Assembly (NCBI GenBank): GCA_947573485.1
Contig: CANPGB010000003.1
Span: 1 to 64,000, forward strand
Length of the DNA: 64,000 bases
Source: an uncultured Porphyromonadaceae bacterium
GTDB taxonomy: Bacteria; Bacteroidota; Bacteroidia; Bacteroidales; Muribaculaceae
Direction of reading: 5' to 3'
Shown here piece after piece: positions 1-64,000 of this stretch. Under the pieces are notes generated by a model that was given only the letters and a program-made list of their open reading frames with translations, was not told where the DNA came from and did not search any database. The translations under genes and the position numbers were made by a program. Positions within the stretch are counted from its first letter, which is position 1. Each line of letters starts with the position of its first letter.

Positions 1-53
1 TAAACTGACGTAGGAGCAATCCTACCACGAGTTCGAATCTCGTCCTCTCCGCA
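1..53 (+). tRNA. tRNA-Ser, 3' part (5' end outside window)
   Basis: The first 51 bases show the 3' half of a class II tRNA. A long variable arm has a 6-bp stem (10-15 with 20-25), the T arm has stem 27-31/39-43 around a TTCGAAT loop (32-38), and the 3' acceptor strand CCTCTCC (44-50) is followed by discriminator G at 51. A long variable arm with discriminator G points to serine rather than leucine or tyrosine, which carry A. CCA is not encoded. The anticodon cannot be read safely because the 5' half is missing. Confidence 0.85.
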
Positions 54-57
54 ATAA

Positions 58-79
58 AGCCTGATTATCAGGCTTTTGT
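58..79 (+). terminator. Rho-independent terminator of the tRNA-Ser
   Basis: A 7-bp stem AGCCTGA/TCAGGCT with a 3-base loop is followed directly by TTTGTT, a few bases after the tRNA end. Confidence 0.75.
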
Positions 80-89
80 TGTATTTACG

Positions 90-128
90 CCCAAATTTGC
101 ACCCAAAACCGCAAATTTGGGTGTTTTT
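90..128 (+). terminator. Second hairpin terminator
   Basis: A perfect 11-bp inverted repeat CCCAAATTTGC/GCAAATTTGGG with a 10-base loop is followed by TGTTTTT. It lies immediately beyond the tRNA terminator and could also mark the junction with the accessory island. Confidence 0.6.
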
Positions 129-374
129 ATATATTCTTAGCATTTGCTAAGCGCTTACGCGATAACTTAACTGTCCGACGCGCCCAGTCTGACCACAATC
201 CTGCTCCCAAACGCTCTAAACGGTATTTGAGGAAACTTCATGAACTGGGTCACACATCAACAATCTCCTAATACTTCGCACCCAACTCTACAACCAATCC
301 TTTTCTTGCACAGCCTATATACCTATATTGGTTTAGGTTTTTCGGGCATATATAAAGCCCGAACCAAACCAATG

Positions 375-758
375 TTACCAGTCGTCGTGGTCATCGTATA
401 GGTCACGGTCGAATTCGAGGTCGTCCAATTCGTCACGAAGATCATCAAGTTCATCTTGTATGTCCTCCCACTCCTCCAAGCAATCAATTCTGTCTTGAAG
501 CTCGTCAATACGGTCTTGCAGTTCATCGTAGTGGTCAGACATCACGTCTGTGTCATCTAACCTCAAATGCAATTCATCGACACGGTTTTGCAAGGCATCT
601 ATATTGGATTCATCCGTACATAAGTCCAGATAATCTTCGTGGTCATAGTCAGGATAAAGTTGTTGCGGAGGAGCATAAGTCCGCTTCGGTTTGCTTGAAA
701 ACATTTCGCAAACCGCATTGAATAGGGCGAAGCCACCAAGAAAATTCCAGAAACTCAT
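375..758 (-). CDS. Small, very acidic coiled-coil protein (unknown)
   Basis: This 127-residue protein is not recognised. Its first ~20 residues are hydrophobic and aromatic and could form a membrane anchor or signal segment. Residues 25-40 are basic and proline-rich. From about residue 52 to the end the chain is a heptad-like run of D, E and L (DELQDRIDELQDRID and similar), ending in an Asp/His-rich tail with a terminal Trp. The composition suggests a long acidic coiled coil. It has its own TAATTTTG promoter box and lies just after the restriction operon in the same orientation, between Res and the tRNA. A DNA-mimic or anti-restriction role is conceivable from the charge but is only speculation. 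Confidence 0.6.
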   Translation of the reverse strand: MSFWNFLGGFALFNAVCEMFSSKPKRTYAPPQQLYPDYDHEDYLDLCTDESNIDALQNRVDELHLRLDDTDVMSDHYDELQDRIDELQDRIDCLEEWEDIQDELDDLRDELDDLEFDRDLYDDHDDW

Positions 759-804
759 AAACTTAATATCAAGAAATTAGGACCGCCACCATGACTTTCA
801 TGTG

Positions 805-812
805 CAAAATTA
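805..812 (-). promoter_or_regulatory. -7 box TAATTTTG for the acidic coiled-coil gene
   Basis: It matches the Bacteroidetes TAnnTTTG consensus on the minus strand, about 46 bases upstream of the start at 758. It lies between the stop of res and this gene. Confidence 0.5.
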
Positions 813-853
813 AAGCGCAAGCGGGCAATAATCCTGCACATAAAAGTTAAATA

Positions 854-3800
854 TTATTTCATGGAGGTCATTACGTCAATTAGGTCTTGGTAACAAGTAA
901 CCTTATGATATTTGACGTTATCGGTTGAGATTTCGTTGAACAACTGATTGCAGCAGTCAATCTTGGCATTTTCTATTGCGTTGAGCTGCATGGATTGGAG
1001 CGAACCTTTGGTCTCGGCAATGAAGAAAATGTGTTTGACGCTGCCCTTTTGCATCGCTATCGCCCAGTCGGGAGCGTAGCTGCCTACGGGCGTGGGGATT
1101 TGGAATGAGCGAGGCAGTTTCGCATATACCACCACTTCTTCTGCCTCGTCGAGGTCGTGGGCAAAGTCGCGCTCACCCTTGCTGTCGGAGACAACATAAT
1201 CAGTGATATGCTTCGATGTCTCGACTGCCTTGTCGAAGTCGGCACGGCTCGCGGCGGTGAATATGTCAGAGTTATATTTGCCGTCGGTCAGATGATAGTG
1301 GATGTGGTCAACTATCATCGTGGCTTTCTGCTCGCGGATAATCTGCACAACCTTACGAATAAATTCTTCGGGGTTGTTGCGGAACAGGGCGAGTTTCGCC
1401 GGGCGCAGTCCTTGAAGGATTTTTGCGGCTGTGCGACGAGTGATGTTTGCGCCTTTCGCAACCTGCCCGATAAGGTCATACTTGACTGATGAAGTTGAGA
1501 CATCGGTCAGTTCGTTAGAGGTGGACTTAGTGTTGCCAAACTCCGTAACCTCCTGCGCGTCCTGCTGCCCTTCAATCTTGATATAGCGCAGAGTGCGCAC
1601 CTGCAACTCGTCGGTGTTGAGATGCAGGACTGCGTTCTTGACAAGTTCGGCAGTGTCGTAACTTACCGTATAGACATATTGATGGTTGATGGCATTCCAG
1701 AGAGCCTGAAACTCGGGTTTGGCGAAATTGGCATTGAGTCTCGGCTCGGGCAATTTTGTCTTGCTACCATCGCCGGTCATTTCTTTCAACAGATTCGGGT
1801 CGAAAATAGAGTTGATAAGAAGTGTCACACCCTCAGCCATAGGTGCGAGTTGATTTCCGTAAGGAGCAACAGCCTCGGCTGCAACATCAGCATGATACTT
1901 CGGTGTTATGTTGCCTGCATCGTCGATGTACTCGTTATCTTCGAGCCAAACCATAATGCGACTTGTCTCGCGGTCGGTGACGACATGAGGCTGCCCATCG
2001 ACAGTAATTGTTTTGCCCTCGAAGTAACTTGGCGTGGCTTTAACTGCACGTTCACGTAGCGCATCGCGAGTTTCGCGTTGCAGCGCACCGGTGAAGTCAG
2101 AGTAACTTTCATTGGCAATGACAGTGAGTACATTGATATTGTGAACTTCGTCGCCAAGCAGTTCCTTATCCTGACGGACACCGTTGCGGTCAACGGCTAT
2201 GCGAAGACCGCGCCCCACTTCCTGACGCTTGGCAGTGGTGGAGTCACTATGCCTGAGAGTACAAATTTGGAATACATTTGGATTATCCCAACCCTCGCGT
2301 AGGGCAGAGTGAGAGAAGATGAAGCGTGTCGGTTCATCAAAACTTAGCAGTCGCTCTTTGTCGCGCAGGATAAGGTCATAGTCCGACGCTTCCTCACTGA
2401 CGTCACTGCCACGCTTGGTTTTGGTCTCAACCATCTTACCTTTCTTGTCGATTGAGAAGTAGCCGCGATGTGTCTGATATGGCGCGAAGCGGCGCAGATA
2501 TTCGTTGTAGTCTTCATCGAAGATGTGGAACTCTTCATTGACGAGACGGGCATATTCTTCCTCAAATATCTGTTGAAACACACCTTTTACAGGTTGATTG
2601 CCATCATCATACTGACGATATTTTGCCACTTCGTCAATGAAGAAAAGCGACAGGCACTTGATGCCGCGTTTGAACAACTGACGCTCCTTCTCGAAGTGAG
2701 CCTTTATCGTTTCGCGTATCTGAACGCGTTGCAGATGCAGCAGGTTTGAGTCGCCAACGACATCCCCTTTGCGGAGTGTCACTCCGTTGGTAAAAAAGAC
2801 GTAAGCCGTCGGTTGCGTAGCTGAGCCGGGGAATATCTCGGCAATGTCGAAACCTCGATATTGCTCCAACTCCTTTGACTCGACAAATAGAGAGTCTCCC
2901 ACACCGAGAGTCTTGAAATGGCGGCGAGGCTCACCGGACGCGTTTTTCACCTCGATAGAGATACGCGCCATAGGTGACTTATTGGGCGACAGGATTATAT
3001 TGTCGAGATACATATAGCCGTTGGTGCCGCGCAGGTTCTTCATCTCGAAGCCGATAACCTTGATGCGCTTTACAAGTCGCTCGCGGTAAGCGTCGAGGGC
3101 ATCGAGGGCATATACAGTGTCGTGCTTTGTACGGTGAGTCGCGGAGTAGTTCAACACGAACAGCGGGTTGAACTTCTTGAGAGCTGCTTGGGTAGCGGCA
3201 CCCTCCATCTTCTGCGGCTCGTCCATAATGATGATTGGGCGGTTGGCGGCAATCACGTCGATAGGACGGCGCGAGGCAAACTCATCGCGCTTGGAGTAGA
3301 TGATGCGGCTCTCCTTTGAGCGTCCACCCTCTTTGAGGGAAGCGGCAAAAGCCTGGGTGTTTATAATCATCACGTTCAGTCCGGCGTCCTGCGAGAACTG
3401 GTCGAGCTGATTGAGGTTAGAACTGTTATATACAAACCAACGCGCTTTCTTTCCGTACTGCTCCATGAAGTGTTCTTCAAGCATACGGAATGATTTGGCA
3501 ACGCCTTCACGGATAGCGATGCTTGGAACGACGATGATGAACTTTGACCAACCGTAGAGTTTGTTGAGTTCAAACATCGTCTTGATATAGACGTAGGTCT
3601 TACCTGTGCCGGTCTCCATTTCTACATCAAGATTTACTGCGCCAAGCCCATCAATCTTGCTGAGGGCCTTGGATAGCGGCACTCCGGCTGCCGTCTGAAC
3701 CGAGTGGAGATTTTCAAGCAACTGCTTGGAGGATAACTCCACATCGGCATTTCGGTAGCCGTCATCGTCACCATCGAAATGGATAACTCCCGAACCTCGC

Positions 3801-3916
3801 TTGCCGAGGTCGCGGCGATACTTCGAGGGGTCGCGGTTGGGCTGCCCGACAAAGATGTTGGTTATGTTTTCAACTGCCGTAGTCTGATAGCCTTGTATCT
3901 TAAACTTGAATTTCAT
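854..3916 (-). CDS. res: Type III restriction enzyme, Res subunit (helicase-nuclease)
   Basis: This is the restriction subunit of a type III system. With Mod it translocates on or scans DNA using ATP and cuts near unmethylated head-to-head sites. The 1020-residue chain shows an SF2 helicase Walker A motif (GTGKT, about residues 103-107), a DEAD-like DEPQ box (about 232-235), and a later FSHSALREGWDNPNV segment with an EVGRGLR motif VI. Near the C-terminus, PDWA (about 948) followed by FFIAETKG (about 965) fits the PD-(D/E)xK nuclease of EcoP15I-type Res. I chose the ATG at 3916 because it lies 4 bases after the mod stop and begins the usual MKFKFK-type N-terminus; a longer open frame to 4012 only overlaps mod. 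It is the last gene of the island operon and appears intact. Confidence 0.93.
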   Translation of the reverse strand: MKFKFKIQGYQTTAVENITNIFVGQPNRDPSKYRRDLGKRGSGVIHFDGDDDGYRNADVELSSKQLLENLHSVQTAAGVPLSKALSKIDGLGAVNLDVEMETGTGKTYVYIKTMFELNKLYGWSKFIIVVPSIAIREGVAKSFRMLEEHFMEQYGKKARWFVYNSSNLNQLDQFSQDAGLNVMIINTQAFAASLKEGGRSKESRIIYSKRDEFASRRPIDVIAANRPIIIMDEPQKMEGAATQAALKKFNPLFVLNYSATHRTKHDTVYALDALDAYRERLVKRIKVIGFEMKNLRGTNGYMYLDNIILSPNKSPMARISIEVKNASGEPRRHFKTLGVGDSLFVESKELEQYRGFDIAEIFPGSATQPTAYVFFTNGVTLRKGDVVGDSNLLHLQRVQIRETIKAHFEKERQLFKRGIKCLSLFFIDEVAKYRQYDDGNQPVKGVFQQIFEEEYARLVNEEFHIFDEDYNEYLRRFAPYQTHRGYFSIDKKGKMVETKTKRGSDVSEEASDYDLILRDKERLLSFDEPTRFIFSHSALREGWDNPNVFQICTLRHSDSTTAKRQEVGRGLRIAVDRNGVRQDKELLGDEVHNINVLTVIANESYSDFTGALQRETRDALRERAVKATPSYFEGKTITVDGQPHVVTDRETSRIMVWLEDNEYIDDAGNITPKYHADVAAEAVAPYGNQLAPMAEGVTLLINSIFDPNLLKEMTGDGSKTKLPEPRLNANFAKPEFQALWNAINHQYVYTVSYDTAELVKNAVLHLNTDELQVRTLRYIKIEGQQDAQEVTEFGNTKSTSNELTDVSTSSVKYDLIGQVAKGANITRRTAAKILQGLRPAKLALFRNNPEEFIRKVVQIIREQKATMIVDHIHYHLTDGKYNSDIFTAASRADFDKAVETSKHITDYVVSDSKGERDFAHDLDEAEEVVVYAKLPRSFQIPTPVGSYAPDWAIAMQKGSVKHIFFIAETKGSLQSMQLNAIENAKIDCCNQLFNEISTDNVKYHKVTCYQDLIDVMTSMK

Positions 3917-3920
3917 AGCA

Positions 3921-5936
3921 TTAGAGTATGCGACGGATGGTGTCGGGTGAATAATGCTTGAAGATTTGCTCGAAGTTGTCGAGGTCGTTGTCGTTTGCAG
4001 CCGAGGAGTCACGCATAACGAAGTATTGCGGGCGCATCTTGGCTATCTCGGTGACGGTGGATTCGTTGACTTCGGTATCGAAAGTAGCTATCAGGTAACC
4101 ATCATCCACAATAAACACACTTTTCCCAGCTAACTGCTCACTCCTAACTTGAGCTGAAAGCTCAATACCAAGTTCCGGCATTACTTGGAAAAGGAGGTCG
4201 AGCGGTGTGCGGTCGCTCTTCACGTTGTCAACGGTGTTGAACAAGTGAGCCTCATTGAAGTCTTCGGGAGTGTAGAACACATCCTCCATATTCGACGAGT
4301 CAAGTTTGAGCACACGGAAGCCGGTGTCAATTGAATGCGCACCTTGTGATTCCGTATTGCCTGTAGGGACATGCCTTTGGCATGTTGAATTTCCATCGTC
4401 AAACAAACCGGGGTCGCCGTTGCTACGTGCCAAAGGCACGTCCCTACGAATCTGCACCCCGGCACGGCGTATGCGTTCTTCACCGATTTGGCAGATGTTT
4501 TCGTATCCGGCTTTGCGAGCCTCGCTCTTTTCATCAGTCACTTCGGGAAGTTGAACCATGATGAATTTACGATGTCCGCCATCCTCTGCGTTGAGTTTCA
4601 TAACTGCGTGAGCAGTGGTGGCACTTCCGCTGAAGAAGTCGAGCACAATGTCATCTTCATCAATGTCAGCCATTCGCAAGAATAATTGTAATAGTTCTGG
4701 CGATTTTGCATAATCGAAAGGAGGAGTACCAAATAATTTCTTTAATGTATCGGTGCCATTGGAAATATCATCAACCCATGTTGTGAACTTCTTCGTATTT
4801 TCTTCACCAGGTAGCGGCTCAAAAATTTTCTCATAAGCAACCCATTCTCCCCACTTATTCTTCTGAAATTCAACACGTCCATCGGCGATAATTTTCCCAA
4901 GGGTGCTGGCGCCGTGGCGCCAGCGCCCTTGGATTTTAACAAATCCAAGGGCGCTATCCTTTGATTCTGAATAGATTAAAGGATATACTTCTGCTCCGTC
5001 AGGAGCAGTAATGGGATAATATAAATTAGGTCGATTTTCTCTAAGGCTATTTGAACCCCACTTACGAAGGAGTTGAGTCTTGTAGTTTCTTCCTTTTTCT
5101 TCGTCATATTTGGGGTAAACATCGCCTTCTTTGATTTCTTCTCCGGCTGAGAATTTTGATAGGTCTTTGGCGAAGCAAAGGATATATTCATGTAGGACGG
5201 CATAATATTTGCTATCTTGACGGCCACCACGACCTTTCCAATTTATAATTGAAACGAAGTTACGGGCACCGAAAATTTCACTGCAAACTTTCTTCACATT
5301 CTCTACCTCATTATCGTCAATGGATATGAAGATAACACCATCTTCTGTGAGCAGGTCGCGGGCGACTTTCAGACGTGGATATATCATATTGAGCCAGTCG
5401 GTGTGAAAGCGACCGTTGCTCTCGGTGTTGCGTTGCATTGGGTCGAGGACTTGGTTGCCGTCTTCATCAAACGCTCCACTCTGTCCATCCCACTCCTCAC
5501 TGCTCACTGCAAACTTATCACTATACACGAAGTCATTACCGGTGTTATACGGCGGGTCAATGTAGATCATCTTGACCTTGCCGAGATAATTCTCGCGGAG
5601 AACTTTCAGCACGTCGAGATTGTCGCCCTCAATGTAGAGATTTTTGGTGTTCCAAAAATCCACCGAGGCGTCCACGTCCGGGCGCAGAGTCTTGTCGGTC
5701 GGCGTGTTGGCAAGGCGTGAGGCAGCTCGCTTATCGGGCCACGTGAACTGATAACGCTCCTCGCCGGTGTCAAGAGCATCCGACGATAACTCAGCCCTCA
5801 ACTTGTCGAAGTCAATGGCAAGTTCCGGCTTACCATCTTTATTTAGTCGCTCAGTAACGCAATGAGGGAACAATGCAGCAATCTTCGCCACATTACCCTC
5901 CACCGCATCAAGGCTTTTCATTCTCAATTTTTCCAT
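3921..5936 (-). CDS. mod: Type III DNA methyltransferase, Mod subunit
   Basis: This is the modification and specificity subunit of the type III system, an adenine-N6 methyltransferase using SAM. The 671-residue protein carries the catalytic DPPY motif at about 127-130 and the SAM-binding FSGSATTAHA motif at about 430-440, in the beta-class order (catalytic motif first). The target-recognition region lies between them. The N-terminus MEKLRMKSLD resembles typical Mod starts, supporting 5936; the start overlaps the stop of the upstream membrane-protein gene by 29 bases. Two oddities lie inside the frame. Residues about 497-525 are encoded by an inserted REP-like palindrome pair (4363-4447) in the linker before the DTGFRVLKLD segment, and two adjacent strong palindromes (4905-4954) lie in the recognition region. 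Neither breaks the frame. Confidence 0.94.
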   Translation of the reverse strand: MEKLRMKSLDAVEGNVAKIAALFPHCVTERLNKDGKPELAIDFDKLRAELSSDALDTGEERYQFTWPDKRAASRLANTPTDKTLRPDVDASVDFWNTKNLYIEGDNLDVLKVLRENYLGKVKMIYIDPPYNTGNDFVYSDKFAVSSEEWDGQSGAFDEDGNQVLDPMQRNTESNGRFHTDWLNMIYPRLKVARDLLTEDGVIFISIDDNEVENVKKVCSEIFGARNFVSIINWKGRGGRQDSKYYAVLHEYILCFAKDLSKFSAGEEIKEGDVYPKYDEEKGRNYKTQLLRKWGSNSLRENRPNLYYPITAPDGAEVYPLIYSESKDSALGFVKIQGRWRHGASTLGKIIADGRVEFQKNKWGEWVAYEKIFEPLPGEENTKKFTTWVDDISNGTDTLKKLFGTPPFDYAKSPELLQLFLRMADIDEDDIVLDFFSGSATTAHAVMKLNAEDGGHRKFIMVQLPEVTDEKSEARKAGYENICQIGEERIRRAGVQIRRDVPLARSNGDPGLFDDGNSTCQRHVPTGNTESQGAHSIDTGFRVLKLDSSNMEDVFYTPEDFNEAHLFNTVDNVKSDRTPLDLLFQVMPELGIELSAQVRSEQLAGKSVFIVDDGYLIATFDTEVNESTVTEIAKMRPQYFVMRDSSAANDNDLDNFEQIFKHYSPDTIRRIL
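4363..4447. repeat. REP/REPIN-like inverted pair inside mod
   Basis: Both outer ends read GTAGGGAC or GTAGGGAC-complement. The left unit is GTAG followed by the hairpin GGACATGCCTTTGGCATGTT, and the right unit is the inverse with GTGCC/GGCAC arms. The 85-bp arrangement of two head-to-head hairpins with a GTAG lead tetranucleotide is the architecture of a REPIN. It is translated in frame as part of Mod. Confidence 0.7.
4905..4954. repeat. Two nested perfect hairpins within mod
   Basis: A 20-base palindrome GCTGGCGCC-GT-GGCGCCAGC (4905-4924) overlaps a second hairpin with a 14-bp perfect stem and 4-base loop (4923-4954). The encoded stretch is about residues 328-344 of Mod, beside an RWR motif that is normally conserved. 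These are very strong stems for coding sequence. Confidence 0.6.
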
Positions 5937-6543
5937 TTATGTATTTGTTTATATTTTTCAATAATGGTAAAATGGCTTCCTTACACTTTTTTTGCTCTTT
6001 TTGTATTTGGATAAGTGTATAAGAAATCTTATCAGTAGAGTCCTTGTATAAAAGTGCTTCTGAATTAAACTGTTCCAAAAAGAATTCGACTGACGTGTCG
6101 AACCATCCGTTATATTGAACGCTAATTCTAAAAGGGGTGTATTTATTTTGCTCGTACCATTCATTACACATTTTATCGAACTTCGATAAAGGTTCTTTCG
6201 TTTTGGGACACTGCATTAAGTAATAATACTTCTTAGTCCCAGGGGTAAAATAGAATTTTCTATTTTGGATGTTAAACAGTATTTGCTTAATGCGTCCTCC
6301 TTGTTCGTCAGTATCAACTGGCAGGGAGGCAATATAATCTTTATCAATTGATATTTTGACATCCTTTGCAACAGATTTACCCACATTCTCAAAAGTAATA
6401 AAATACACTCTATCGTATGGTTCAATACTAATGATAATCCGGGCACGTCTATCATACCACAAATAAAAGCCTGTTATTAAGGCTGATATTGCGGTTATAA
6501 GAGTTGCAATATTGATGACATTTGATATTTCACATAAAATCAT
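5908..6543 (-). CDS. Membrane-anchored protein of the restriction island (unknown)
   Basis: This 211-residue protein is not assigned to a family. Residues about 10-28 form one hydrophobic helix (INIATLITAISALITGFYLW) followed by a positively charged WYDRRAR, so the bulk is probably cytoplasmic. Residues 35-60 (ISIEPYDRVYFITFENVGKSVAKDV) look like a beta-sandwich of the kind seen in many small membrane-anchored proteins with an ENxG core. The C-terminal third is helical and lysine-rich. Its ATG overlaps the upstream DUF4391 stop by 4 bases (ATGA) and its end overlaps mod by 29 bases, so it is translated as part of the operon. It may tether or sense for the restriction complex, but that is inference. 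Confidence 0.75.
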   Translation of the reverse strand: MILCEISNVINIATLITAISALITGFYLWYDRRARIIISIEPYDRVYFITFENVGKSVAKDVKISIDKDYIASLPVDTDEQGGRIKQILFNIQNRKFYFTPGTKKYYYLMQCPKTKEPLSKFDKMCNEWYEQNKYTPFRISVQYNGWFDTSVEFFLEQFNSEALLYKDSTDKISYTLIQIQKEQKKCKEAILPLLKNINKYINGKIENEKP

Positions 6544-7223
6544 AGGAGAGATTTCAGCTTTTGGAGTTCAACGAATAATTCACGCTTGCGGCGCGGCTGT
6601 TTGGTGGCGTTCATCTGACGCTCCAACGCCGCGATTTGGCGTTCAAGTTTGGCGCGCTCTTCGCCCACGCGTATTTCATCTCGTAGGGACATGCCTTTGG
6701 CATGTTGAATATCATGTTGAATATCACCGTTGCCATCGGCAACATCGCAAAGCGATGTCCCTACAATTATCCTGACAAAACCCTCCCACACCATATCAAG
6801 ATTGATTCCGCAGACTTGTAGGGACATGCCTTCGGCATGTTGCCAGGGCGTAATGTACAGTTTTAAATAGTGTACGGCGAGCATAGTTTCGTCTTCATAG
6901 CGCAGAAGATAGACAACGCGCTGAGGAATCGCCTTGGCAAGCAACTCAATACTTTTGACATCGAAACAGCGTCGTTTCAACTGCACTTCGACCACGAATA
7001 TTTCTTTAACCTCGTTACCGACGGCGATAGCCGGAACGGTGCGAGGTGAAATCCAATTAACGAAGTCAAGACGCGAAACCTCGGCATCGAAACGTTCTCG
7101 TTGCGACGGTGTCCAGTCGAACCGCTTAAAAAGCTGCGCCTTGGGCAGTGGGCGCTTTACCCGAGTAGCCTCGGGTAAACCTAAGTTAGCAGTTAGTAGT
7201 GAGGAGTTATTCATTGCGCACAT
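6540..7223 (-). CDS. DUF4391 protein with in-frame REP inserts
   Basis: The N-terminal part (NLGLPEATRVKRPLPK) and the following alpha/beta core match my recollection of DUF4391 proteins, which commonly sit with helicases and methyltransferases in defence loci; their biochemical role is not known. The C-terminus (about residues 181-227) is a coiled coil (RAKLERQIAALERQM). Between core and coiled coil, residues about 128-135 and 154-180 contain QHAEGMSLQ, GTSLCD and QHAKGMSLR, which are exact translations of REP-like palindromes at 6818-6842 and 6683-6764. The inserts flank a natural-looking segment (LDMVWEGFVRIIV) and keep the frame. The stop overlaps the next gene by 4 bases, and the 5' end overlaps the upstream small gene by 17 bases. 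MNNSSLL (three codons in) is an alternative start. Confidence 0.8.
   Translation of the reverse strand: MCAMNNSSLLTANLGLPEATRVKRPLPKAQLFKRFDWTPSQRERFDAEVSRLDFVNWISPRTVPAIAVGNEVKEIFVVEVQLKRRCFDVKSIELLAKAIPQRVVYLLRYEDETMLAVHYLKLYITPWQHAEGMSLQVCGINLDMVWEGFVRIIVGTSLCDVADGNGDIQHDIQHAKGMSLRDEIRVGEERAKLERQIAALERQMNATKQPRRKRELFVELQKLKSLL
6683..6764. repeat. REPIN-like inverted pair inside the DUF4391 gene
   Basis: It begins GTAGGGACATGCCTTTGGCATGTT and ends with the inverted unit ATGTCCCTAC. A second imperfect hairpin CGTTGCC-ATC-GGCAACA lies between. The total is 82 bp, the same design as the copy in mod. Confidence 0.7.
6818..6842. repeat. Single REP-like unit inside the DUF4391 gene
   Basis: GTAG plus the hairpin GGACATGCC-TTC-GGCATGTTG. 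It differs from the other copies by one base in the loop, and it lies 54 bp from the paired copy. Confidence 0.65.
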
Positions 7224-7566
7224 TTTTAGCTGTAGTTTTTGTAATTGAAGTTAAAAGTCGCATTAATTCCTCACAATCTCCATTGATTGAAAAATACTGT
7301 TCATCAGAAAGATATTCAGATTTGAAAAGTAATTCCAACCAATAGAGAGTTTCACCACACTCCTTATATGAAATGTGAGTTTTTAAAAGAAATTCCTTTT
7401 TGCTTATTGAGTATTGAGCCTCCGTTAAGTTTGCTCCAATACTCGTTCCGCTTCTCAGAATTTGTTTAGACAAAACAAATTCTTTCTTTTCTTCGGTTAG
7501 GTATTTATATAACCGAATTACCCTCAGCGCGAATGCTTTGCTCTTATCCAATGCAACACTACTCAC
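7207..7566 (-). CDS. Four-helix-bundle protein (23S rRNA intervening-sequence / S23 family)
   Basis: The 119-residue chain has the features of the S23/IVS four-helix-bundle family: a KSKAFALRVIRLYKYL first helix, the hallmark LSKQILRSGTSIGANLTEA, a KKEFLLKTHISYKECGETLYWLELL helix, and an LMRLLTSI last helix. These proteins form basic pentameric barrels that are thought to bind nucleic acid; a relative (Avd) helps diversity-generating retroelements. Free-standing copies are common in Bacteroidetes. This one is embedded in a restriction operon, 3 bases after the helicase stop and overlapping DUF4391 by 17 bases, so it is probably co-translated. Whether it is a functional partner or a passenger cannot be told from sequence. 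Confidence 0.85.
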   Translation of the reverse strand: MSSVALDKSKAFALRVIRLYKYLTEEKKEFVLSKQILRSGTSIGANLTEAQYSISKKEFLLKTHISYKECGETLYWLELLFKSEYLSDEQYFSINGDCEELMRLLTSITKTTAKNVRNE

Positions 7567-7569
7567 TGC

Positions 7570-10500
7570 TCACTCCTCCTTTCTCACTATTAAAAAACAT
7601 ATTAACTCAAAATCATCGAGACCGCGGACTTCGTTGCCGAAAAGCGAACCGCTGTCGCCATCGAGGAACGAGAAAAGGTCGGTGGTCTCCTTGACTTTTA
7701 TTAGTGATGAGATGGCGTCGCCGAGGAGCTGGGAATATGTGCCCATACGTTGACCGTCGCGTGTCTCAGCGTTGAACTTATGGCAAAGGTCGAGCAGCGG
7801 TGTTGCATTGCCACGGCACAAATGGCGGATAGTGTCAAGCAGAGATTTCGGGTCGAGGTGGTCAATGTGAATGAAGGTTTCAGGCTTGAGGTTTGAGGTT
7901 TTAGAATCAGCCCTAACACCTGACCCCTGAGCCCTGACACCTACATAGACCATATAGAATGGATGAAGCCTGTTCTTACGGTCGATATTGATTGAGTTAT
8001 TGCGATTTTTGAGAACAAATATTACGCCGGGAGGCGTGTCTTTATCGGCAGGTACGATGGCATGGAGCCCCATTGGGGTATGCTCTATATCATTGTCTTG
8101 CTTGATGTATTCAAGCAGGTCAAGGCGAAATTCATTCAAGCCCAAGTCCATTATCGAGACACCGGTGTTCATCTCCTCAATATCCACGACTTCCTCTTTG
8201 AGGCGTTCCAACTGGTCTCGACGATATTTAAGGTCGCCTTGCTCTGCATCGGTGAGCGGATTATCATCGCCGGTGGCAGTAAGTACCGACACTTTCATGC
8301 GGGCTTCAACACGTCCTTTGAGGTCGATGTATTCATCCAAGTCCATGTCCGGCCAGTAATTCACAAGTTGGATTACGGCGTTGCGCGAGCCGATGCGGTC
8401 AATACGCCCGAAGCGTTGGATTATGCGGACCGGATTCCAATGAATATCGTAGTTAATGAGGAAGTCGCAGTCTTGGAGGTTCTGACCCTCCGAGATGCAG
8501 TCAGTGGCGATAAGTACATCTATTTCCTCATTGAGTTTGGGATAGAGGGCAGCCTTTTCTTTCGATATAGGCGAAAAAAGAGTGAGGACTTTATTGAAGT
8601 CCATTTTCTCACGTGTCTTAATTGTGCAACGCGCTTCGACATCACCGGAGATAAGGGCTGCGTTAAGCCCGGTGCGTTCCTTTATGAGAGGTGCAATATT
8701 CTCATAGAGATATTGAGCCGTGTCGGAAAATGCTGTGAAGATTATGATTTTCTTGTTGCCGGGATTGATAGGGTTGGCGAACTTCGAGCGAATATCCTCT
8801 ATGAGCAACTGAAGTTTACTGTCATGCGCAGGTGTAATGTCTTCAAGCATGAATAGCAGTGTGCGGAGATTATCAAGGTCTTTAGCGAGATATTCGCGCC
8901 ACTGCACATAGTCCATGTCGGCAAGGTCAATCTTTGTTTTCTTACCGCCGATAAAGACCGAGTCTTCACGTTCGTCGAAGTCAAGATTGGAGTCAAAGTC
9001 ATAATCATTGACCGTTGAGTGACCACCATTAGCGGCGAGCCTATCTATAGCGTCAACAGTTGTCTGAATGAAATCCTTAATGCGTGTAAGCGTCAACCGG
9101 AACGAGTTGACAGAACTTTCCAAGCGTTTGAGCAGGTTGATACTCATAAGTTGACGTATGCCTCGCTCGCGACCGGAGCGGGAGAGATTTCCAAGCGAGC
9201 CGTCAGCCTTTGTATCGAGATATTTTTCAAGTTTGCTCGGCAAAATAAAGTCGGAGGGTGTGTAGATGGCGAGATTGAGCTCGGTTACGCTGACAAAGAT
9301 ATCGTTGAACGATACGGCTGTCGGCAAGTCTGTGAGTTTGGGCGAGCGAGAGATTGGCTTCAATCGTTCCGGGAACTTGCCGATGTCGGTCGTGTCGTAA
9401 TATTGTTCGATGTGTTTGCGGCTTCGGGCTATGGTAACGCTATCGAGCACTTCAAAGAAGTCAAAGCTCAGGAGCGAGAGCAGATTTTTTGTGGTACGTT
9501 CATCCGGAGGCATTTTTGACCAACGATTGAAAGCCGACTGTGCGTCACGAAATATTTTGTCAATGGATGATGTGGTGTTGAGCAGCGCATCCATTCGCTC
9601 CGAGTCGCCCTCGTATGCAAGTTGCAACTGATTACGAAGGTCGTTAAATCGGTTATTGACAGGCGTGGCAGACAACATCAGGACCTTCGTCTTGACACCT
9701 GTGCGGATAACCTTGTTCATCAGTTGGAGATAGCGGTTCTCGCGCGGGTTCTCGTCGTTCTCGTCGGTGGTGACTTTACCACCATTACGAAAGTTGTGGC
9801 TTTCGTCGATAACGACAAGATCGTAGTTGCCCCAGTTGATATGTTCGAGGTCAAGACCGTTGCTTTGCCCGGACTGACGCGAAAGGTCAGTATGATAGAG
9901 AATATCATAGCGCAGGCGGTCAGCGACAAGCGGATTGTTGACGTAGTTGCTGCGGTAAGTCACCCAGTTTTGATGCAATTTCTTCGGGCAAAGAACGAGA
10001 ACTGACTTGTTGCGGTTCTCGTAATACTTGATTACGGAAAGCGCGGTGAATGTCTTACCGAGACCCACGGAGTCGGCAAGGATGCAGCCGTTATACTTTT
10101 CAAGTTTGTTGATGATAGCGAGAGCCGCGTCACGCTGGAAGTTGTAGAGCTTGCTCCAGATTACACTTGATTTGAAGCCGGTGGCTTCGTTAGGCAATAC
10201 ATCCTCCGAAATATCTTCAAGAAACTCGTTGAAGATATTGTAGAGCGTAACGAAGTAGATAAATTCCGGCGCGTTTTCCTTGTAGGCGTTGGTGATGTTG
10301 TCGAGCACCTGTTCTGTGACGACTTGCAGTTTTTCGCCATCGTGCCACACTTGATTGAAAAGATTCAGGTAGAACTGCGACATCGGAGCATCTGTACGTT
10401 GAACGAACTGATAGGCATTATTACCTCGCTCACAACCGAGGTCAACAGTTGTAAATCCTGTGATGGGCATATAATTGACATCATCTACGTTGATGAAGCC

Positions 10501-10872
10501 CATCATATTTTCATTGGTGCGGTTTGACTTGAAACAAGCCTTTTGCCTAATCCATTCGGCACACTCCTTTGCGACGGCTTTAAGCGACAACTCATTGCGG
10601 AGTTTTATCTCAAACTCCGAACCGAATAGGTCGCGCTCACGGTTAAGACGCGGTATGTAAAATTCTCGCCGCTGCTTGTCGGCTTTCTCGGTGGTAAACG
10701 AGGGAGAAGTAAAGATAAAACGCAACTCATCTATATCTTTCAACTGCTCTTTGAGTTCTTGAAAGGCATAAATCGAAAAACTTGCGGCCGCTATCGACAC
10801 ACGACTGCCGGATTTGATGGTAGCCACCAAGTCATCGCGTAAGGTTTGATTTATGTTGTCAATGAGTTGCAC
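7570..10872 (-). CDS. PLD-like / SNF2-family helicase of the defence operon
   Basis: This 1100-residue protein has an N-terminal phospholipase-D-like region (about 1-150, with SFSIYAFQELKEQL and FIFTSPSF) and then an SNF2/SF2 motor. The motor has Walker A DSVGLGKT at about 266-273, Walker B DESHNF at about 352, motif III LSATPVNN, motif V EGQNLQDCDFLINYD, and motif VI QRFGRIDRIGS at about 825. I see no HKD nuclease pair, so nuclease activity is uncertain. It is the first gene of the operon and is read from a GTG start at 10872. An in-frame TGA lies three codons upstream, so no longer start is possible. Helicases of this type accompany DUF4391 and type III-like methyltransferases, which suggests one combined defence machine. 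Confidence 0.88.
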   Translation of the reverse strand: MQLIDNINQTLRDDLVATIKSGSRVSIAAASFSIYAFQELKEQLKDIDELRFIFTSPSFTTEKADKQRREFYIPRLNRERDLFGSEFEIKLRNELSLKAVAKECAEWIRQKACFKSNRTNENMMGFINVDDVNYMPITGFTTVDLGCERGNNAYQFVQRTDAPMSQFYLNLFNQVWHDGEKLQVVTEQVLDNITNAYKENAPEFIYFVTLYNIFNEFLEDISEDVLPNEATGFKSSVIWSKLYNFQRDAALAIINKLEKYNGCILADSVGLGKTFTALSVIKYYENRNKSVLVLCPKKLHQNWVTYRSNYVNNPLVADRLRYDILYHTDLSRQSGQSNGLDLEHINWGNYDLVVIDESHNFRNGGKVTTDENDENPRENRYLQLMNKVIRTGVKTKVLMLSATPVNNRFNDLRNQLQLAYEGDSERMDALLNTTSSIDKIFRDAQSAFNRWSKMPPDERTTKNLLSLLSFDFFEVLDSVTIARSRKHIEQYYDTTDIGKFPERLKPISRSPKLTDLPTAVSFNDIFVSVTELNLAIYTPSDFILPSKLEKYLDTKADGSLGNLSRSGRERGIRQLMSINLLKRLESSVNSFRLTLTRIKDFIQTTVDAIDRLAANGGHSTVNDYDFDSNLDFDEREDSVFIGGKKTKIDLADMDYVQWREYLAKDLDNLRTLLFMLEDITPAHDSKLQLLIEDIRSKFANPINPGNKKIIIFTAFSDTAQYLYENIAPLIKERTGLNAALISGDVEARCTIKTREKMDFNKVLTLFSPISKEKAALYPKLNEEIDVLIATDCISEGQNLQDCDFLINYDIHWNPVRIIQRFGRIDRIGSRNAVIQLVNYWPDMDLDEYIDLKGRVEARMKVSVLTATGDDNPLTDAEQGDLKYRRDQLERLKEEVVDIEEMNTGVSIMDLGLNEFRLDLLEYIKQDNDIEHTPMGLHAIVPADKDTPPGVIFVLKNRNNSINIDRKNRLHPFYMVYVGVRAQGSGVRADSKTSNLKPETFIHIDHLDPKSLLDTIRHLCRGNATPLLDLCHKFNAETRDGQRMGTYSQLLGDAISSLIKVKETTDLFSFLDGDSGSLFGNEVRGLDDFELICFLIVRKEE

Positions 10873-10929
10873 TTCGGGTCACTCGCTTTCACAGCCATTG
10901 ACTCCGATATGGCACAATTAGATTGGTTT

Positions 10930-11264
10930 GGGCAAAAAGAAAAGCGGGAGTCCTTATCGTTACTCGCACCGCTGTTCAAGGCCTTAGGACGTGCCCAACT
11001 CACCGGATTGAGCAACAGACTCCACGCTGTTATATGCAAATACCCCAAACCCATTCCAAGCAATGCTTGAAATGAGTCCGGATAGGTATATACATACCCG
11101 TGGCGTCTATTGCTGCTATGCCTTCGGTGAGTTTTCAGAGTGTCCTAAGTTCTGAACAGCCAGAGACAAAGCGTCAATATACGCTTTTCTTAAATATGTC
11201 ATTCGATTCCCGCGTGCCGTAGCGATAAACTCCTCTGAGCAACGCTCCCACAGCGTGGAAGTCT
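10930..11264 (-). ncRNA. Candidate structured RNA upstream of the defence operon (~330 nt)
   Basis: A complete minus-strand transcription unit without a credible reading frame. The promoter has TTG, 19 bases, then TAATTTTG (11270-11277). The predicted 5' end (about 11264) starts a closing stem AGACTTCCACGCTGT (11264-11250) that pairs with ACAGCGTGGAGTCT (11030-11017), with one bulged base. Inside are hairpins such as AAAGCGT/ACGCTTT and CAAGCA/TGCTTG. The 3' end is a terminator: AGCGG...CCGCT plus AGT/ACT (10973-10943), then TTTCTTTTT. It ends about 60 bases before the helicase start. I could not match it to RNase P, tmRNA, SRP or a known riboswitch from memory. Confidence 0.55.
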
Positions 11265-11269
11265 AAATG

Positions 11270-11300
11270 CAAAATTACGAAAAAATTTTGAGGGAACAAT
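11270..11300 (-). promoter_or_regulatory. Promoter of the candidate RNA upstream of the helicase
   Basis: On the minus strand TTG is followed by exactly 19 bases and then TAATTTTG (11277-11270), an ideal Bacteroidetes sigma-ABfr promoter. Confidence 0.65.
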
Positions 11301-11733
11301 CGAATGTGCTGAGAAACATGAAAGTGCGCCCACGGCTTTTTCATTTAAAATCTCTTGGTTATATCCTCGGCAGCCGTATTTTATAGGCGACTCTCACCGC
11401 ATGCAAAATCTGTCGCAAAACGGTGTATACACCTGAATTTCAATTGATTTAGTCTTTAAAAATTGGTAAAGCAATAAATTATTTATAGCTTAAAGGGCTG
11501 AAAAATAAACGGTTATGAGCAATTGCACACTTGACCAAAAATCGGCTTTTGACTCCATAACGGTAGTCAATACAGCTACATAGTTATACAAATTTTGACT
11601 TAATCAAAGATAATCCAAATTATTTCATTTTACTACTTGCCTGCGTATTATTCTGAACAACAATGATATATAGTTAACCATAGTCCCTCAACTATCCTTT
11701 ATTTTAATATCATTTCATACCCCTCTCTCCTCA
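11301..11733. other. Gene-free AT-rich stretch
   Basis: No convincing open frame, RNA or repeat was recognised here. Short possible frames on either strand lack start context and family resemblance. It separates the defence operon from the nim-gdx pair. Confidence 0.4.
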
Positions 11734-11768
11734 AAGAGCCACAAGTCGTTGACTTGCAACTCTTTTTA
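11734..11768. terminator. Bidirectional terminator downstream of the Nim-like gene
   Basis: AGAG-CCA-CAAGTC-GTT-GACTTG-CAA-CTCT followed by TTTT on the plus strand. On the minus strand the same stem lies about 40 bases past the Nim-like stop, with a weaker T run. Confidence 0.5.
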
Positions 11769-11808
11769 TATCTAAAATCCGGCTCGGAATGCGCCGTTTC
11801 AGAGAGCA

Positions 11809-12291
11809 TCAGCTGTTCACTAACTCAATAGCTTGCTTGCCCGTGATTCTGTCAATGGTCATTTCCAGCATCAAGCAACGGGAAATGCCTCGCGAAATCT
11901 CATTATTTAATCCCTCGGCATCGTTGGGGTTGCACCGGCGACCCAGTATTTCAAGTGTTCGGAGTTTCTCTGCGTCATCTTCGATAATCCGCACACTACC
12001 GAATGCGATTACACTGCGAAAATAAGTAGTGTATTTTTCGGGATGTAGCTCATCTTGAGCAATTACTGTGAAACTTGCATTTGCGTTCTGATTAAGCAAC
12101 TCTAATTTGTGTCCGCTTAAAGCCGAATGGAAATATAGTTTCCCATTATCATATACATGGCTCAGCGGCACACCATAAGGTTGCATATCCTCTCCGCACA
12201 AAGCCAGAACACCCGATGTTGTGGATTGGAGTATCGCTATACTTTCATCTTCCGAAAGCAATTGCTTGAAACGGCGCATTTTCTTACCCAT
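11809..12291 (-). CDS. Pyridoxamine 5'-phosphate oxidase-like flavoprotein, Nim family-like
   Basis: The 160-residue protein resembles the Nim 5-nitroimidazole-resistance reductases: MRRFKQLLSEDESIAIL, GVLALCGEDMQPYGVPLSHVYD, then KLYFHSALSGHKLE and the TTYFRSVIAFGSVRII segment. His55 in FHSA corresponds to the conserved His of the family; the fold binds FMN. Whether this chromosomal relative confers nitroimidazole resistance is unknown, since many family members act on other substrates. I chose the ATG at 12291, which shares one base with the stop of the upstream exporter (TGATG), so translation is coupled. A longer open frame to 12354 would run inside the exporter gene. Confidence 0.85.
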   Translation of the reverse strand: MGKKMRRFKQLLSEDESIAILQSTTSGVLALCGEDMQPYGVPLSHVYDNGKLYFHSALSGHKLELLNQNANASFTVIAQDELHPEKYTTYFRSVIAFGSVRIIEDDAEKLRTLEILGRRCNPNDAEGLNNEISRGISRCLMLEMTIDRITGKQAIELVNS

Positions 12292-12614
12292 CAGTGCACG
12301 AGTTTTAGTCCGATAATAGAGAGTATGAGAGTTGATATGAAAACCAATCTCCAAAAAGTTGCCGGTTCATTGAAAAACAATATGCCGGCAATCACAGTTC
12401 CCACAGCTCCAATTCCCGTCCACACAGGGTAGGCGGTACCGATTGGTATGGTCTGCACCGCTTTTGAAAGCAATACCATGCTGAGGGTGAGGCAAATGAG
12501 GAAACCTATACCCCACATGCACCATGGAGTTCCTGTTAAACCTTTCATTTTGCCGAGGCAAAACGCGAATCCCGTTTCAAAACACCCGGCGATAATGAGA
12601 AGAATCCAATTCAT
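12291..12614 (-). CDS. gdx: SMR-family exporter, Gdx/SugE type (guanidinium)
   Basis: This 107-residue protein has four transmembrane helices and is a small multidrug resistance transporter. Glu13, in AGCFETGFAFCLGK, is the essential proton/substrate carboxylate. The WTGIGAVGTVIAGILFF segment forms helix 3. SugE/Gdx members export guanidinium as antiparallel dimers, while EmrE members export drugs; the sequence looks closer to SugE by its helix 1, but specificity is inferred. No guanidine riboswitch was found in its leader. It is transcribed divergently from the gene at 12751 and is translationally coupled to the Nim-like flavoprotein. Confidence 0.85.
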   Translation of the reverse strand: MNWILLIIAGCFETGFAFCLGKMKGLTGTPWCMWGIGFLICLTLSMVLLSKAVQTIPIGTAYPVWTGIGAVGTVIAGILFFNEPATFWRLVFISTLILSIIGLKLVH

Positions 12615-12688
12615 ATCTCAAAAAACAGATGTCCTATCGAGGGCTGCAGCAATACCCGGCGTCTCCTTCCAAGGTCATTTTTCCAAGG

Positions 12689-12696
12689 CAAAGGTA
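12689..12696 (-). promoter_or_regulatory. -7 box TACCTTTG for gdx-nim
   Basis: A TAnnTTTG match on the minus strand about 75 bases upstream of gdx. Confidence 0.5.
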
Positions 12697-12719
12697 CGCA
12701 AAAAATCTCGATTATTTAT

Positions 12720-12727
12720 TATCTTTG
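12720..12727 (+). promoter_or_regulatory. -7 box TATCTTTG for the membrane protein gene
   Basis: A TAnnTTTG match 23 bases before the ATG at 12751, in the divergent intergenic region. Confidence 0.55.
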
Positions 12728-12750
12728 CGCAACCTTAAATCTGCAAGCAC

Positions 12751-13230
12751 ATGAAAGCATCCACGTTCAAGTATCCTCTCCTGCTTTTGTTTGCGGCCAT
12801 GCCGTTGACAGCAAAAGCGAATATGATTTGGCCGTCGCTATATATCACCGCCAACTATTACACCTGGTATGTGATTCTTATCGGTTTAATCATCGAATTC
12901 CTCGCCATTAAACAGTTCCTGAAAGTCAATTGGCGACGTGCCGCGCTCATGGATGTGTCAATGAACTTTATCTCGGCTCTCCTGGGTTTGGTTTTGATAC
13001 CGATCAGCGGCCTTATCGTTGAAGTGCTCGCGCATCCGTTTGGCGGCGGCACGTTCGATTTATCGCATTGGATTCTTGACTTCCTTGCCGCTGTGCTATG
13101 CAACGTAGTCATTGAAGGCGCCGCGCTGAAATACATTTTCAAATACCCCCTCTCGAAGACTTTCTGGTGGCTTTTAGGGGCAAACACACTCAGTGTTATA
13201 GTATGCGTATTAATACCCGTTCTGCAATAG
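12751..13230 (+). CDS. Polytopic membrane protein (unknown)
   Basis: This 159-residue protein has no recognised family. Residues 6-23 look like a cleavable signal or first helix (LLLLFAAMPLTAKA). Four more hydrophobic segments follow at about 38-55, 72-92, 106-125 and 137-157. A NYYTWYV motif and a HPFGGGTFDLSHW loop are notable. It is a single-gene unit with its own promoter, divergent from gdx and convergent with rfbC. Comparable small integral membrane proteins are common in Bacteroidales. Confidence 0.75.
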   Translation: MKASTFKYPLLLLFAAMPLTAKANMIWPSLYITANYYTWYVILIGLIIEFLAIKQFLKVNWRRAALMDVSMNFISALLGLVLIPISGLIVEVLAHPFGGGTFDLSHWILDFLAAVLCNVVIEGAALKYIFKYPLSKTFWWLLGANTLSVIVCVLIPVLQ

Positions 13231-13268
13231 CGCCCCCTGCAGCCGGAGCTGAATAAAGCCGGTATTTT

Positions 13269-13820
13269 TCAGTCAAATTTCTCACAATCGTCCCACGACA
13301 GCCCCGCCGCATCCTTGGGCGAGAGAATCATGGCCGAGGCCTCAACGGGCCACTTGATGCCGAGCTCCGGGGCGTGAAGATTGAGAGTGCGCTCCGCCTC
13401 GGGGCAGTAATAATTATCGACACGGTACTGGAACTTGGCACGCTCCGAAAGCACCGCGAAACCATGGGCAAAACCGCGGGGAATATAAAGACTGCGGCCG
13501 TTCTCAGCCGAGAGCTCCACAGCAATATGGCGCCCGAAAGTAGGCGATGACCGCCGCAGGTCAACAGCCACATCAACAATAGCGCCCTCGCTCACCCTCA
13601 CAAGCTTGGCCTGCGAGGCCGCTCCCGCCTGGTAATGCAGCCCGCGCACCACGCCGCGCACCGACACCGACTCATTATCCTGCACAAAATCAGCACGTAA
13701 GCCCGTAGCGCGCTCAAAAACATCGCTGCGGAAAGTCTCGCAGAAATAACCGCGTGAATCATAGTGGCGGAGAGGCTCTATGAGCCACACACCGCAAAGG
13801 TCGGTAGGCGTCAATTTCAT
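13269..13820 (-). CDS. rfbC: dTDP-4-dehydrorhamnose 3,5-epimerase
   Basis: RfbC/RmlC catalyses the double epimerisation that turns dTDP-4-keto-6-deoxyglucose into dTDP-4-keto-rhamnose for surface polysaccharides. The 183-residue protein has the cupin signatures: RGYFCETFR, the catalytic-His motif VRGLHYQ at about 62-68, the Asp segment VDVAVDLRR, and the Tyr in NYYCPEAE at about 138. The ATG at 13820 gives the family length; a longer frame to 13919 only crosses the promoter. The rest of the dTDP-rhamnose genes are not in this window. It is divergent from the aminotransferase at 13902. Confidence 0.95.
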   Translation of the reverse strand: MKLTPTDLCGVWLIEPLRHYDSRGYFCETFRSDVFERATGLRADFVQDNESVSVRGVVRGLHYQAGAASQAKLVRVSEGAIVDVAVDLRRSSPTFGRHIAVELSAENGRSLYIPRGFAHGFAVLSERAKFQYRVDNYYCPEAERTLNLHAPELGIKWPVEASAMILSPKDAAGLSWDDCEKFD

Positions 13821-13840
13821 CTCACAAAGATTTTTTCGCA

Positions 13841-13848
13841 CAAAAGTA
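13841..13848 (-). promoter_or_regulatory. -7 box TACTTTTG for rfbC
   Basis: A TAnnTTTG match on the minus strand about 20 bases upstream of the chosen ATG. It supports the short start. Confidence 0.5.
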
Positions 13849-13869
13849 CGGAAAAAAAGCGTTTTTGCG

Positions 13870-13877
13870 TAACTTTG
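13870..13877 (+). promoter_or_regulatory. -7 box TAACTTTG for the aminotransferase
   Basis: A TAnnTTTG match 24 bases before the ATG at 13902. Confidence 0.55.
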
Positions 13878-13901
13878 CATCTGAATATCTAAGATTAATA
13901 T

Positions 13902-15107
13902 ATGCCTGAAGTATCGCAACGCGGGCGCATTATGCCCGCCTCGCCTATCCGCCGCCTCGTTCCGCTCGCTAATGCCGCCATTGAGCGCGGTACTAAAGTT
14001 TACCGACTCAACATCGGCCAGCCCGACGTTCCCACGCCGCAGGAGGCTTTCGACGCTCTCCGCAACATCGACCGCAAGGTGCTCGAATACAGCCCCTCCG
14101 ACGGCCTGCTCTCGCTCCGCAAGAAGTTACGCGAGTACTACAAGCGCTTCAATATTAAAGTCGACGTCGACGATATCATTGTAACCACCGGCGGCTCTGA
14201 GGCCGTGCTCTTCGCCTTCCTGGCCTGCCTCGACCCCGGCGATGAAATCATTGTGCCCGAGCCCGCTTATGCCAACTATATGGCTTTCGCAATCTCGGCA
14301 GGCGCAAAAATCGTGACCATACCCTCGAGCATCGACGAGGGATTCGAGCTGCCCCCCGTCGAGAAATTCGAGGAGCTCATCACGCCCCGCACCAAGGGTA
14401 TCCTCATCTGCAACCCCAACAACCCCACGGGCTATCTCTACACAATGAAGGAGATGCTCCAGATACGCGACCTCGTGCTCAAGCACGACCTCTTCCTCTT
14501 CTCCGACGAGGTTTACCGCGAGTTCTGCTACACGGGCGCTCCCTATATCTCTGCCTTCCACCTGCCCGGAATCGAAGACAAGGTAGTGCTCATCGACTCT
14601 GTGTCGAAGCGCTATAACGAATGCGGCATACGCGTTGGCGCCCTCATCACAAAGCATAAAGAGCTGAAGCAGAACGTCATGAAGTTCTGCCAGGCACGTC
14701 TGAGCCCACCTCTTTTAGGTCAGATTGTGGCCGAGGCCTCAATCGACACCCCCGCCGAATACATGCTCGAGACATATAATGAATATGTGGAGCGCCGCAA
14801 ATTCCTCATCGACCAGCTAAACAAGATACCCGGCTGCTACTCGCCTATCCCCATGGGCGCCTTCTACACTGTGGTGCGCCTCCCCGTCGACGACGCCGAC
14901 CGTTTCTGCCGCTGGTGCCTCGAGGAATTTGAGTACGAGGGGCAGACCGTATTCATGGCTCCCGCATCGGGTTTCTACACCACCCCCGGCATGGGCAAAG
15001 ACGAAGTGCGCATGGCCTATGTGCTGAAGAAAGAAGACCTCGCAAAGGCCATGGAAGTGCTCGCCAAAGCCCTCGAAGCATACCCCGGACGCACAATTTC
15101 CTGCTGA
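13902..15107 (+). CDS. PLP-dependent class I/II aminotransferase (aspartate aminotransferase-like)
   Basis: This 401-residue cytoplasmic fold-type I enzyme is of the AspC/AspB kind. Visible landmarks are LNIGQPDVPTP near the N-terminus, the cofactor-stacking region VTTGGSEAVLFAF, the Asn motif CNPNNPTG, the Asp/Tyr motif SDEVYREF, and the Schiff-base lysine in SVSKRYNECGIRVG. A C-terminal arginine region that would contact the substrate carboxylate is expected but was not assigned. Substrate is inferred as aspartate or a related amino acid. It is followed 3 bases later by the RNA methyltransferase gene, so the two are probably co-transcribed. Confidence 0.92.
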   Translation: MPEVSQRGRIMPASPIRRLVPLANAAIERGTKVYRLNIGQPDVPTPQEAFDALRNIDRKVLEYSPSDGLLSLRKKLREYYKRFNIKVDVDDIIVTTGGSEAVLFAFLACLDPGDEIIVPEPAYANYMAFAISAGAKIVTIPSSIDEGFELPPVEKFEELITPRTKGILICNPNNPTGYLYTMKEMLQIRDLVLKHDLFLFSDEVYREFCYTGAPYISAFHLPGIEDKVVLIDSVSKRYNECGIRVGALITKHKELKQNVMKFCQARLSPPLLGQIVAEASIDTPAEYMLETYNEYVERRKFLIDQLNKIPGCYSPIPMGAFYTVVRLPVDDADRFCRWCLEEFEYEGQTVFMAPASGFYTTPGMGKDEVRMAYVLKKEDLAKAMEVLAKALEAYPGRTISC

Positions 15108-15110
15108 TTC

Positions 15111-15641
15111 ATGGAGAAGAAGACTATCCGCGACATGGGCCGCGACACCGTGGCCCAGTTCAAGGCAAGGCGTAAGATTCCCGTGACTCTCGTGCTCGAC
15201 AATGTACGCTCGCTCAACAACATAGGCGCCATGTTCCGCACATGCGACGCCTTTGCTGTGGCTGGCATTGCCCTGTGCGGAGTGTCGGGCACGCCCCCCT
15301 CGCCCGAGATTCACAAAACGGCACTCGGCGCCGAAGACTCGGTGGACTGGCGCTACTTCGCCGATACCATGGTCGCCATTGCCACCCTGCGCTCCGAGGG
15401 CGCCCTCATAGTGGCTCTCGAGCAGGTCAAAGGCAGCGAGGCCCTCGGCACCTTCGCACCCCAAGTCGGCAAGAGCTATGCTGTGGTCGTGGGCAACGAA
15501 GTCGACGGAGTGGCACAAGCCGTTGTCGACGCCGCCGACCTCTGCCTCGAGATTCCGCAGAGCGGCACCAAGCACTCGCTCAACGTGTCGGTATCGGCAG
15601 CTCTCGCTCTCTGGGAGTTTTACCGCGCACTGCACGAATGA
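15111..15641 (+). CDS. SpoU/TrmH-family RNA 2'-O-methyltransferase
   Basis: A SPOUT-class SAM-dependent methyltransferase of 176 residues. Motif 1 (NVRSLNNIGAMFRTCDAF), motif 2 (VVVGNEVDGV) and motif 3 (LEIPQSGTKHSLNVSVSAALALWEF), which build the knotted SAM site, are all present. It lacks an N-terminal L30e-like substrate domain, as in short TrmL/TrmH-like proteins. The target (tRNA or rRNA) cannot be told. It follows the aminotransferase with a 3-base gap. Confidence 0.92.
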   Translation: MEKKTIRDMGRDTVAQFKARRKIPVTLVLDNVRSLNNIGAMFRTCDAFAVAGIALCGVSGTPPSPEIHKTALGAEDSVDWRYFADTMVAIATLRSEGALIVALEQVKGSEALGTFAPQVGKSYAVVVGNEVDGVAQAVVDAADLCLEIPQSGTKHSLNVSVSAALALWEFYRALHE

Positions 15642-15642
15642 C

Positions 15643-16176
15643 TCAGAACCTCACCACAGGCGCACCGAAAGCCCCGCGCTCTACGCGCAGCTCCATGGTA
15701 TCGCCCGCGGCAGTGCGACGGAACTTCTTGAGGTCAAGCGAAATCTTGGCCGTCTGCCCCGTGGCGAACCTCACATCGGCAAAGTACACCTTATAGGGAG
15801 CACCGCGCGTATACACCTTGCGCGACACCCGCTTGGTATGGTAGCGGGTCTCGCTGTACACCCGTTCTACCACCGCCTCCTCGGTGTGCAGAGTGGAGTC
15901 GTCGGCAGCGCAGTAATTAATAAGGTAGAAAGCCGCCATATAAAGCCCTGTGGCCGTTACGGCGGCGCAAATCATGCGCCATACACTGCCGCGAGTCAAG
16001 CGTCTGAGCAAGAGCGCGGTAATGATTCCCGCGCCCCCACACGCCGCCGAAACCGTGGCACGGGCGATAAGGGTATGGGCGCTCAGCGAGAAGGCCGCAC
16101 CGTAGCACACTAACACCAGCGTGAGGAGCCCTACCCACTTGAGCGGACTGAAGTCGGTTTTGCTTTTCTTTGCCAT
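15643..16176 (-). CDS. Membrane protein with C-terminal soluble domain (unknown)
   Basis: This 177-residue protein is unrecognised. After a basic N-terminus (MAKKSKTDFSPLK) there are three hydrophobic helices at about 14-33, 37-56 and 66-88. A soluble C-terminal domain of about 85 residues follows, rich in beta-strand patterns (VYFADVRFATGQTAKISLDL). The ATG at 16176 was preferred over the one at 16215 because the extra 13 codons cross the M48 promoter region. It converges on the methyltransferase gene with a one-base gap. Confidence 0.7.
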   Translation of the reverse strand: MAKKSKTDFSPLKWVGLLTLVLVCYGAAFSLSAHTLIARATVSAACGGAGIITALLLRRLTRGSVWRMICAAVTATGLYMAAFYLINYCAADDSTLHTEEAVVERVYSETRYHTKRVSRKVYTRGAPYKVYFADVRFATGQTAKISLDLKKFRRTAAGDTMELRVERGAFGAPVVRF

Positions 16177-16191
16177 AAGGAAATTATTCGC

Positions 16192-16199
16192 TAATTTTG
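16192..16199 (+). promoter_or_regulatory. -7 box TAATTTTG for the M48 protease
   Basis: A TAnnTTTG match 25 bases before the ATG at 16224. Confidence 0.5.
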
Positions 16200-16223
16200 C
16201 TGCAAAATTACTCAATACATACT

Positions 16224-17009
16224 ATGAAATCAACTCTCAAAACAGTTCTCTTGCTTGCGGCAGCGATTTTCATGGCCATGCCCGCAGGCGCACAGCTCAA
16301 TCTCAAGAAAGCCATTGGCGGCGCAGCTAAAGCCGTGCAGGCATTCACACTCACCGATGCCCAGATGGCAGCATATGTGAAAGAATCCGTCGATTGGATG
16401 GATAAGAACAACCCCGTTCTCCCCGACGGCGACCCCTATGTTGAGCGCCTCAAGACACTCACCCAAGGCATCACCGACGCCGACGGTATACCCTTGAACT
16501 TCAAGGTATACAACGTTATCGACGTCAACGCCTTCGCTTGCCCCGACGGCAGCGTGCGCGTGTTCTCCTCGCTTATGGACATCATGGACGACGACGAGCT
16601 CATGGGAATCATCGGCCATGAAATCGGCCACGTTGTAAAGCGCCACTCCAAGAACGCCTTCAAGACCGAGCTCCTCACCGGCGCACTCAAAGACGCCGTA
16701 GCCTCGACAGGCGGCGTTGCAGCTGCTCTCACAGAATCGCAGCTCGGCACCCTCGGACAGGCCCTCGTAAGCGCAAAATACTCGCAGAAGCAGGAAAAAG
16801 AAGCCGACGACTGCGGCTACGACTTCCTCAAAGAAAACGGTCGCAACCCCTACGGCATGGTGAAAGCGTTCCAGAAGCTCCTCGACATGGAGCAGCAGAG
16901 CGCATCTCAGTCGAACTACGTGACTCGCATGTTCTCATCGCACCCCGAGACCAAAGACCGCATCAAGCGTATGACCGACCGTTGCAAAAAAGACGGAATT
17001 GAATTTTAA
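16224..17009 (+). CDS. Periplasmic M48-family zinc metalloprotease
   Basis: The protein has 261 residues and a clear signal peptide (TVLLLAAAIFMAMPAGA). The zinc site is HEIGH at about 131-135 with the downstream third ligand in EKEADDCGYDF, typical of M48/BepA-like proteases that degrade or help assemble envelope proteins. The C-terminus has the SSHPETKDRIKRM motif seen in short M48 family members. It lacks the TPR region of full BepA. The start at 16224 directly precedes the signal sequence. A single-gene unit. Confidence 0.92.
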   Translation: MKSTLKTVLLLAAAIFMAMPAGAQLNLKKAIGGAAKAVQAFTLTDAQMAAYVKESVDWMDKNNPVLPDGDPYVERLKTLTQGITDADGIPLNFKVYNVIDVNAFACPDGSVRVFSSLMDIMDDDELMGIIGHEIGHVVKRHSKNAFKTELLTGALKDAVASTGGVAAALTESQLGTLGQALVSAKYSQKQEKEADDCGYDFLKENGRNPYGMVKAFQKLLDMEQQSASQSNYVTRMFSSHPETKDRIKRMTDRCKKDGIEF

Positions 17010-17035
17010 TCGGTTAGCAGTTAGGGGTTTTTCAC

Positions 17036-17220
17036 AAGTAAAAAGTCAAGAGTCAAGAGTTAAAAGTATAAAGTTAGGAATTAGTGATATCTTCACTTCT
17101 GACTTTTGACTTCTGACTCTTGACTTAGGCCAATGGCCTTCTGACTTTTGACTTCTGACTTTTGACTCTTGACTTAGGCCAAAGGCCTTTGGCCTTCTGA
17201 CTTTTGCCTTTTAACTTGTA
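17036..17220. repeat. Intergenic GACTTTTGACT-type repeat tract
   Basis: Many degenerate copies of AGTCAAAAGT and its complement lie on both sides of a short spacer, so the tract can fold back on itself. It includes two GGCCAAAGGCC-like inserts. Related tracts are at about 20450-20620 and 56139-56224. Confidence 0.65.
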
Positions 17221-17226
17221 AAAAAA

Positions 17227-18126
17227 ATGCCCATTTTCCCCCCACCACTCAAGAAAGGCGACAAGATAGCAATATGCTCGCCGGCAGGTAAAATCAAACC
17301 CGACATCGTGCACGAAGCCGTAGAAGTGCTTCATGGCCAAGGTTGGGAACCCGTGATCATGCCCCACGCCTTAGGCGAGAACGGCAGCTTCAGCGGCACC
17401 CCCGACGAGCGCTTCGCCGACCTGCGCGACGCCTTCGCCAACCCCTCGGTCAGAGCTATATTATGCTCCCGCGGTGGCTACGGAGTGGTGCACATCATGG
17501 ACCGCCTGGCCAAGCTCCCCCTCGCCGACGACCCCAAATGGGTGATAGGTTTCTCCGACATCTCGGCCCTGCACGCACTCATGGCAAGCAAAGGCATTGC
17601 CAGCGTGCACGCCTCTATGTGCGCGCACATTAAAGAAGGCGCCGACGACCCCGACAACGCCGACCTCTTCCATATTCTGCGCGGAGGCAAACCCGTGCAC
17701 ATCTTCGACAGCCACGAGTACGACCGTCAGGGCATCGTTACCGGCACCCTCCTCGGCGGCAACCTCGCAGTCCTCGCCGAGCTTATAAACACCCCCTACG
17801 ACATCCTCGACCCCGACACCATACTCTTCCTCGAAGACGTCTCCGAGCCTATCTACAAGATAGAACGCATATTCTACCAGCTCAGGCTCAGCGGCCTCCT
17901 CGACCGCATCAAAGGTCTCATCGTAGGCCAGTTTACCGACTACAAGCCCGACGCCAGCTACAACGACATGGAAACCATGATCCGCAACGCCATCGACGGT
18001 TACAAATTCCCCGTAGCCTACAACGCACCCATTGGCCATGTGGACCACAACGTGCCCGTTATAGAATCGGCAAAAGTGACGCTGAAAGTGAGCCCCTCGG
18101 GCAAGAACAGCATCATTTTCTGGTAA
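17227..18126 (+). CDS. LD-carboxypeptidase, peptidase S66 family
   Basis: A serine peptidase of 299 residues that removes the terminal D-alanine from murein tetrapeptides during peptidoglycan recycling; MccF-like members act on other peptides. Seen are the N-terminal GDKIAICSPAG, the SRGGYG loop at about 81-86, the nucleophile elbow GFSDIS with Ser at about 110, the Glu-containing LFLEDVSEPIYKIER, and the His motif IGHVDHN near the C-terminus. It has no signal peptide, consistent with a cytoplasmic recycling enzyme. It is followed by a strong terminator. Confidence 0.93.
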   Translation: MPIFPPPLKKGDKIAICSPAGKIKPDIVHEAVEVLHGQGWEPVIMPHALGENGSFSGTPDERFADLRDAFANPSVRAILCSRGGYGVVHIMDRLAKLPLADDPKWVIGFSDISALHALMASKGIASVHASMCAHIKEGADDPDNADLFHILRGGKPVHIFDSHEYDRQGIVTGTLLGGNLAVLAELINTPYDILDPDTILFLEDVSEPIYKIERIFYQLRLSGLLDRIKGLIVGQFTDYKPDASYNDMETMIRNAIDGYKFPVAYNAPIGHVDHNVPVIESAKVTLKVSPSGKNSIIFW

Positions 18127-18151
18127 ACACGACCCGCAAACAAGCTATTTA

Positions 18152-18193
18152 AGCCAACATTTCGACGATTAAGCCCGAATGTTGGCTTTTTTA
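18152..18193 (+). terminator. Terminator after the LD-carboxypeptidase
   Basis: A 10-bp perfect stem AGCCAACATT/AATGTTGGCT followed by six Ts. Confidence 0.9.
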
Positions 18194-18230
18194 TTAAGGA
18201 AATTTAAGAAATGTATCGCGGTTTTAATGC

Positions 18231-18238
18231 TATCTTTG
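18231..18238 (+). promoter_or_regulatory. -7 box TATCTTTG for ptb-buk
   Basis: A TAnnTTTG match about 58 bases upstream of the ptb ATG and just after the preceding terminator. Confidence 0.55.
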
Positions 18239-18295
18239 CAAAGTGAAACAGCAGAACCTATCACCTCTCACTACACCTAACCCTTTTACAGCATT

Positions 18296-19201
18296 ATGAT
18301 TACACAGCTCAGCCAGATAGTTGAAGAAGCCCGTCGGCGCGGACGCCGACGCCTCGCAGTCGCTTACGGCAACGACGCCCACACCCTACGCGCAGTTTAC
18401 GACGCATATAACGAGGGCCTTGTCGACCCGACAATCTTCGGCGACAAAGCCGCGATTCTCGACATCTGCCGACAGGAAAACCTCGACCCCACCGTGTTTG
18501 CAATCGTCGACGAGAAGAGCGACGTACGCTGTGTAGAAATGGCTGTCTCTCTCGTCGCAGGCGGTGGCGCCGACGTGCTCATGAAAGGCCTCGTATCCAC
18601 CGACAAATACATGCGCGGCATCCTCAATAAAGAAGCCGGACTCTTCCCGCCCAAAGGCACTCTCAGCCACGTGTCGGTGGTAGAACTCCCCGAACGCGGG
18701 AAACTCCTCTGCATCTCCGACGTCGCCGTCATACCCCAGCCCGACTTCAAGCAGAAGACCGTACTCATAAAATACCTCGCACAGACTGCCGCCTCGCTCG
18801 GCATCGAAAAACCAAAAATCGCCTGCATAGCACCCTCTGAGCAGGTTCTCCCCTCGGTGCCCTCCTCCACCGAAGCCGCTATCCTCGCCAAAATGGGCGA
18901 CCGCGGCCAGCTCGGACGCGTAACTGTCGACGGCCCCCTGTCGCTCGACGTCGCACTCTACCCCGAGGCCGCCCTCGAAAAGAAAGTGCAAGGCTCAAGC
19001 GTTGCCGGTGAGGCCGACTGCCTCCTCTTCCCCAACATCGAGTCGGGCAACGTATTCTTCAAAGCCGCAACACACATAGCAGGCGCCGAAATCGCTGCCA
19101 TGGTAGTGGGCACAAAAGTGCCATGCGTGCTCACTTCGCGCGGCGACACCCCCCTAACCAAGCTCTACTCCATTGCCTTAGCTTGCCTCCAATCCAAGTA
19201 A
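18296..19201 (+). CDS. ptb: Phosphate butyryltransferase-type enzyme
   Basis: Ptb converts butyryl-CoA, or branched or other short acyl-CoA, plus phosphate into the acyl phosphate. The 301-residue protein has the phosphate acetyl/butyryltransferase fold. It shows GGGADVLMKGLVSTDKYMRGILN, the LSHVSVVELP segment, SDVAVIPQPD, and the C-terminal LFPNIESGNVFFKA and TSRGDTPLTKL motifs. The next gene is a butyrate kinase 5 bases downstream, so the pair makes a short-chain acid and ATP. True substrates in this organism (butyrate, isobutyrate, isovalerate, propionate) cannot be decided from sequence. Confidence 0.93.
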   Translation: MITQLSQIVEEARRRGRRRLAVAYGNDAHTLRAVYDAYNEGLVDPTIFGDKAAILDICRQENLDPTVFAIVDEKSDVRCVEMAVSLVAGGGADVLMKGLVSTDKYMRGILNKEAGLFPPKGTLSHVSVVELPERGKLLCISDVAVIPQPDFKQKTVLIKYLAQTAASLGIEKPKIACIAPSEQVLPSVPSSTEAAILAKMGDRGQLGRVTVDGPLSLDVALYPEAALEKKVQGSSVAGEADCLLFPNIESGNVFFKAATHIAGAEIAAMVVGTKVPCVLTSRGDTPLTKLYSIALACLQSK

Positions 19202-19206
19202 ACGCT

Positions 19207-20427
19207 ATGCCTTTCAAGATATTAGCTATCAACCCGGGCTCTACATCTACAAAAATCGCCGTATACACCGACGACGAGCCCACTTTCACGCTCTCAATTC
19301 CCCACTCTGCCGAGGAAATCGCCCGCTTCAAATCGGTGGTCGACCAATTCGACTGGCGCAAGAACCTCATAGAGCAGGCGTTGAAAGACAACGGCATCGA
19401 CATCCGCACCCTCTCGGCAGTGATTGGCCGTGGCGGCATTGTGCGCCCCGTGGAGAGCGGCGTATATGAGGTGAACGACGACCTCCGCCACGACCTCTTG
19501 CACGCACGCATGCAGCACGCATCGAACCTCGGCGGTCTGATAGCCCGCGACATCGCCGACGAAATCGGCGTGAAATCGTATATCGCCGACCCCGTGGTAG
19601 TCGACGAAATGATGCCCTACGCACGCATCAGCGGCGTGCCCGAGTTGCCGCGCGAATCAGTATTCCACGCTCTCAACCAGAAAGCCGTGGCCAGGCTCTT
19701 TGCCAAGGAATCGGGAAAACGCTACGAGGAACTCAACCTTGTGGTGTGCCACATGGGCGGCGGTTGCACCGTGAGCGCACACCGCCGTGGCCGCGTTATC
19801 GACACCACCAACGCCCTCGACGGCTGCGGCCCCATATCGCCCGAGCGCTCGGGCTCGCTACCTCCGGGTCCGCTGATTCACCTCTGTTTCTCAGGCAAAT
19901 ACACCGAAGAAGAGCTCATACGCAAGGTGCACGGCGCAGGTGGTCTTATGGCACACCTTGGCACAACATCGGTGCCTGAGGTGCTCGACCGCATCCTCGG
20001 CCACGACCTCCACGCCATGCTCATACTCCGTGGCATGTGCTACTCCATAGCCAAGGAAATCGGCGCCATGTCGGTAGCCCTCAAGGGCGACGTCGACGCC
20101 ATACTGCTCACCGGCGGCATCGCACACAGCAAGCGAGTAACCGACTTCATAGCCGACTACGTTGACTCTATCGCCCCCATTTATGTATACCCCGGCGAAA
20201 ACGAGCTCCGCTCACTGGCAGAGAACGCCCTGGCGGTACTCCGCGGCGAGCGCCAGTCGCGCACATACGTGAGCGAGGAATACGACGACCCCTCGAAAAT
20301 CAACGATACATCGCGCACTTCAAAGCTTCGCGACGTGCTCCTGGCCGCAATGAATCCCGCCAACGTCAACAAGCCCGCAAGCGCAATACGCCACTACCTC
20401 CGCAAGTTCGGAAACAAGCGAAACTGA
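19207..20427 (+). CDS. buk: Butyrate kinase with a C-terminal extension
   Basis: An acetokinase-family enzyme that transfers the phosphate of butyryl phosphate to ADP. Seen are the N-terminal AINPGSTSTKIAVY, GRGGIVRPVESG, the phosphate loop VCHMGGGCTVSAHRRGRVIDTTN, GCGPISPERSG, and the adenosine motif DAILLTGGIAHSK. The ATG at 19207 fits the family N-terminus. At 406 residues it is about 45-50 longer than usual Buk (about 355). The extra tail starts near RQSRTYVSEEYDDPSK and looks helical and basic. It is co-transcribed with ptb. Confidence 0.93.
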   Translation: MPFKILAINPGSTSTKIAVYTDDEPTFTLSIPHSAEEIARFKSVVDQFDWRKNLIEQALKDNGIDIRTLSAVIGRGGIVRPVESGVYEVNDDLRHDLLHARMQHASNLGGLIARDIADEIGVKSYIADPVVVDEMMPYARISGVPELPRESVFHALNQKAVARLFAKESGKRYEELNLVVCHMGGGCTVSAHRRGRVIDTTNALDGCGPISPERSGSLPPGPLIHLCFSGKYTEEELIRKVHGAGGLMAHLGTTSVPEVLDRILGHDLHAMLILRGMCYSIAKEIGAMSVALKGDVDAILLTGGIAHSKRVTDFIADYVDSIAPIYVYPGENELRSLAENALAVLRGERQSRTYVSEEYDDPSKINDTSRTSKLRDVLLAAMNPANVNKPASAIRHYLRKFGNKRN

Positions 20428-20449
20428 ACTTGCGGCGCAGCGCGCTGCA

Positions 20450-20620
20450 AGTCAAAAGTATAGAGTCAAAAGTATAAAGTTTGGAATTAATCTCCACTCC
20501 TTACTTTTGACTCTTGACTTTATCCTTTTGCCTTTAGCCGCAGGCCTTTTTGCCTTTGGCCTCAGGACTTTTGACTCTTGACTTTATCCTTTTGCCTTTG
20601 GCCTCAGGCCTTTTGCCTTA
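20450..20620. repeat. Intergenic GACTTTTGACT-type repeat tract
   Basis: AAGTCAAAAGTA-type units on the left face TACTTTTGACTCTTGAC units on the right around a short spacer, followed by repeats of CCTTTTGCCTTTGGCCTCAGG. It fills the gap between the convergent buk and gph genes. Confidence 0.65.
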
Positions 20621-20628
20621 TTTGCGAG

Positions 20629-21291
20629 CTATTTGCTCGCAAATCCGAGCAAATCAATTATTTGCGCGGGAGTTGATATTATATGGTCGGCCAACGCCTC
20701 TTTCAACTCAAGTATAGGGCGGAAGCCCCATGTCACGCCCACCGACTCCACGCAGGCGCGGCGGGCAGTCTCCATGTCCACCCCCGAGTCGCCCACATAG
20801 AGCACCTCGGCCTTCGGCGTCGGGCACATTGATAGAGCCTTGAACACTATCGAGGGGTCGGGTTTGCGCGGCATACCGTCGATATTGCCGAGTATGGCCT
20901 TGAAATTCGCGTCGGGGAAGTAGTGCGCTATTATCCGGGTTACGGCATCCTGGTATTTGTTTGATGTCACGGCGAGGTTCACACCGCGCGCGGTGAGGTC
21001 CTCGATAAGCTCGGGAATACCGGGATAAGGCTTTGTGGCATCGCAGCAATGGTCGTTGTAGTACTCCTTGAAATGCGCAAGAGTATCGGCGAGATTCTTC
21101 TCGGTGCGCGCCTCGGCAGGCAGGGCACGCTCTATGAGCTTGGCCACACCGTTGCCCACCATACCCGGGTAAACCCACATGCCGTGAGGAGGATAACCCA
21201 TGGCTTTGAGGGCGTGGTTGGTGGCGTTGGCAAGGTCGTCGATAGTGTTGAGAAGAGTGCCGTCGAGGTCGAATATTACTAAAGTTTTCAT
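20629..21291 (-). CDS. gph: HAD-family phosphatase, phosphoglycolate phosphatase-like
   Basis: A cytoplasmic HAD hydrolase of 220 residues. The catalytic Asp motif is IFDLDGTLLNT (residues 5-15). Motif II is in LAVTSNK, the lysine in PRKPDP, and the metal-binding motif is LYVGDSGVDMETARRA. The four-helix cap inserted after motif I and the overall pattern match Gph, which removes phosphate from 2-phosphoglycolate; other sugar phosphates are possible. The ATG at 21291 lies 2 bases after the tamL stop, making it the third gene of the kinase-tamL-gph operon. Confidence 0.88.
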   Translation of the reverse strand: MKTLVIFDLDGTLLNTIDDLANATNHALKAMGYPPHGMWVYPGMVGNGVAKLIERALPAEARTEKNLADTLAHFKEYYNDHCCDATKPYPGIPELIEDLTARGVNLAVTSNKYQDAVTRIIAHYFPDANFKAILGNIDGMPRKPDPSIVFKALSMCPTPKAEVLYVGDSGVDMETARRACVESVGVTWGFRPILELKEALADHIISTPAQIIDLLGFASK

Positions 21292-21293
21292 AA

Positions 21294-23633
21294 TCAGAAT
21301 GGGTAGCCCACGGAAAAATGGAAGTTGGCATCGCGGCTCCACTTAGGGTGTAACAACGGCCAGCGCTCCTGGTTCATTGCCGGGTTATAAGCCTTGAAAC
21401 CGAGGTCGAAGCGGAGGAGGAAGTAAGTAAAGTCGAGACGTATGCCCGCGCCGTAGGCTGCCGCTATCTGCTTGTAGAATTTATCGAAGCGGAACACGCC
21501 GCCGGGCTGCGAGGGATAGTCGCGGATAGTCCATATATTACCGGCGTCGATAAAGAGCGCGCCCTCTATCACCCAGAAAAGCTTGGCGCGGTACTCCACC
21601 GAGAGGTCGAGGCGTATATCGCCGCACTGGTTTATGAAGTCGGTTACCGAGTTGCGGGCGTCGTAGGCTCCCGGGCCGAGCGTACGCACGCCCCAACCGC
21701 GCACGCCGTTGGCGCCGCCGGCATAGAAACGCTTCTCGAAAGGTGCCATCGACGAGTTGCCGTAGGGGTAGATTATACCGAAACCGCCGTGCGCCGATAT
21801 GGCGTTGCGGTAATTGAAGTTGCGGGTGTAGGTGTAGTCAATCTCACCTTTGAGATATTGGGCATACTGTATACCTAAAATCTTGTAGACACCGTCCGAC
21901 CGCCGCTGCCCCACCATATTCGATATGCCGTAGAGGAGGTTGCCGGCCGACTCGCCCGACACTCGCAGCGTGCTTATATGCGGCTGCACCGTAGTGGTGT
22001 TGAGGTTGGCCGAGGGCGCACGCTTGTTGGTGTGATAGAAGGTATAGCCCAGACGCATTATAAAGTGGTCCTCATAGCTGTATCGCAGCAGAGGGTTGTC
22101 GGGGGCAATCTCATCAATGAAATTTATGCTCGAGCGCGGCAGGCGCACATAGTTGATATCTATGAGGTCGAAAGCCTGGCTGCGGGTATAGCCGGGGCGC
22201 TGCTGCTGCCATTTCCACTTCCACGCCGTACCGAAAATAACACGCGTGTACTCGGGGCGCTCCTGATAGTTGGCCGACACCGAGAACTCTGTGGACGCCA
22301 GCACATTCTGCTTGAACGAGCGAGAGAGGAAAGGGCACTCGAACTTAGGGAAAGTTATGCCAACCTCCCCGGCAAACTCGGTGTAGCGGTTGTTGATAAG
22401 CCCGTCGAAGTTGCCCGACAGACTCTCGTAGGAGCCGCGCAGCTTGGTGGTGAGCATCTCCGAGCCCTTGGCAAGGTTGCGGTGCTGGTAGGTGAGCCCG
22501 AGTCCGGCACCGAAGTCGCCCTCCGAGTTTGTGCCCTCGAGCTCCACGCTTATAGCCTGCTTCTTGGTGCGCGAGAGGTGGATATATGCGTCGAGCAGAC
22601 CGCTGTCGGCAATGCTTCCCACGGCCTCCATTTCGATGTTGATATACTTCACTATCGAGAGGCGCCCGAGAGCTTCGTAGGTGCGCTCCACGGCCTTGGC
22701 CGAGAAAGGCAGCCCGGGCACAATGTGGCACATCTCGTCGAGCAGAGCGGGCTTGAGGTAGCGGTCCTTGCCATAGACAACGCTTATGTTACGGTACTCA
22801 ACGGTATCGGCTGCCTCCGAGGGGCTGTCGTCGAGCACATAGATTACCCGACGCACAATGTAGCGGTGGTGCCGCTCGGGGCTGAGGCCGAGAGTGTCGG
22901 CATTGTACGTGCCCGAGACATGGCGCGTGGCAGGGGTCTGCAGATTGAGCGTAAGCGCCACCTGGCGGCTGCCCGCAACGGTGTCGGCGGTGTAGGTTAT
23001 GAACTCACGGTTGAAATCATAGTATCCGGCATTGCGCAGGTCGGTGGTGATGCGTGTACGCTCGTTGTCGAGGGCGGTGAGGTCGAGCAGCATGCCGGGC
23101 TTCAGTTCCGACTCGGCGCGGCGCATCATCATTATGCGGCGTATGGTGGTGTCGGGCACATTGTAGCCAAGCGAAGCCACCGTGAGAGGCTCGCCCGCCT
23201 CGATATGGTACTCCACAGCCATTTTCTTGCCCTTGGAGAGCGTGTCGGCCACGACCTTGGCGCGGGTGTAGCCGCTGTTCACCAAGGCCTGGCGCAACTG
23301 GCGGGCCGAGGCCTCGGTAAGCTCGGAGTCGTAGATTACAGGAGGCTGCCCCGCGCGCCGCAACCAGCGGTTATACCACTTGGTGCTGTCACGCCCCGAG
23401 AGGCTGTAGGTTGCGAGCTGCAGCTTGGCAAAGCCCAGCACCTTGTGGTTTGGTGTCTGGCGAAGGAAGTTGTACAGCTCGGTGGTGCTGATGTCGTCGC
23501 GGTCGTCGACACTCACCGTAACCTTATCGAGCAGGTATTCTCCCTGCGGCACATGCTTGGTCGACGAGCATGCGCTGACCGCTGCCACAAGGCACAGAGC
23601 CGCTAAAATTTTATAAAGACGCCCGTGTCTCAT
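21294..23633 (-). CDS. tamL: TamL: lipoprotein Omp85-family outer-membrane assembly protein
   Basis: This 779-residue protein is the Bacteroidetes lipid-anchored version of TamA. A lipoprotein signal (LVAAVSACSS, Cys22) is followed by KHVPQGEYLLDKV and POTRA-like domains to about residue 400. The C-terminal 16-strand Omp85 barrel includes the FYAGGANGVRGWGVRTLGPG lid-lock-type segment and ends in FHFSVGYPF with a terminal aromatic. It works with TamB in outer-membrane protein and lipid handling; tamB is not in this window. Its ATG overlaps the stop of the upstream sensor kinase (ATGA), so the two are translationally coupled. Confidence 0.92.
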   Translation of the reverse strand: MRHGRLYKILAALCLVAAVSACSSTKHVPQGEYLLDKVTVSVDDRDDISTTELYNFLRQTPNHKVLGFAKLQLATYSLSGRDSTKWYNRWLRRAGQPPVIYDSELTEASARQLRQALVNSGYTRAKVVADTLSKGKKMAVEYHIEAGEPLTVASLGYNVPDTTIRRIMMMRRAESELKPGMLLDLTALDNERTRITTDLRNAGYYDFNREFITYTADTVAGSRQVALTLNLQTPATRHVSGTYNADTLGLSPERHHRYIVRRVIYVLDDSPSEAADTVEYRNISVVYGKDRYLKPALLDEMCHIVPGLPFSAKAVERTYEALGRLSIVKYINIEMEAVGSIADSGLLDAYIHLSRTKKQAISVELEGTNSEGDFGAGLGLTYQHRNLAKGSEMLTTKLRGSYESLSGNFDGLINNRYTEFAGEVGITFPKFECPFLSRSFKQNVLASTEFSVSANYQERPEYTRVIFGTAWKWKWQQQRPGYTRSQAFDLIDINYVRLPRSSINFIDEIAPDNPLLRYSYEDHFIMRLGYTFYHTNKRAPSANLNTTTVQPHISTLRVSGESAGNLLYGISNMVGQRRSDGVYKILGIQYAQYLKGEIDYTYTRNFNYRNAISAHGGFGIIYPYGNSSMAPFEKRFYAGGANGVRGWGVRTLGPGAYDARNSVTDFINQCGDIRLDLSVEYRAKLFWVIEGALFIDAGNIWTIRDYPSQPGGVFRFDKFYKQIAAAYGAGIRLDFTYFLLRFDLGFKAYNPAMNQERWPLLHPKWSRDANFHFSVGYPF

Positions 23634-25738
23634 AGAGGAAGCGAGAGGATGAAACGCGCACCCTTGCGGTAGCTCATGTCAACGCTCAGGCTGCCGCCCT
23701 GCAGGCGTGCGAGAAGCCGTGAGATATAAAGCCCGAGACCGCAGCCGCTCACCGAGGGGTCGAGCTGCTTGAAGCGGGCAAATATGTTTTCTTCCTGACC
23801 CTCGGGTATGCCTATGCCGGTATCGGTTACTACAAAAAGCATAGCTTGCCCGTCGGCCGAGGGGTGCGCCTCGAAGGTGATAGTACCCTTGGCAGTGAAT
23901 TTTGCCGCATTGGAGAGCAGGTTGATAAGCACCTGCACGAGGCGCTCGGGGTCGGCATTCACTGTAAGGCCGTTGAGACCCGCGGGGTCGAAAATAAGCC
24001 GCACATCGGGGTTGTGGGGGTGGCTACGGTCGAATACATTGTCGAAAGCGAGGGTGCACACCTGGCGAACATCCACGGGCTTGACGTCGACAACCATATT
24101 ACCGTTCTCGAGGGCGGCGATATCGAGCACATCGTTCACAAGCCTGAGCACAAGGCGGGTGTTGAGGTCTATGGTGTGAGCGAAGCGGTCGAGATAGTTG
24201 CGCTTTTCGTCGGGGATGCAGTCGACTATCAGACGCGAATATTCGGCTATGGCAGCCAGAGGCGTCTTTACCTCGTGGCTCATGTTGTTTATAAAGTCGG
24301 TCTTGAGTTTGTCGGCGCTGTGAGCCTGGTCGCGGGCTTTGATAAGCTCCTGCTGGGTGGCCTGCAAGTCATTACGCTCGTTGCGCAGATGCGTTACCGC
24401 AAGCCTCAGTTCTGCGGCCAGGCGGCGGCTCTTCCTGTTCTGGCGGTACATGAAGATTACCGCCCCCACAAGCATGAGCAAAGCAAGCACGGCAATTCCT
24501 ATCACAATCAGATGTTGCTGCCGGGCAGCCTCTTTCTCATACTCCAGTTGCTCGGAGTGGGCACTGCGCAGACGCGTCACATAGTCGAGGAGTTTTATTT
24601 CACGGTCGCGCTCATCGCCGCTGTTGCGCAGGCGCTCAAGCGAGAGGCGGTAGAGGTTCCCGACGGCCTCCTGGTGCACGGCATCATTGCCCGAGGCAAT
24701 GGCGGCAGAGTCGAGCTCAGAGTAGAGGTGGAAGAGCAGGCGGCTGTTGGCAGGATGATTTATAGCCTTGCGCAGCAGAGGTATAGCCTCGGCATGGTGG
24801 CCGGTAGCCATAAGGTACGAAGCCTCGGCACGCGGATTCGATTCCATGTCGGCGGCAACGAGCTTGTTTTCAGAAGCGAGGTCTAAAATAGCCCGGTGAT
24901 ACTGCTCCACTTCGGCAGGCGTGAGCACCCGGTGATTGCCGAGCATACGGCGGTAGCAGGTATAGCGGTTCTGCTGCATGCGGCGGTAGCGGCGACCCTG
25001 CTCGGCGTATGCTATGGCCAGAGAGTCAATTATATTAAGCGTCTTTTTATCGGTAGCCACAGCCTCGGCAGCCTTGCCATTGTTGGTGAAAGTTATGGCA
25101 GCCCGGGTGTAGATAAGATTGCGCACGGCGCCCATAGGCAGCGGACTGTGCTCCACAAGCTGCTCCAGTTCACCCGCATAAAGGGTAAGCAGATCGCCCT
25201 GGGTGCTCTCGGCAATGCGCGTGCACAACGCGTAGAGAAGCTTTATGCGGTCGGCGAGATCTTCGGGAGCCTCAAAGATATGGCGCAGCATAAGATTCTG
25301 CGTAGCCGAAGCCGAGTCGGTGGGATTGGCGCGCAGAAAAAGCTCGGAGCGGAGAAGGTCGACAAACAACGATATTTCGTCGACGCGGGGGTCGGACCCC
25401 AACGCGCGCAGACGCATCTGCAGCGAGTCGAGGGCCGCATCATCTCTGTGCCGGAGATTGGCAAGATACATTATAGCCTGCAGCTGGGCAGTGGTATCGG
25501 CAGCCGATTCAGCGGCCGCAAGCACACGTTCGGCAGCGGATACACGCGCAGGCACTCCCTGCGAAAGGTCAAGGATATTGAAGAGCACTGCCACACTGTC
25601 GGCGCTCCCGGCAGCGACGGCAAGCCGCCGCTCAAGGCTGTCGGTAATCTCTGACCGGCGGTCGGCGGCTACTGCCTCACGCAAGCCCAACGCGAATAAT
25701 ACTATTAAGGGCAGAAGCCCCCGGAGGATATATCTCAT
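23630..25738 (-). CDS. Sensor histidine kinase with periplasmic helical-repeat sensor
   Basis: The 702-residue protein starts with a signal/anchor (LRGLLPLIVLFALGLREAVA). About 380 residues of helical, TPR-like periplasmic domain follow, then a transmembrane helix (LIVIGIAVLALLMLVGAVIFMY) and a coiled coil. The kinase core is complete: the H box in MSHEVKTPLAAIAEYSRLI (His at about 486), the N box INLLSNAAKFT, the G1 box DTGIGIPEG, the F region FARFKQ, and the G2 box GCGLGLYISRLL. No receiver or DNA-binding domain is attached and no regulator is adjacent, so it is an orphan kinase. ATG 25738 was chosen because it begins the signal segment. Its end overlaps tamL by 4 bases. Confidence 0.92.
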   Translation of the reverse strand: MRYILRGLLPLIVLFALGLREAVAADRRSEITDSLERRLAVAAGSADSVAVLFNILDLSQGVPARVSAAERVLAAAESAADTTAQLQAIMYLANLRHRDDAALDSLQMRLRALGSDPRVDEISLFVDLLRSELFLRANPTDSASATQNLMLRHIFEAPEDLADRIKLLYALCTRIAESTQGDLLTLYAGELEQLVEHSPLPMGAVRNLIYTRAAITFTNNGKAAEAVATDKKTLNIIDSLAIAYAEQGRRYRRMQQNRYTCYRRMLGNHRVLTPAEVEQYHRAILDLASENKLVAADMESNPRAEASYLMATGHHAEAIPLLRKAINHPANSRLLFHLYSELDSAAIASGNDAVHQEAVGNLYRLSLERLRNSGDERDREIKLLDYVTRLRSAHSEQLEYEKEAARQQHLIVIGIAVLALLMLVGAVIFMYRQNRKSRRLAAELRLAVTHLRNERNDLQATQQELIKARDQAHSADKLKTDFINNMSHEVKTPLAAIAEYSRLIVDCIPDEKRNYLDRFAHTIDLNTRLVLRLVNDVLDIAALENGNMVVDVKPVDVRQVCTLAFDNVFDRSHPHNPDVRLIFDPAGLNGLTVNADPERLVQVLINLLSNAAKFTAKGTITFEAHPSADGQAMLFVVTDTGIGIPEGQEENIFARFKQLDPSVSGCGLGLYISRLLARLQGGSLSVDMSYRKGARFILSLPL

Positions 25739-25759
25739 TCCAAAATTCTTTGTAGAGGG

Positions 25760-25767
25760 CAAAGTTA
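25760..25767 (-). promoter_or_regulatory. -7 box TAACTTTG for the kinase-tamL-gph operon
   Basis: A TAnnTTTG match on the minus strand about 22 bases upstream of the ATG at 25738; it supports that start. Confidence 0.55.
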
Positions 25768-25871
25768 CGAAATTAATTTGAATATGAGCCCGCAACTTGC
25801 ACTTACAATGTATTCCTCTTGCCTCGCCTTTGCCGCCCGCAGCAGTCTGCCGTCAAGCAGCCCGCATCGCC

Positions 25872-25913
25872 GCCCTCTCAGCTTTGAAGTCGTGCGAGGG
25901 CAGAAAGCCCGAG
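25872..25913. repeat. Dispersed repeat copy (CCCTCT...GAGGGC...AAAGCCCGAG)
   Basis: It matches, with few differences, the tandem units at 62749-62790 and 62841-62882. It contains the inverted arms GCCCTC/GAGGGC and a trailing AAAGCCCGAG. Confidence 0.6.
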
Positions 25914-26035
25914 TTGAGTAGCTTCTCCTCCCCCGCGGAGGTGCGGTACCGGACGCTCTTCACTGCATAATTGCCGGGCAATCATGCGTTAAAACCTCAA
26001 AACTTAATATTTGAAACACCTACCCCCTCAGGCAC

Positions 26036-26295
26036 AAAAAAAAGTCCGCACTCGTTTCGTCAACGGGTTAGGACCTAAGCCAAAAGGCAAGTTGTGATTC
26101 AAGAAATGTTGTTTAAGATAATGTGCCTTTGTGTAGAGATTATATCATACTTACTTACGTTGCGCTTAGTAACATCCTATCTCTACACTGGGGGCCGACT
26201 GTCATCACGACGTTGGCTTGCAGTGTTTGCCTTTGCTTAGATCAATTTAAGTGTGTAAATAATTAAGGGTCTAAGTAAGGCCAAGGTGTTATAAA
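26036..26295 (-). ncRNA. Candidate small structured RNA (~260 nt, possibly 6S-like)
   Basis: A minus-strand unit with promoter TTTG, 20 bases, then TAACTTTG (26309-26302). It ends in a U8 run preceded by a GTCC/GGAC-based hairpin (26074-26044). The body is closed by a long-range stem: CTAAGC plus AAAGGCAA (26240-26227) with TTGCCTTT plus GCTTAG (26090-26075). A distal perfect 10-bp stem GTGTAGAGAT/ATCTCTACAC (26188-26179 with 26140-26131) caps it, with largely unpaired flanks between. An elongated rod with an internal bubble is the general shape of 6S RNA; identity is not proven. It fills most of the gap between the sensor kinase and the sigma-54 regulator. Confidence 0.5.
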
Positions 26296-26301
26296 GCACT
26301 G

Positions 26302-26334
26302 CAAAGTTACTCACTTTTTTCGGCCCCAACAAAT
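26302..26334 (-). promoter_or_regulatory. Promoter of the candidate RNA at 26.2 kb
   Basis: Minus-strand TTTG followed by 20 bases and TAACTTTG. Confidence 0.55.
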
Positions 26335-26443
26335 TTAATTTCAAGCAGATTAACAAATATAACGATTATTAACTATCAGATACATATTTTTAGAATACCT
26401 CGTCACACCCGCCGATTTATTTGGCATTACGCACGCTTATGTG

Positions 26444-26451
26444 TAATTTTG
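26444..26451 (+). promoter_or_regulatory. -7 box TAATTTTG for the sigma-54 regulator
   Basis: A TAnnTTTG match 20 bases upstream of the ATG, with TTTG another 20 bases further upstream. Confidence 0.6.
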
Positions 26452-26470
26452 CCTCTATAAATCAAGTGCT

Positions 26471-27799
<1,329 letters not shown>

Positions 27800-27852
27800 T
27801 TCCCGCCAAAAAAATGTAATACGCTGTTTTATAAAATTTTACATAGCCGCGC

Positions 27853-27876
27853 GGGCGCGATATATCGCGCCCCTAC
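27853..27876 (-). repeat. REP-like palindrome between regulator and kinase
   Basis: On the minus strand it reads GTAG followed by GGGCGCGA-TATA-TCGCGCCC, a perfect 8-bp hairpin led by GTAG. It has the same head as the REP-like units in mod and DUF4391, with a different stem. Confidence 0.55.
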
Positions 27877-27883
27877 AGGCCAC

Positions 27884-27914
27884 TCCTAACCCCTAACCCC
27901 TAACTCCTAACCCC
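27884..27914 (+). repeat. Telomere-like CCTAACCCC tandem repeat
   Basis: About four units of CCTAACCCC/CCTAACTCC directly abut the first codon of the following kinase gene. A similar tract lies at 63576-63610. Confidence 0.7.
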
Positions 27915-27916
27915 TT

Positions 27917-29166
27917 TTGCCCCTCCGCGTTCTTTTCACCGCCTTCATAGTGCTGCAGCTCCCCGTCTACGCCGCCCTCATGGCACTGAGCTACCGCACA
28001 CACCCGACGCTCTTCTATGGCGCCGAGATACTCCTGTTGATTGACATCGCCGCCGCCATTGCCTTCTACCGGCGCGTGATGAGGCCACTACGCACCCTCG
28101 GCGACGCACTCGACCACCTGCGCAGCCAGGACTGGAATATGGCTCTACGCCCCACTGGGCAGCCCGAAGTCGACCGCCTCGTGGGCGTTTTCAACGCCAT
28201 GATGCAGAGCCTCCACGACCAGCGCGTGCTCATGCGCGAGCAGACCCACTTCCTAACCCTGCTCGTCGACGTATCTCCCGCCGGCATCGTAGTTTGCGAC
28301 TTCGACGGAAGCACCCTCATGCGCAACCCCGCCGCCGACCGCCTGTTGGGCAAAGACACCCTCCCCGCATCGCTGCGCGCCCTCCCCGACGGCGGTACAA
28401 CAACGCTCCGCCTCCCCGACGGCAAAATACTCCAGGCCGCCCGCCGCCATTTCGTGCAGGAAGGCGTAAAGCGCACTTTCTACACCGTCGAAAACATTAC
28501 ATCAGCCGTCGACATGGCCGAAAAAGAAGCTTACGACAAGCTCATACGCCTCATGGCTCACGAGGTAAATAACACCGTGGCCGGACTCAGCACCGCCCTC
28601 GACACCCTCGTGAGCGGAGACCCCGACACCGACGAGCTCCTCGGCGCTTGCCGCGACCGCGCACTCGCCCTCAGCGACTTCATAGGCCGCTTTGCCGAAG
28701 TCGTTAAAATTCCCGCACCACGCCCCGAAGAAATCGACCTCGCTGCCGCTGTAAGGCGTTTCAGCCCCTTCCTCGAAAGCCTCTGCACAACCTTGGGTGC
28801 AAGTTTCTCAACACACATCCCCGACACGCCCATAGCCGTGAGCGCAGACGCCACAATGCTCGAGCAGGTGCTCGTCAACATCGTAAAAAACGGTGCCGAG
28901 AGCGCCGGTGCAGGCGGAAAGTGAGCCTCTCGACCTGGGCAAATCCGCCCTCGCTCACCGTTACAGACAACGGCCCCGGCATCGACGATGCCAAGGCCGC
29001 TAAAATTTTCACGCCCTTCTTCACCGACAAACCCGACGGTCAGGGCATAGGGCTTACTTTTGTTCGTGAGGCCCTCCGCAGGCACAACTGCGAGTTCTCG
29101 CTCGCCACCGACCGTGCCGACGGCCTCACGCGCTTCACAATAGTCTTTACCAGTTCTGCAAGATAA
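27917..29166 (+). pseudogene. Sensor histidine kinase split by a frame change
   Basis: The first frame (27917-28924, 335 residues) holds two membrane helices (about 6-22 and 34-50), a HAMP-like linker, a PAS-like region (TLLVDVSPAGIVVCDFDG), the H box LMAHEVNNTVAGLS (His at about 216) and the N box NIVKNGAES. It stops at TGA 28922-28924. The second frame (GTG 28921 to 29166) begins at that stop with a GTGA overlap. It contains exactly the missing G1 box (TDNGPGIDD), F region and G2 box (GQGIGLTFVREA). A -1 shift restores one normal kinase. The first frame has only a TTG start right after a CCTAACCCC repeat, so the native 5' end may be lost. It could be a mutation, an assembly error, coupled halves or recoding. 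Confidence 0.75.
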
Positions 29167-31000
29167 GAATCTCGCGCGGAGCGAAAGTCATCTCAGGCTC
29201 TATGCTTATCTTCCGCCCCGTGAGAGCATCGGTCCACACCGAGCCGTAAGGCAGAGCCTCGGCGGTGCGCTCCATGCCCAATTTAAGCTCGCGCGAGGTG
29301 CCGTTGAGGAGCACAGCCACAGTGCGGTCGCCCAAGGTGCGGGTGAAAGTATAGAGGCCGTCCTGCGGCATGAAATGCTTCAGCGAGCCGTGGGCTATTA
29401 CCTCGTTGGCCTCGCCACGGCGCCACTGCAACACCTTCGAGAGGAAGTCCCAAGCCTCGTTCTGCTGCGGGGTGCGCCCCTCGCGGGTGAAAGCGTTTAT
29501 GCTGTCGCCGGGGAATCCGCCGGGGAAATCAAGACGGATATAGCCGTCCGACCCCTCCTTGCTGCCGTGCATCAGCAGTTCGGTGCCATAGTAAATCTGA
29601 GGTATGCCGCGCGAGGTAAGCAGGAAGGTCTGCGCCTGCTTCCACGCACCCAGGTCGTCGGGAAGCTCAAGCAGGAAGCGGTCGGAGTCATGGTTATCGA
29701 GGAAGGTGAGTATGTGCTGAGGGTCGGGGAAGAGGAAATCCTGAGCTAAGTGGTCGTAAACATGGTTGAGGCCTTCCCAGGGCGTGGTCTCGCCGTTGAA
29801 AGCCTTGCGACCGTTCTGGATAAAGAAGAAATCCATGACCGTGGGCAGCCCCGTGTCGCGCGGGTTAAGCTTATTGCCGCGCTGCCAGAAAGCGCTGCCC
29901 GCCTCATTGGCATACCAGCACTCTCCAACGATATTGAAATTAGGATACTCGCGGAGCACCTCACGGTTCCACTCGGCCATGCCGTCGAGGTCGGCATAGG
30001 GGTAGGTATCCATACGTATACCGTCGATTTTCGTCGATTCAATCCACCATATCGAGTTCTGAATCAAATACTTCATAAGGTGCGGATTGCGCTGGTTGAG
30101 GTCAGGCATGCCACGCACGAACCAGCCGTTGACCGTGCGGTCGAGGTCATAGTCCGACACATAGGGGTCGTGAACCGTAGTGAGGCGGAAATTCGTGGTC
30201 ACATCGCCCGAAGGGTGGTTGAGCCAGTCGGCAGACGGCATATCCTCAACCCACGGGTGAGCCACACCGCTGTGGTTGAAAATCATATCCATAACCACTT
30301 TCAGGCCCTTGCCGTGAGCCTTCTCTATGAGGCTCACATAGTCGGCATTGGTGCCGAAGCGAGGGTCAATGCGGTAGTAGTTCGTTGTCGCATAGCCGTG
30401 GTACGAGCCACCGGGCATATCGTTCTCAAGCACAGGGCAGAGCCACAGAGCAGTCACACCGAGCGAATCAAGATAATCAAGATGATTTTCAATACCCTTG
30501 ATGTCGCCGCCATGGCGCGCGTTGGGCTTGCTGCGGTCAACCTCAGCGGCATAGCGCAGCCCCTCGCCCTTGTAGTCGCCACCCTTGGCAAAGCGGTCGG
30601 GCATCATGAGGTATAGCACATCCGAGGCATCGAAGCCGCCGTGCTCCCGTGCACCCTCGCTGCGCGCCTTGAGCTCGTAAGGCACAGTAGAGCTGCGCTT
30701 ACCCTCCGAGAAACGTATATCCATAGTCCCCGGACGGGCATCGTCGCCTATCACAAAATAGAGAAGCTTGTAGTTGGGGCTGTCGAGCGAAACCTGCTCG
30801 GCAAGGCGAACTCCGGCATAGTCTACCGACGCCTCGGCGGCGGCGATCCCCGGCCCCGTGATCATCACCTGCAGGGTGTCGTTGGCCATACCCGTCCACC
30901 AGTACGGCGGCTCAACATTAGTTACCTGAGGCCCTTTGGCCCCGAAAGCTGCTGCCGCTCCGGCGAGCAGTCCCAGCGATATGCTTAGAATCTTCTTCAT
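29147..31000 (-). CDS. susA: SusA-like neopullulanase/alpha-amylase (GH13)
   Basis: A secreted, probably periplasmic, glycoside hydrolase family 13 enzyme that cleaves starch-derived maltooligosaccharides, pullulan or cyclodextrins. The protein has 617 residues, the same size as SusA as I recall it. It has a signal peptide (ILSISLGLLAGAAAAFG), an N-terminal beta domain to about 120, then the barrel. GH13 motifs are DMIFNHSG (about 237-244), DGIRMDTYPY with the nucleophile Asp at about 329, GECWY with the acid Glu at about 357, and FLDNHDSDR at about 431. No susB-G or other starch-utilisation genes are adjacent, so it stands alone here. Its C-terminus overlaps the end of the kinase by about 20 bases (convergent). 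Confidence 0.93.
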   Translation of the reverse strand: MKKILSISLGLLAGAAAAFGAKGPQVTNVEPPYWWTGMANDTLQVMITGPGIAAAEASVDYAGVRLAEQVSLDSPNYKLLYFVIGDDARPGTMDIRFSEGKRSSTVPYELKARSEGAREHGGFDASDVLYLMMPDRFAKGGDYKGEGLRYAAEVDRSKPNARHGGDIKGIENHLDYLDSLGVTALWLCPVLENDMPGGSYHGYATTNYYRIDPRFGTNADYVSLIEKAHGKGLKVVMDMIFNHSGVAHPWVEDMPSADWLNHPSGDVTTNFRLTTVHDPYVSDYDLDRTVNGWFVRGMPDLNQRNPHLMKYLIQNSIWWIESTKIDGIRMDTYPYADLDGMAEWNREVLREYPNFNIVGECWYANEAGSAFWQRGNKLNPRDTGLPTVMDFFFIQNGRKAFNGETTPWEGLNHVYDHLAQDFLFPDPQHILTFLDNHDSDRFLLELPDDLGAWKQAQTFLLTSRGIPQIYYGTELLMHGSKEGSDGYIRLDFPGGFPGDSINAFTREGRTPQQNEAWDFLSKVLQWRRGEANEVIAHGSLKHFMPQDGLYTFTRTLGDRTVAVLLNGTSRELKLGMERTAEALPYGSVWTDALTGRKISIEPEMTFAPREILILQNW

Positions 31001-31128
31001 GGTTTTTAGAGGGTGAGTAAGTAAGTCGGCAACAAAATTACGAAATTTCTGCCGTCGGCAAAAATTCTTCTTATTCCTCCTTTGACAATTGGCATTTTAT
31101 TATTAAATTCGCGGCAAAATCTAATGCT

Positions 31129-31935
31129 ATGCGCCTCATTTTCGGCCTCATACTCATAACCACTTGCTTTCTCTCCCACGCATCACACTTGCCGGAGGCC
31201 AACCCCTCTGCGCCTATTGACAACACCCCGCTCTTATCAGAGACTCACCCCTCGGCGGGCCTCCTGCTCGAATACGACACCGCCCGGGGCAGCCTCACCT
31301 GCGTCCGCACCCCGCAAGACCTCGAAAATGCCACCGGCCTCAGCCCGCAGGCTGTTGAAGTGAGAGTGCGCGACAATTCCGGCACCGCTGTGCTCTTCAA
31401 ATCCTTCGGCTGCTCGCTCTACCACTGTGTCCTCGACAACGAAACCACCATTTTGAAAGTGTGGAGCGACCTTGATTTCTCTGCCGACAACTGGTGCCTC
31501 ACCTACGACTGCGACAGCTGCCGGATCAATACCACCGGCACACCCTTTCTCACACTCACTTTTACTGCCGACGGCGTCGAAGGCAAATTATCAATGGACG
31601 GCAACGCCTTCATCTCCGGCACTGAAAATCTACCGCCGTGCCACAAAGTGCTCGACAACATCGCCAACTACAACCTCTGGCAACTCCCCGACTTTATAAG
31701 CGGCTACCTCGCACAAGCCTTGCCCACCCCACAAGTCAAAGAATTTACCCGGCAATATATTCAAAAAATAGAAGAGTCGGCAACCATGAACTCCGACCCC
31801 TTAAGCCATACATACCTCCGGCAGTCCGAAGCTTTCTTCAACTTCTTCTTGGACAATCTCCACAAAACCCTCGACATCGACGATTTGAAAAAACTCGGAG
31901 AGCTATCCACCCGGCTTTCGGGGAACAACAAATAG
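31129..31935 (+). CDS. Secreted protein of unknown function
   Basis: This 268-residue protein has a signal peptide (LIFGLILITTCFLSHA), so it is exported. The mature part is beta-rich and contains five cysteines between about residues 59 and 129 (including YDCDSCR), which could form disulfides. The C-terminal 80 residues are helical. No family is recognised. It heads a plus-strand run of small genes (31129-33331) that seem to form one unit; all are unknown. Confidence 0.7.
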   Translation: MRLIFGLILITTCFLSHASHLPEANPSAPIDNTPLLSETHPSAGLLLEYDTARGSLTCVRTPQDLENATGLSPQAVEVRVRDNSGTAVLFKSFGCSLYHCVLDNETTILKVWSDLDFSADNWCLTYDCDSCRINTTGTPFLTLTFTADGVEGKLSMDGNAFISGTENLPPCHKVLDNIANYNLWQLPDFISGYLAQALPTPQVKEFTRQYIQKIEESATMNSDPLSHTYLRQSEAFFNFFLDNLHKTLDIDDLKKLGELSTRLSGNNK

Positions 31936-31994
31936 GTCCACCGATTCTTTTGGATAGATACATCAATTCTTAATCCACAATACCGCAGATAATT

Positions 31995-32318
31995 ATGAAT
32001 CCGCCCAACTCAATCACAATGAATAATCCTGAGAAAAAAGTTTCGTTAAAGAAAGTGCTGGCGTATTGCTATCTCATCAGCGCATTTATTCTCATAGGCC
32101 TGTGCTACCAAGTTTTTTTTCTGGTGTACTTTTTCTTCAGGAGTTTAAGCCCTTTAGAGCTCTTTCTATTGCCTCTACTGCCATGGCTCCTGTATGTTGT
32201 AATCAATCACACGCTCCTAAAGCGCATTATAGACCGCAAACAATTACTTGCTTGTGAAGCAATTTCGTTCCTCGCCGAATTATTCCTGGTTTATATTTAC
32301 TGTATGACAGTCTTATGA
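31995..32318 (+). CDS. Small membrane protein (unknown)
   Basis: A protein of 107 residues with three hydrophobic segments at about 21-50, 56-75 and 84-105. MNNPEKK, eight codons in, is an alternative start. Its stop overlaps the next start by 4 bases (ATGA). No family is recognised. Confidence 0.65.
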   Translation: MNPPNSITMNNPEKKVSLKKVLAYCYLISAFILIGLCYQVFFLVYFFFRSLSPLELFLLPLLPWLLYVVINHTLLKRIIDRKQLLACEAISFLAELFLVYIYCMTVL

Positions 32319-32764
32319 ATAAATCCAAAATAATCATCTTACTGATTCTCGTCACAGCGGGAGCGTGCCTGCTGTACAATTTCACGCAGAAGCACTACGT
32401 CGAGATAATCGATGAGAAGGAACTCGATATTACAGTTGAATATCACCCTCAATTTTTTTCCATGATACATAGTCAAGAAAAGGTTGAATTATGGGAAAAA
32501 GCATATCCCGATTCCCGGGAATTAGCTGATATGAAATGGGATTTCAACCGCTATTCTTATGTGATTAGTAAAGGTCGGAGAGTGAAAGCTATGTACTACA
32601 GTGACAAGTCTACTCTTATAGACGATGAATCGCCCTACTATTGCCGCGTATGGAAAGACGGCAAAAAGTTGCTGCGGCTCGTCTATGCCGATTCTATCAC
32701 CAACACCGCTATAATTTACACCATCCCTAAGGATACTTTAATTTCCGGCATACAAGGCTGCTGA
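32315..32764 (+). CDS. Membrane-anchored periplasmic protein (unknown)
   Basis: A protein of 149 residues with an N-terminal hydrophobic helix (IIILLILVTAGACLLYNF) followed by a soluble domain. A cysteine follows AGA, but the lipobox is imperfect, so a lipoprotein is only possible. The soluble part has many Tyr and charged residues and a beta-rich end. Coupled to the genes before and after. Confidence 0.65.
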   Translation: MNKSKIIILLILVTAGACLLYNFTQKHYVEIIDEKELDITVEYHPQFFSMIHSQEKVELWEKAYPDSRELADMKWDFNRYSYVISKGRRVKAMYYSDKSTLIDDESPYYCRVWKDGKKLLRLVYADSITNTAIIYTIPKDTLISGIQGC

Positions 32765-32769
32765 TAGAT

Positions 32770-33054
32770 ATGGCGTTATTTGTTTTATTCGTGTTTTTGA
32801 GTGTCATCGGCGATGCAGCACTCATCTATAAAGGAAACCGCAAATTAGGGCTGTGCTTCCTTTCGGTTTTCGTTTTATTGGCATTGATAGTAAATGCCCT
32901 GTTCTTCGTCAAAGTTATATGCCTGCGGGGAAGGACTCCCGATGGCGAGCTCATCGAGATTACTATGTTAACAGCAATGCTCGAACTGCTTATCACACTC
33001 CTGTACTTCTTTTACAAGGCTTGCAAATATCTAATACACAAAATCCATGATTAA
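32770..33054 (+). CDS. Small membrane protein (unknown)
   Basis: A protein of 94 residues with three hydrophobic helices (about 2-17, 26-46 and 60-82) and a basic C-terminus. It begins 5 bases after the previous stop and overlaps the next gene by 8 bases. No family is recognised. Confidence 0.6.
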   Translation: MALFVLFVFLSVIGDAALIYKGNRKLGLCFLSVFVLLALIVNALFFVKVICLRGRTPDGELIEITMLTAMLELLITLLYFFYKACKYLIHKIHD

Positions 33055-33331
33055 CGATTACGATTTCTTTACCCTCGCCTTCATCTTTGTGCCGGTAATG
33101 TCGCTCTTGGCATGGGTTGTCGGCCTTAAGAAAGAGGCTCTCATATCAATTGCAATATTCGGTGTGGGCGCCCTTGCCTTCGCCTTATGCGTGTATTTCG
33201 ATGTATTCTCCATATACGGCTGGGGCGAAATGCTCATAGCAACATTTTTAAGCGACATCATATCCTTCGTATTGGCCGGGTGCATAATAGTGGAGGTCTT
33301 TAAAAAGATGTTCAACAAGAACAGGGGGTGA
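33047..33331 (+). CDS. Small membrane protein (unknown)
   Basis: A protein of 94 residues with three hydrophobic helices (about 8-25, 30-52 and 64-84) and a lysine-rich C-terminus. It is the last gene of the run and converges on the terminase gene with a 6-base gap. No family is recognised. Confidence 0.6.
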   Translation: MINDYDFFTLAFIFVPVMSLLAWVVGLKKEALISIAIFGVGALAFALCVYFDVFSIYGWGEMLIATFLSDIISFVLAGCIIVEVFKKMFNKNRG

Positions 33332-33337
33332 ATAATT

Positions 33338-35188
33338 CTACCAATGCTCGCGCTGCGTAAAGTGCTGAGGCAGACGCACTGCGGAGCGTTGGCTGCGGAT
33401 AACGTGCAGGGCCATGGCGCGGGTCATCACAATATCGTCGTGGCAGCCCTCCTTGGCAGCATATGAGCCGTTGGGCAGGCGGCAGTAGGTGAGGAGCTCG
33501 TTGCAGGCCTCGCCGTCGCGCTCTATATAAAGCCCCTCACGCACGGCCTCTATCAAGCCGGCGATGAGCACGCCCTTGGTTGAGCGATTGGTGTGGAAAC
33601 CCACACGCATGGAGCGTTGGCCGGTGACTTTGTCGAAACTCTCGCGGCGGTAAACGTTGGGATATTCCTCGGCAAGACGCGAGAGTATAAAGAGATTGGA
33701 GTCCGACGAGCCGCCGTAATTGTCAGTCTCGAAGGTGTTGCTCTCTATCACAAGCAGCCCGCGGTTGTAGAAGCGCGCGAGCTCCACGCAGCGACGCGCA
33801 AGGAGATCGTGGTCGGTATGCCCACGCCACTGCGCCACAACTTCGGGGCAATCGCCCCTGCGGAGCACGGCAATCACCGACCAGTCGGCATTGGCCGAGC
33901 GACCGCCCACGTCAACGGCAAGCACATAGCGCGCATTGGCTTCGGGTGCCCTCCACATGCTCAGCTCACCTTTTTCATCGTCGTGGAAACGTGTGCCCGA
34001 GGCATCTACGGCTCCCACGCGAGGCTCAATAACACAGCCCGCGCGCAGAGCCTCGACCTTGGCGCCTGAGAACACCGCCGACTCGCCCGAGGCAAAAGCT
34101 TCGCCGTCGTCAGCCGGAAACTCGGCATTGAAGCGCTCCGCAGTATCGAACTCGCGTGCCTTGCGCCTGCGCCAACGCAGCTGCGCCGCCGTGCACCCGC
34201 GGCGCCAGAGGGCGAGCTCATAGGGTGTGAGCGTGGCAAGAATAGCGTCATCATCATCGCCCGCGAGGGTATTGAAGTCTATCTCCTGCCAGGGCACGAA
34301 GAGGGCGCTCTTGTCGCTGAGCCCGGCTTTGGCGCGCAACCACTCGCTGTGGAAGAAATCGCCCACACCGTTTGCTGTCGACTCTATCACCACCAGCGAG
34401 CACGGCAGCATAGCCACCGAGCCGCACACCGCCTGCACCACATCGCGCGCCGAGCGTGTGGTGCTCCGCGGCCAGTAGGCGGTCTCGCTCAGGTGAGCCA
34501 TGGCGTAGTCGCCGCCACGCATGCTGTCGGGCTTCTCGCTGGTGCCTATCGTCACGCGGCAGTCGCGCCCCGTAATCTCGCGCGTATCGCTGCTGCGCTC
34601 ATAGGGCACGAAGCGCGGCTCGCAATCGCCCTCCCACAGCTCGGCAGGATAGCCCTCGAGCATCTTTGTGTACATGCCCCGGATAGTCATCGACGTATTC
34701 TTCACATGAGCGCAAATCACCGAGTGCCAGTTGGTGCGCAGGCACGACTGTATCCACGCCATATACATCTGCACAAGGGTAGAGCCGCCCCATTGCCGAG
34801 CCTTGAGCAATATCGCGCGGATAGGCTCACCAGCAAGACGCCGTGCCTCGAACTCGCCCAGCACACGCCGCTGCGGAGCGTTGAGAACAAAGGGAATATC
34901 GCGGTGCGACATCTTGTCTTTAATCTTCACGCACTCCACCGCCCAGTACTCGAAATCGTGGCGGCAGCGTAGCCTTTTCCACGCCACCACATCGTTCTTG
35001 ACAAGGGCATACTGTGGGTCGGCAACCATAGCCGAGGGCACAAGGGCATAGTTCAGGCCGGGCACGGGAGTAGGCACCTCAACGCGCTCGCCTCCGCAGC
35101 CATAGCCACGCACGGGGTCGACCGCGGCATTGCCTGCAAGGCAACGCGCACGGTCGATTATCTTTCTTATTTCGAGGGTATTATCCAT
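33338..35188 (-). CDS. Phage-type terminase large subunit
   Basis: TerL packages phage DNA using an ATPase and a nuclease domain. This 616-residue protein has a Walker A-like motif ARQWGGST at about 130-137, a Walker B VVIEST at about 264-269, and a C-terminal RNase H-like nuclease with VDVGGRSANADW (about 425) and GCHDDIVMTRA (about 581-591). All catalytic acids expected by eye are present, so it looks intact. Its ATG shares one base with the stop of the 823-residue gene (TAATG). No portal, capsid, protease, tail, integrase or lysis genes are nearby, and its base composition looks like the host. It could be a phage remnant or a domesticated module. Confidence 0.85.
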   Translation of the reverse strand: MDNTLEIRKIIDRARCLAGNAAVDPVRGYGCGGERVEVPTPVPGLNYALVPSAMVADPQYALVKNDVVAWKRLRCRHDFEYWAVECVKIKDKMSHRDIPFVLNAPQRRVLGEFEARRLAGEPIRAILLKARQWGGSTLVQMYMAWIQSCLRTNWHSVICAHVKNTSMTIRGMYTKMLEGYPAELWEGDCEPRFVPYERSSDTREITGRDCRVTIGTSEKPDSMRGGDYAMAHLSETAYWPRSTTRSARDVVQAVCGSVAMLPCSLVVIESTANGVGDFFHSEWLRAKAGLSDKSALFVPWQEIDFNTLAGDDDDAILATLTPYELALWRRGCTAAQLRWRRRKAREFDTAERFNAEFPADDGEAFASGESAVFSGAKVEALRAGCVIEPRVGAVDASGTRFHDDEKGELSMWRAPEANARYVLAVDVGGRSANADWSVIAVLRRGDCPEVVAQWRGHTDHDLLARRCVELARFYNRGLLVIESNTFETDNYGGSSDSNLFILSRLAEEYPNVYRRESFDKVTGQRSMRVGFHTNRSTKGVLIAGLIEAVREGLYIERDGEACNELLTYCRLPNGSYAAKEGCHDDIVMTRAMALHVIRSQRSAVRLPQHFTQREHW

Positions 35189-37659
35189 TATTTCCCCTTG
35201 AAGAAAATATCAAGATGACTGAAAGTGAAATCGGAGCTTACACGCCCCTCCACGGTCACGCGCAGTCTGCGCACAGGGCGCCCGACGAGCCCCAGGCGAA
35301 GGGGCGAGCGCACAGCCCCCTCGACGCCGGCACGCAGTAGCGGCCATGTGCGTCCTCCGGCCCCTGCATCGGCTCCGGCCACACCTATGCTGCCCTTGAA
35401 ACTCTCGGCGAGGGCGCATACTTCAAGACTCGTTGGCAGCACCGCCTCAAGAGCCGAAGGGTCAATGGAGTAACCCGCTGCGATATCGCACTCCCCTGCC
35501 CTCTCGCAGCCTATACGCCACAGTCCGGCCGACGAGATTCCGTAGGCCTCGCCGCCAACACTTGCCGTGCCGCTCATGGCGCAGCCGGTGCGGCGGTAGC
35601 GGCGCCACGAATCCTTGCGGCAGAAAACATCGGCACCGTCGTCGGCACGCACAGCCCACAGCTCGCCGCGCCCGAAATCGTAGGCAAGGGCTATATAGTT
35701 GCGGGCGGGAGCGAACACCGACACGCGGCCCGACGACGCTATAAGCACCGGCATAGCCCCGGTCTCACCCTCGGCAAGGGCAAAGGTCTCGCCGCCCTCG
35801 GTGGCACAAAGAGCATCGGCACGGCTCACTCCTAAAGCGGTAAGGCGGCGGCACGACAGCGTCTTGCGCCCCGTGCCCACACCTACCGAGTAAATTCCCT
35901 CGGCAGTACCGGCAATAAAGCGGCAGCGGCCGAACTCCCATGCCTGGTCGGTGGCGCCGCGTGCCACCAGTGCTTTCACGGCACCGCCACCGAGCCTCGC
36001 CACGGAGTCGATGATAAGCGGCGATGAGGTGGAAGCCACGGCTACGGCATCGGCAAAACGCTCTGCAGCATAGGTCTGCGTGCCCCCGGTGGCAAGGGTG
36101 CCGGGCGTGAGAGCCTCCGACGCAACCCCGCCCACATACACCGAGTGCCGCCCGCTGCCGTCGGGCGTAAGGGCAAACTCCCGCGCACGGGTGATGCCAC
36201 CCGAACTTATGGCTATGGCCACACTCACCGCATCGGGGCGTGGATAAGAGATTATAGGGTTGAGCATAAGCGGCACCGGCGAGACATGACTTTCGGTGTA
36301 TTCGAGCACAGCTCCCGACGCAAGGGTAACGCGTGTGGTAGCCTGCCACGCCGCCGTCTCGGTGAATACCGAGGTAAGGATACCCGCCGGATAACCCTTG
36401 AAAGGCTGCACGGTGAGGTCGGCCCACGCGGTGGTTCCCGCATCCGACGCCGCGCACGCTGCCGTAAAGCTGTGAGGCTCCGACAGCAGCACCTCCATAC
36501 GGTCGGCTACTTTCACAGGGCGCCCGAGAGCTTTCTGCAGCGCCGTAGAGGCTGCCGCGGCATCGGCCTCGACGCTAAGGTCGACAGCCACGCTGCGCTG
36601 AGGCCCCGCAAAGGGCGATGCGATGACGGCCACACGGCTTTCAATAGAGTCGAGACGGGCGAGAGCCTCCATTATAAGGCGTCGCGAATGGCCTTTGAAA
36701 TCGTTGCCGAGACCGTGCTCGAAGCCCGGCAGCCCAAGGCGCAGGAAAGGCTCCGAGGCGGATGCCCCGCGCCCCATGTTCACCTCGGCGCCCGCCCCGG
36801 GCACATAGGGGTGGAAGAGCGGGGTCATATACACATCGGCGCGCGAGACCCTTGCCGCGGCATCGCTGTCGACGGCGGGAAGCAAGGCCTCGAGCGTCCA
36901 CGTGCGGGCGGTGATTTCGTAAGGCTCAAGGTTGCGGCGGTCGGTGGAGTAAACGCTGAACGTGCCCGCGCACTGGGCTCCCGACGAGTGCGACAGCAGC
37001 ACGGGCGCCGATGTGAATACGCAGTTCCCCTCGCCGTCGATAAGGCGGTAGCGGGCTATGGCAGGCTGAATCATGAAGCCCGCGGCGGCGCACTGCGAGG
37101 CGAGCCGCAGATAGGCAGCCACGAGGTCGTCGGCAACTGCATCGGCGTCGCTGCGGCTCAGCCGCCCGCTCTCGCTGTAGCTCTTGGAGAGGGTACGTGC
37201 GGCCACCGTCACGCTCACCGGATTGGCAGCCGACGCCGTAAGACTTATAGCCGGAAACACACGTGTGGCAGGCACTATGCTCACCGCACCGGCGGCACTC
37301 TCCTTGATTTTCACTGCCCCCGTGGCGCACATGGCAAGGGCGGAATCGGCCCCGGTTGCGAGGGCACACTGAGGTTCTGCGGCAAAGGCACCTCCGGTCA
37401 CGGAGGGCGTCGCACCGGGCTTGCCGTACACCGCCGAACGGCCTGACGCACCCAAGAGTACGCCGTCGGCAAAGCGGCACAACGGACGCGCTCCCCCGAA
37501 GCCCTCAAGGCACTCCACGGCACCCACGGGCACAAGGGCGCCACGGGCTCCGGGGCGCAGGTTACTTACGTTCACTTCATAAACGCCGTCGGCGCAGAGG
37601 CCGTCCTCACGCGCGCAGAGGCGGGCGGCAATGCGCCTGCTCTTCTTGTTTTTGTTCAT
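35188..37659 (-). CDS. Large protein coupled to the terminase (phage structural-like, unknown)
   Basis: This 823-residue protein has no signal peptide or membrane helix and no recognised family. It is unusually rich in Ala, Gly, Ser and Val, with many short beta-strand-like repeats. In the last 250 residues there are propeller-like blades (ELWAVRADDGADVF, GEAYGISSAGLWRI) and a final VSSDFTFSHLDIFFKGK segment. A central part (FLRLGLPGFEHGLGNDFKG) is less repetitive. Such a layout recalls phage tail or DNA-stabilisation propellers, but this is only by appearance. The ATG at 37659 was chosen just after an inverted repeat with an embedded -7 box. It is coupled to the terminase by TAATG. Confidence 0.6.
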   Translation of the reverse strand: MNKNKKSRRIAARLCAREDGLCADGVYEVNVSNLRPGARGALVPVGAVECLEGFGGARPLCRFADGVLLGASGRSAVYGKPGATPSVTGGAFAAEPQCALATGADSALAMCATGAVKIKESAAGAVSIVPATRVFPAISLTASAANPVSVTVAARTLSKSYSESGRLSRSDADAVADDLVAAYLRLASQCAAAGFMIQPAIARYRLIDGEGNCVFTSAPVLLSHSSGAQCAGTFSVYSTDRRNLEPYEITARTWTLEALLPAVDSDAAARVSRADVYMTPLFHPYVPGAGAEVNMGRGASASEPFLRLGLPGFEHGLGNDFKGHSRRLIMEALARLDSIESRVAVIASPFAGPQRSVAVDLSVEADAAAASTALQKALGRPVKVADRMEVLLSEPHSFTAACAASDAGTTAWADLTVQPFKGYPAGILTSVFTETAAWQATTRVTLASGAVLEYTESHVSPVPLMLNPIISYPRPDAVSVAIAISSGGITRAREFALTPDGSGRHSVYVGGVASEALTPGTLATGGTQTYAAERFADAVAVASTSSPLIIDSVARLGGGAVKALVARGATDQAWEFGRCRFIAGTAEGIYSVGVGTGRKTLSCRRLTALGVSRADALCATEGGETFALAEGETGAMPVLIASSGRVSVFAPARNYIALAYDFGRGELWAVRADDGADVFCRKDSWRRYRRTGCAMSGTASVGGEAYGISSAGLWRIGCERAGECDIAAGYSIDPSALEAVLPTSLEVCALAESFKGSIGVAGADAGAGGRTWPLLRAGVEGAVRSPLRLGLVGRPVRRLRVTVEGRVSSDFTFSHLDIFFKGK

Positions 37660-37662
37660 ATC

Positions 37663-37700
37663 GGTAAATATTTGTGGTTTTTGCCACAAAATTATTTACC
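37663..37700 (-). promoter_or_regulatory. Inverted repeat spanning the -7 box of the terminase pair
   Basis: A near-perfect 16-17-bp inverted repeat (GGTAAATA.TTTGTGG / CCACAAA.TATTTACC) ends 3 bases before the ATG at 37659. The minus-strand -7 box TAATTTTG (37694-37687) lies inside one arm. This looks like an operator or autoregulatory site; it lacks a U run, so it is not a terminator. Confidence 0.5.
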
Positions 37701-37712
37701 GACGCCGCGAAA

Positions 37713-38675
37713 TTATCGTGCTTTTTCCCCGCTGCGGGAAACCTTCCTCACCACCGCCACATAGCCACAGGTGAGAAGCGCCACCACCACCGCCATATAG
37801 GCATATTGGTTGACGGGCAAGAAGATAAGTCCTGCCGAAATCACCGCCTGCAGCCCGGCATAAAGCGAGGCCACCGCAAGGTGACTGTGCCCGAGCTCGT
37901 TGACAAGCAGCTGATAGGCATGCCTGCGGTGAGCCGTGGTTATGCGCTCGTGCAGCATAAGCCGTCGCACTATAGTTGCCACGGTATCAACGCCGTACAC
38001 CGCCATAAGCGTAAGCCACGCAAAGCTGCCGGTGCGCACAGCGAGCATCATCATGGCAAAAAGCAGTATATAGGCCATGCTCACGGCACCAACATCGCCG
38101 CAGAAACAAACCGCCCGCGGCCTGAAATTGAAGAAAGCGAAGATAAGAACCGCCCCAAGGCTTATCCAAAGAAGCCCCGAAGGCACAAAATGGAGGCTAT
38201 AATCAAGGTAAATGAGCGGCGCGAGAACGGCCACACTATAGGCGGCGGTCATGCCGTTGATGCCGTCCATGAAATTGTAGGCGTTGAGTATCCCCGCGCC
38301 AACTATCACAAAAGCAAGGAATTGCAGATTGAAAATCGAGTGGCTGCTTTCGGCAACGGCAGCCCGCCAGTAGAGCCCTATGAGAGCCACCGCCACACAC
38401 TGCACGGCAAAACGGCGCCACGCAGGCTGCGGACGCAGGTCGTCGGCAAAACTTACCCAGGCAACCATTATCAACCCAAGCAGAAAAAGGTAGTAGACAG
38501 GCGTATACACAAAAGCTCCGGCAATAGCCCCGAGAGGGAAAATGATTCCGGCGCCGCTCACCGTGGCTCGTGTGTGCGAACTCCGCGCGCACGGATTGTC
38601 GGCTATACCGCGCCGCTTCGCCCACCAAATATAGGCAAGTTCTACCACGAGTAATATGAGCAGAACCGCAGCCAT
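37713..38675 (-). CDS. MraY/WecA-like glycosyl-phosphate transferase
   Basis: This 320-residue integral membrane enzyme of the polyprenyl-phosphate N-acetylhexosamine-1-phosphate transferase family starts a polysaccharide or O-antigen unit on undecaprenyl phosphate. Landmarks are about ten hydrophobic helices, the N-terminal SSHTRATVSGAGI, the Asp pair VSFADDLR, the catalytic NAYNFMDGINGM, the FCGDVGAV loop, and the HRRHAYQLL C-terminal His motif. WbpL/WecA-type substrate specificity (GlcNAc, FucNAc or QuiNAc) is not decidable. It follows the methyltransferase-like gene by one base. Confidence 0.92.
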   Translation of the reverse strand: MAAVLLILLVVELAYIWWAKRRGIADNPCARSSHTRATVSGAGIIFPLGAIAGAFVYTPVYYLFLLGLIMVAWVSFADDLRPQPAWRRFAVQCVAVALIGLYWRAAVAESSHSIFNLQFLAFVIVGAGILNAYNFMDGINGMTAAYSVAVLAPLIYLDYSLHFVPSGLLWISLGAVLIFAFFNFRPRAVCFCGDVGAVSMAYILLFAMMMLAVRTGSFAWLTLMAVYGVDTVATIVRRLMLHERITTAHRRHAYQLLVNELGHSHLAVASLYAGLQAVISAGLIFLPVNQYAYMAVVVALLTCGYVAVVRKVSRSGEKAR

Positions 38676-38676
38676 T

Positions 38677-39177
38677 TCAGAACTTTACCTTAAAATCCTG
38701 CCTCGGCAGGTGCGGAAGCGACGCTAACACAGCCGTACCGCGGCAGTTATAGAATAGCATGCCCCGCTCAAGACCCGCCGCTATCTCCCGGAGCTCTTCG
38801 GAGCGTATGTTGAGCAGAAGCGCGCCCTTGGAGAGCCGTGCGAGGCGGGGCAAAAGCTCGCTCACGGTAGTATCGCCGAGGTCAGCCACCACAAAATCGG
38901 CCTCCTCGGCCACAAACTCTATCTTACCCGACACACGCCTGAGGGTACTCTCCACGGGAGCGGGGGTCGATGTTATCACCTCTACCCGCCGCGGCTGCAG
39001 ATGACAGGCCACGCGGAACAGCAGCCGCATGCGCCCGTCGGCGGGGATGTCGCGGTAGGCATAGAACGGCAGCCCCTGCCTCAGCACCTCGGTGATGAAG
39101 CGGTAGGCAAAGGGCGAGTGTATGCCGAAGCCACGCCCGTGGCGCCAGAGTACATATCGGCTCAGAATACCTTGCAT
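38677..39177 (-). CDS. Small SAM-methyltransferase-like protein (unknown)
   Basis: This 166-residue protein begins with HGRGFGIHSPFAYRFI, a motif I associate with a Bacteroidales class-I methyltransferase-like family. A Rossmann-like middle follows (RVEVITST, IEFVAEEADFVVADLG, SKGALLLNI). It is shorter than an active methyltransferase and lacks a clear glycine-rich SAM loop, so it may be a degenerate or partial member. It overlaps yfhO by 16 bases at its start and adjoins the glycosyltransferase. Function unknown. Confidence 0.65.
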   Translation of the reverse strand: MQGILSRYVLWRHGRGFGIHSPFAYRFITEVLRQGLPFYAYRDIPADGRMRLLFRVACHLQPRRVEVITSTPAPVESTLRRVSGKIEFVAEEADFVVADLGDTTVSELLPRLARLSKGALLLNIRSEELREIAAGLERGMLFYNCRGTAVLASLPHLPRQDFKVKF

Positions 39178-41795
39178 CGGCGTGCCTCAACAAAGAGCCC
39201 GGCGGCCAGGAGTAGGTAGATGAGTGTAACACAGGCATAGGCCACGCCGGCGGTGGTGCCTATCGAGGCGGGGGCAAAGCGCATAGTCACCTCGTGGGTA
39301 CCTGCAGGGAGTGCCATGGCGCGGAGTATATAGTTCACACGCGCAAGCGGTGCCTCCTCGCCGTCGATAGTTGCCTGCCATCCCCAGGGGAAGTAAACCT
39401 CCGAGAACACGCCCACGCCGCCCTTGGCGGTGCTCACGTGGTAGCGCACCTCATTGGGTGTGTACGAGGTCATGTATATGGTATCGCCGGGGGCGAGCGA
39501 CGGCGCTTCGGGGAGCGCTCCGGCAAAAGCCCTGTCGGCAACGGCCTGGTGTGTGAAGTCGAGCTTGGCGGCATCGAGGGCAGCCATTTCGCTGTCAGCG
39601 CCGTCGACCCACACGAGCGAGTCAACAAGCCATGCGTTACCCAAGGCGTGGTTGTTGCGCATTATGGGCGCACGGGGGTCGCCCGTTATCACATAGCGCG
39701 CGTTGAGCATATCGGCCACGCGGTAAGCAGTGCGCAGCTGCCCGGCAATCTCGGCAACCTCGGGGTCGTCGAGCTCGGGGGAGTCGGGATAATATCCCAC
39801 CTGAAGCATGGGCATGAGCTTGCGTTGTATAAGGTCCTCGTAGCGGTTGAGTTTCGCTGCATGATAACCGCCGACCATTTTATGGAAATACGAGCGGTTG
39901 GGCGAGTTGAACCCGGGAATATCGAGCACACGGTAGTGACCCTCGCCGTCGGCAAGGATAGCGGAGTCGTGCTCATCGGGGGTGAAGGTGATTGCGCCGC
40001 CGGGAGCACCGGGGCCGAAAGAGCTGTGCGACACATAGCGTTTGTCGGCCATATAGAGGTCGGCGGTGACGAGCACGCCTACAGCACCCACAGCAACGCC
40101 AAGACGCAGCTTGCGGTTGATATACAGCGCTATCGCTCCCGCAGCCAAGGCAAGGAAAATAAGCGAGCGCCAGCCATCGGCACGCACCATGCCACGGCGC
40201 AGAGCGGTGATAGCGGCACTGTTCTCGGGGTTCGAGAGGGAGTAGTGGTAGAGGATACCCGAGAGGTCGGCCTGGCTGTAGCCGCTCTGCAGAGCTTGCT
40301 CGGCAACCATTTGCTGCAACTGCTCGGTGGTTGAGCGGTCGCTCGCCGTGATAGCGGGCCCGAAGATACCCGGAGCTACAACAGCGGCCAGAGCCACAGC
40401 TGCCGGAACACCGAAACCTATGCTCAGGGGGCGGCGGTAGCGCTTCCACGCCTCGCTGCCGGCCTCAAGTATCTCGGCAAGGGCAAGTATCGCCAACAGA
40501 GGCATGGCAAACTCCGCAACCACAAGTATGCTCTCTACAGCGCGGAACTTACTGTACATCGGGAAGTTGTATATCATAAAATCGGTGAGCCACTCGGCGT
40601 TGTAGCCAAGCGACAGCAGCACCGACATTATCGTCGAAGCCACCATGGCCCATTTCAGAGGACCGCGCACTATGAAGCAGCCCGCAAGGAAGAGCGCGAA
40701 GATTATAGCACCCACATACACGGGGCCGTTGGTGCCCTCGGAGTCGTTGAAATACTGCGACATATAGGGCAGCAGCGGGCAGCTCTGAGCATATTCCTCA
40801 GCCCCTTCGAGCTTGTCGAGACCCATAGGCACCATGCGCCCGGCCTCGGGGCGTGCCGAAGCGCCACCCTTGATGTTGGGCACTATGAGAGAGAACATCT
40901 CCGAGGGTCCGTAGCTCCAGCCCACGATATCGCTCTTGGGGAGGCCGCCGGTGGGGCGCTCAGTGCTCGCCGAGGCCGCTGCGCCGGGCAGCGGAGTGAG
41001 TTCCGACTGCGAGCGCTTGGTCTCCTTGGCATACTCCCAGGTGTTGTAGAGCGAGGGGGCGTTGGCACCTAAGGCAAGCACTCCCGCGCCAAGGGCTATG
41101 GCCGAGGCTGCCACCCACGAGCGCAGCTTATGCCCGCGGATAGCGTCGATGAGGTAGCATATGGCTATTATTATCATCACCAAGCCGAAGTAATAAGTCA
41201 TCTGCGGGTGGTTGGCATTGAGCTGCAGCATGGCAAAGAGCGCCAAGAGAGCCCCGCCCCACACATAGCGGCCGCGGTAGAGGAGCAGAAGCCCCGCTAT
41301 CGTAGGCGGTATATAGGTGAGCGCCAGGAATTTCCATATATGCCCGGCACCTATTATTATCACGAAGTAACTCGAGAAACCCCAGGCTATGGCTCCGATG
41401 AGGGCATAATACCAGCGCATGCGCAGCGCATACAGCAGTATCAGGAAGCCGAACATCATCATGAAAAGCAGGTTCGACGGCACCGGCAGCCCCAGGCCGT
41501 AGACGCTGTTAAGCCACGTGAAGAGGGCGTTAGACGGGTACGAAGGCGAAATCTGGAACGTGGGCATGCCGCCGAAGAGGGCGTCGGTCCACAGAGCTTT
41601 CTCGCCCGTGGCCTCCTCGTAGAGCTGTGCCTCACGGCCGTTGGCAAAGCCCTGCTGCATGTCGGGCTGACGCAGAGAGTTGCCCTCGAAATTATCGGGG
41701 TAGAAGAACGCTATCGAAATCAGCGCCATTACAACTACCGACACAAAAAAGCCCCATACCTGAGGCCGCTTTATAAGATTGGTGAATTTCTCCAT
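39162..41795 (-). CDS. YfhO-family polytopic membrane protein
   Basis: This 877-residue protein is of the YfhO type, GT-C-like membrane proteins linked in Firmicutes to lipoteichoic-acid glycosylation and widespread in Bacteroidetes envelope loci. It has an N-terminal FFYPDNFEGNSLRQPDMQQG loop, about a dozen transmembrane helices between 90 and 600, and a large extracytoplasmic C-terminal domain with the hallmark SEVYFPWGWQATIDGEE near residue 805. A final helix follows (VAYACVTLIYLLLAAGLF). It is first in an operon with the methyltransferase-like and MraY-like genes. Confidence 0.9.
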   Translation of the reverse strand: MEKFTNLIKRPQVWGFFVSVVVMALISIAFFYPDNFEGNSLRQPDMQQGFANGREAQLYEEATGEKALWTDALFGGMPTFQISPSYPSNALFTWLNSVYGLGLPVPSNLLFMMMFGFLILLYALRMRWYYALIGAIAWGFSSYFVIIIGAGHIWKFLALTYIPPTIAGLLLLYRGRYVWGGALLALFAMLQLNANHPQMTYYFGLVMIIIAICYLIDAIRGHKLRSWVAASAIALGAGVLALGANAPSLYNTWEYAKETKRSQSELTPLPGAAASASTERPTGGLPKSDIVGWSYGPSEMFSLIVPNIKGGASARPEAGRMVPMGLDKLEGAEEYAQSCPLLPYMSQYFNDSEGTNGPVYVGAIIFALFLAGCFIVRGPLKWAMVASTIMSVLLSLGYNAEWLTDFMIYNFPMYSKFRAVESILVVAEFAMPLLAILALAEILEAGSEAWKRYRRPLSIGFGVPAAVALAAVVAPGIFGPAITASDRSTTEQLQQMVAEQALQSGYSQADLSGILYHYSLSNPENSAAITALRRGMVRADGWRSLIFLALAAGAIALYINRKLRLGVAVGAVGVLVTADLYMADKRYVSHSSFGPGAPGGAITFTPDEHDSAILADGEGHYRVLDIPGFNSPNRSYFHKMVGGYHAAKLNRYEDLIQRKLMPMLQVGYYPDSPELDDPEVAEIAGQLRTAYRVADMLNARYVITGDPRAPIMRNNHALGNAWLVDSLVWVDGADSEMAALDAAKLDFTHQAVADRAFAGALPEAPSLAPGDTIYMTSYTPNEVRYHVSTAKGGVGVFSEVYFPWGWQATIDGEEAPLARVNYILRAMALPAGTHEVTMRFAPASIGTTAGVAYACVTLIYLLLAAGLFVEARRCKVF

Positions 41796-41819
41796 TTGGG
41801 TCTAAAATAGGTTGAGTGG

Positions 41820-41827
41820 CAAAATTA
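41820..41827 (-). promoter_or_regulatory. -7 box TAATTTTG for yfhO operon
   Basis: A TAnnTTTG match on the minus strand 25 bases upstream of the ATG at 41795. Confidence 0.5.
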
Positions 41828-41847
41828 GCGGTTTTTTCGCAGATATG

Positions 41848-41883
41848 CAAAAAAGCAGCCGGCACGCTCGGCGTGTCGGCTGC
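41848..41883 (-). terminator. Terminator after the LRR protein gene
   Basis: On the minus strand, a stem GCAGCCGACACGC / GCGTGCCGGCTGC (one mismatch) is followed by TTTTTT. Confidence 0.85.
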
Positions 41884-41929
41884 AAGAGGTTATGAGGGAG
41901 AGCTATGAGTTGTAGCTAAATGGTTAGTT

Positions 41930-44155
41930 TTACTTCACAATAACCTTGCTCGTGTTGCCGCCCTGCTTCTTGATATAGAGGCCGGGAGCCGCGGTGGCGG
42001 GGTCTACGGGCAGACCGTTGAGATTGTAGTAGGTTGCAGGGGCATCGGCGCCGCTCACTTCCACGCCCTCTACGCCGCCGCTGATGGGGAAATCTTTCTC
42101 GGCGAAAGAGGCGAACAGCGGCCAGCAGTAGTCGTCGGCAGCCTTATAAACGGCTGTCTTGCCAACGGGCACTGTGAGGGTGGCGCTGTAGTCGGTGAAG
42201 GCTGTTTCGTAAGCCACGGGAGGCACAGGGCTCTTGACGTTGACATTCTTGATGCTCTCGCAGTTATAGAAGGCAAAGTCGCCAATCTGCTGCAGCGAGG
42301 CACCGAGTGTAACGGTCGTGAGAGCCTCGCAGTCGGCAAAGGCGCTCATGCCCATTTCCGTCATGCCGTCGCCGGTATCCACGCTCTCGGCGGCAGCGCA
42401 CAGTGCAAAGGCGTTGGCACCGATTTTCTCCAGCGACGAAGGCAGTTCTATGCTCTTAACTGCCGAGCAGTTATAGAAAGCATTGTTGCCAATCTGTTTC
42501 AGCGAGTTGCCGAAGCTTATGGTAGTGGCTCCGAAGCAGTCGAGGAAGGCATAGTCGCCGATGGTCTGCAGCGAGTTGCCAAGACTTATAGTGGTTGCAG
42601 CCGAGCAGTTGCGGAACGCATATTCGCCTATGCTCACCACCGATTTGGGTATTGTGATGCGGGCGAGCTTCTCGCAGTTATAGAACGCATAGTCGCCGAT
42701 GCTCTCAACAGAGCTCGAGAGCATGAGTGAGCGAGAGTTCTTGCAGTCGAAGAAAGCATAGTCGCCCACGCGCTTCACCGACGACGGTATGGCGAACGAC
42801 GCGATGTCGGTGCAGCCGTAGAAAAGGTAGTCGCTGATTTCAGTTACCTTGTTGCCTATGGTGAGCGTGGCGAGGTTCTCCATGCCCATGAACGGCGAGA
42901 GGCCCGATTTTTTATACTTCACATTACGACCGAGGTATACGGTCTCCAACGCGCCGCTGTAGAAAGTATTGGCAGAGCCGTTGGCAGTGGCACTTGTCTC
43001 TATGGTAATGGGATTGGTGCCGTCTTCTATGTTGACAAGTTTGAGAGAAGTACAACCCGCGAAGGCCTCTTCACCGATAGTATTGACCGACGATGGTATG
43101 GTTATCGAGCGTAAGGCTGTACAGCCGTTGAACATACCTTCGTGGAGATAAGTCACATGCTTGCCTAAGTTCACAACTGTCAGGCTACGGCAGCCTTCAA
43201 AAGAACCGTTCTTGTAGTAATCTATATTTCGGTCTATATTTAAGGTTTCTATTTCTATGTTCACCTTATCACCATAAACAATGCTGTAGACTTCAATAGG
43301 CTCGGAAGATGCTTCAAAGGTGAGGGTTCTTAAGTTGGTGCAGTCACTGAACGAGGCTCCACTGAATTCCTTCATCGTGGCAGGAATAGTGATTTCGGTG
43401 AGTTTTTTGTTATTATTGAAAGCTCCCAGACCAATTTCCTTAAGCGTCGAGGGGAGCTTCACATCAACTTGAGCGCCGGTAAAAGCATAATTACCGATGC
43501 GTTCAATGCCCTCATGCAGGATGAGCGTTGTATAATCGGTGAATGGTTTTGCTCCAACATATTTTGTGGAACCTAAAATTTCTAAAGTTGTCACCGGGAA
43601 ACTGGGTCTACCGAGTGTATCATTATTGCTTAAATCAGCGCCTATTACGACCTTTTCGAATGAAGGATTAGGCTCTCGTATTGTGCCGCTTGTATTAAAG
43701 TTGAGCAACACTTTCCACTCAATGCTGCGGTAAAGATACAATTCTTTTATTCTTGCGAGCGGTATTATGCCTGCAGGGTTACTGCCTCCATAGTCCCAGC
43801 CTCCGCCGCTTGCCGTGAGAGGCTCCTCGCCATACTCGAATGTGAACTTATTTACCGAGCATGTTTCATTAAAAGACTCGACATTTATATTCACAACCGA
43901 GCCCGGCACAGTTATCGAATTCCACTCCCCCGAAAAACTTCCGCTAATATACTTTACAGAGTACTTGCCACCCATGTATTCAACCGACTCGGGAATAACA
44001 ACATCAGAGCCGGAGGGAAGAGTGGTTCCCCATACAGTGGCGGTCATCTGCGTATCATTGAAACTGTAATCGATACCGCCAATTTCTTCGGCTTTGGCCG
44101 ACAGCGCCGATACTATCAGCGCAACGGTAATTAATAAAAACCTTATTTTCTTCAT
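41930..44155 (-). CDS. BspA-like leucine-rich repeat surface protein
   Basis: This 741-residue secreted protein has a signal peptide (RFLLITVALIVSALSAKA). An array of BspA-type LRR_5 repeats runs from about 180 to 650, with units such as IGDYAFYNCEKLARITIPKSV. The C-terminal tail has YYNLNGLPVDPATAAPGLYI followed by a basic VIVK end. That tail resembles Bacteroidales C-terminal sorting domains that send proteins to the cell surface. BspA-like proteins bind host matrix or other bacteria; here the ligand is unknown. The repeats in the last half are nearly identical, so recent duplication is likely. A candidate ncRNA or leader lies directly upstream. Confidence 0.92.
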   Translation of the reverse strand: MKKIRFLLITVALIVSALSAKAEEIGGIDYSFNDTQMTATVWGTTLPSGSDVVIPESVEYMGGKYSVKYISGSFSGEWNSITVPGSVVNINVESFNETCSVNKFTFEYGEEPLTASGGGWDYGGSNPAGIIPLARIKELYLYRSIEWKVLLNFNTSGTIREPNPSFEKVVIGADLSNNDTLGRPSFPVTTLEILGSTKYVGAKPFTDYTTLILHEGIERIGNYAFTGAQVDVKLPSTLKEIGLGAFNNNKKLTEITIPATMKEFSGASFSDCTNLRTLTFEASSEPIEVYSIVYGDKVNIEIETLNIDRNIDYYKNGSFEGCRSLTVVNLGKHVTYLHEGMFNGCTALRSITIPSSVNTIGEEAFAGCTSLKLVNIEDGTNPITIETSATANGSANTFYSGALETVYLGRNVKYKKSGLSPFMGMENLATLTIGNKVTEISDYLFYGCTDIASFAIPSSVKRVGDYAFFDCKNSRSLMLSSSVESIGDYAFYNCEKLARITIPKSVVSIGEYAFRNCSAATTISLGNSLQTIGDYAFLDCFGATTISFGNSLKQIGNNAFYNCSAVKSIELPSSLEKIGANAFALCAAAESVDTGDGMTEMGMSAFADCEALTTVTLGASLQQIGDFAFYNCESIKNVNVKSPVPPVAYETAFTDYSATLTVPVGKTAVYKAADDYCWPLFASFAEKDFPISGGVEGVEVSGADAPATYYNLNGLPVDPATAAPGLYIKKQGGNTSKVIVK

Positions 44156-44181
44156 ATCTTATTTAGTATGATTGGTCACAT

Positions 44182-44446
44182 AAAAAAATTATCCGCTCAG
44201 GCTATGAGGCCGGCGGATATAATTATTCCCGCCTTGCTATAGAACCATGAGCCCGCTCGGCACGGTGGCCGGTCGGTGTCGCGATTCTGCAAGACGGGAC
44301 GCAGTATGTCGGTGTTCGCATTGCGGCTGTCGAGCCGAAATGCAGGGATAAAGAGCCGTCCCATTGCTTTTTGCAGCCCTTGGGAGAAGGCGGCAAAATT
44401 GCCATGGCAATGTAATTACCCCTCCGTGGCACAGAGCCGCGGATTT
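44182..44446 (-). ncRNA. Candidate small RNA or terminated leader upstream of the LRR gene
   Basis: A minus-strand promoter box TAATTTTG (44460-44453) is followed about 230 bases later by a good terminator. The terminator is ATCCGC-C-GGC-CTCATA-GCC-TGA-GCGGAT (44218-44191) plus AATTTTTTT. Between them are hairpins such as CTCTGTG/CACGGAG and the palindrome TTGCCATGGCAA. No convincing reading frame starts after the promoter. It ends 27 bases before the LRR start, so it may be an independent sRNA or an attenuator. The GGTGCAAATCC at its 5' end superficially recalls cobalamin riboswitches, but the rest does not. Confidence 0.45.
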
Positions 44447-44598
44447 GCACCGCAAAATTAGAGATTTGATGCGGCATTTGCAGCAGCTCCTCTGTTAAAC
44501 GATGTTAACACACATTGTTAATCACGCCCTTGAACAACGCAAAACAGCGGCGCAGGCACTTTTTTGACCCATTTCTTGATGTTATGGCAAAAAAAACG

Positions 44599-44606
44599 TA
44601 TCTTTG
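44599..44606 (+). promoter_or_regulatory. -7 box TATCTTTG for the foldase gene
   Basis: A TAnnTTTG match 42 bases upstream of the ATG at 44648. Confidence 0.55.
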
Positions 44607-44647
44607 TGCGCTTTTTCCAAAGAAAAATAATAAAACCAAATCATATA

Positions 44648-46747
44648 ATGGCAACCTTAGAGAAAATCAGAAACAAGTCCGTGCTGCTCTTCGTAATCAT
44701 AATCGTGGCACTGCTTGCATTCATTTTGGGCGACTTCCTTACTTCGGGTCGCACCTATTTCGGTCACCCCACAACCGTTGCTGAAGGCGGTGGTGCTACA
44801 GTAGAATACCAGGACTACACCACTCGCATGAACCAGGCAGCCGAGCAGCTCCGCGGCCAGGGTCGCGACTACAGCAACGACGTTCTCGGTCAGACCGTCA
44901 TCCAGAACCTCCTCACCGAGAAACTCTTCAAGAACGAATACGACGCACTCGGTATAAAGGTTACCGACAGCGAGCTCACCGAGGCTATGACAGGCGACAT
45001 GCCTCACCCCTCGGCTCAGCAGATGATATACTACCTCTCGCAGCAGCTCCAGCTCCCCGAGGCTTCGGGCAAAGCAGTGTTCGACGCTATGCAGAACCCC
45101 GCCAAGTACGGTCTCCGTCCTGAAGTTGGCAACGAGCTCCGCAACATCTGGGCAAGCCAGGAAAAAGAAGTGGAGAACGTGATGCTCAACCAGAAACTCA
45201 TGAGCCTCATCAACGGCCTCTACACCTATAATAAACTCGACGCAAAAAGCTTCTACGACGACAACGCCGCTTCGCGCCACATCGCTTACGTAAGCAAAGA
45301 TGCTTCGGCAGTATCTGACGATGACATCGAGTTCAGCGACGCCGACATCAAAGCTCTCTGGAACTCGCAGAAGCAGAACTACCGCCTCGACGAGGAAACC
45401 CGCGAAATCGAATACATCTACGTTACCGTTGAGCCCTCGCAGGCCGACCGCATCGCAGGCCAGCAGGCTGTTGAGAACGCTATCACAGGCCTCAACGCAA
45501 CCCCCGGCACCGAAGCAGTGGCTGCCAACACCGCATTTATCGTCAACACCACAGAGGCTCCCGCTTCGGCTATCACCGATACCCGTCTCCGCAACTTCGT
45601 TACCGAGAACGAAGTAGGCACAGCCAAGCTCATCAACCGCGATAACGACACCTACACAATTGCCAAGCTCATCGACATCAAGCAGGGCATCGACTCTATC
45701 AACATCTCTGTGCTCCGTGCTATCGAAGGCACCAACCTCGACAGCGTACTCAACGTGCTCAACAACGGCGCTACCTTCGCTTCGCTCTCCGACGGCGCAA
45801 CTATCCAGGGTCAGGACAGCATCTGGACAGCCCTCGAAGGTGTAGGCCTCGACGAAAAGACAAAAGACGCCCTCACCACCGCCGCAACCGGCAAAGCTTT
45901 CATCTACACCGACAGCATCCAGGGCCAGGCAGTGAGCGCTATCTACAAGGTTAACCGTCGCCACGCTCCCGTGAACTACTACGAAATAGCTACCGTAGAG
46001 TACACCGTAGACCCCTCGCAGGAAACTCTCACCGACCTCGCAACAGGCCTCCGCACCTTCGTAAGCAACAACTCATCGGCCGACGAGTTCTCTAAGAACG
46101 CTACCGATGCAGGCTACTCTATCCTCTCCGACCAGATTTCAGCCTCCTCTACAGGCATCGGCAATGCTTCCGACAGCCGCAAGTTCGTAAAATGGGCTAT
46201 GGACGCCAAGAAAGGCCAGGTTTCGCCCATGATGCAGGACGACAAGCAGAGCTACCTCATCGCCGTAGCCGTTAAAGACATATACAGCGACTACCTCCCC
46301 TACACAAGCCCCGCTGTCAACATGCAGCTCGCTGCCCAGGCTCGCAACGCTAAGAAAGCCGACAAGCTCATGGCCGACTACGCAGGCAAAGCTAACGACC
46401 TCGCAGGTTACGCATCTGCTATGGGCACCGAAGTGGCTGAAGGCAACGTGAACATCACAACACCTTCCTTCCTCAACATCGGCATCAACGAAAGCGCACT
46501 CCAGGGCGCCGTGGCAGCTGCCGAACCCGGCAAGCTCGTTGGCCCCGTCAAGGGCAACCGCGGCATCCTCGTCTTTGAAGTCAAGGAAGTCAACACCGAA
46601 AACCGACCCTTCGACGAAAGCGAATACGGCAACCGCTTCGCTCAGACCTTCGGCTTCGCCCGCCAGCGCACAGCTCTCCCCCTCCTCCTGGGCAAAGACA
46701 AAATCGAGAACCGCTCGCTCAACTTCGTGCCCGCTGTTGGCGAATAA
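44648..46747 (+). CDS. PpiD/SurA-like periplasmic peptidyl-prolyl isomerase
   Basis: This 699-residue envelope foldase is anchored by one N-terminal helix (VLLFVIIIVALLAFILGDFL). A SurA_N-like chaperone region follows (RGQGRDYSNDVLGQTVIQNLLTEKLFKNEYDALGIKVTDSEL region, residues about 55-130). Parvulin-type PpiC regions lie further on, including the KAGYSIL-like and GPVKGNRGILVFEV segments. It helps outer-membrane and secreted protein folding. The ATG at 44648 places the membrane helix at the N-terminus; the longer frame upstream crosses the promoter. It is followed by a strong terminator. Confidence 0.9.
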   Translation: MATLEKIRNKSVLLFVIIIVALLAFILGDFLTSGRTYFGHPTTVAEGGGATVEYQDYTTRMNQAAEQLRGQGRDYSNDVLGQTVIQNLLTEKLFKNEYDALGIKVTDSELTEAMTGDMPHPSAQQMIYYLSQQLQLPEASGKAVFDAMQNPAKYGLRPEVGNELRNIWASQEKEVENVMLNQKLMSLINGLYTYNKLDAKSFYDDNAASRHIAYVSKDASAVSDDDIEFSDADIKALWNSQKQNYRLDEETREIEYIYVTVEPSQADRIAGQQAVENAITGLNATPGTEAVAANTAFIVNTTEAPASAITDTRLRNFVTENEVGTAKLINRDNDTYTIAKLIDIKQGIDSINISVLRAIEGTNLDSVLNVLNNGATFASLSDGATIQGQDSIWTALEGVGLDEKTKDALTTAATGKAFIYTDSIQGQAVSAIYKVNRRHAPVNYYEIATVEYTVDPSQETLTDLATGLRTFVSNNSSADEFSKNATDAGYSILSDQISASSTGIGNASDSRKFVKWAMDAKKGQVSPMMQDDKQSYLIAVAVKDIYSDYLPYTSPAVNMQLAAQARNAKKADKLMADYAGKANDLAGYASAMGTEVAEGNVNITTPSFLNIGINESALQGAVAAAEPGKLVGPVKGNRGILVFEVKEVNTENRPFDESEYGNRFAQTFGFARQRTALPLLLGKDKIENRSLNFVPAVGE

Positions 46748-46773
46748 TCCCCGATAAACCGCACACATCATAA

Positions 46774-46811
46774 AACGGGTGGCCACAACTAAGCGGCCAC
46801 CCGTTATTATT
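46774..46811 (+). terminator. Terminator after the foldase gene
   Basis: A perfect 11-bp stem AACGGGTGGCC/GGCCACCCGTT with a 10-base loop, followed by ATTATTA. Downstream to 46900 is a run of CCCGATGCAT/CCCGATT-like short repeats. Confidence 0.8.
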
Positions 46812-46900
46812 AAATCCCGTTGCAACCCGATGCATCCCGATAAAACCCGATGCATCGCGATTCAACCCCGATTCACCCCCGCTTAACCCTCAACCCCGAC
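46812..46900 (+). repeat. Short degenerate CCCGAT-type repeats before polA
   Basis: Units such as ACCCGATGCATCCCGATAAA and ACCCCGATTCACCCC recur five or six times between the terminator and the polA ATG. No ribosome-binding site stands out. Confidence 0.45.
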
Positions 46901-46904
46901 TTCA

Positions 46905-49655
46905 ATGGAAGAAAAGAAACTCTTTTTACTCGACGCATACGCGCTCATCTACCGGGCATATTACGCCCTCCTGCGATCTCCGCGCGTCACATCAGGCGGC
47001 ATGAACACATCCGCCATTTTCGGTTTCTGCAACACCCTTGAAGACCTCCTCAAAAAAGAGAATCCCGGCTACATTGCAGTATGCTTCGACCCCGCTCACG
47101 GCCACACTTTCCGCCACGAGCAGTACGCCGAATACAAAGCCGGTCGCGACAAGCAGCCCGAAGACATAACCGTTGCCATACCTTATATTAAAGACATCCT
47201 CAAAGCCTTCCGCATACCAGTGATAGAAGTCGAAGGCTACGAGGCCGACGACGTCATCGGCACACTCTCGCGCCGTGCCGAAGCCGAGGGTTTCATCACC
47301 TACATGATGACCCCCGACAAAGACTACGGGCAGCTCGTCACCGACCGCGTGTTCATGTACCGCCCGGCTCTTAAAGGCCAGGGGTTTGAGGTACGCGGCC
47401 CCAAAGAAGTGTGCGAGCGCTACGGTATATCATCGCCCCGCCAGGTCATCGACCTCCTCGCCCTCGAAGGCGACGCCTCCGACAACGTACCCGGCTGCCC
47501 CGGCGTTGGCGAAAAAACTGCCGTGAAACTCATCGAGAAATTCGGCTCGGTTGAAAACATGCTCGCCAACACAGACCAAATTGCAGGCGCTCTCCGCAAG
47601 AAAGTGGAGGATAACGCCGCCCAAATCCGCATGTCGAAAGAGCTCGTCACCATTATCACCGACGCCCCCGTAGCTTTCTCCGAAGAAGAACTGCGCCGCA
47701 AAGAGCCCGACACCGAAGCCCTCGTAGCAATATTCCGCGAGCTCGAATTCAAATCTTACATCGCCAAATACGCATCTGCCTCAGAGGCTCCCGCACCACC
47801 CGCGCCCTCGGCACAGCCCTCGCTCTTCGATTTCGCCGAAGAAGCCCGCCCGGCCGCAACCGCTGCGCCCGCCGAGTGCCACGCGGCAGAGCTCTCCACG
47901 CCCGCCGAACTCGCCGACTTCCTTACCCGCGCCGCCACGGCAGGCACCGTGGGCATGGCACTCAACAGCGTGGGCCCCGAAGCCATGACTGCCACCCTCT
48001 ACGGCATGGCTTTCGCCTTCGAGAGCACTCCCGGCGAATTTGACGCCGCCTACTTCCGCCTCCCCGCCGAGGCTGCCGCCCGCGCGTCATGGGCCGAAGT
48101 CCTCGAGCCCCTCTTTGCCGACAGCAGCATTACCATAGTCGGCGCCGACATCAAGCGCGACATGCTACTGCTGCGCCGCGCAGGCGTGCTCTTCCAGGGC
48201 GCCAAATGGTTCGACACCGCAGTGGCGCACTACCTCTGCCAGCCCGAGCAGAAGCACGACACCCCCACGTTGGCGATGAACTACCTCGCCCTCACAACCT
48301 ACGACTACCACTACGGCGCCGCCGACCGCCGTCAGCCGCCGCTCGACCCGCTCGCCGCCATGACAGAGACAGCCGTAGTTGCACTCCGTCTCAAGCCCCT
48401 GCTCGAAGCCGAAGTGCGCGAAAAAGAGCAGGAGAAACTCCTGAACGACGTCGAATTCCCTCTCGTTGCCGTACTCGCCTCAATGGAGTGGGAAGGCGCA
48501 CGCATCGACACCGCCGAGCTCCGCGCGCTCTCGCAGCAGCTCACCGCAAGGCTCGCCAAACTCGAAGCCGAGGCTTACGAAATTGCAGGACGCCCCTTCA
48601 ATGTAAGCTCACCCTCGCAGGTTGGCCAGATTCTATTCGGAGAGATGCAGATCGACCCCAAAGCCCGCAAGACAAAGGGCGGCGCATGGTCAACAGCCGA
48701 AGACGTCCTCGAAAAATACGCCGCCGATGTTCCACTCGTCAGACTCATACTCGATATCCGCGGCCTCAAGAAACTCCTCGCCACCTACATCGACGCTCTC
48801 CCCAAACTCATAAATCCCGCAACTGGCAAAATACACACCACCTACAACCAGACCGTGACAGCCACGGGGCGCATCTCCTCCACAAACCCCAACCTGCAGA
48901 ACATACCTGTACGCACCGCCGACGGCCGCGACATACGCAGAGCCTTCATTCCCGACCCCGGTTGCCTCATGCTCTCTGCCGACTACTCACAGATAGAGCT
49001 GCGCCTTATGGCAGCCCTCTCTGAAGACCCCGCAATGGTCGAGGCATTCCTCTCCGGCGCCGACATCCACCGCGCCACAGCAGCCAAAATCTACCACCTC
49101 GACCCCGCCGACGTCACCGACACACAGCGACGCAACGCCAAGACCGCAAACTTCGGCATCATCTACGGAATATCGGCATTCGGCCTCTCGGAGCGCCTCG
49201 GCATACCCCGCGGCGAGGCCAAAGAGCTCATCGAAGGCTACCTCGCCACATACCCCGGAGTGGCAGCTTACATGGAAAAATCAATAGAAGTGGCACGCCG
49301 CGACGGATACGTAACCACAATACTCGGACGCCGCCGCTACCTGCCCGACATACACTCACGCAGCAACACCGTGCGCTCCTACGCCGAACGAAATGCCATA
49401 AACGCACCCCTCCAGGGCAGCGCTGCCGACATTATCAAAGTTGCCATGGTGCGAATCGACGCCGAGATACGACGCCGCAACCTCGCCTCCCGCATGATTA
49501 TGCAGGTACACGACGAACTCATATTCAACGTCGTGCCCGATGAGCTGCCCATGCTTCAGGAGATAGTTGTCAAAGGCATGGAGCAGGCATACACCGGCCG
49601 CGTGCCCATGGAAGTGGCCGCAGGTGTCGCCGACAACTGGCTCGACGCTCACTGA
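46905..49655 (+). CDS. polA: DNA polymerase I
   Basis: PolA fills gaps and removes RNA primers in replication and repair. The 916-residue protein has the N-terminal 5'-3' exonuclease (LLDAYALIYRAYYAL, EGYEADDVIGTL, TPDKDYGQLV, helix-hairpin-helix DNVPGCPGVGEKTA). A 3'-5' exonuclease-like domain lies at about 325-510. The polymerase domain has motif A SADYSQIELRL (about 690), the O helix RRNAKTANFGIIYG (about 744-757) and motif C MQVHDEL (about 866-872). In the exonuclease domain the usual DxE of motif I appears as ALNS (in VGMALNSVG), so proofreading is probably absent, while motif II/III-like Asp residues remain. A single-gene unit. Confidence 0.96.
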   Translation: MEEKKLFLLDAYALIYRAYYALLRSPRVTSGGMNTSAIFGFCNTLEDLLKKENPGYIAVCFDPAHGHTFRHEQYAEYKAGRDKQPEDITVAIPYIKDILKAFRIPVIEVEGYEADDVIGTLSRRAEAEGFITYMMTPDKDYGQLVTDRVFMYRPALKGQGFEVRGPKEVCERYGISSPRQVIDLLALEGDASDNVPGCPGVGEKTAVKLIEKFGSVENMLANTDQIAGALRKKVEDNAAQIRMSKELVTIITDAPVAFSEEELRRKEPDTEALVAIFRELEFKSYIAKYASASEAPAPPAPSAQPSLFDFAEEARPAATAAPAECHAAELSTPAELADFLTRAATAGTVGMALNSVGPEAMTATLYGMAFAFESTPGEFDAAYFRLPAEAAARASWAEVLEPLFADSSITIVGADIKRDMLLLRRAGVLFQGAKWFDTAVAHYLCQPEQKHDTPTLAMNYLALTTYDYHYGAADRRQPPLDPLAAMTETAVVALRLKPLLEAEVREKEQEKLLNDVEFPLVAVLASMEWEGARIDTAELRALSQQLTARLAKLEAEAYEIAGRPFNVSSPSQVGQILFGEMQIDPKARKTKGGAWSTAEDVLEKYAADVPLVRLILDIRGLKKLLATYIDALPKLINPATGKIHTTYNQTVTATGRISSTNPNLQNIPVRTADGRDIRRAFIPDPGCLMLSADYSQIELRLMAALSEDPAMVEAFLSGADIHRATAAKIYHLDPADVTDTQRRNAKTANFGIIYGISAFGLSERLGIPRGEAKELIEGYLATYPGVAAYMEKSIEVARRDGYVTTILGRRRYLPDIHSRSNTVRSYAERNAINAPLQGSAADIIKVAMVRIDAEIRRRNLASRMIMQVHDELIFNVVPDELPMLQEIVVKGMEQAYTGRVPMEVAAGVADNWLDAH

Positions 49656-49667
49656 GCCCCCATATAC

Positions 49668-49698
49668 AAAAATCGGCCGCTCCTCACGGAGAGACCGA
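49668..49698 (-). terminator. Bidirectional hairpin between polA and the SIMPL gene
   Basis: An imperfect stem TCGGCCGCTCC-TCAC-GGAGAGACCGA; on the minus strand it is followed by TTTTTG, so it suits the convergent SIMPL gene. Confidence 0.6.
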
Positions 49699-49801
49699 CT
49701 GAAAAAGCTTAATGTATCTGCTATTTTTGCTGCACAAAAGTAAAACTAATATTTTACTTTGCAAAATTTTTTGGCAAGAAAATGCTGCATAGTTAAAGAC
49801 C

Positions 49802-50509
49802 TCAATCCTCCAGGTAGTAGGTAATGTAGGTCACCACGCGCACAGTCTTGATGTTGGGCGTATATTGGTCGCGGTCGTCGATAGAGAACTGGCCCTGCGT
49901 GGCGGTCTTGATTTTGCCGAGCTCGCTGTGGCTGTCGGAGGCAAACTTGTCGGCTGCCGTGCGCGCTGCAGCCGTAGCCTCGGCAATCATCTCGGGCTTG
50001 ATGCTGTTGAGGTCGGTGTACTCATACGACGTGCGGTAGTTATAGTCGCCCGCCACTATCGCTATACCCTTTTGCAGCAGCTCTGTCTGCTTCTTTATGA
50101 GCGAGCGCACCTTCTCTACCTGCGACGATGTCACAACCACCACATTGGTCACCTGATAGCGGTATTGTATATCGCGCTGCGAGTAGCTGTCGGCCACACG
50201 GTCGAACACCTCCGGCGGATTCACGGAAATCTCCGAGTCCGAGAGCCCGTTGCTCTTCAGGAAGTCTACAATGGCGCTGTTCGTGTTCTGTATCTTGGTG
50301 TAGATAGTGCCCAGGTCATTGCCCATTTCCTTGGTCACGATAGGCCACGTTACCTTGTTGGCGCTCACCTCTTTCTCGCAGAGGCCGCGCACCGTCACCA
50401 CGCGGTCGCGGTCTGCAAAGCGGTCGATACCGCTTTTGAGAGCCAAACCGAGAATTACTATGCCGGCGGCAATAAGCGCCGCGGCAATAATCTGGCTTTT
50501 GATTTTCAT
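49802..50509 (-). CDS. SIMPL-domain (DUF541) protein
   Basis: This 235-residue exported protein is anchored by an N-terminal helix (IIAAALIAAGIVILGLALKSG). The SIMPL domain follows: VVTVRGLCEKEVSANKVTWPI, DFLKSNGLSDSEISVNPPEV, a YRYQVTNVVVV strand, the AIVAGDYNYRTSYEYTDL region, and a helical AEATAAARTAADKFA segment. SIMPL proteins are periplasmic or outer-membrane proteins (YggE-type) linked to oxidative stress; the biochemical role is unclear. The ATG at 50509 puts the anchor at the N-terminus; the ATG at 50533 would add eight polar residues. Confidence 0.88.
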   Translation of the reverse strand: MKIKSQIIAAALIAAGIVILGLALKSGIDRFADRDRVVTVRGLCEKEVSANKVTWPIVTKEMGNDLGTIYTKIQNTNSAIVDFLKSNGLSDSEISVNPPEVFDRVADSYSQRDIQYRYQVTNVVVVTSSQVEKVRSLIKKQTELLQKGIAIVAGDYNYRTSYEYTDLNSIKPEMIAEATAAARTAADKFASDSHSELGKIKTATQGQFSIDDRDQYTPNIKTVRVVTYITYYLED

Positions 50510-50593
50510 GTCTGATGTGTTTTTAGAGTGCATATAAATTAGTTGAACTTGCCTATATAACGTTTCTCCTCTCCGAATATTTCAATCCGTCCG

Positions 50594-50643
50594 ATAAAAG
50601 CCAAAAGGCTGCGCCCGGTTTTCGTCAGGCGCAGCCTCTTGGC
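50594..50643 (-). terminator. Terminator after pnp
   Basis: A long stem GCCAAGAGGCTGCGCC/GGCGCAGCCTTTTGGC (one mismatch) with a 12-base loop, followed on the minus strand by TTTTAT. Confidence 0.85.
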
Positions 50644-50661
50644 ATTTATGAGAGTGAATCT

Positions 50662-52884
50662 TTAGTCCTTCTTGGGAGCGCGGTTGCGGTCGCCTTCACG
50701 ACGGGGACCACGGTTGCGGTCGCCTTCGCGGCGCGGACGCTCGCCACGGGGAGCGCGCTGGGGCTCTACATAGCCTTCGGGTTTGGGCTGGAGAGCGCGC
50801 ATCGAAAGGCGGTATTTGCCCGTCTTCTTGTCGATTTCGATGAGCTTAACCTGCACCTTGTCGCCTTCCTTAAGACCGGAAGCGGCCATGTCGTCGAGGC
50901 GTTCCCATGCGATTTCGCTGATGTGGAGCAGACCGTCGCGGTGGGGCATGAACTCAACGAAAGCACCGAAGTCGAGAATCGAGCGCACGGTACCGTCGTA
51001 AACCTTACCCTCTTCAGGGAGCTCTACGATAGCGTTGATCATAGCCAGAGCCTTGTCGATAGATGCCTTGTTGGTACCGGCAACCTCGATGTAGCCGCCT
51101 TCGGGAATCTCGTCGATAGAAACGGTGGCGCCGCTCTCCTCCTGGATACCCTGGATAACCTTTCCGCCCGGGCCGATAACGGCACCGATAAGCTCTTTCG
51201 GGATAAGCATCGTAACGATGCGGGGTACGTGAGGCTTGTAGTCCTCGCGGGGTGCGGGGATAGTCTGCTCGATGATGTCGAGGATGTGCATACGACCGTC
51301 GCGGGCCTGGTTGAGGGCCTTCTCGAGGATTTCATAGCTGAGGCCGTCGCACTTGATGTCCATCTGGGTGGCGGTGATACCATCGCGTGTACCTGTCACC
51401 TTGAAGTCCATATCGCCGAGGTGGTCTTCGTCGCCGAGGATATCGCTCAGGATAGCATACTTAGAGTTATCGCTGATAAGACCCATGGCGATACCGCTCA
51501 CGGGCTTCTTCATCTTAACACCTGCGTCAAGCAGGGCAAGAGTGCCGGCGCAAACGGTAGCCATTGACGACGAACCGTTGCTCTCCAGGATATCGCTCAC
51601 CACGCGGCATACGTAGGGGAAATCATCGGGGAACATGCGCTTGAGGGCACGGTGGGCAAGGTTACCGTGACCAATCTCGCGGCGGCCTACACCACGCTGG
51701 GGCTTGGCCTCACCGGTAGAGAAGGGAGGGAAGTTGTAGTGGAGAAGGAAGCGCTCGGTGCCCTTGTTGAGCACGTCGTCGAGAATCTTCTCGTCGAGTT
51801 TGGTGCCGAGAGTAACGGTAGAGAGCGACTGTGTCTCACCACGGGTGAACACTGCCGAGCCGTGAGGGCCGGGGAGATAGTCTACCTCGCACCAGATGGG
51901 GCGGATTTCGGTAGTCTTGCGGCCGTCGAGGCGGATACCCTCGTCGAGAACGCAGCGGCGCATGGCCTCTTTCTCAACATCGTGGTAGTAGCGCTTAACG
52001 AGCGGAGTCTTGGCCTCGCGCTCTTCTTCGGGGAGCGATTCGATGTAGTCGTTGCAGATAGCATCGAAAGCCTCCATACGCCAGTGCTTGTCGGCGCTGC
52101 CGGTCTTGGCAACGGCATAGGCACGGTCGTAGCACTTCTCGCGTACATCGGCGCGGAGAGCCTCATCGTTCACCTCGTGGCAGTATTCGCGCTTAACGGT
52201 CGAGCCAACAGCCTCGGCAAGCTCCATCTGAGCCTTGCACTGAACCTTGATAGCGTCGTGGGCGGCGCGGAGAGCGGCAAGGAGGTCGGCCTCCGAAGCC
52301 TCGTCCATTTCGCCTTCAACCATCATGATGTTGTCGTAGGTAGCGCCTACCATGAGTTCCATGTCGGCTTTCTGAAGCTGCTCGAAAGTCGGGTCGATAA
52401 CAAACTTGCCGTCGACGCGGGCTACGCGCACTTCAGAGATAGGGCCGTTGAAGGGTATGTCGCTCACTGCGAGAGCTGCCGAGGCAGCGAGGCCTGCGAG
52501 GCAGTCGGGGGCGTCAACACCGTCGGCTGAGTATAGGGTGATGTTTACAAAAGTATCGGCGTGGTAATTGTCGGGGAAAAGGGGGCGGAGCACGCGGTCT
52601 ACGAGGCGGGCGGTAAGAATTTCATAATCGCTCGCGCGGCCTTCGCGCTTGAGGAAGCCGCCGGGAAAACGGCCGGCTGCCGAGAATTTCTCCTTATACT
52701 CCACCTGGAGGGGCATGAAGTCGACGCCTTCGCCGGCGTCTTTGGCGGTCACTACGGTAGCAAGAAGCATGGTGTTGCCCATGCGGACTTCAACCGCTCC
52801 ATCGGCTTGCTTGGCCAGCTTGCCGGTCTCTATCGTGATGACACGGCCGTCGGGAAGCTCGATGGACTTTTTAATTACGTTCAT
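50662..52884 (-). CDS. pnp: Polyribonucleotide nucleotidyltransferase (PNPase)
   Basis: A 3'-5' phosphorolytic exoribonuclease of 740 residues working as a trimer in RNA turnover. It has two RNase PH domains (first about 1-140; second about 310-550 with [23 protein letters not shown]), a linking helical domain, a KH domain ([19 protein letters not shown], about 585-603), and an S1 domain ([19 protein letters not shown], about 645-665). It ends in a repetitive basic tail of [14 protein letters not shown] units, common in Bacteroidetes RNA enzymes. Own promoter and strong terminator. Confidence 0.97.
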
Positions 52885-52921
52885 AAATGTCGGTTTATTT
52901 TATTTCTTCAGAATATTCGCG

Positions 52922-52929
52922 CAAAGATA
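52922..52929 (-). promoter_or_regulatory. -7 box TATCTTTG for pnp
   Basis: A TAnnTTTG match on the minus strand 38 bases upstream of the ATG. Confidence 0.55.
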
Positions 52930-53044
52930 CTAATTTTTTCCGCTACCGCAAAATATTACTTCCCCAAACCGCCCATACGCCCAATATACGGCTATTTCCC
53001 AAGGCTTTTATGCCTCATAATTTGTTCTTATATTTTGAAATCAC

Positions 53045-53052
53045 TATCTTTG
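53045..53052 (+). promoter_or_regulatory. -7 box TATCTTTG for the MNT-HEPN pair
   Basis: A TAnnTTTG match 20 bases upstream of the ATG at 53072. Confidence 0.55.
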
Positions 53053-53071
53053 TAATCTAATTTCAACTCAC

Positions 53072-53389
53072 ATGGATCGCTCGCATATTGTTAAACAGAT
53101 TGCCGACCTCGTCAAGAAATTGGCGCCGGATAGCCTTGCCTACCTCTATGGCTCCACTGCCAGAGGCACCTATCGAGATGATTCTGACATTGACCTGCTC
53201 ATTATGCTTCCCGACAGTCTTTCGGCCACCGAACTCGCTAAAAGGAAGATAGAGATTACTGAAGGGCTTTACGATATCGAGCTCGAACATGGTGTGATTG
53301 TCTCGCCTTTAGTCGTCATCAAAAGTTTTTGGGAGCGAATGAAAACACCTTTTACCTGCAATGTTGCTAAAGACGCTGTCGTATTATGA
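53072..53389 (+). CDS. MNT-type nucleotidyltransferase (antitoxin of MNT-HEPN pair)
   Basis: A minimal nucleotidyltransferase of 105 residues. The catalytic motif is YGSTARGTYRDDSDIDLLI, about residues 26-44, with the GS and DxD elements intact. In MNT-HEPN modules such proteins act as antitoxins that add AMP groups to a tyrosine of the HEPN partner. The stop overlaps the HEPN start by 4 bases (ATGA), the usual arrangement. It lies in an otherwise house-keeping region between pnp and the flippase-like gene. Confidence 0.88.
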   Translation: MDRSHIVKQIADLVKKLAPDSLAYLYGSTARGTYRDDSDIDLLIMLPDSLSATELAKRKIEITEGLYDIELEHGVIVSPLVVIKSFWERMKTPFTCNVAKDAVVL

Positions 53390-53793
53390 ATACCGAATTG
53401 ACTCCAGACGAGCGCAACGCCCTGGTAAAATACCGCTTCGAACGTTCTCGCGAGACATTGGTTGAAGCCGATTATAATGCCGAAGGCGGGTATTTTAATA
53501 CTGCCGTAAACAGGCTTTATTATTCTGCCTACTATGCGGCAGCCGCTCTTATGCTCGCTGCCGGGCTTAACTCGTCAACTCATGCTGGAATACGCACTCT
53601 TCTATCGCTGCACTTTGTAAAGACCGGCAAGCTTGATGCCTGTCACGCCCGAACATTCATGACGCTATATGAGAATAGGCAATCAGGTGACTACGAAGAT
53701 TTTGTGTATTGTGACCAAGACCTCTACGACCAACTGCGCCCAAGGACAGTCGCGTTTATAGATGCACTGCAGTTATTGACCGCCTCTCTGTAA
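53386..53793 (+). CDS. HEPN-domain protein (toxin of MNT-HEPN pair)
   Basis: The 135-residue all-helical protein fits the HEPN family: KYRFERSRETLVEADYNAEGG, then AVNRLYYSAYYAAAALMLAAGL, the typical small-residue-rich helix. HEPN RNases use an R-x4-6-H motif; RTLLSLH at about 68-74 fits that spacing but not the usual position near the C-terminus, so activity is uncertain. The YENRQSGDYEDF segment is where MNT-HEPN toxins carry modified tyrosines. It is translated together with the nucleotidyltransferase. Confidence 0.85.
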   Translation: MNTELTPDERNALVKYRFERSRETLVEADYNAEGGYFNTAVNRLYYSAYYAAAALMLAAGLNSSTHAGIRTLLSLHFVKTGKLDACHARTFMTLYENRQSGDYEDFVYCDQDLYDQLRPRTVAFIDALQLLTASL

Positions 53794-53862
53794 TCTTTGC
53801 CGCATCCCACCTCTTCCACCCCGCATTTTTCGCATTGCGTTGCCCATTGTGCAATTTTTTTG

Positions 53863-53870
53863 TATTTTTG
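53863..53870 (+). promoter_or_regulatory. -7 box TATTTTTG for the flippase-like/CASDH operon
   Basis: A TAnnTTTG match 25 bases upstream of the ATG at 53895, with TTG about 20 bases further upstream. Confidence 0.55.
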
Positions 53871-53894
53871 CGGGTTGAACCACTCATCTGACGC

Positions 53895-54938
53895 ATGGAA
53901 GAGAATAAAAACAGCCGTAAACTCAGGTGGCGCGACCTCCTGAAGTACATTATCCCCCTCATTGTGAGCGCGGGACTCTGCTGGCTGCTCTTCCGCGACA
54001 TCGATTTCGCCGCAATGCTTGCCATAATACGCGAGCAATGCAGCTTCGGCTGGATAGCACTCGGCATGGCAATGAGCATAGTCTCACACATATGCCGCGC
54101 CTTCCGTTGGGACATACAGCTGCGCGCCTTGGGCGTCGATGCCCCTATCCACGCACTTATCTACAGCATTTTCGGCACCTACGCCGTAAACCTCGTATTT
54201 CCCCGCCTCGGCGAACTATGGCGTTGCGGCTACATAGCGCAGCGGCAGAACGCACCTTTCACCGGCGTATTCGGCTCAATGGTCGCCGACCGCCTCGCCG
54301 ACACCCTTACGGTGCTCCTCCTGACAGCCGCAGCATTCCTCCTTGCCTCCAACGAGATAGGCGCTTTCATAAGCGAGAACGCCGATGCCTACGGAGCAAT
54401 CGCAAGCCTGCTCACCTCGCCATGGCTCTGGGGTGCGGTGGCACTCTGCGCTGCCGCCACCATATGGCTGCTCACACGCAAAGGCAACTGGGGCACACGT
54501 CTGCGCAAAGCTCTGCGCGAGCTCTGGCAAGGCTTCGTTGTTGTGCTCACCATGCCCGGCCGCGGACGCTGGCTCCTGCTCACCGTGGGCGTATGGGGTT
54601 GCTACTTCATGCAGATGTATGTGGCACTGCGCGCCTTCCCCTTCACCCGCGGCGTGCTCGAGAGCGGCGGCGCCGTAGCTGCCCTCGTCACCTTCGTGCT
54701 CTCGAGCATATCCATGGCAGTGCCCTCCAACGGCGGCATAGGCCCCTGGCAGTGGGCCGTGATTTTCGCCCTCGGCTTCTACGGCGTGGCTTACGGCCAT
54801 GCGGCAGCCTTCGCCAACCTCGTGCTCGGCTGCAACACCCTCCTCCTCATAGTGCTCGGCCTCATAACATTTGCAGGCATAGCGCTCGACAAGAAAACAA
54901 ACAAAAAACAACATAACACACTAAAATGGCAAAAGTAA
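53895..54938 (+). CDS. Lysylphosphatidylglycerol synthase/flippase-like membrane protein (UPF0104)
   Basis: A 347-residue protein with about eight transmembrane helices, belonging to the flippase-domain family related to the N-terminal half of MprF. It shows the family pattern HICRAFRWDIQLRALG near residue 65, GELWRCGYIAQRQ, VFGSMVADRLADTL, and PSNGGIGPWQWAVIFALGFYG near 285. The lysyl-transferase domain is missing, so it is probably a lipid or glycolipid flippase rather than a synthase. Its 3' end overlaps the next gene by 13 bases. Confidence 0.88.
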   Translation: MEENKNSRKLRWRDLLKYIIPLIVSAGLCWLLFRDIDFAAMLAIIREQCSFGWIALGMAMSIVSHICRAFRWDIQLRALGVDAPIHALIYSIFGTYAVNLVFPRLGELWRCGYIAQRQNAPFTGVFGSMVADRLADTLTVLLLTAAAFLLASNEIGAFISENADAYGAIASLLTSPWLWGAVALCAAATIWLLTRKGNWGTRLRKALRELWQGFVVVLTMPGRGRWLLLTVGVWGCYFMQMYVALRAFPFTRGVLESGGAVAALVTFVLSSISMAVPSNGGIGPWQWAVIFALGFYGVAYGHAAAFANLVLGCNTLLLIVLGLITFAGIALDKKTNKKQHNTLKWQK

Positions 54939-56128
54939 TTATCATCGGCGCAGGCGGCGTGGGCACTGTTGTAGCCCACAAGTGCGCTCAGCACCCCGAA
55001 GTGTTCTCCGAAATCGTTATTGCATCGCGCACACGCAGCAAATGCGATGCCGTGGCCAAAGCTATAGGCGCCGCTAACATCACCACCGACAGCGTCGACG
55101 CCGACAGCGTTGACCAGCTCGTGGAGCTCTTCAACCGTCACAAACCCGAAATGGTAATCAACGTGGCGCTCCCCTACCAGGACCTCACCATTATGGAGGC
55201 TTGCCTGCAGTGCGGCGTAAACTACCTCGACACCGCCAACTACGAGCCCAAGGACGAAGCTCATTTCGAGTACTCGTGGCAGTGGGCCTACCGCGAGCGT
55301 TTCGAGAAAGCCGGACTCACCGCAATCCTCGGCTGCGGATTCGACCCGGGCGTCTCGGGCGTTTTCACTGCCTATGCAGCAAAGCACTGGTTCAGCGAAA
55401 TGGAGTACCTCGACATCGTCGACTGCAACGCCGGTGACCACGGCAAAGCCTTCGCCACAAACTTCAACCCCGAAATCAACATACGCGAAATAACCCAGAA
55501 CGGACGCTACTGGCAGGACGGCAAGTGGGTTGTGACCGGCCCCCTCGAGTTCCACCAGCCCCTCACCTACCCCAACATCGGCCCCCGCGAATCGTATCTC
55601 CTCTATCACGAAGAGCTCGAATCGCTCGTGCAGAACTACCCCACTATCAAACGCGCACGTTTCTGGATGACCTTCGGTCAGGAATACCTCACACACCTCC
55701 GAGTGATTCAGGACATCGGCATGGCGCGAATCGACGAAATCGACTATAACGGCGTGAAAATCGTGCCCCTCCAGTTCCTCAAAGCCGTCCTTCCCAACCC
55801 CCAGGACCTCGGCGAGAACTACCATGGCGAGACTTCTATCGGCTGCCGTATCTCAGGTAAAGGCAAAGACGGCAAGCCCCTCACCTACTACATCTACAAC
55901 AACTGCTCGCACGAGGCCGCGTACAAGGAAACCGGCATGCAGGCCGTGAGCTATACCACCGGCGTACCCGCGATGTGCGGCGCAATGATGTTCCTCACCG
56001 GCAAATGGTGCAAGCCCGGCGTGCACAACGTCGAGGAGTTCGATCCCGATCCATTCCTCGCAGCAGTAGCCGAAAACGGCCTCCCCTGGCACGAAATCAT
56101 CAACGAAGACCTCGAATTTGAAATTTAG
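54926..56128 (+). CDS. Carboxynorspermidine/carboxyspermidine dehydrogenase (CASDH)
   Basis: A 400-residue saccharopine-dehydrogenase-fold enzyme that joins aspartate semialdehyde to a diamine with NADPH. It is the first step of the alternative (nor)spermidine route used by gut Bacteroidetes. Landmarks are the N-terminal GAGGVGTVVAHKC Rossmann motif, YQDLTIMEACLQCGVNYLDTANYE, ILGCGFDPGVSGVF and TTGVPAMCGAMMFLTG. The full-length, uninterrupted CASDH pattern distinguishes it from lysine saccharopine enzymes. The decarboxylase partner is not in the window. It overlaps the flippase-like gene by 13 bases. Confidence 0.92.
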   Translation: MAKVIIIGAGGVGTVVAHKCAQHPEVFSEIVIASRTRSKCDAVAKAIGAANITTDSVDADSVDQLVELFNRHKPEMVINVALPYQDLTIMEACLQCGVNYLDTANYEPKDEAHFEYSWQWAYRERFEKAGLTAILGCGFDPGVSGVFTAYAAKHWFSEMEYLDIVDCNAGDHGKAFATNFNPEINIREITQNGRYWQDGKWVVTGPLEFHQPLTYPNIGPRESYLLYHEELESLVQNYPTIKRARFWMTFGQEYLTHLRVIQDIGMARIDEIDYNGVKIVPLQFLKAVLPNPQDLGENYHGETSIGCRISGKGKDGKPLTYYIYNNCSHEAAYKETGMQAVSYTTGVPAMCGAMMFLTGKWCKPGVHNVEEFDPDPFLAAVAENGLPWHEIINEDLEFEI

Positions 56129-56138
56129 TCAAATTTCA

Positions 56139-56224
56139 AATTAAGTCAAAAGTCAAAAGTCTGAAGTGTAAAGATTTCTGCGCCACAACTTTTGACTTTT
56201 GACTTTAGCCTTTTGACTTTCTCA
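56139..56224. repeat. Intergenic GACTTTTGACT-type repeat tract
   Basis: AAGTCAAAAGTCAAAAGTC faces CTTTTGACTTTTGACTTTA across a short spacer, giving a fold-back. Same family as the tracts at 17.1 and 20.5 kb. Confidence 0.65.
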
Positions 56225-56228
56225 TCAA

Positions 56229-56999
56229 ATGTCCGCTTTTATCTCTGCCACGATAATCACGCACAACGAGGCCCGCAACATCGAGCGGTGCCTCAATTCG
56301 CTAATTGGTGTCGCCGACGAGATTATAGTAGTTGATTCTCTGTCGACCGACGCAACTGTCGATATATGCCGTCGCTACGGCTGCCTCGTCACCTCGCGCG
56401 CTTTCAACGGCTACGGCTCACAACGCCAATATGCCGCAGGGCTCGCTCATGGTCGGTACGTGCTCTCGATCGACGCCGACGAAGCCCTCTCGGCCCAGTT
56501 GCGCGAAAACATCATAGCGCTCAAAAACAAAGGATTCACACACCGCATGTACTGCTTCCGCGTGGTGAGCTACGTATGCGGCAAGGCCATGACAGGCAGC
56601 GGCATGAAACCCGCATTGGAAACAAGGCTCTTCGACCGCCGTTACGCCAACTGGGACCTCCTCGCCGTGGGCGAGCGGCTCGAGTGCCCCGGAGGCGTCG
56701 TGCCCTCGCTCATTGCAGGCGACCTTCTGCACTACCGCTGCAACAACTTCGACGAACTTGAGTTCAAGGAGTTACGCAACGCACGTATACGTGGGCGCCT
56801 CCTGGCAGCCGCAGGCATAAAGGCTCCCGCGCCTATGCGTTGGCTCAGAGCAGCCTCGGCATACATGAAATGTCAGCTCCGCGACGGCGCTATTCTCGAC
56901 GGCGAGGCCGGCCGACGGGTGGCGCGCACACGTTTTCTGTCAACATTAGAAGCCTACCGCGCCGCAAGCGAGATGGCTGAAGGAGGGGTCAAGGAATGA
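56229..56999 (+). CDS. Family 2 glycosyltransferase (WaaE/KdtX-like)
   Basis: This 256-residue GT-A enzyme has the signatures of LPS-core glycosyltransferases: TIITHNEARNIERCLNSLIGVADEIIVVDSLSTDAT, then LSIDADEALS, the metal-binding DxD, at about 75-84. A WDLLAVGERLECPGG acceptor region follows. A single C-terminal helical region suggests loose membrane contact. It overlaps the GT4 gene by 4 bases and heads the LPS-type cluster. Confidence 0.9.
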   Translation: MSAFISATIITHNEARNIERCLNSLIGVADEIIVVDSLSTDATVDICRRYGCLVTSRAFNGYGSQRQYAAGLAHGRYVLSIDADEALSAQLRENIIALKNKGFTHRMYCFRVVSYVCGKAMTGSGMKPALETRLFDRRYANWDLLAVGERLECPGGVVPSLIAGDLLHYRCNNFDELEFKELRNARIRGRLLAAAGIKAPAPMRWLRAASAYMKCQLRDGAILDGEAGRRVARTRFLSTLEAYRAASEMAEGGVKE

Positions 57000-58075
57000 A
57001 ACAAGCCCTCAACATCATACACCTCGTCTCCAACCCCGTGTGGGGTGGAGGTGAGCGATACGTGCTCGACCTTTGCAAGGCGCTCCGGGCCGACGGGCAC
57101 AGTGTGGCAGTGATAACGCGCGGCAAGCAAGCCGTCGACGCCCGCTTCGCCGAAGCAGGCTTCACCCCCGGAAAGCTCCCACTGCACGGGCGCCTCGACC
57201 TCATTTCGCCCTTGGTGCTCGCCCGCGTGCTAAACCGCATCGACGGCGCCATTATCGTGCACGCACACAACTTCAAAGACGCCGACACCGCCGTGCGTGC
57301 CCGCCGCCTGATGCGCGACGGCTCAAAAGTGCGCGTCGTGGTCACACGTCACCTGGTGAAAGCGGCCTCCACGGGCAGCTACGCGCGCGACCTTTATAAT
57401 TCTATCGACCACATAATATTCGTGTCGCAGGCCGCACGCAACGGCTTTATGTCGTCGGCACCGAAAGTCGATGCCTCACGCCTCCACGTGGTGCACAACG
57501 CCGTCGCCCTCCCCGCCGCGGCAGTCCCCTCAGCCAAAGGCGACACGATAAAACTATGTTTCGCCGGGCGTCTCGACCCCGAGAAAGGCGTCGACACCCT
57601 CCTCAAAGCATTCGCCGCCACATCAGGCACCACCCTCACCATAGCAGGCACGGGTCGAGCACGCTACGTGGGAGAGCTCATGCAGCTCACATCGCGCCTG
57701 GGCATCTCCGACAGGGTCGAATATCCAGGATACCTCGCCGATGTGGCGCCGCTCTACGCAGCCTCGCACATAGGCGTGATACCCTCGGTCGTCGCCGAAG
57801 CCTTCCCCCTCACCGCTCTCGAGATGATGGCGCACGGGCTGCCCGTGGTAGCCTCCGACGCAGGAGGCCTGCGCGAGACGGTTATCGACGGCGTAACAGG
57901 CTTCCTCGTGCCGCCGGGCGACGAACACGCATTGGCAGCACGCATCAACGAACTCGTGACCGACCCCGCCCTGCGCACACGCATGGCCGAGGCCGCACGG
58001 CAGCGCGCTGCCGAGTTCACCTACGACCGATTCTATAAAGCTATAACCGACATATACTCAGGCAATGGACGTTAA
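56996..58075 (+). CDS. Family 4 glycosyltransferase
   Basis: A GT-B retaining glycosyltransferase of 359 residues. The N-terminal acceptor side shows NPVWGGGERYVLDLCKALRADGHSVAVI. The donor side has LCFAGRLDPEKGVDTLLKAF and the E-x7-E motif VVAEAFPLTALEMMAHGLPVV at about 263-283. Likely adds a sugar to the LPS core or O-unit. It overlaps the previous gene by 4 bases and the next by 11 bases. Confidence 0.93.
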   Translation: MKQALNIIHLVSNPVWGGGERYVLDLCKALRADGHSVAVITRGKQAVDARFAEAGFTPGKLPLHGRLDLISPLVLARVLNRIDGAIIVHAHNFKDADTAVRARRLMRDGSKVRVVVTRHLVKAASTGSYARDLYNSIDHIIFVSQAARNGFMSSAPKVDASRLHVVHNAVALPAAAVPSAKGDTIKLCFAGRLDPEKGVDTLLKAFAATSGTTLTIAGTGRARYVGELMQLTSRLGISDRVEYPGYLADVAPLYAASHIGVIPSVVAEAFPLTALEMMAHGLPVVASDAGGLRETVIDGVTGFLVPPGDEHALAARINELVTDPALRTRMAEAARQRAAEFTYDRFYKAITDIYSGNGR

Positions 58076-58823
58076 ACTTCTCTCCAACAGCGCTTTTACC
58101 TTTGCCGATAGCACAAGGCTGCGAACCCTCGCCACCGGCGGACTCCCCGACGACGCCCGCGTCATATACCGCGGCCGCAACACCGTGGTTGTCAGCGCCG
58201 ACGGCCTTGCCTGCATCAAGAGCTACAAGGTGCCGGGCTTCATCAAAGGCATAATATACAGCTACTTCAGAGCGCCCAAAGCAGAGCGCGCCTTCGTCAA
58301 CGGCACACGCCTGCTATCGCTCGGCTTCTCCACTCCCGAGCCCTGGGGTGCAGTGATATGCCGCCGCAAGGGGCTGCTCAAAGAGAGCTACTACGTGTGC
58401 CGCTACCTTAAAGACTGGAGCGACCTCCGCCAAATCGAAGGACGCCCCGATTTCCCCGAGATTGCCCGCGCCCTGGCGCAGTTCATGTATCGTCTCCACT
58501 CCAAAGGCGTGTGGATGAAAGACTTCAGCATGGGCAACGTGCTCTACCGCCACCAAAAAGGAGGCTATGAGTTCTGCCTTATCGACATCAACCGCATGGA
58601 GTTCGACGTGGTCGACCGCAAGCACCTCCTGAGCAATTTCGGCGCAGCACTCGACACCGTGCCGGGCATCACCACCCTCGCCGCCGAATATGCCGCCCTT
58701 GCCCGTCCCGACGACCCTCAACCCTTGGTCGACGAAATTGTTTTATTGTTCAAGAAGCACCAGGCCGCCCTCTGGCGCCGCCGTCGCTTCAAAGAATTTA
58801 TCAGAGGAAAAAAGAAAAGATAA
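58065..58823 (+). CDS. LPS-kinase-like protein (Kdo/WaaP family)
   Basis: A 252-residue protein-kinase-fold enzyme that phosphorylates LPS core sugars. The VVSADGLACIKSYKV strand with Lys about 47 fits the ATP-anchoring lysine. The catalytic loop is KDFSMGNVL (Asp and Asn; about 154-162) and the metal motif is LIDINRMEF (about 173). The basic C-terminus RRRRFKEFIRGKKKR suits membrane association. In this operon it probably phosphorylates the sugar added by the neighbouring transferases. Confidence 0.88.
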   Translation: MDVKLLSNSAFTFADSTRLRTLATGGLPDDARVIYRGRNTVVVSADGLACIKSYKVPGFIKGIIYSYFRAPKAERAFVNGTRLLSLGFSTPEPWGAVICRRKGLLKESYYVCRYLKDWSDLRQIEGRPDFPEIARALAQFMYRLHSKGVWMKDFSMGNVLYRHQKGGYEFCLIDINRMEFDVVDRKHLLSNFGAALDTVPGITTLAAEYAALARPDDPQPLVDEIVLLFKKHQAALWRRRRFKEFIRGKKKR

Positions 58824-58833
58824 GCATAGAGAT

Positions 58834-59655
58834 ATGAGTGAGCGTCCCAAGATTTCGGCTGTTGTACACACCTACAATGCCTCGCGCCACCTCGGCCGCG
58901 TGCTCGAAGCCCTCAAGGTATTCGACGAGACCCTCGTGCTCGATATGGAAAGCACCGACGACACCGTGGCCATAGCAGAGAGCCATGGCGCACGCGTTAT
59001 TGTCAAGGAGCGCGGAGAGCACCGCATACCTGAGGCCTACCGCGACTTTGCTATACACTCCGCCAAGCACGACTGGGTAATCGTTGTCGACGCCGACGAG
59101 ATTGTGCCACCCGCGCTCGCCCGATTCCTCTATGCCGAAATCGAGCGCGACCCCTCGCCGCGCGCCTACCTCATACCTATCAAGAACTACTTCATGGGGC
59201 GCTGGATGAAAGCATATTACCCCGACTTCATCCTGCGCTTCTTCAACCGCGTGGGCGCTCACTGGCCATATCAGATTCACTCGCGGCCCGAGCACAAAGG
59301 CCCCGTCGTGAAGATTCCCGCCTCGCGAACCGACCTGGCATACATCCACCTCGCCAACGAGACCGTGAACGAGACAATAGCCAAAATGAACTCCTACACC
59401 GACCGCGAGGCCGACCGTCGCGCACCCTCCTACCGTTGGTGGAATTTCCTCTATCAACCGGGATACCGTTTCTTCAAGAGCTACATACTCAAAGGTGGCT
59501 TCCGAAACGGCATGCCCGGATTCATACACGCCGTGCACGACGGCATTTACCGCTTTTACGCCCTGGCTAAGATTGCCGAGCGGCGCGAAAGCAAACGACC
59601 ACTGAAAGACATCGACTGCGACGTAGAAAATCTCACCGAACATGACCACAATTAG
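58834..59655 (+). CDS. Family 2 glycosyltransferase (WaaE/KdtX-like), second copy
   Basis: A 273-residue GT-A enzyme similar in layout to the one at 56229. It begins MSERPKISAVVHTYNASRHLGRVL. The VIVVDADEIVPPALARFLY metal motif lies at about 85-103, and FFNRVGAHWPYQIHSRPEHKG forms the acceptor part. The ATG at 58834 gives the family N-terminus; the frame extends upstream to 58690 only across the kinase gene. Its end overlaps the uridine-kinase-like gene by 14 bases. Confidence 0.9.
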   Translation: MSERPKISAVVHTYNASRHLGRVLEALKVFDETLVLDMESTDDTVAIAESHGARVIVKERGEHRIPEAYRDFAIHSAKHDWVIVVDADEIVPPALARFLYAEIERDPSPRAYLIPIKNYFMGRWMKAYYPDFILRFFNRVGAHWPYQIHSRPEHKGPVVKIPASRTDLAYIHLANETVNETIAKMNSYTDREADRRAPSYRWWNFLYQPGYRFFKSYILKGGFRNGMPGFIHAVHDGIYRFYALAKIAERRESKRPLKDIDCDVENLTEHDHN

Positions 59656-61309
59656 TGTTTTTTGCGCCAACACAGGCCAATATATAGATATTGAGGGCGG
59701 TGCCCTCCTGAGCGACATCGCCGCCACACTCGAACCCACCCTGGGTTTCCGGCCCATTTGCTGCCGCGTAAACAACAAGACCGAAGGCCTCGACTACGCC
59801 GTATACCAACCCAAGACCCTCGAATTTCAGGACAAGACCACAGGCTCGGGGCCCCGCGTCTACGCACGCTCGCTCTCAATGATGCTATACGCCGCCGTTG
59901 AATCGGTGGTGCCCGGTGCACGCCTGGTGATCGAGCACTCGATTTCCAACGGATACTACTGCCGCCTCGGCGGATGCGACGATGTGCCGCAGGAGCTTAT
60001 CGACGCCCTGCTCGGAGCAATGCACGCCCTTGCCGGCGCCGACTTCCCCTTCCGCCGACACACCGACCGCACCGAAGCCGTAATCGACCTCTTCGAGCAG
60101 CGAGGACTCCACTCCAAGGCCGCCCTCCTGCGCACCACACGCGAGCTCTACGCATCATATTACACCCTCGGCGACGTCTGCGACAGCTACTACGGAGCCC
60201 TCGCCCCCTCAACAGGCCACCTGCAGGTGTTCAACCTCATAAAGTATAACCAGGGCTTCCTACTGCTCCCCTTCAGTTCAGCCGACCCCTCGCAACCCGC
60301 TGTTCCCGTGCCGCAGGAAAAGATGTACAAGGCTTTCACCGACTACGTGCACTTCAACGCCATTACCGGCGTGAGCGACGTTGCCCAGCTCAACAACTGC
60401 GTGATCGAAGGCGACGCACGCAACCTCATAAACGTTGCCGAGGCGCTCCACGAAAAAGCACTCGCACGCATCAGCGACGATATTACCCTCCGCTACGCAC
60501 GCGGCGGCGCGCGCATAGTGCTCATATCAGGCCCCTCATCATCGGGTAAGACAACCTCTACAAAGCGCTTGGCCATACAGTTGATGACCAACCTCCTCAA
60601 ACCCCGCCTCATCTCCCTCGACGATTACTTTGTGAACCGCGACCGCACACCGCGCGACGCCTCGGGCGACTACGACTACGAGTCGCTCTACGCCCTCGAC
60701 CTCGAGCAGTTCAACGCCGACCTCGCCGCAATTCTCGCAGGCGAGGAAGTAGCCCTGCCCACCTACAACTTCGAGCGCGGCTGCCGGGAATACCGTGGCA
60801 ACACCCTGCGCCTCGACGAAGGCTCCATACTCCTCATCGAAGGCATACACGGCCTCAACCCCGAGCTCACCGCACTCATCCCCGAAGAGATGAAATACCG
60901 CGTCTACGTCTCGGCACTCACAACCCTCTCTATCGACGACCACAACTGGGTACCCTCGTCCGACACCCGCCTCATACGCCGCATAATCCGCGACCGCAAA
61001 TACCGCGGAACTTCCGCCGAAGAGTCAATCCGCCGCTGGCCAAGCGTGCGCCGTGGCGAAGAAAAATGGATTTTCCCATACCAGGAAAACGCCGACGCCA
61101 TGTTCAACTCATCTTTCGTATTCGAGCTCGCAGTTATGAAAGACGAAGCAGAAGCCGCCCTCCGCGGCGTACCCTCCGACGTACCCGAATACGCCGAAGC
61201 CTACCGCCTCCGCAAATTCCTCAGCTACTTCCTCCCCATCTCCCCCGACTACATACCCTCAACCTCACTCCTCCGCGAATTCCTCGGCGGCAGCTCCTTC
61301 AAATACTAA
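59642..61309 (+). CDS. Uridine-kinase-like nucleoside kinase with N-terminal TGS-type domain
   Basis: A 555-residue protein of a type common in Bacteroidetes. The N-terminal ~70 residues form a TGS-like beta domain (ISVFCANTGQYIDIEGG), and a threonyl-tRNA-synthetase-like second region (RHTDRTEAVIDLFEQRG) follows. The C-terminal half is a P-loop kinase with Walker A SGPSSSGKTTSTKR at about 302-315, the DDYFVNRDRTPRD substrate motif, and LIEGIHGLNP. The kinase half resembles uridine kinase/phosphoribulokinase. Substrate and the role of the TGS part are unknown. It overlaps the preceding glycosyltransferase gene by 14 bases. Confidence 0.9.
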   Translation: MTTISVFCANTGQYIDIEGGALLSDIAATLEPTLGFRPICCRVNNKTEGLDYAVYQPKTLEFQDKTTGSGPRVYARSLSMMLYAAVESVVPGARLVIEHSISNGYYCRLGGCDDVPQELIDALLGAMHALAGADFPFRRHTDRTEAVIDLFEQRGLHSKAALLRTTRELYASYYTLGDVCDSYYGALAPSTGHLQVFNLIKYNQGFLLLPFSSADPSQPAVPVPQEKMYKAFTDYVHFNAITGVSDVAQLNNCVIEGDARNLINVAEALHEKALARISDDITLRYARGGARIVLISGPSSSGKTTSTKRLAIQLMTNLLKPRLISLDDYFVNRDRTPRDASGDYDYESLYALDLEQFNADLAAILAGEEVALPTYNFERGCREYRGNTLRLDEGSILLIEGIHGLNPELTALIPEEMKYRVYVSALTTLSIDDHNWVPSSDTRLIRRIIRDRKYRGTSAEESIRRWPSVRRGEEKWIFPYQENADAMFNSSFVFELAVMKDEAEAALRGVPSDVPEYAEAYRLRKFLSYFLPISPDYIPSTSLLREFLGGSSFKY

Positions 61310-61331
61310 TAGGAATTGGAATTTGGATTTT

Positions 61332-61348
61332 AAGCCTCCGGCTTGAAA
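61332..61348. repeat. AAGCCTCCGGCTTGAAA palindromic repeat
   Basis: The same 17-base palindrome-containing sequence occurs again at 63702-63718 and 63735-63751. Confidence 0.6.
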
Positions 61349-61360
61349 TACCCCCTCACC

Positions 61361-61477
61361 CGGCATCAAAAAAGGCCGCGCCATGAAAATCACGGCGCGG
61401 CCTGCTGATATATTCAGATTAGATTTTATCTATCTTACTTCGAAAGCTTCTCTTTGAGAGCGGCGAGACCCTCGAGG
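61361..61477 (-). pseudogene. Duplicate 3' end of the right-edge gene, with its terminator
   Basis: It is nearly identical over about 117 bases to 63765-63881, containing the terminator and the last ~14 codons (GLAALKEKLSK then stop, here preceded by ISSILE). Only this tail is present; the frame then runs into the gene starting at 62120. It is therefore a decayed copy or a recombination junction rather than a gene. Confidence 0.7.
61368..61402 (-). terminator. Terminator of the duplicate gene end
   Basis: A 9-bp stem GGCCGCGCC/GGCGCGGCC followed on the minus strand by TTTTTTG; it is identical to the copy at 63772-63806. Confidence 0.8.
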
Positions 61478-61487
61478 ATAGATGAGA

Positions 61488-62120
61488 TTAATTGAACAGT
61501 AGATAGACGAAGCCTCTAAGTGTTGATACCCCTCCAATAAGAAGGTTAATAACTATATCAATAATTGAAAATGGCTCATATTCGAAAAGTGTCATTCGGC
61601 CAATGCCGAAACCGATGTACTCACCTTCTTCAGGCATAGCACTGAACGAAGTTGCTACAATAAAGCCTATAAGAGCTCCCCAAAGGGCTGCTTTTCGATT
61701 GTAATTTGAACGTATGGCATTTATAATGCCGTAGATTGGGAAGCAGAAGGATAAAAGAGCTATGGGCAGATTATTTCTGCATGTAGGCTTATCTTCTATA
61801 TCTTCCGAGTCTGAACACAGTTGGAGTCCGAGCCCTGTGAAGTTTGTAATTCTACCACCTAAGCGGCATTGATAATCCTGTCCTGGCTCAAAGTTAAATG
61901 TTTGTTTGATACAGGCTCCTTTTTTTTGTTCAGGGTTGCCTTGAAACTCCACTTTGATTTCTGCTGCGCTATTTTTTAATGGAATTTCGATTTCGCAACC
62001 CTCACTGTATTTGAAAGGTTCACAGACGATATCCCCAACGGTCAAGGTGAGCATTGCCTCATCCTTACCATTCTCGTCTCCGCACCATTCAAATTTCAGG
62101 ATATTAGATAATTTATCCAT
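61488..62120 (-). CDS. Membrane protein with N-terminal soluble domain (unknown)
   Basis: A protein of 210 residues. The first ~115 residues are soluble and beta-rich (AMLTLTVGDIVCEPFKY, KVEFQGNPEQKKGA). Two or three hydrophobic helices follow (LPIALLSFCFPIYGIINAI, AALWGALIGFIVATSF, and a C-terminal IIDIVINLLIGGVSTLRGFVYLL). No family is recognised. It sits in a repeat-rich segment next to a duplicated gene end and a candidate ncRNA, and its composition is more AT-rich than the neighbouring LPS genes. Confidence 0.6.
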   Translation of the reverse strand: MDKLSNILKFEWCGDENGKDEAMLTLTVGDIVCEPFKYSEGCEIEIPLKNSAAEIKVEFQGNPEQKKGACIKQTFNFEPGQDYQCRLGGRITNFTGLGLQLCSDSEDIEDKPTCRNNLPIALLSFCFPIYGIINAIRSNYNRKAALWGALIGFIVATSFSAMPEEGEYIGFGIGRMTLFEYEPFSIIDIVINLLIGGVSTLRGFVYLLFN

Positions 62121-62166
62121 AAATGATTACTTCCAATCTCATTCCCTCAATTGGCATTAGGTTAAT

Positions 62167-62402
62167 AAAAAAGCGTGGAACGATGTTCTTGTCTATCCCT
62201 AAGGAGGCATCGCCAAACGCCTAACACGAAATAAACAGTCCACTCCCACGCCTTATCGGATATCGATATCCCCTTGCCGGGGAGTGGATATGCGACAAGC
62301 ATGAGCGTTTTATGACTGCTCTTTCCATCGTGTTTTGAAATTGGCGATTTCCTTAGGTGGATAAAGCAAAAAACGCTTCTATGTAAAATGGCCTAAGCCA
62401 CG
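62167..62402 (-). ncRNA. Rod-shaped candidate ncRNA (~235 nt, 6S-like architecture)
   Basis: Minus-strand promoter TTTG, 20 bases, TTACTTTG (62413-62406). Nested stems run in register from outside in. They are CGTGG/CCACG closing the two ends (62402-62398 with 62177-62173); TTGGCGAT and TCCTTAGG with ATCGCCAA and CCTAAGGA (62357-62341 with 62216-62198); TCGTGTT/AACACGA (62334-62328 with 62230-62224); GACTG/CAGTC; GGGAGTGGA/TCCACTCCC (62288-62280 with 62247-62239); and the apical palindrome GGATATCGATATCC. A U6 run follows the closing stem. Nested rod-like pairing with both ends joined is typical of 6S-type RNAs; the identity is unproven. No ORF overlaps it. Confidence 0.6.
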
Positions 62403-62405
62403 TTG

Positions 62406-62437
62406 CAAAGTAACGAAATTACTTTCATATAACCAAA
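62406..62437 (-). promoter_or_regulatory. Promoter of the rod-shaped ncRNA
   Basis: Minus-strand TTTG followed by 20 bases and TTACTTTG; the second base of the -7 box deviates from TAnnTTTG. Confidence 0.45.
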
Positions 62438-62683
62438 TATTGGTGCCTAATAAAATTACTTCAAGCAAGGTTGATTTAGCTCTTTATGCTCTGCGATTGT
62501 GTTTCCTTTTTGAGCTTACAAAGCCTTTACCGCTCCGGACCCTCTACTCCATTCAACTTCCAGAGCGACGATGTCAAAAATCAACACAGCCTTAAAATAA
62601 GACTCCGCAAGTCAGGCTCCTCAATAATTCTCATCAGTGCTAAATTAAGCTCGCAGACTTCACTCAATTGCCGCCGTGTAAGG

Positions 62684-62882
62684 GCTGAAAGCCCGAGCCG
62701 CCGAACCACACAATTTATTCATGCAACGTAGCTTCAGCCACCGCATTAGCCCTCTCCGCTTTGGAGTTGTGCGAGGGCGGAAAGCCCGAGCCCCGCGCAA
62801 CAAAATTTGTTCAGGCAAGGTGGCTTCAGCCACCGCATTAGCCCTCTCCGCTTTGGAGTCGTGCGAGGGCGGAAAGCCCGAG
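62684..62882. repeat. ~93-bp tandem repeat, about two copies
   Basis: Each unit contains GCTTCAGCCACCGCATTAG, CCCTCTCCGCTTTGGAG, GTGCGAGGGCGGAAAGCCCGAG. The two full units (ending near 62790 and 62882) differ at a handful of bases, and a shorter truncated start lies at 62679-62699. A third dispersed copy of the core is at 25872-25913. Confidence 0.65.
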
Positions 62883-62919
62883 TTCGGGTTTCTCACACAT
62901 AACCACAATCGCCGCATGC

Positions 62920-62927
62920 TATCTTTG
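62920..62927 (+). promoter_or_regulatory. -7 box TATCTTTG for the 241-residue gene
   Basis: A TAnnTTTG match 18 bases before the TTG start at 62945, which would give a nearly leaderless transcript. Confidence 0.45.
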
Positions 62928-62944
62928 CCGCAAATTTTATCCGT

Positions 62945-63670
62945 TTGCTAAAATCCCCGCTCCCACACAGACTCCGCCGCAAGCGACCCTGCCCAGACAT
63001 CACCGCCGAATTTCAGCGGTGGTACGGTCGCGCACTCCGTTGGTGGGAGCGCAAGGCAATCTACACCCTCGAGCGCCAGCGCCGCGCAAGCCTCACCATT
63101 AGAGCCCAAATCATCGACTGGCCCGGCACCGACACCACCCCCGTCCTCACAGCCTACATAAACTGGCTCCTCACCCGCGCCGACTGGGCAGAAGTGGTCA
63201 TAGCTGCCAAAACCACAAAAGAGGCAAAAGAGATAGCCAAAAACATCAACCGCAAGCAAGTATTCACAGCCTCCCACCGTAACGCCGATTGGCTCCGAGG
63301 CTGCAACTTCCACATCTGCCTCATCCACAATCTCTCAAATAAAGACTGGCGAACAGTCAACTCAGCCCTTGCCCCCGTCATACCCGACTACGGCATGGGC
63401 TGCGCCATTATCTACCACACCGGCAGCGGCACACGCACGCCCGAGCTCCCTCCCGCCTTCATACCACAACCCACAATACGCGAATATAAGCAGCTCCACC
63501 CCCACATCCCCTTCGACCGCCCAGAGTCAATAGAAGCAGACCCCGACCCGCCCCCGAATAACCCCTGCCTCACAACTCCTAACCCCTACCTCCTAACCCC
63601 TAACCAACCCATAGTCTTCTACGAGTTCGCGGGAGCTGCCCCGCCCCAATCGCAGCGAAGAGAAACTTGA
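62945..63670 (+). CDS. Unknown protein with a repeat-encoded tail
   Basis: The 241-residue frame starts with TTG; no in-frame ATG is near, so the start is provisional. Its N-terminal third is basic and aromatic (FQRWYGRALRWWERKAIYTLERQ) and could bind nucleic acid. The middle has an alpha/beta look (AEVVIAAKTTKEAKEIAKNI, CNFHICLIHNLSNKDW). The tail is proline-rich, and its NPCLTTPNPYLLTPNQP stretch is a direct translation of the CCTAACCCC repeat. No family was recognised. It lies between the duplicated gene ends, so it belongs to the same odd segment. Confidence 0.55.
   Translation: MLKSPLPHRLRRKRPCPDITAEFQRWYGRALRWWERKAIYTLERQRRASLTIRAQIIDWPGTDTTPVLTAYINWLLTRADWAEVVIAAKTTKEAKEIAKNINRKQVFTASHRNADWLRGCNFHICLIHNLSNKDWRTVNSALAPVIPDYGMGCAIIYHTGSGTRTPELPPAFIPQPTIREYKQLHPHIPFDRPESIEADPDPPPNNPCLTTPNPYLLTPNQPIVFYEFAGAAPPQSQRRET
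63576..63610 (+). repeat. Telomere-like CCTAACCCC repeat inside a gene
   Basis: Several units of CCTAACCCC/CTACCTCCTAACCCC, translated in frame at the C-terminus of the 241-residue protein. Same repeat as at 27884-27914. Confidence 0.6.
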
Positions 63671-63700
63671 CATATTGTTTGGAACCCAACCCTGGGAGCT

Positions 63701-63752
63701 CAAGCCTCCGGCTTGAAAGAGGCATTAGGAATCCAAGCCTCCGGCTTGAAAT
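63701..63752. repeat. Two copies of AAGCCTCCGGCTTGAAA
   Basis: Copies lie at 63702-63718 and 63735-63751, matching the one at 61332-61348. They lie just upstream of the second copy of the shared gene end. Confidence 0.6.
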
Positions 63753-63771
63753 TTGAATCAGTATCGGCATC

Positions 63772-63806
63772 AAAAAAGGCCGCGCCATGAAAATCACGGC
63801 GCGGCC
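63772..63806 (-). terminator. Terminator of the right-edge gene
   Basis: GGCCGCGCC/GGCGCGGCC stem with an 11-base loop followed by TTTTTT on the minus strand, 33 bases after the stop at 63839. Confidence 0.85.
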
Positions 63807-63838
63807 TGCTGATATATTCAGATTAGATTTTATCTATC

Positions 63839-64000
63839 TTACTTCGAGAGCTTCTCTTTGAGAGCTGCAAGAGCCTCGAGGTCACCGAGGGTGGTCTTTT
63901 CGAGGGGAGTGGTGGTAGCTGCGGGAGCTTCTTCCTTCTTGGGAGCAGCGGCACGCTTGGGCTTGCGCTCGTTAGCGGGCTTCTCGGCACGGGTATCTTC
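63839..64000 (-). CDS. C-terminal end of a protein with a basic, lysine/alanine-rich tail (partial)
   Basis: Only 53 codons of this minus-strand gene are inside the window. The tail reads as lysine, alanine and proline-rich (RKPKRAAAPKKEEAPA) and ends in LEALAALKEKLSK. It recalls C-terminal extensions of Bacteroidetes ribosomal or nucleic-acid-binding proteins, but no domain is visible, so the identity is unknown. The last codons and terminator are duplicated at 61361-61477. Confidence 0.6.
   Translation of the reverse strand, partial: EDTRAEKPANERKPKRAAAPKKEEAPAATTTPLEKTTLGDLEALAALKEKLSK

Follow-up and report, generated by a model that had tools for sequence, protein, structure and literature searches.

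How did short palindromes come to lie in frame within the genes of a type III restriction–modification (R-M) operon, and what could have placed them there? The question is raised by the window, a stretch of 64,000 nt from an uncultured member of the Muribaculaceae, in which the Mod and Res subunits of a type III R-M system are encoded side by side. The genes concerned are the following.

854..4012, minus strand: res, type III restriction subunit (REase_III, 946 bits, PADLOC)
3921..5936, minus strand: mod, type III DNA methyltransferase, 671 aa (MTase_III, 684 bits, PADLOC)
5908..6543, minus strand: ORF of 211 aa within the operon, without a Pfam family
6540..7223, minus strand: DUF4391 gene, 227 aa
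7207..7566, minus strand: 23S rRNA intervening-sequence (four-helix) protein gene, a passenger of the operon
7570..10872, minus strand: SNF2/HKD helicase, in the same operon as mod and res

Five hairpins and their family

Five in-frame hairpins tagged GTAGGGAC were identified, two in mod and three in the DUF4391 gene, and these account for all five exact GTAGGGAC matches in the 64 kb window; the res gene of the window (854..4012) has none. The hairpins and the segments associated with them are as follows.

4363..4385, plus strand: REP hairpin, ATGCC stem, Mod linker 1; TCQRHVPT read from the minus strand
4386..4424, minus strand: inter-hairpin segment in mod, encoding SNGDPGLFDDGNS, native-like
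4425..4447, minus strand: REP hairpin, GTGCC stem, Mod linker 1; encodes RRDVPLAR
6683..6705, plus strand: REP hairpin, ATGCC stem, DUF4391 protein site 2; encodes QHAKGMSLR
6701..6724, minus strand: 12 bp tandem duplication within the DUF4391 REP pair (DIQHDIQH)
6742..6764, minus strand: REP hairpin, ATCGC stem, DUF4391 protein site 2; encodes VGTSLCDV
6818..6840, plus strand: single REP hairpin, DUF4391 protein site 1; encodes QHAEGMSLQ

The arrangement agrees with an earlier note on this DNA, which had described inverted pairs of 85 and 82 bp; the first is in mod (4363–4385 with 4425–4447), the second in the DUF4391 gene (6683–6705 with 6742–6764). The single stem that the note had assigned to all loci is found in part, as some hairpins have ATGCC/GGCAT but one has GTGCC/GGCAC and one ATCGC/GCGAT. 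With one mismatch allowed, the bare 8-mer is not enriched in the window (13 matches against 32.6 expected), so the evidence rests on the tag and the hairpin together. Folded as single strands, the pairs reached z-scores of −6.5 and −4.1, and two single hairpins that were also folded reached −4.9 and −4.3; 0/200 shuffles were as stable. Rfam returned no match across 3500–7600 of the window.

The window's own genome (2.88 Mb) contains 27 GTAGGGAC sites, 18 of them with paired stems, which is low for a REP family; a strict hairpin pattern matched 14 times, against 0 for the reversed pattern. Listing the sites irrespective of stem revealed ATGCC/GGCAT, GTGCC/GGCAC, ATCGC/GCGAT and ATGGC/GCCAT stems, in which pairing is kept whilst the sequence is changed. 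There are five inverted pairs with exact GTAGGGAC ends, in addition to the mod pair. A GT(A/G)G tag is present at the foot of the palindrome, and in class-A single hairpins two unpaired G separate tag and stem. The named genomes hold at least 117 stretches of the GTAG REP family. Judged by these sequence features, the hairpins belong to a dispersed family of the GTAG REP type, as the earlier note had proposed, and the genome-wide count shows that the motif is not unique to this locus.

The same note had read the encoded peptides as insertions, which fits the pairs, as these add 16–29 residues; most single hairpins barely lengthen the protein, and the hairpin at 6818 adds no length relative to 9/16 REP-free orthologues, which have the commonest orthologue length. 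Locus L236 is an exception to this length rule. Between the mod hairpins, the residues GDPGLFDDG are similar to EGLFA/DLFSG, the native linker in Mods of the same order that lack REPs.

Coding copies and neighbouring RAYT genes

REPs of the window's own genome are in frame in 5/5 cases within the R-M operon, and 0/13 outside the operon lie in a credible gene. Across a survey of named, mostly Bacteroidales, genomes, 2/137 elements passed the looser of two coding tests, compared with 61.6% of 1370 random positions; the stricter label placed 1/123 non-edge elements and 55.7% of random positions in frame, the other 14/137 elements being too near an end. The two coding elements were in L140, in an orthologue of the window's helicase, and in the RAYT transposase gene of L092. 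Some open frame of at least 120 aa enclosed 24/137 elements, and all of these outside the L140 helicase and the L092 and L122 RAYTs were judged by eye to be in spurious frames or RAYT leaders. In five genomes, REPs were in frame in 17/23 cases within the operon and in 0/33 examined cases outside it, counts that are descriptive, as the loci were picked for bearing REPs. Outside R-M loci, some open frame of at least 80 aa encloses 13 of these 33 REPs, and in no case does the coding score exceed 0.05 on both sides; the three of L304, L315 and L318 (codons 10–27 of long frames) were taken, on an unproven assumption, to lie upstream of the true start. REP elements of this kind avoid coding sequence in the named genomes surveyed, and nearly all credible coding REPs of the sampled genomes lie in operons of this type or in RAYT genes.

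Relatives carry in-frame REPs at two sites in Mod and also in Res, where two relatives bear them at DLG^FDGDDD. The mod gene of G007 has three REPs. The helicase orthologue in L140 also holds in-frame REPs, and the best mod match in the genome behind L140 shows 35% identity and is not orthologous. Five relatives have a RAYT next to the operon. A RAYT gene adjoins mod in 4/6 REP-bearing operons versus 1/34 others (p 0.0008, from small numbers), and 33/40 type III loci have neither a REP nor an adjacent RAYT. Treating the GTAGGGGC palindrome at L201 as a REP gives a p value of 0.0018, and entering the two contig ends of G006 separately gives 0.017.

Hairpins within the operon were compared with those at the neighbouring transposase. 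In G163, both Mod hairpins match hairpins at the RAYT in every letter, and one of them has the rare TCT loop. Both R-M hairpins of G148 equal hairpins beside its RAYT, which is weak evidence because the shared hairpins are common types. One of two Mod hairpins of G140 equals a hairpin inside the RAYT, and 6/7 such copies are clustered at the R-M operon in a span of 6.2 kb. The mod hairpin of G006 (GCGAT stem, GTAGGGAC) is unlike those of the adjacent RAYT (GCAAT stem, GTAGGGGC). Downstream of the HUH motif, 13/30 related RAYT loci have a REP that keeps to the reading frame of the RAYT; in some of these loci the gene has a stop codon at another position. In-frame REPs within the RAYT gene are also found at L092, L122, L200, L222 and L230.

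The RAYTs fall into two types, A and B, with 54–57% identity within and 29–34% between types. The RAYT of L237 has the motifs NHIH, WQ and YISNNV, where group 4 has NHxH, WQ and YIxNNP, and it scores 47 bits against NCBIfam REP_Tyr_transpos, below the cut-off of 80. PF01797 alone is a poor RAYT test, as 3/4 mod-side RAYTs tested score under its cut-off; for this reason an actual A-type RAYT was used as the sole query in the genome searches. This search gave 0 matches in the window's genome (G000), where four other Y1-like proteins were found, and none in G007 either. The RAYT gene that the earlier note had proposed to look for was not found in this genome by the A-type search. Genomes with REPs and no transposase gene are, however, already published (PMC3733652, PMC6006769), so that the missing RAYT counts only against the system being still alive in this genome. 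The hairpins of the window look like relics, in a genome that gave no match to the A-type RAYT.

Origin of the in-frame hairpins

On balance, we lean towards the view that GTAG REPs of a RAYT-mobilized type have repeatedly settled in frame in the type III R-M operons of Muribaculaceae, by way of a mod-side RAYT. The view starts from the family membership, in-frame position and near-confinement of the coding copies in the sampled genomes, and from RAYT adjacency in relatives and the identity of R-M and RAYT-side hairpins at three loci. The RAYT, similar to those published as group 4 (subclass 2.4), would settle in or beside the mod and res genes, and single-stranded REP copies would be cut and then rejoined close by, amounting to local transposition by the mod-side RAYT. 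Copies would survive where they enter a flexible linker of Mod, Res, the DUF4391 protein or the helicase without shifting the frame, their encoded peptides being presumably neutral. The operon probably moves between genomes, and therefore the hairpins would travel along with it and could outlast the RAYT; the window would represent a RAYT-less stage, its operon having formerly been accompanied by such a gene. A bolder version, which we think unlikely, is that gut Bacteroidales use type III R-M operons as a RAYT–REP vehicle. The RAYT would reside in the operon and overwrite linker codons of the R-M proteins with its own hairpin by length-conserving strand replacement; hairpins at the same linkers would be rewritten to the new type once the operon encounters another RAYT, and the transposase would thus keep editing defence proteins.

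A tentative alternative, less probable than repeated settlement by a mod-side RAYT, is that the target is simply permissive: REPs would land everywhere, coding copies would be tolerated only in a fast-changing operon and purged elsewhere, and the RAYT would be a separate passenger. A heptamer repeat unrelated to the RAYT lies in frame at mod (4130) and DUF4391 (7188), and elsewhere it gave 27 matches (13 places), none in an open frame of at least 100 aa, among the 30 of 57 matches listed; as this repeat, too, is in frame only here among those matches, tolerance of the target may suffice. LLTPN-type repeats likewise occupy the exact site of the window's single REP in 5/15 DUF4391 orthologue loci. 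Against this, REP presence goes with RAYT adjacency, the R-M hairpins equal RAYT-side hairpins at three loci, and nearly all G140 copies are local. It is very unlikely that a single ancient REP pair at Mod linker 1 was both inherited and exchanged with the gene, and its hairpins later converted to the resident RAYT type. In favour of such descent, the inter-hairpin segments of the window and L237 are alike, and the window, G007 and G163 all have a pair of 85 bp; however, GLF-like segments are found in REP-free Mods too, and the second Mod site and the Res, DUF4391 and helicase sites would need separate insertions. REP-bearing Mods are moreover scattered among REP-free ones in the starred sets of the N-terminal mod tree, a scatter that recombination could cause and that also tells against settlement by a mod-side RAYT; the tree of the C-terminal part is weakly resolved (4/35 inner branches starred), and group counts compare labelled rows only.

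The strong single-strand folding, together with another palindrome class that covaries in the same gene, could indicate that the hairpins are retained because they serve a role as DNA or RNA, for instance by adjusting how strongly the R-M operon is expressed. We regard this as highly improbable, as the hairpins are missing from most orthologous operons and their positions vary between genomes. The idea that the peptides are native and their codons palindromic by chance is almost certainly wrong: DUF4391 site 1 is equally long with or without the hairpin, but palindrome-free orthologues encode other residues at the same Mod and DUF4391 linkers, and the reading is contradicted by dispersed copies of the same hairpins in intergenic DNA of the own genome.

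These operons provide a countable case of mobile hairpins altering proteins, in which the same linker is seen with, without or with different hairpins across genomes and a candidate enzyme, the RAYT, adjoins the affected genes. Local RAYT action, the tracking of a RAYT by REP stems inside coding DNA, and the role of R-M operons as carriers of RAYT–REP systems between gut bacteria all become testable.

Relationship to known palindromic repeats

Rickettsia palindromic elements are palindromic repeats that lie in frame in protein genes, a property common to both systems, which the earlier note had compared. Their identity with the present hairpins was dropped, as the tag here is GTAG, with RAYT neighbours in relatives, whereas the Rickettsia elements are described as having a CGTC tag and no dedicated transposase (PMC3733652). 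The inverted pairs share with REPINs (Bertels and Rainey 2011, PMC3116915) an arrangement of two inverted REPs, here of 78–85 bp. The note's comparison with REPINs holds for this pairing but not for the middle of the mod pair, which is native-like coding sequence and no conserved spacer.

Another parallel is given by subclass 2.4 TnpAREP, which corresponds to RAYT group 4 and in which REPs sit in the tnpAREP gene itself (PMC6006769). Shared features are Bacteroidetes hosts, the NHxH and WQ motifs as read in the RAYT of L237, an in-frame REP between the HUH and Tyr motifs, and REPs footed at both ends, as in L201. The canonical REP of that work has three G–C pairs at the stem base, whereas in the class-A hairpin here GTAGGG is unpaired when alone, and its account of subclass 2.4 leaves R-M operons unmentioned. 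The GTAG REPs of Di Nocera 2013 (PMC3733652) share the GTAG tag, the short palindrome, inverted dimers and some in-frame copies, thought to lie in linkers or loops. The targets described there are unrelated genes, many of replication and repair, and the word 'restriction' is absent from the text; the GTAG repeats of that work were listed for Proteobacteria, Cyanobacteria, Chloroflexi and the PVC group. Here, in Bacteroidales, credible coding copies lie in genes of type III R-M operons and in RAYT genes. Published work already includes in-frame REPs, among them REPs within group-4 RAYT genes; the new part, of which we found no earlier description, is the repeated colonization of type III R-M operons.

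Hairpins in the type III restriction-modification operon

The minus strand of the window encodes a type III restriction-modification (R-M) operon, with res and mod specifying the restriction and methyltransferase subunits, and two of its genes contain palindromes of the REP type (GTAG-type short mobile palindromes, a GTAGGGAC tag plus hairpin).

Genes of the operon and repeats within it
854-4012, minus strand, res
3921-5936, minus strand, mod
5908-6543, minus strand, 211-aa ORF
6540-7223, minus strand, DUF4391 gene
7207-7566, minus strand, 23S-IVP gene
7570-10872, minus strand, SNF2/HKD helicase gene
4363-4385 and 4425-4447, GTAGGGAC hairpins in frame in mod
6683-6705, 6742-6764 and 6818-6840, GTAGGGAC hairpins in frame in the DUF4391 gene
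4130-4145, heptamer (CTMACTN)n in frame in mod
7188-7203, heptamer (CTMACTN)n in frame in the DUF4391 gene
7562-7577, heptamer (CTMACTN)n at the start of the 23S-IVP gene

The earlier note had placed palindromes in frame inside mod and the DUF4391 gene, and this was borne out by two hairpins in the former and three in the latter, which are the only exact GTAGGGAC sites in the window. The 8-mer with one mismatch was not enriched in the window (13 observed, 32.6 expected). Both pairs and two hairpins, four stretches, each folded better than 200 of 200 shuffles. The match between Mod and the solved Mod 6k0w extends to residue 495, the point at which the peptide of the first hairpin starts, placing the hairpin site after the methyltransferase domain. 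Near the C-terminal part of the helicase, the stretch VGVRAQGSGVRADSKTSNLKPETF is missing from the orthologue at locus L140 and different at L201, which makes it another variable insert site.

The earlier note's dispersed repeat family was confirmed by the whole-genome count. The window's own genome (2.88 Mb in 49 contigs) has 27 GTAGGGAC sites, 18 of them with a fully paired five-base stem at a fixed distance; as these stems are of four types (ATGCC, GTGCC, ATCGC and ATGGC), they display compensatory change. Hairpins of other families occupy a few of the 27 sites. A strict hairpin pattern matched 14 times in this genome, versus 0 for the reversed control, and five hairpin pairs have exact ends. 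Scanning named genomes yielded at least 117 stretches; hosts among the 80 matches listed were mostly Muribaculaceae/Porphyromonadaceae MAGs, Xylanibacter muris, Alistipes and Bacteroides, and one carried a Clostridium label. All five stem pairs were present at 206 of 234 GTAGGGAC sites in named loci among the matches listed, a fraction inflated by selection of loci on the hairpin pattern itself. Own-genome pairs at L008, L010 and L012 (contigs C8, C21 and C24) sit within a longer element; L010 and L012 have MITE-like terminal inverted repeats GAGGGTGTTGCAGAAC, and the printed part of L008 has one end of this type.

Extragenic habit and coding exceptions

REPs of the GTAGGGAC family are normally extragenic. 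We compared 137 elements (named loci among the matches listed, hairpins up to 120 bp apart merged) with 1370 random positions: 24 elements lay in some open frame of at least 120 aa, versus 78.7 % of random positions, and only two passed a coding score on both sides, versus 61.6 % (p 3e-49). These two lie at L140, in an orthologue of the window's helicase that has one more REP at its C-terminus, and at L092, in a RAYT (a transposase of the kind that mobilises REPs). The element at L122 is also in a RAYT, still recognisable although the coding score failed.

Coding REPs are found mainly in the type III R-M operon. A survey of 41 stretches, the window plus 40 others that were fetched (or 40 loci when the two G006 contig ends are treated as a single locus), revealed in-frame GTAGGGAC REPs in R-M proteins at six loci: the window (linker site Mod 1, and DUF4391 at two sites), G140 and G006 (Mod 1), G163 (Mod 1 and Res), G007 (Mod 1 and linker site Mod 2) and G148 (Mod 2 and Res). 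The nearest relative, G102, whose Mod N-terminus is 93 % identical to the window's, has instead at Mod 1 a palindrome whose two feet each carry GTAGGGGC. Across the own genome, G007, G163, G140 and part of G148 (which contributed 10 of 38 sites), the R-M locus held 23 REPs, of which 17 were in frame (15 within R-M genes and 2 within RAYTs), and none of 33 examined outside it lay in a credible gene. Because the choice of these five genomes depended on REPs at that locus, the own genome is the fairer test: 5 of 5 REPs in the operon were in a credible gene versus 0 of 13 elsewhere (p 1e-4).

Site lengths were compared in proteins that a motif search had retrieved. Mod 1 with pairs measured 33-43 residues versus a median length of 14 (n=28, with a single outlier of 66), and DUF4391 site 2, with its pair, 35 versus 19 (n=13, one of 30). 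With REPs, Res had 14 and 15 residues versus 14 (n=16), DUF4391 site 1 (the single hairpin) 11 versus 11 (n=16, range 11-21) and Mod 2 30 and 31 versus 27 (n=27, six of 24); L201, with its double-foot palindrome, had 17 at Mod 1. Pairs therefore lengthen the protein by 16-29 residues, and single hairpins, with a coding content of 8-9 residues, by 0 to 4. L236 (G006) departs from this rule, as its Mod 1 has 36 residues and one recognisable hairpin. Either the hairpins took the place of native codons, or insertion was followed by deletion and selection on length. Between the two hairpins of the Mod 1 pair lies GDPGLFDDG, which is similar to EGLFA and DLFSG in REP-free Mods from other families of the same order (L271, L273, L284 and L285).

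Long coding palindromes of a second class occur at the R-x-W motif of Mod (window 4897-4955; also L199, L200, L210, L217, L219, L227, L230, L231 and L232). In eight relatives with tandem palindromes, 96.9 % of cells were paired and five pairs had changed on both sides, with the result that covariation extends to the amino acids (R..R, K..F, A..A); 0 or 1 of 500 shuffles paired as highly, by a statistic that ignores relatedness. The window and L199 share a different palindrome here, with a compensatory change. Mod DNA identity between the window and L201 is 82-94 % to about residue 175, 37-49 % over residues ~225-450 and 63-96 % beyond, and the distant Mod L227 has the L230-type target-recognition module; judged from these sequences, the target-recognition part of Mod is exchanged as a module.

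RAYTs beside mod and the origin of the coding REPs

A RAYT immediately adjoins mod in G140, G099 (whose mod ends at a contig end ahead of linker 1), G148, G006 and G163. This was the case for 4 of 6 REP-bearing operons versus 1 of the remaining 34 (p 0.0008). Counting L201 as REP-bearing gives p 0.0018, dropping L222 and the outlier L238 gives 0.0002, and keeping the G006 ends separate gives 0.017. Against Y1_Tnp, with its cut-off of 23 bits, four of the mod-side RAYTs reach 19.9-26.4 bits; two have NCBIfam REP_Tyr_transpos matches that fall short of that model's cut-off. The RAYTs fall into type A (G163 and G148, 55 % identical) and type B (G140, G006 and G099, 55-57 %), with 29-34 % identity between types. 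In G163, two Mod hairpins equal two RAYT hairpins at 23 of 23 letters each, one with a TCT loop whose combination with its stem was seen once among 220 hairpins; the loop of the Res hairpin differs. The Mod and Res hairpins of G148 equal two beside its RAYT, but are of common types. One of two Mod hairpins in G140 equals a hairpin in the RAYT, and in G006 the mod and RAYT hairpins differ (GCGAT versus GCAAT stem). The earlier note's expectation of a RAYT gene in the window's genome was not supported, as similarity searches gave no A-type match there or in G007. At L240 (G137), a RAYT adjoins an apparent Mod C-terminus remnant fused to a REP peptide (17 bits).

The most likely explanation is that a RAYT resident in the R-M operon would spread REPs locally, that copies would survive where they fall in linkers and be transferred along with the operon, and that the RAYT would later be lost. 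In the Mod tree, REP-bearing and REP-free Mods are interspersed. The Escherichia coli RAYT cleaves and rejoins single-strand REPs and requires GTAG (PMC8266576). The main rival holds that the operon genes merely permit coding insertions. In its favour, the heptamer, which is unrelated to REPs, yielded 57 rows for the own genome, and among the 30 fetched it lay in credible frames in mod (4130) and DUF4391 (7188), while the 27 rows outside the operon, at 13 places, fell in no open frame of 100 aa or more; LLTPN-type repeats also stand at the window's DUF4391 REP site in 5 of 15 orthologue loci. A tolerant target and local RAYT-driven spread may both be true.

A literature search of listings and abstract openings, mostly outside subscription journals and with the supplementary intragenic REP list of PMC3733652 beyond its scope, found among the matches listed no published work that connects RAYTs or REPs to genes of type III R-M systems. 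Intragenic GTAG REPs placed in linkers are already known (PMC3733652), as are REPs within group-4 RAYTs (PMC6006769). PMC6006769 also describes RAYT subclass 2.4, equivalent to group 4, with an in-frame REP after the HUH motif, as we observed in 13 of the 30 RAYT loci that a similarity search retrieved.
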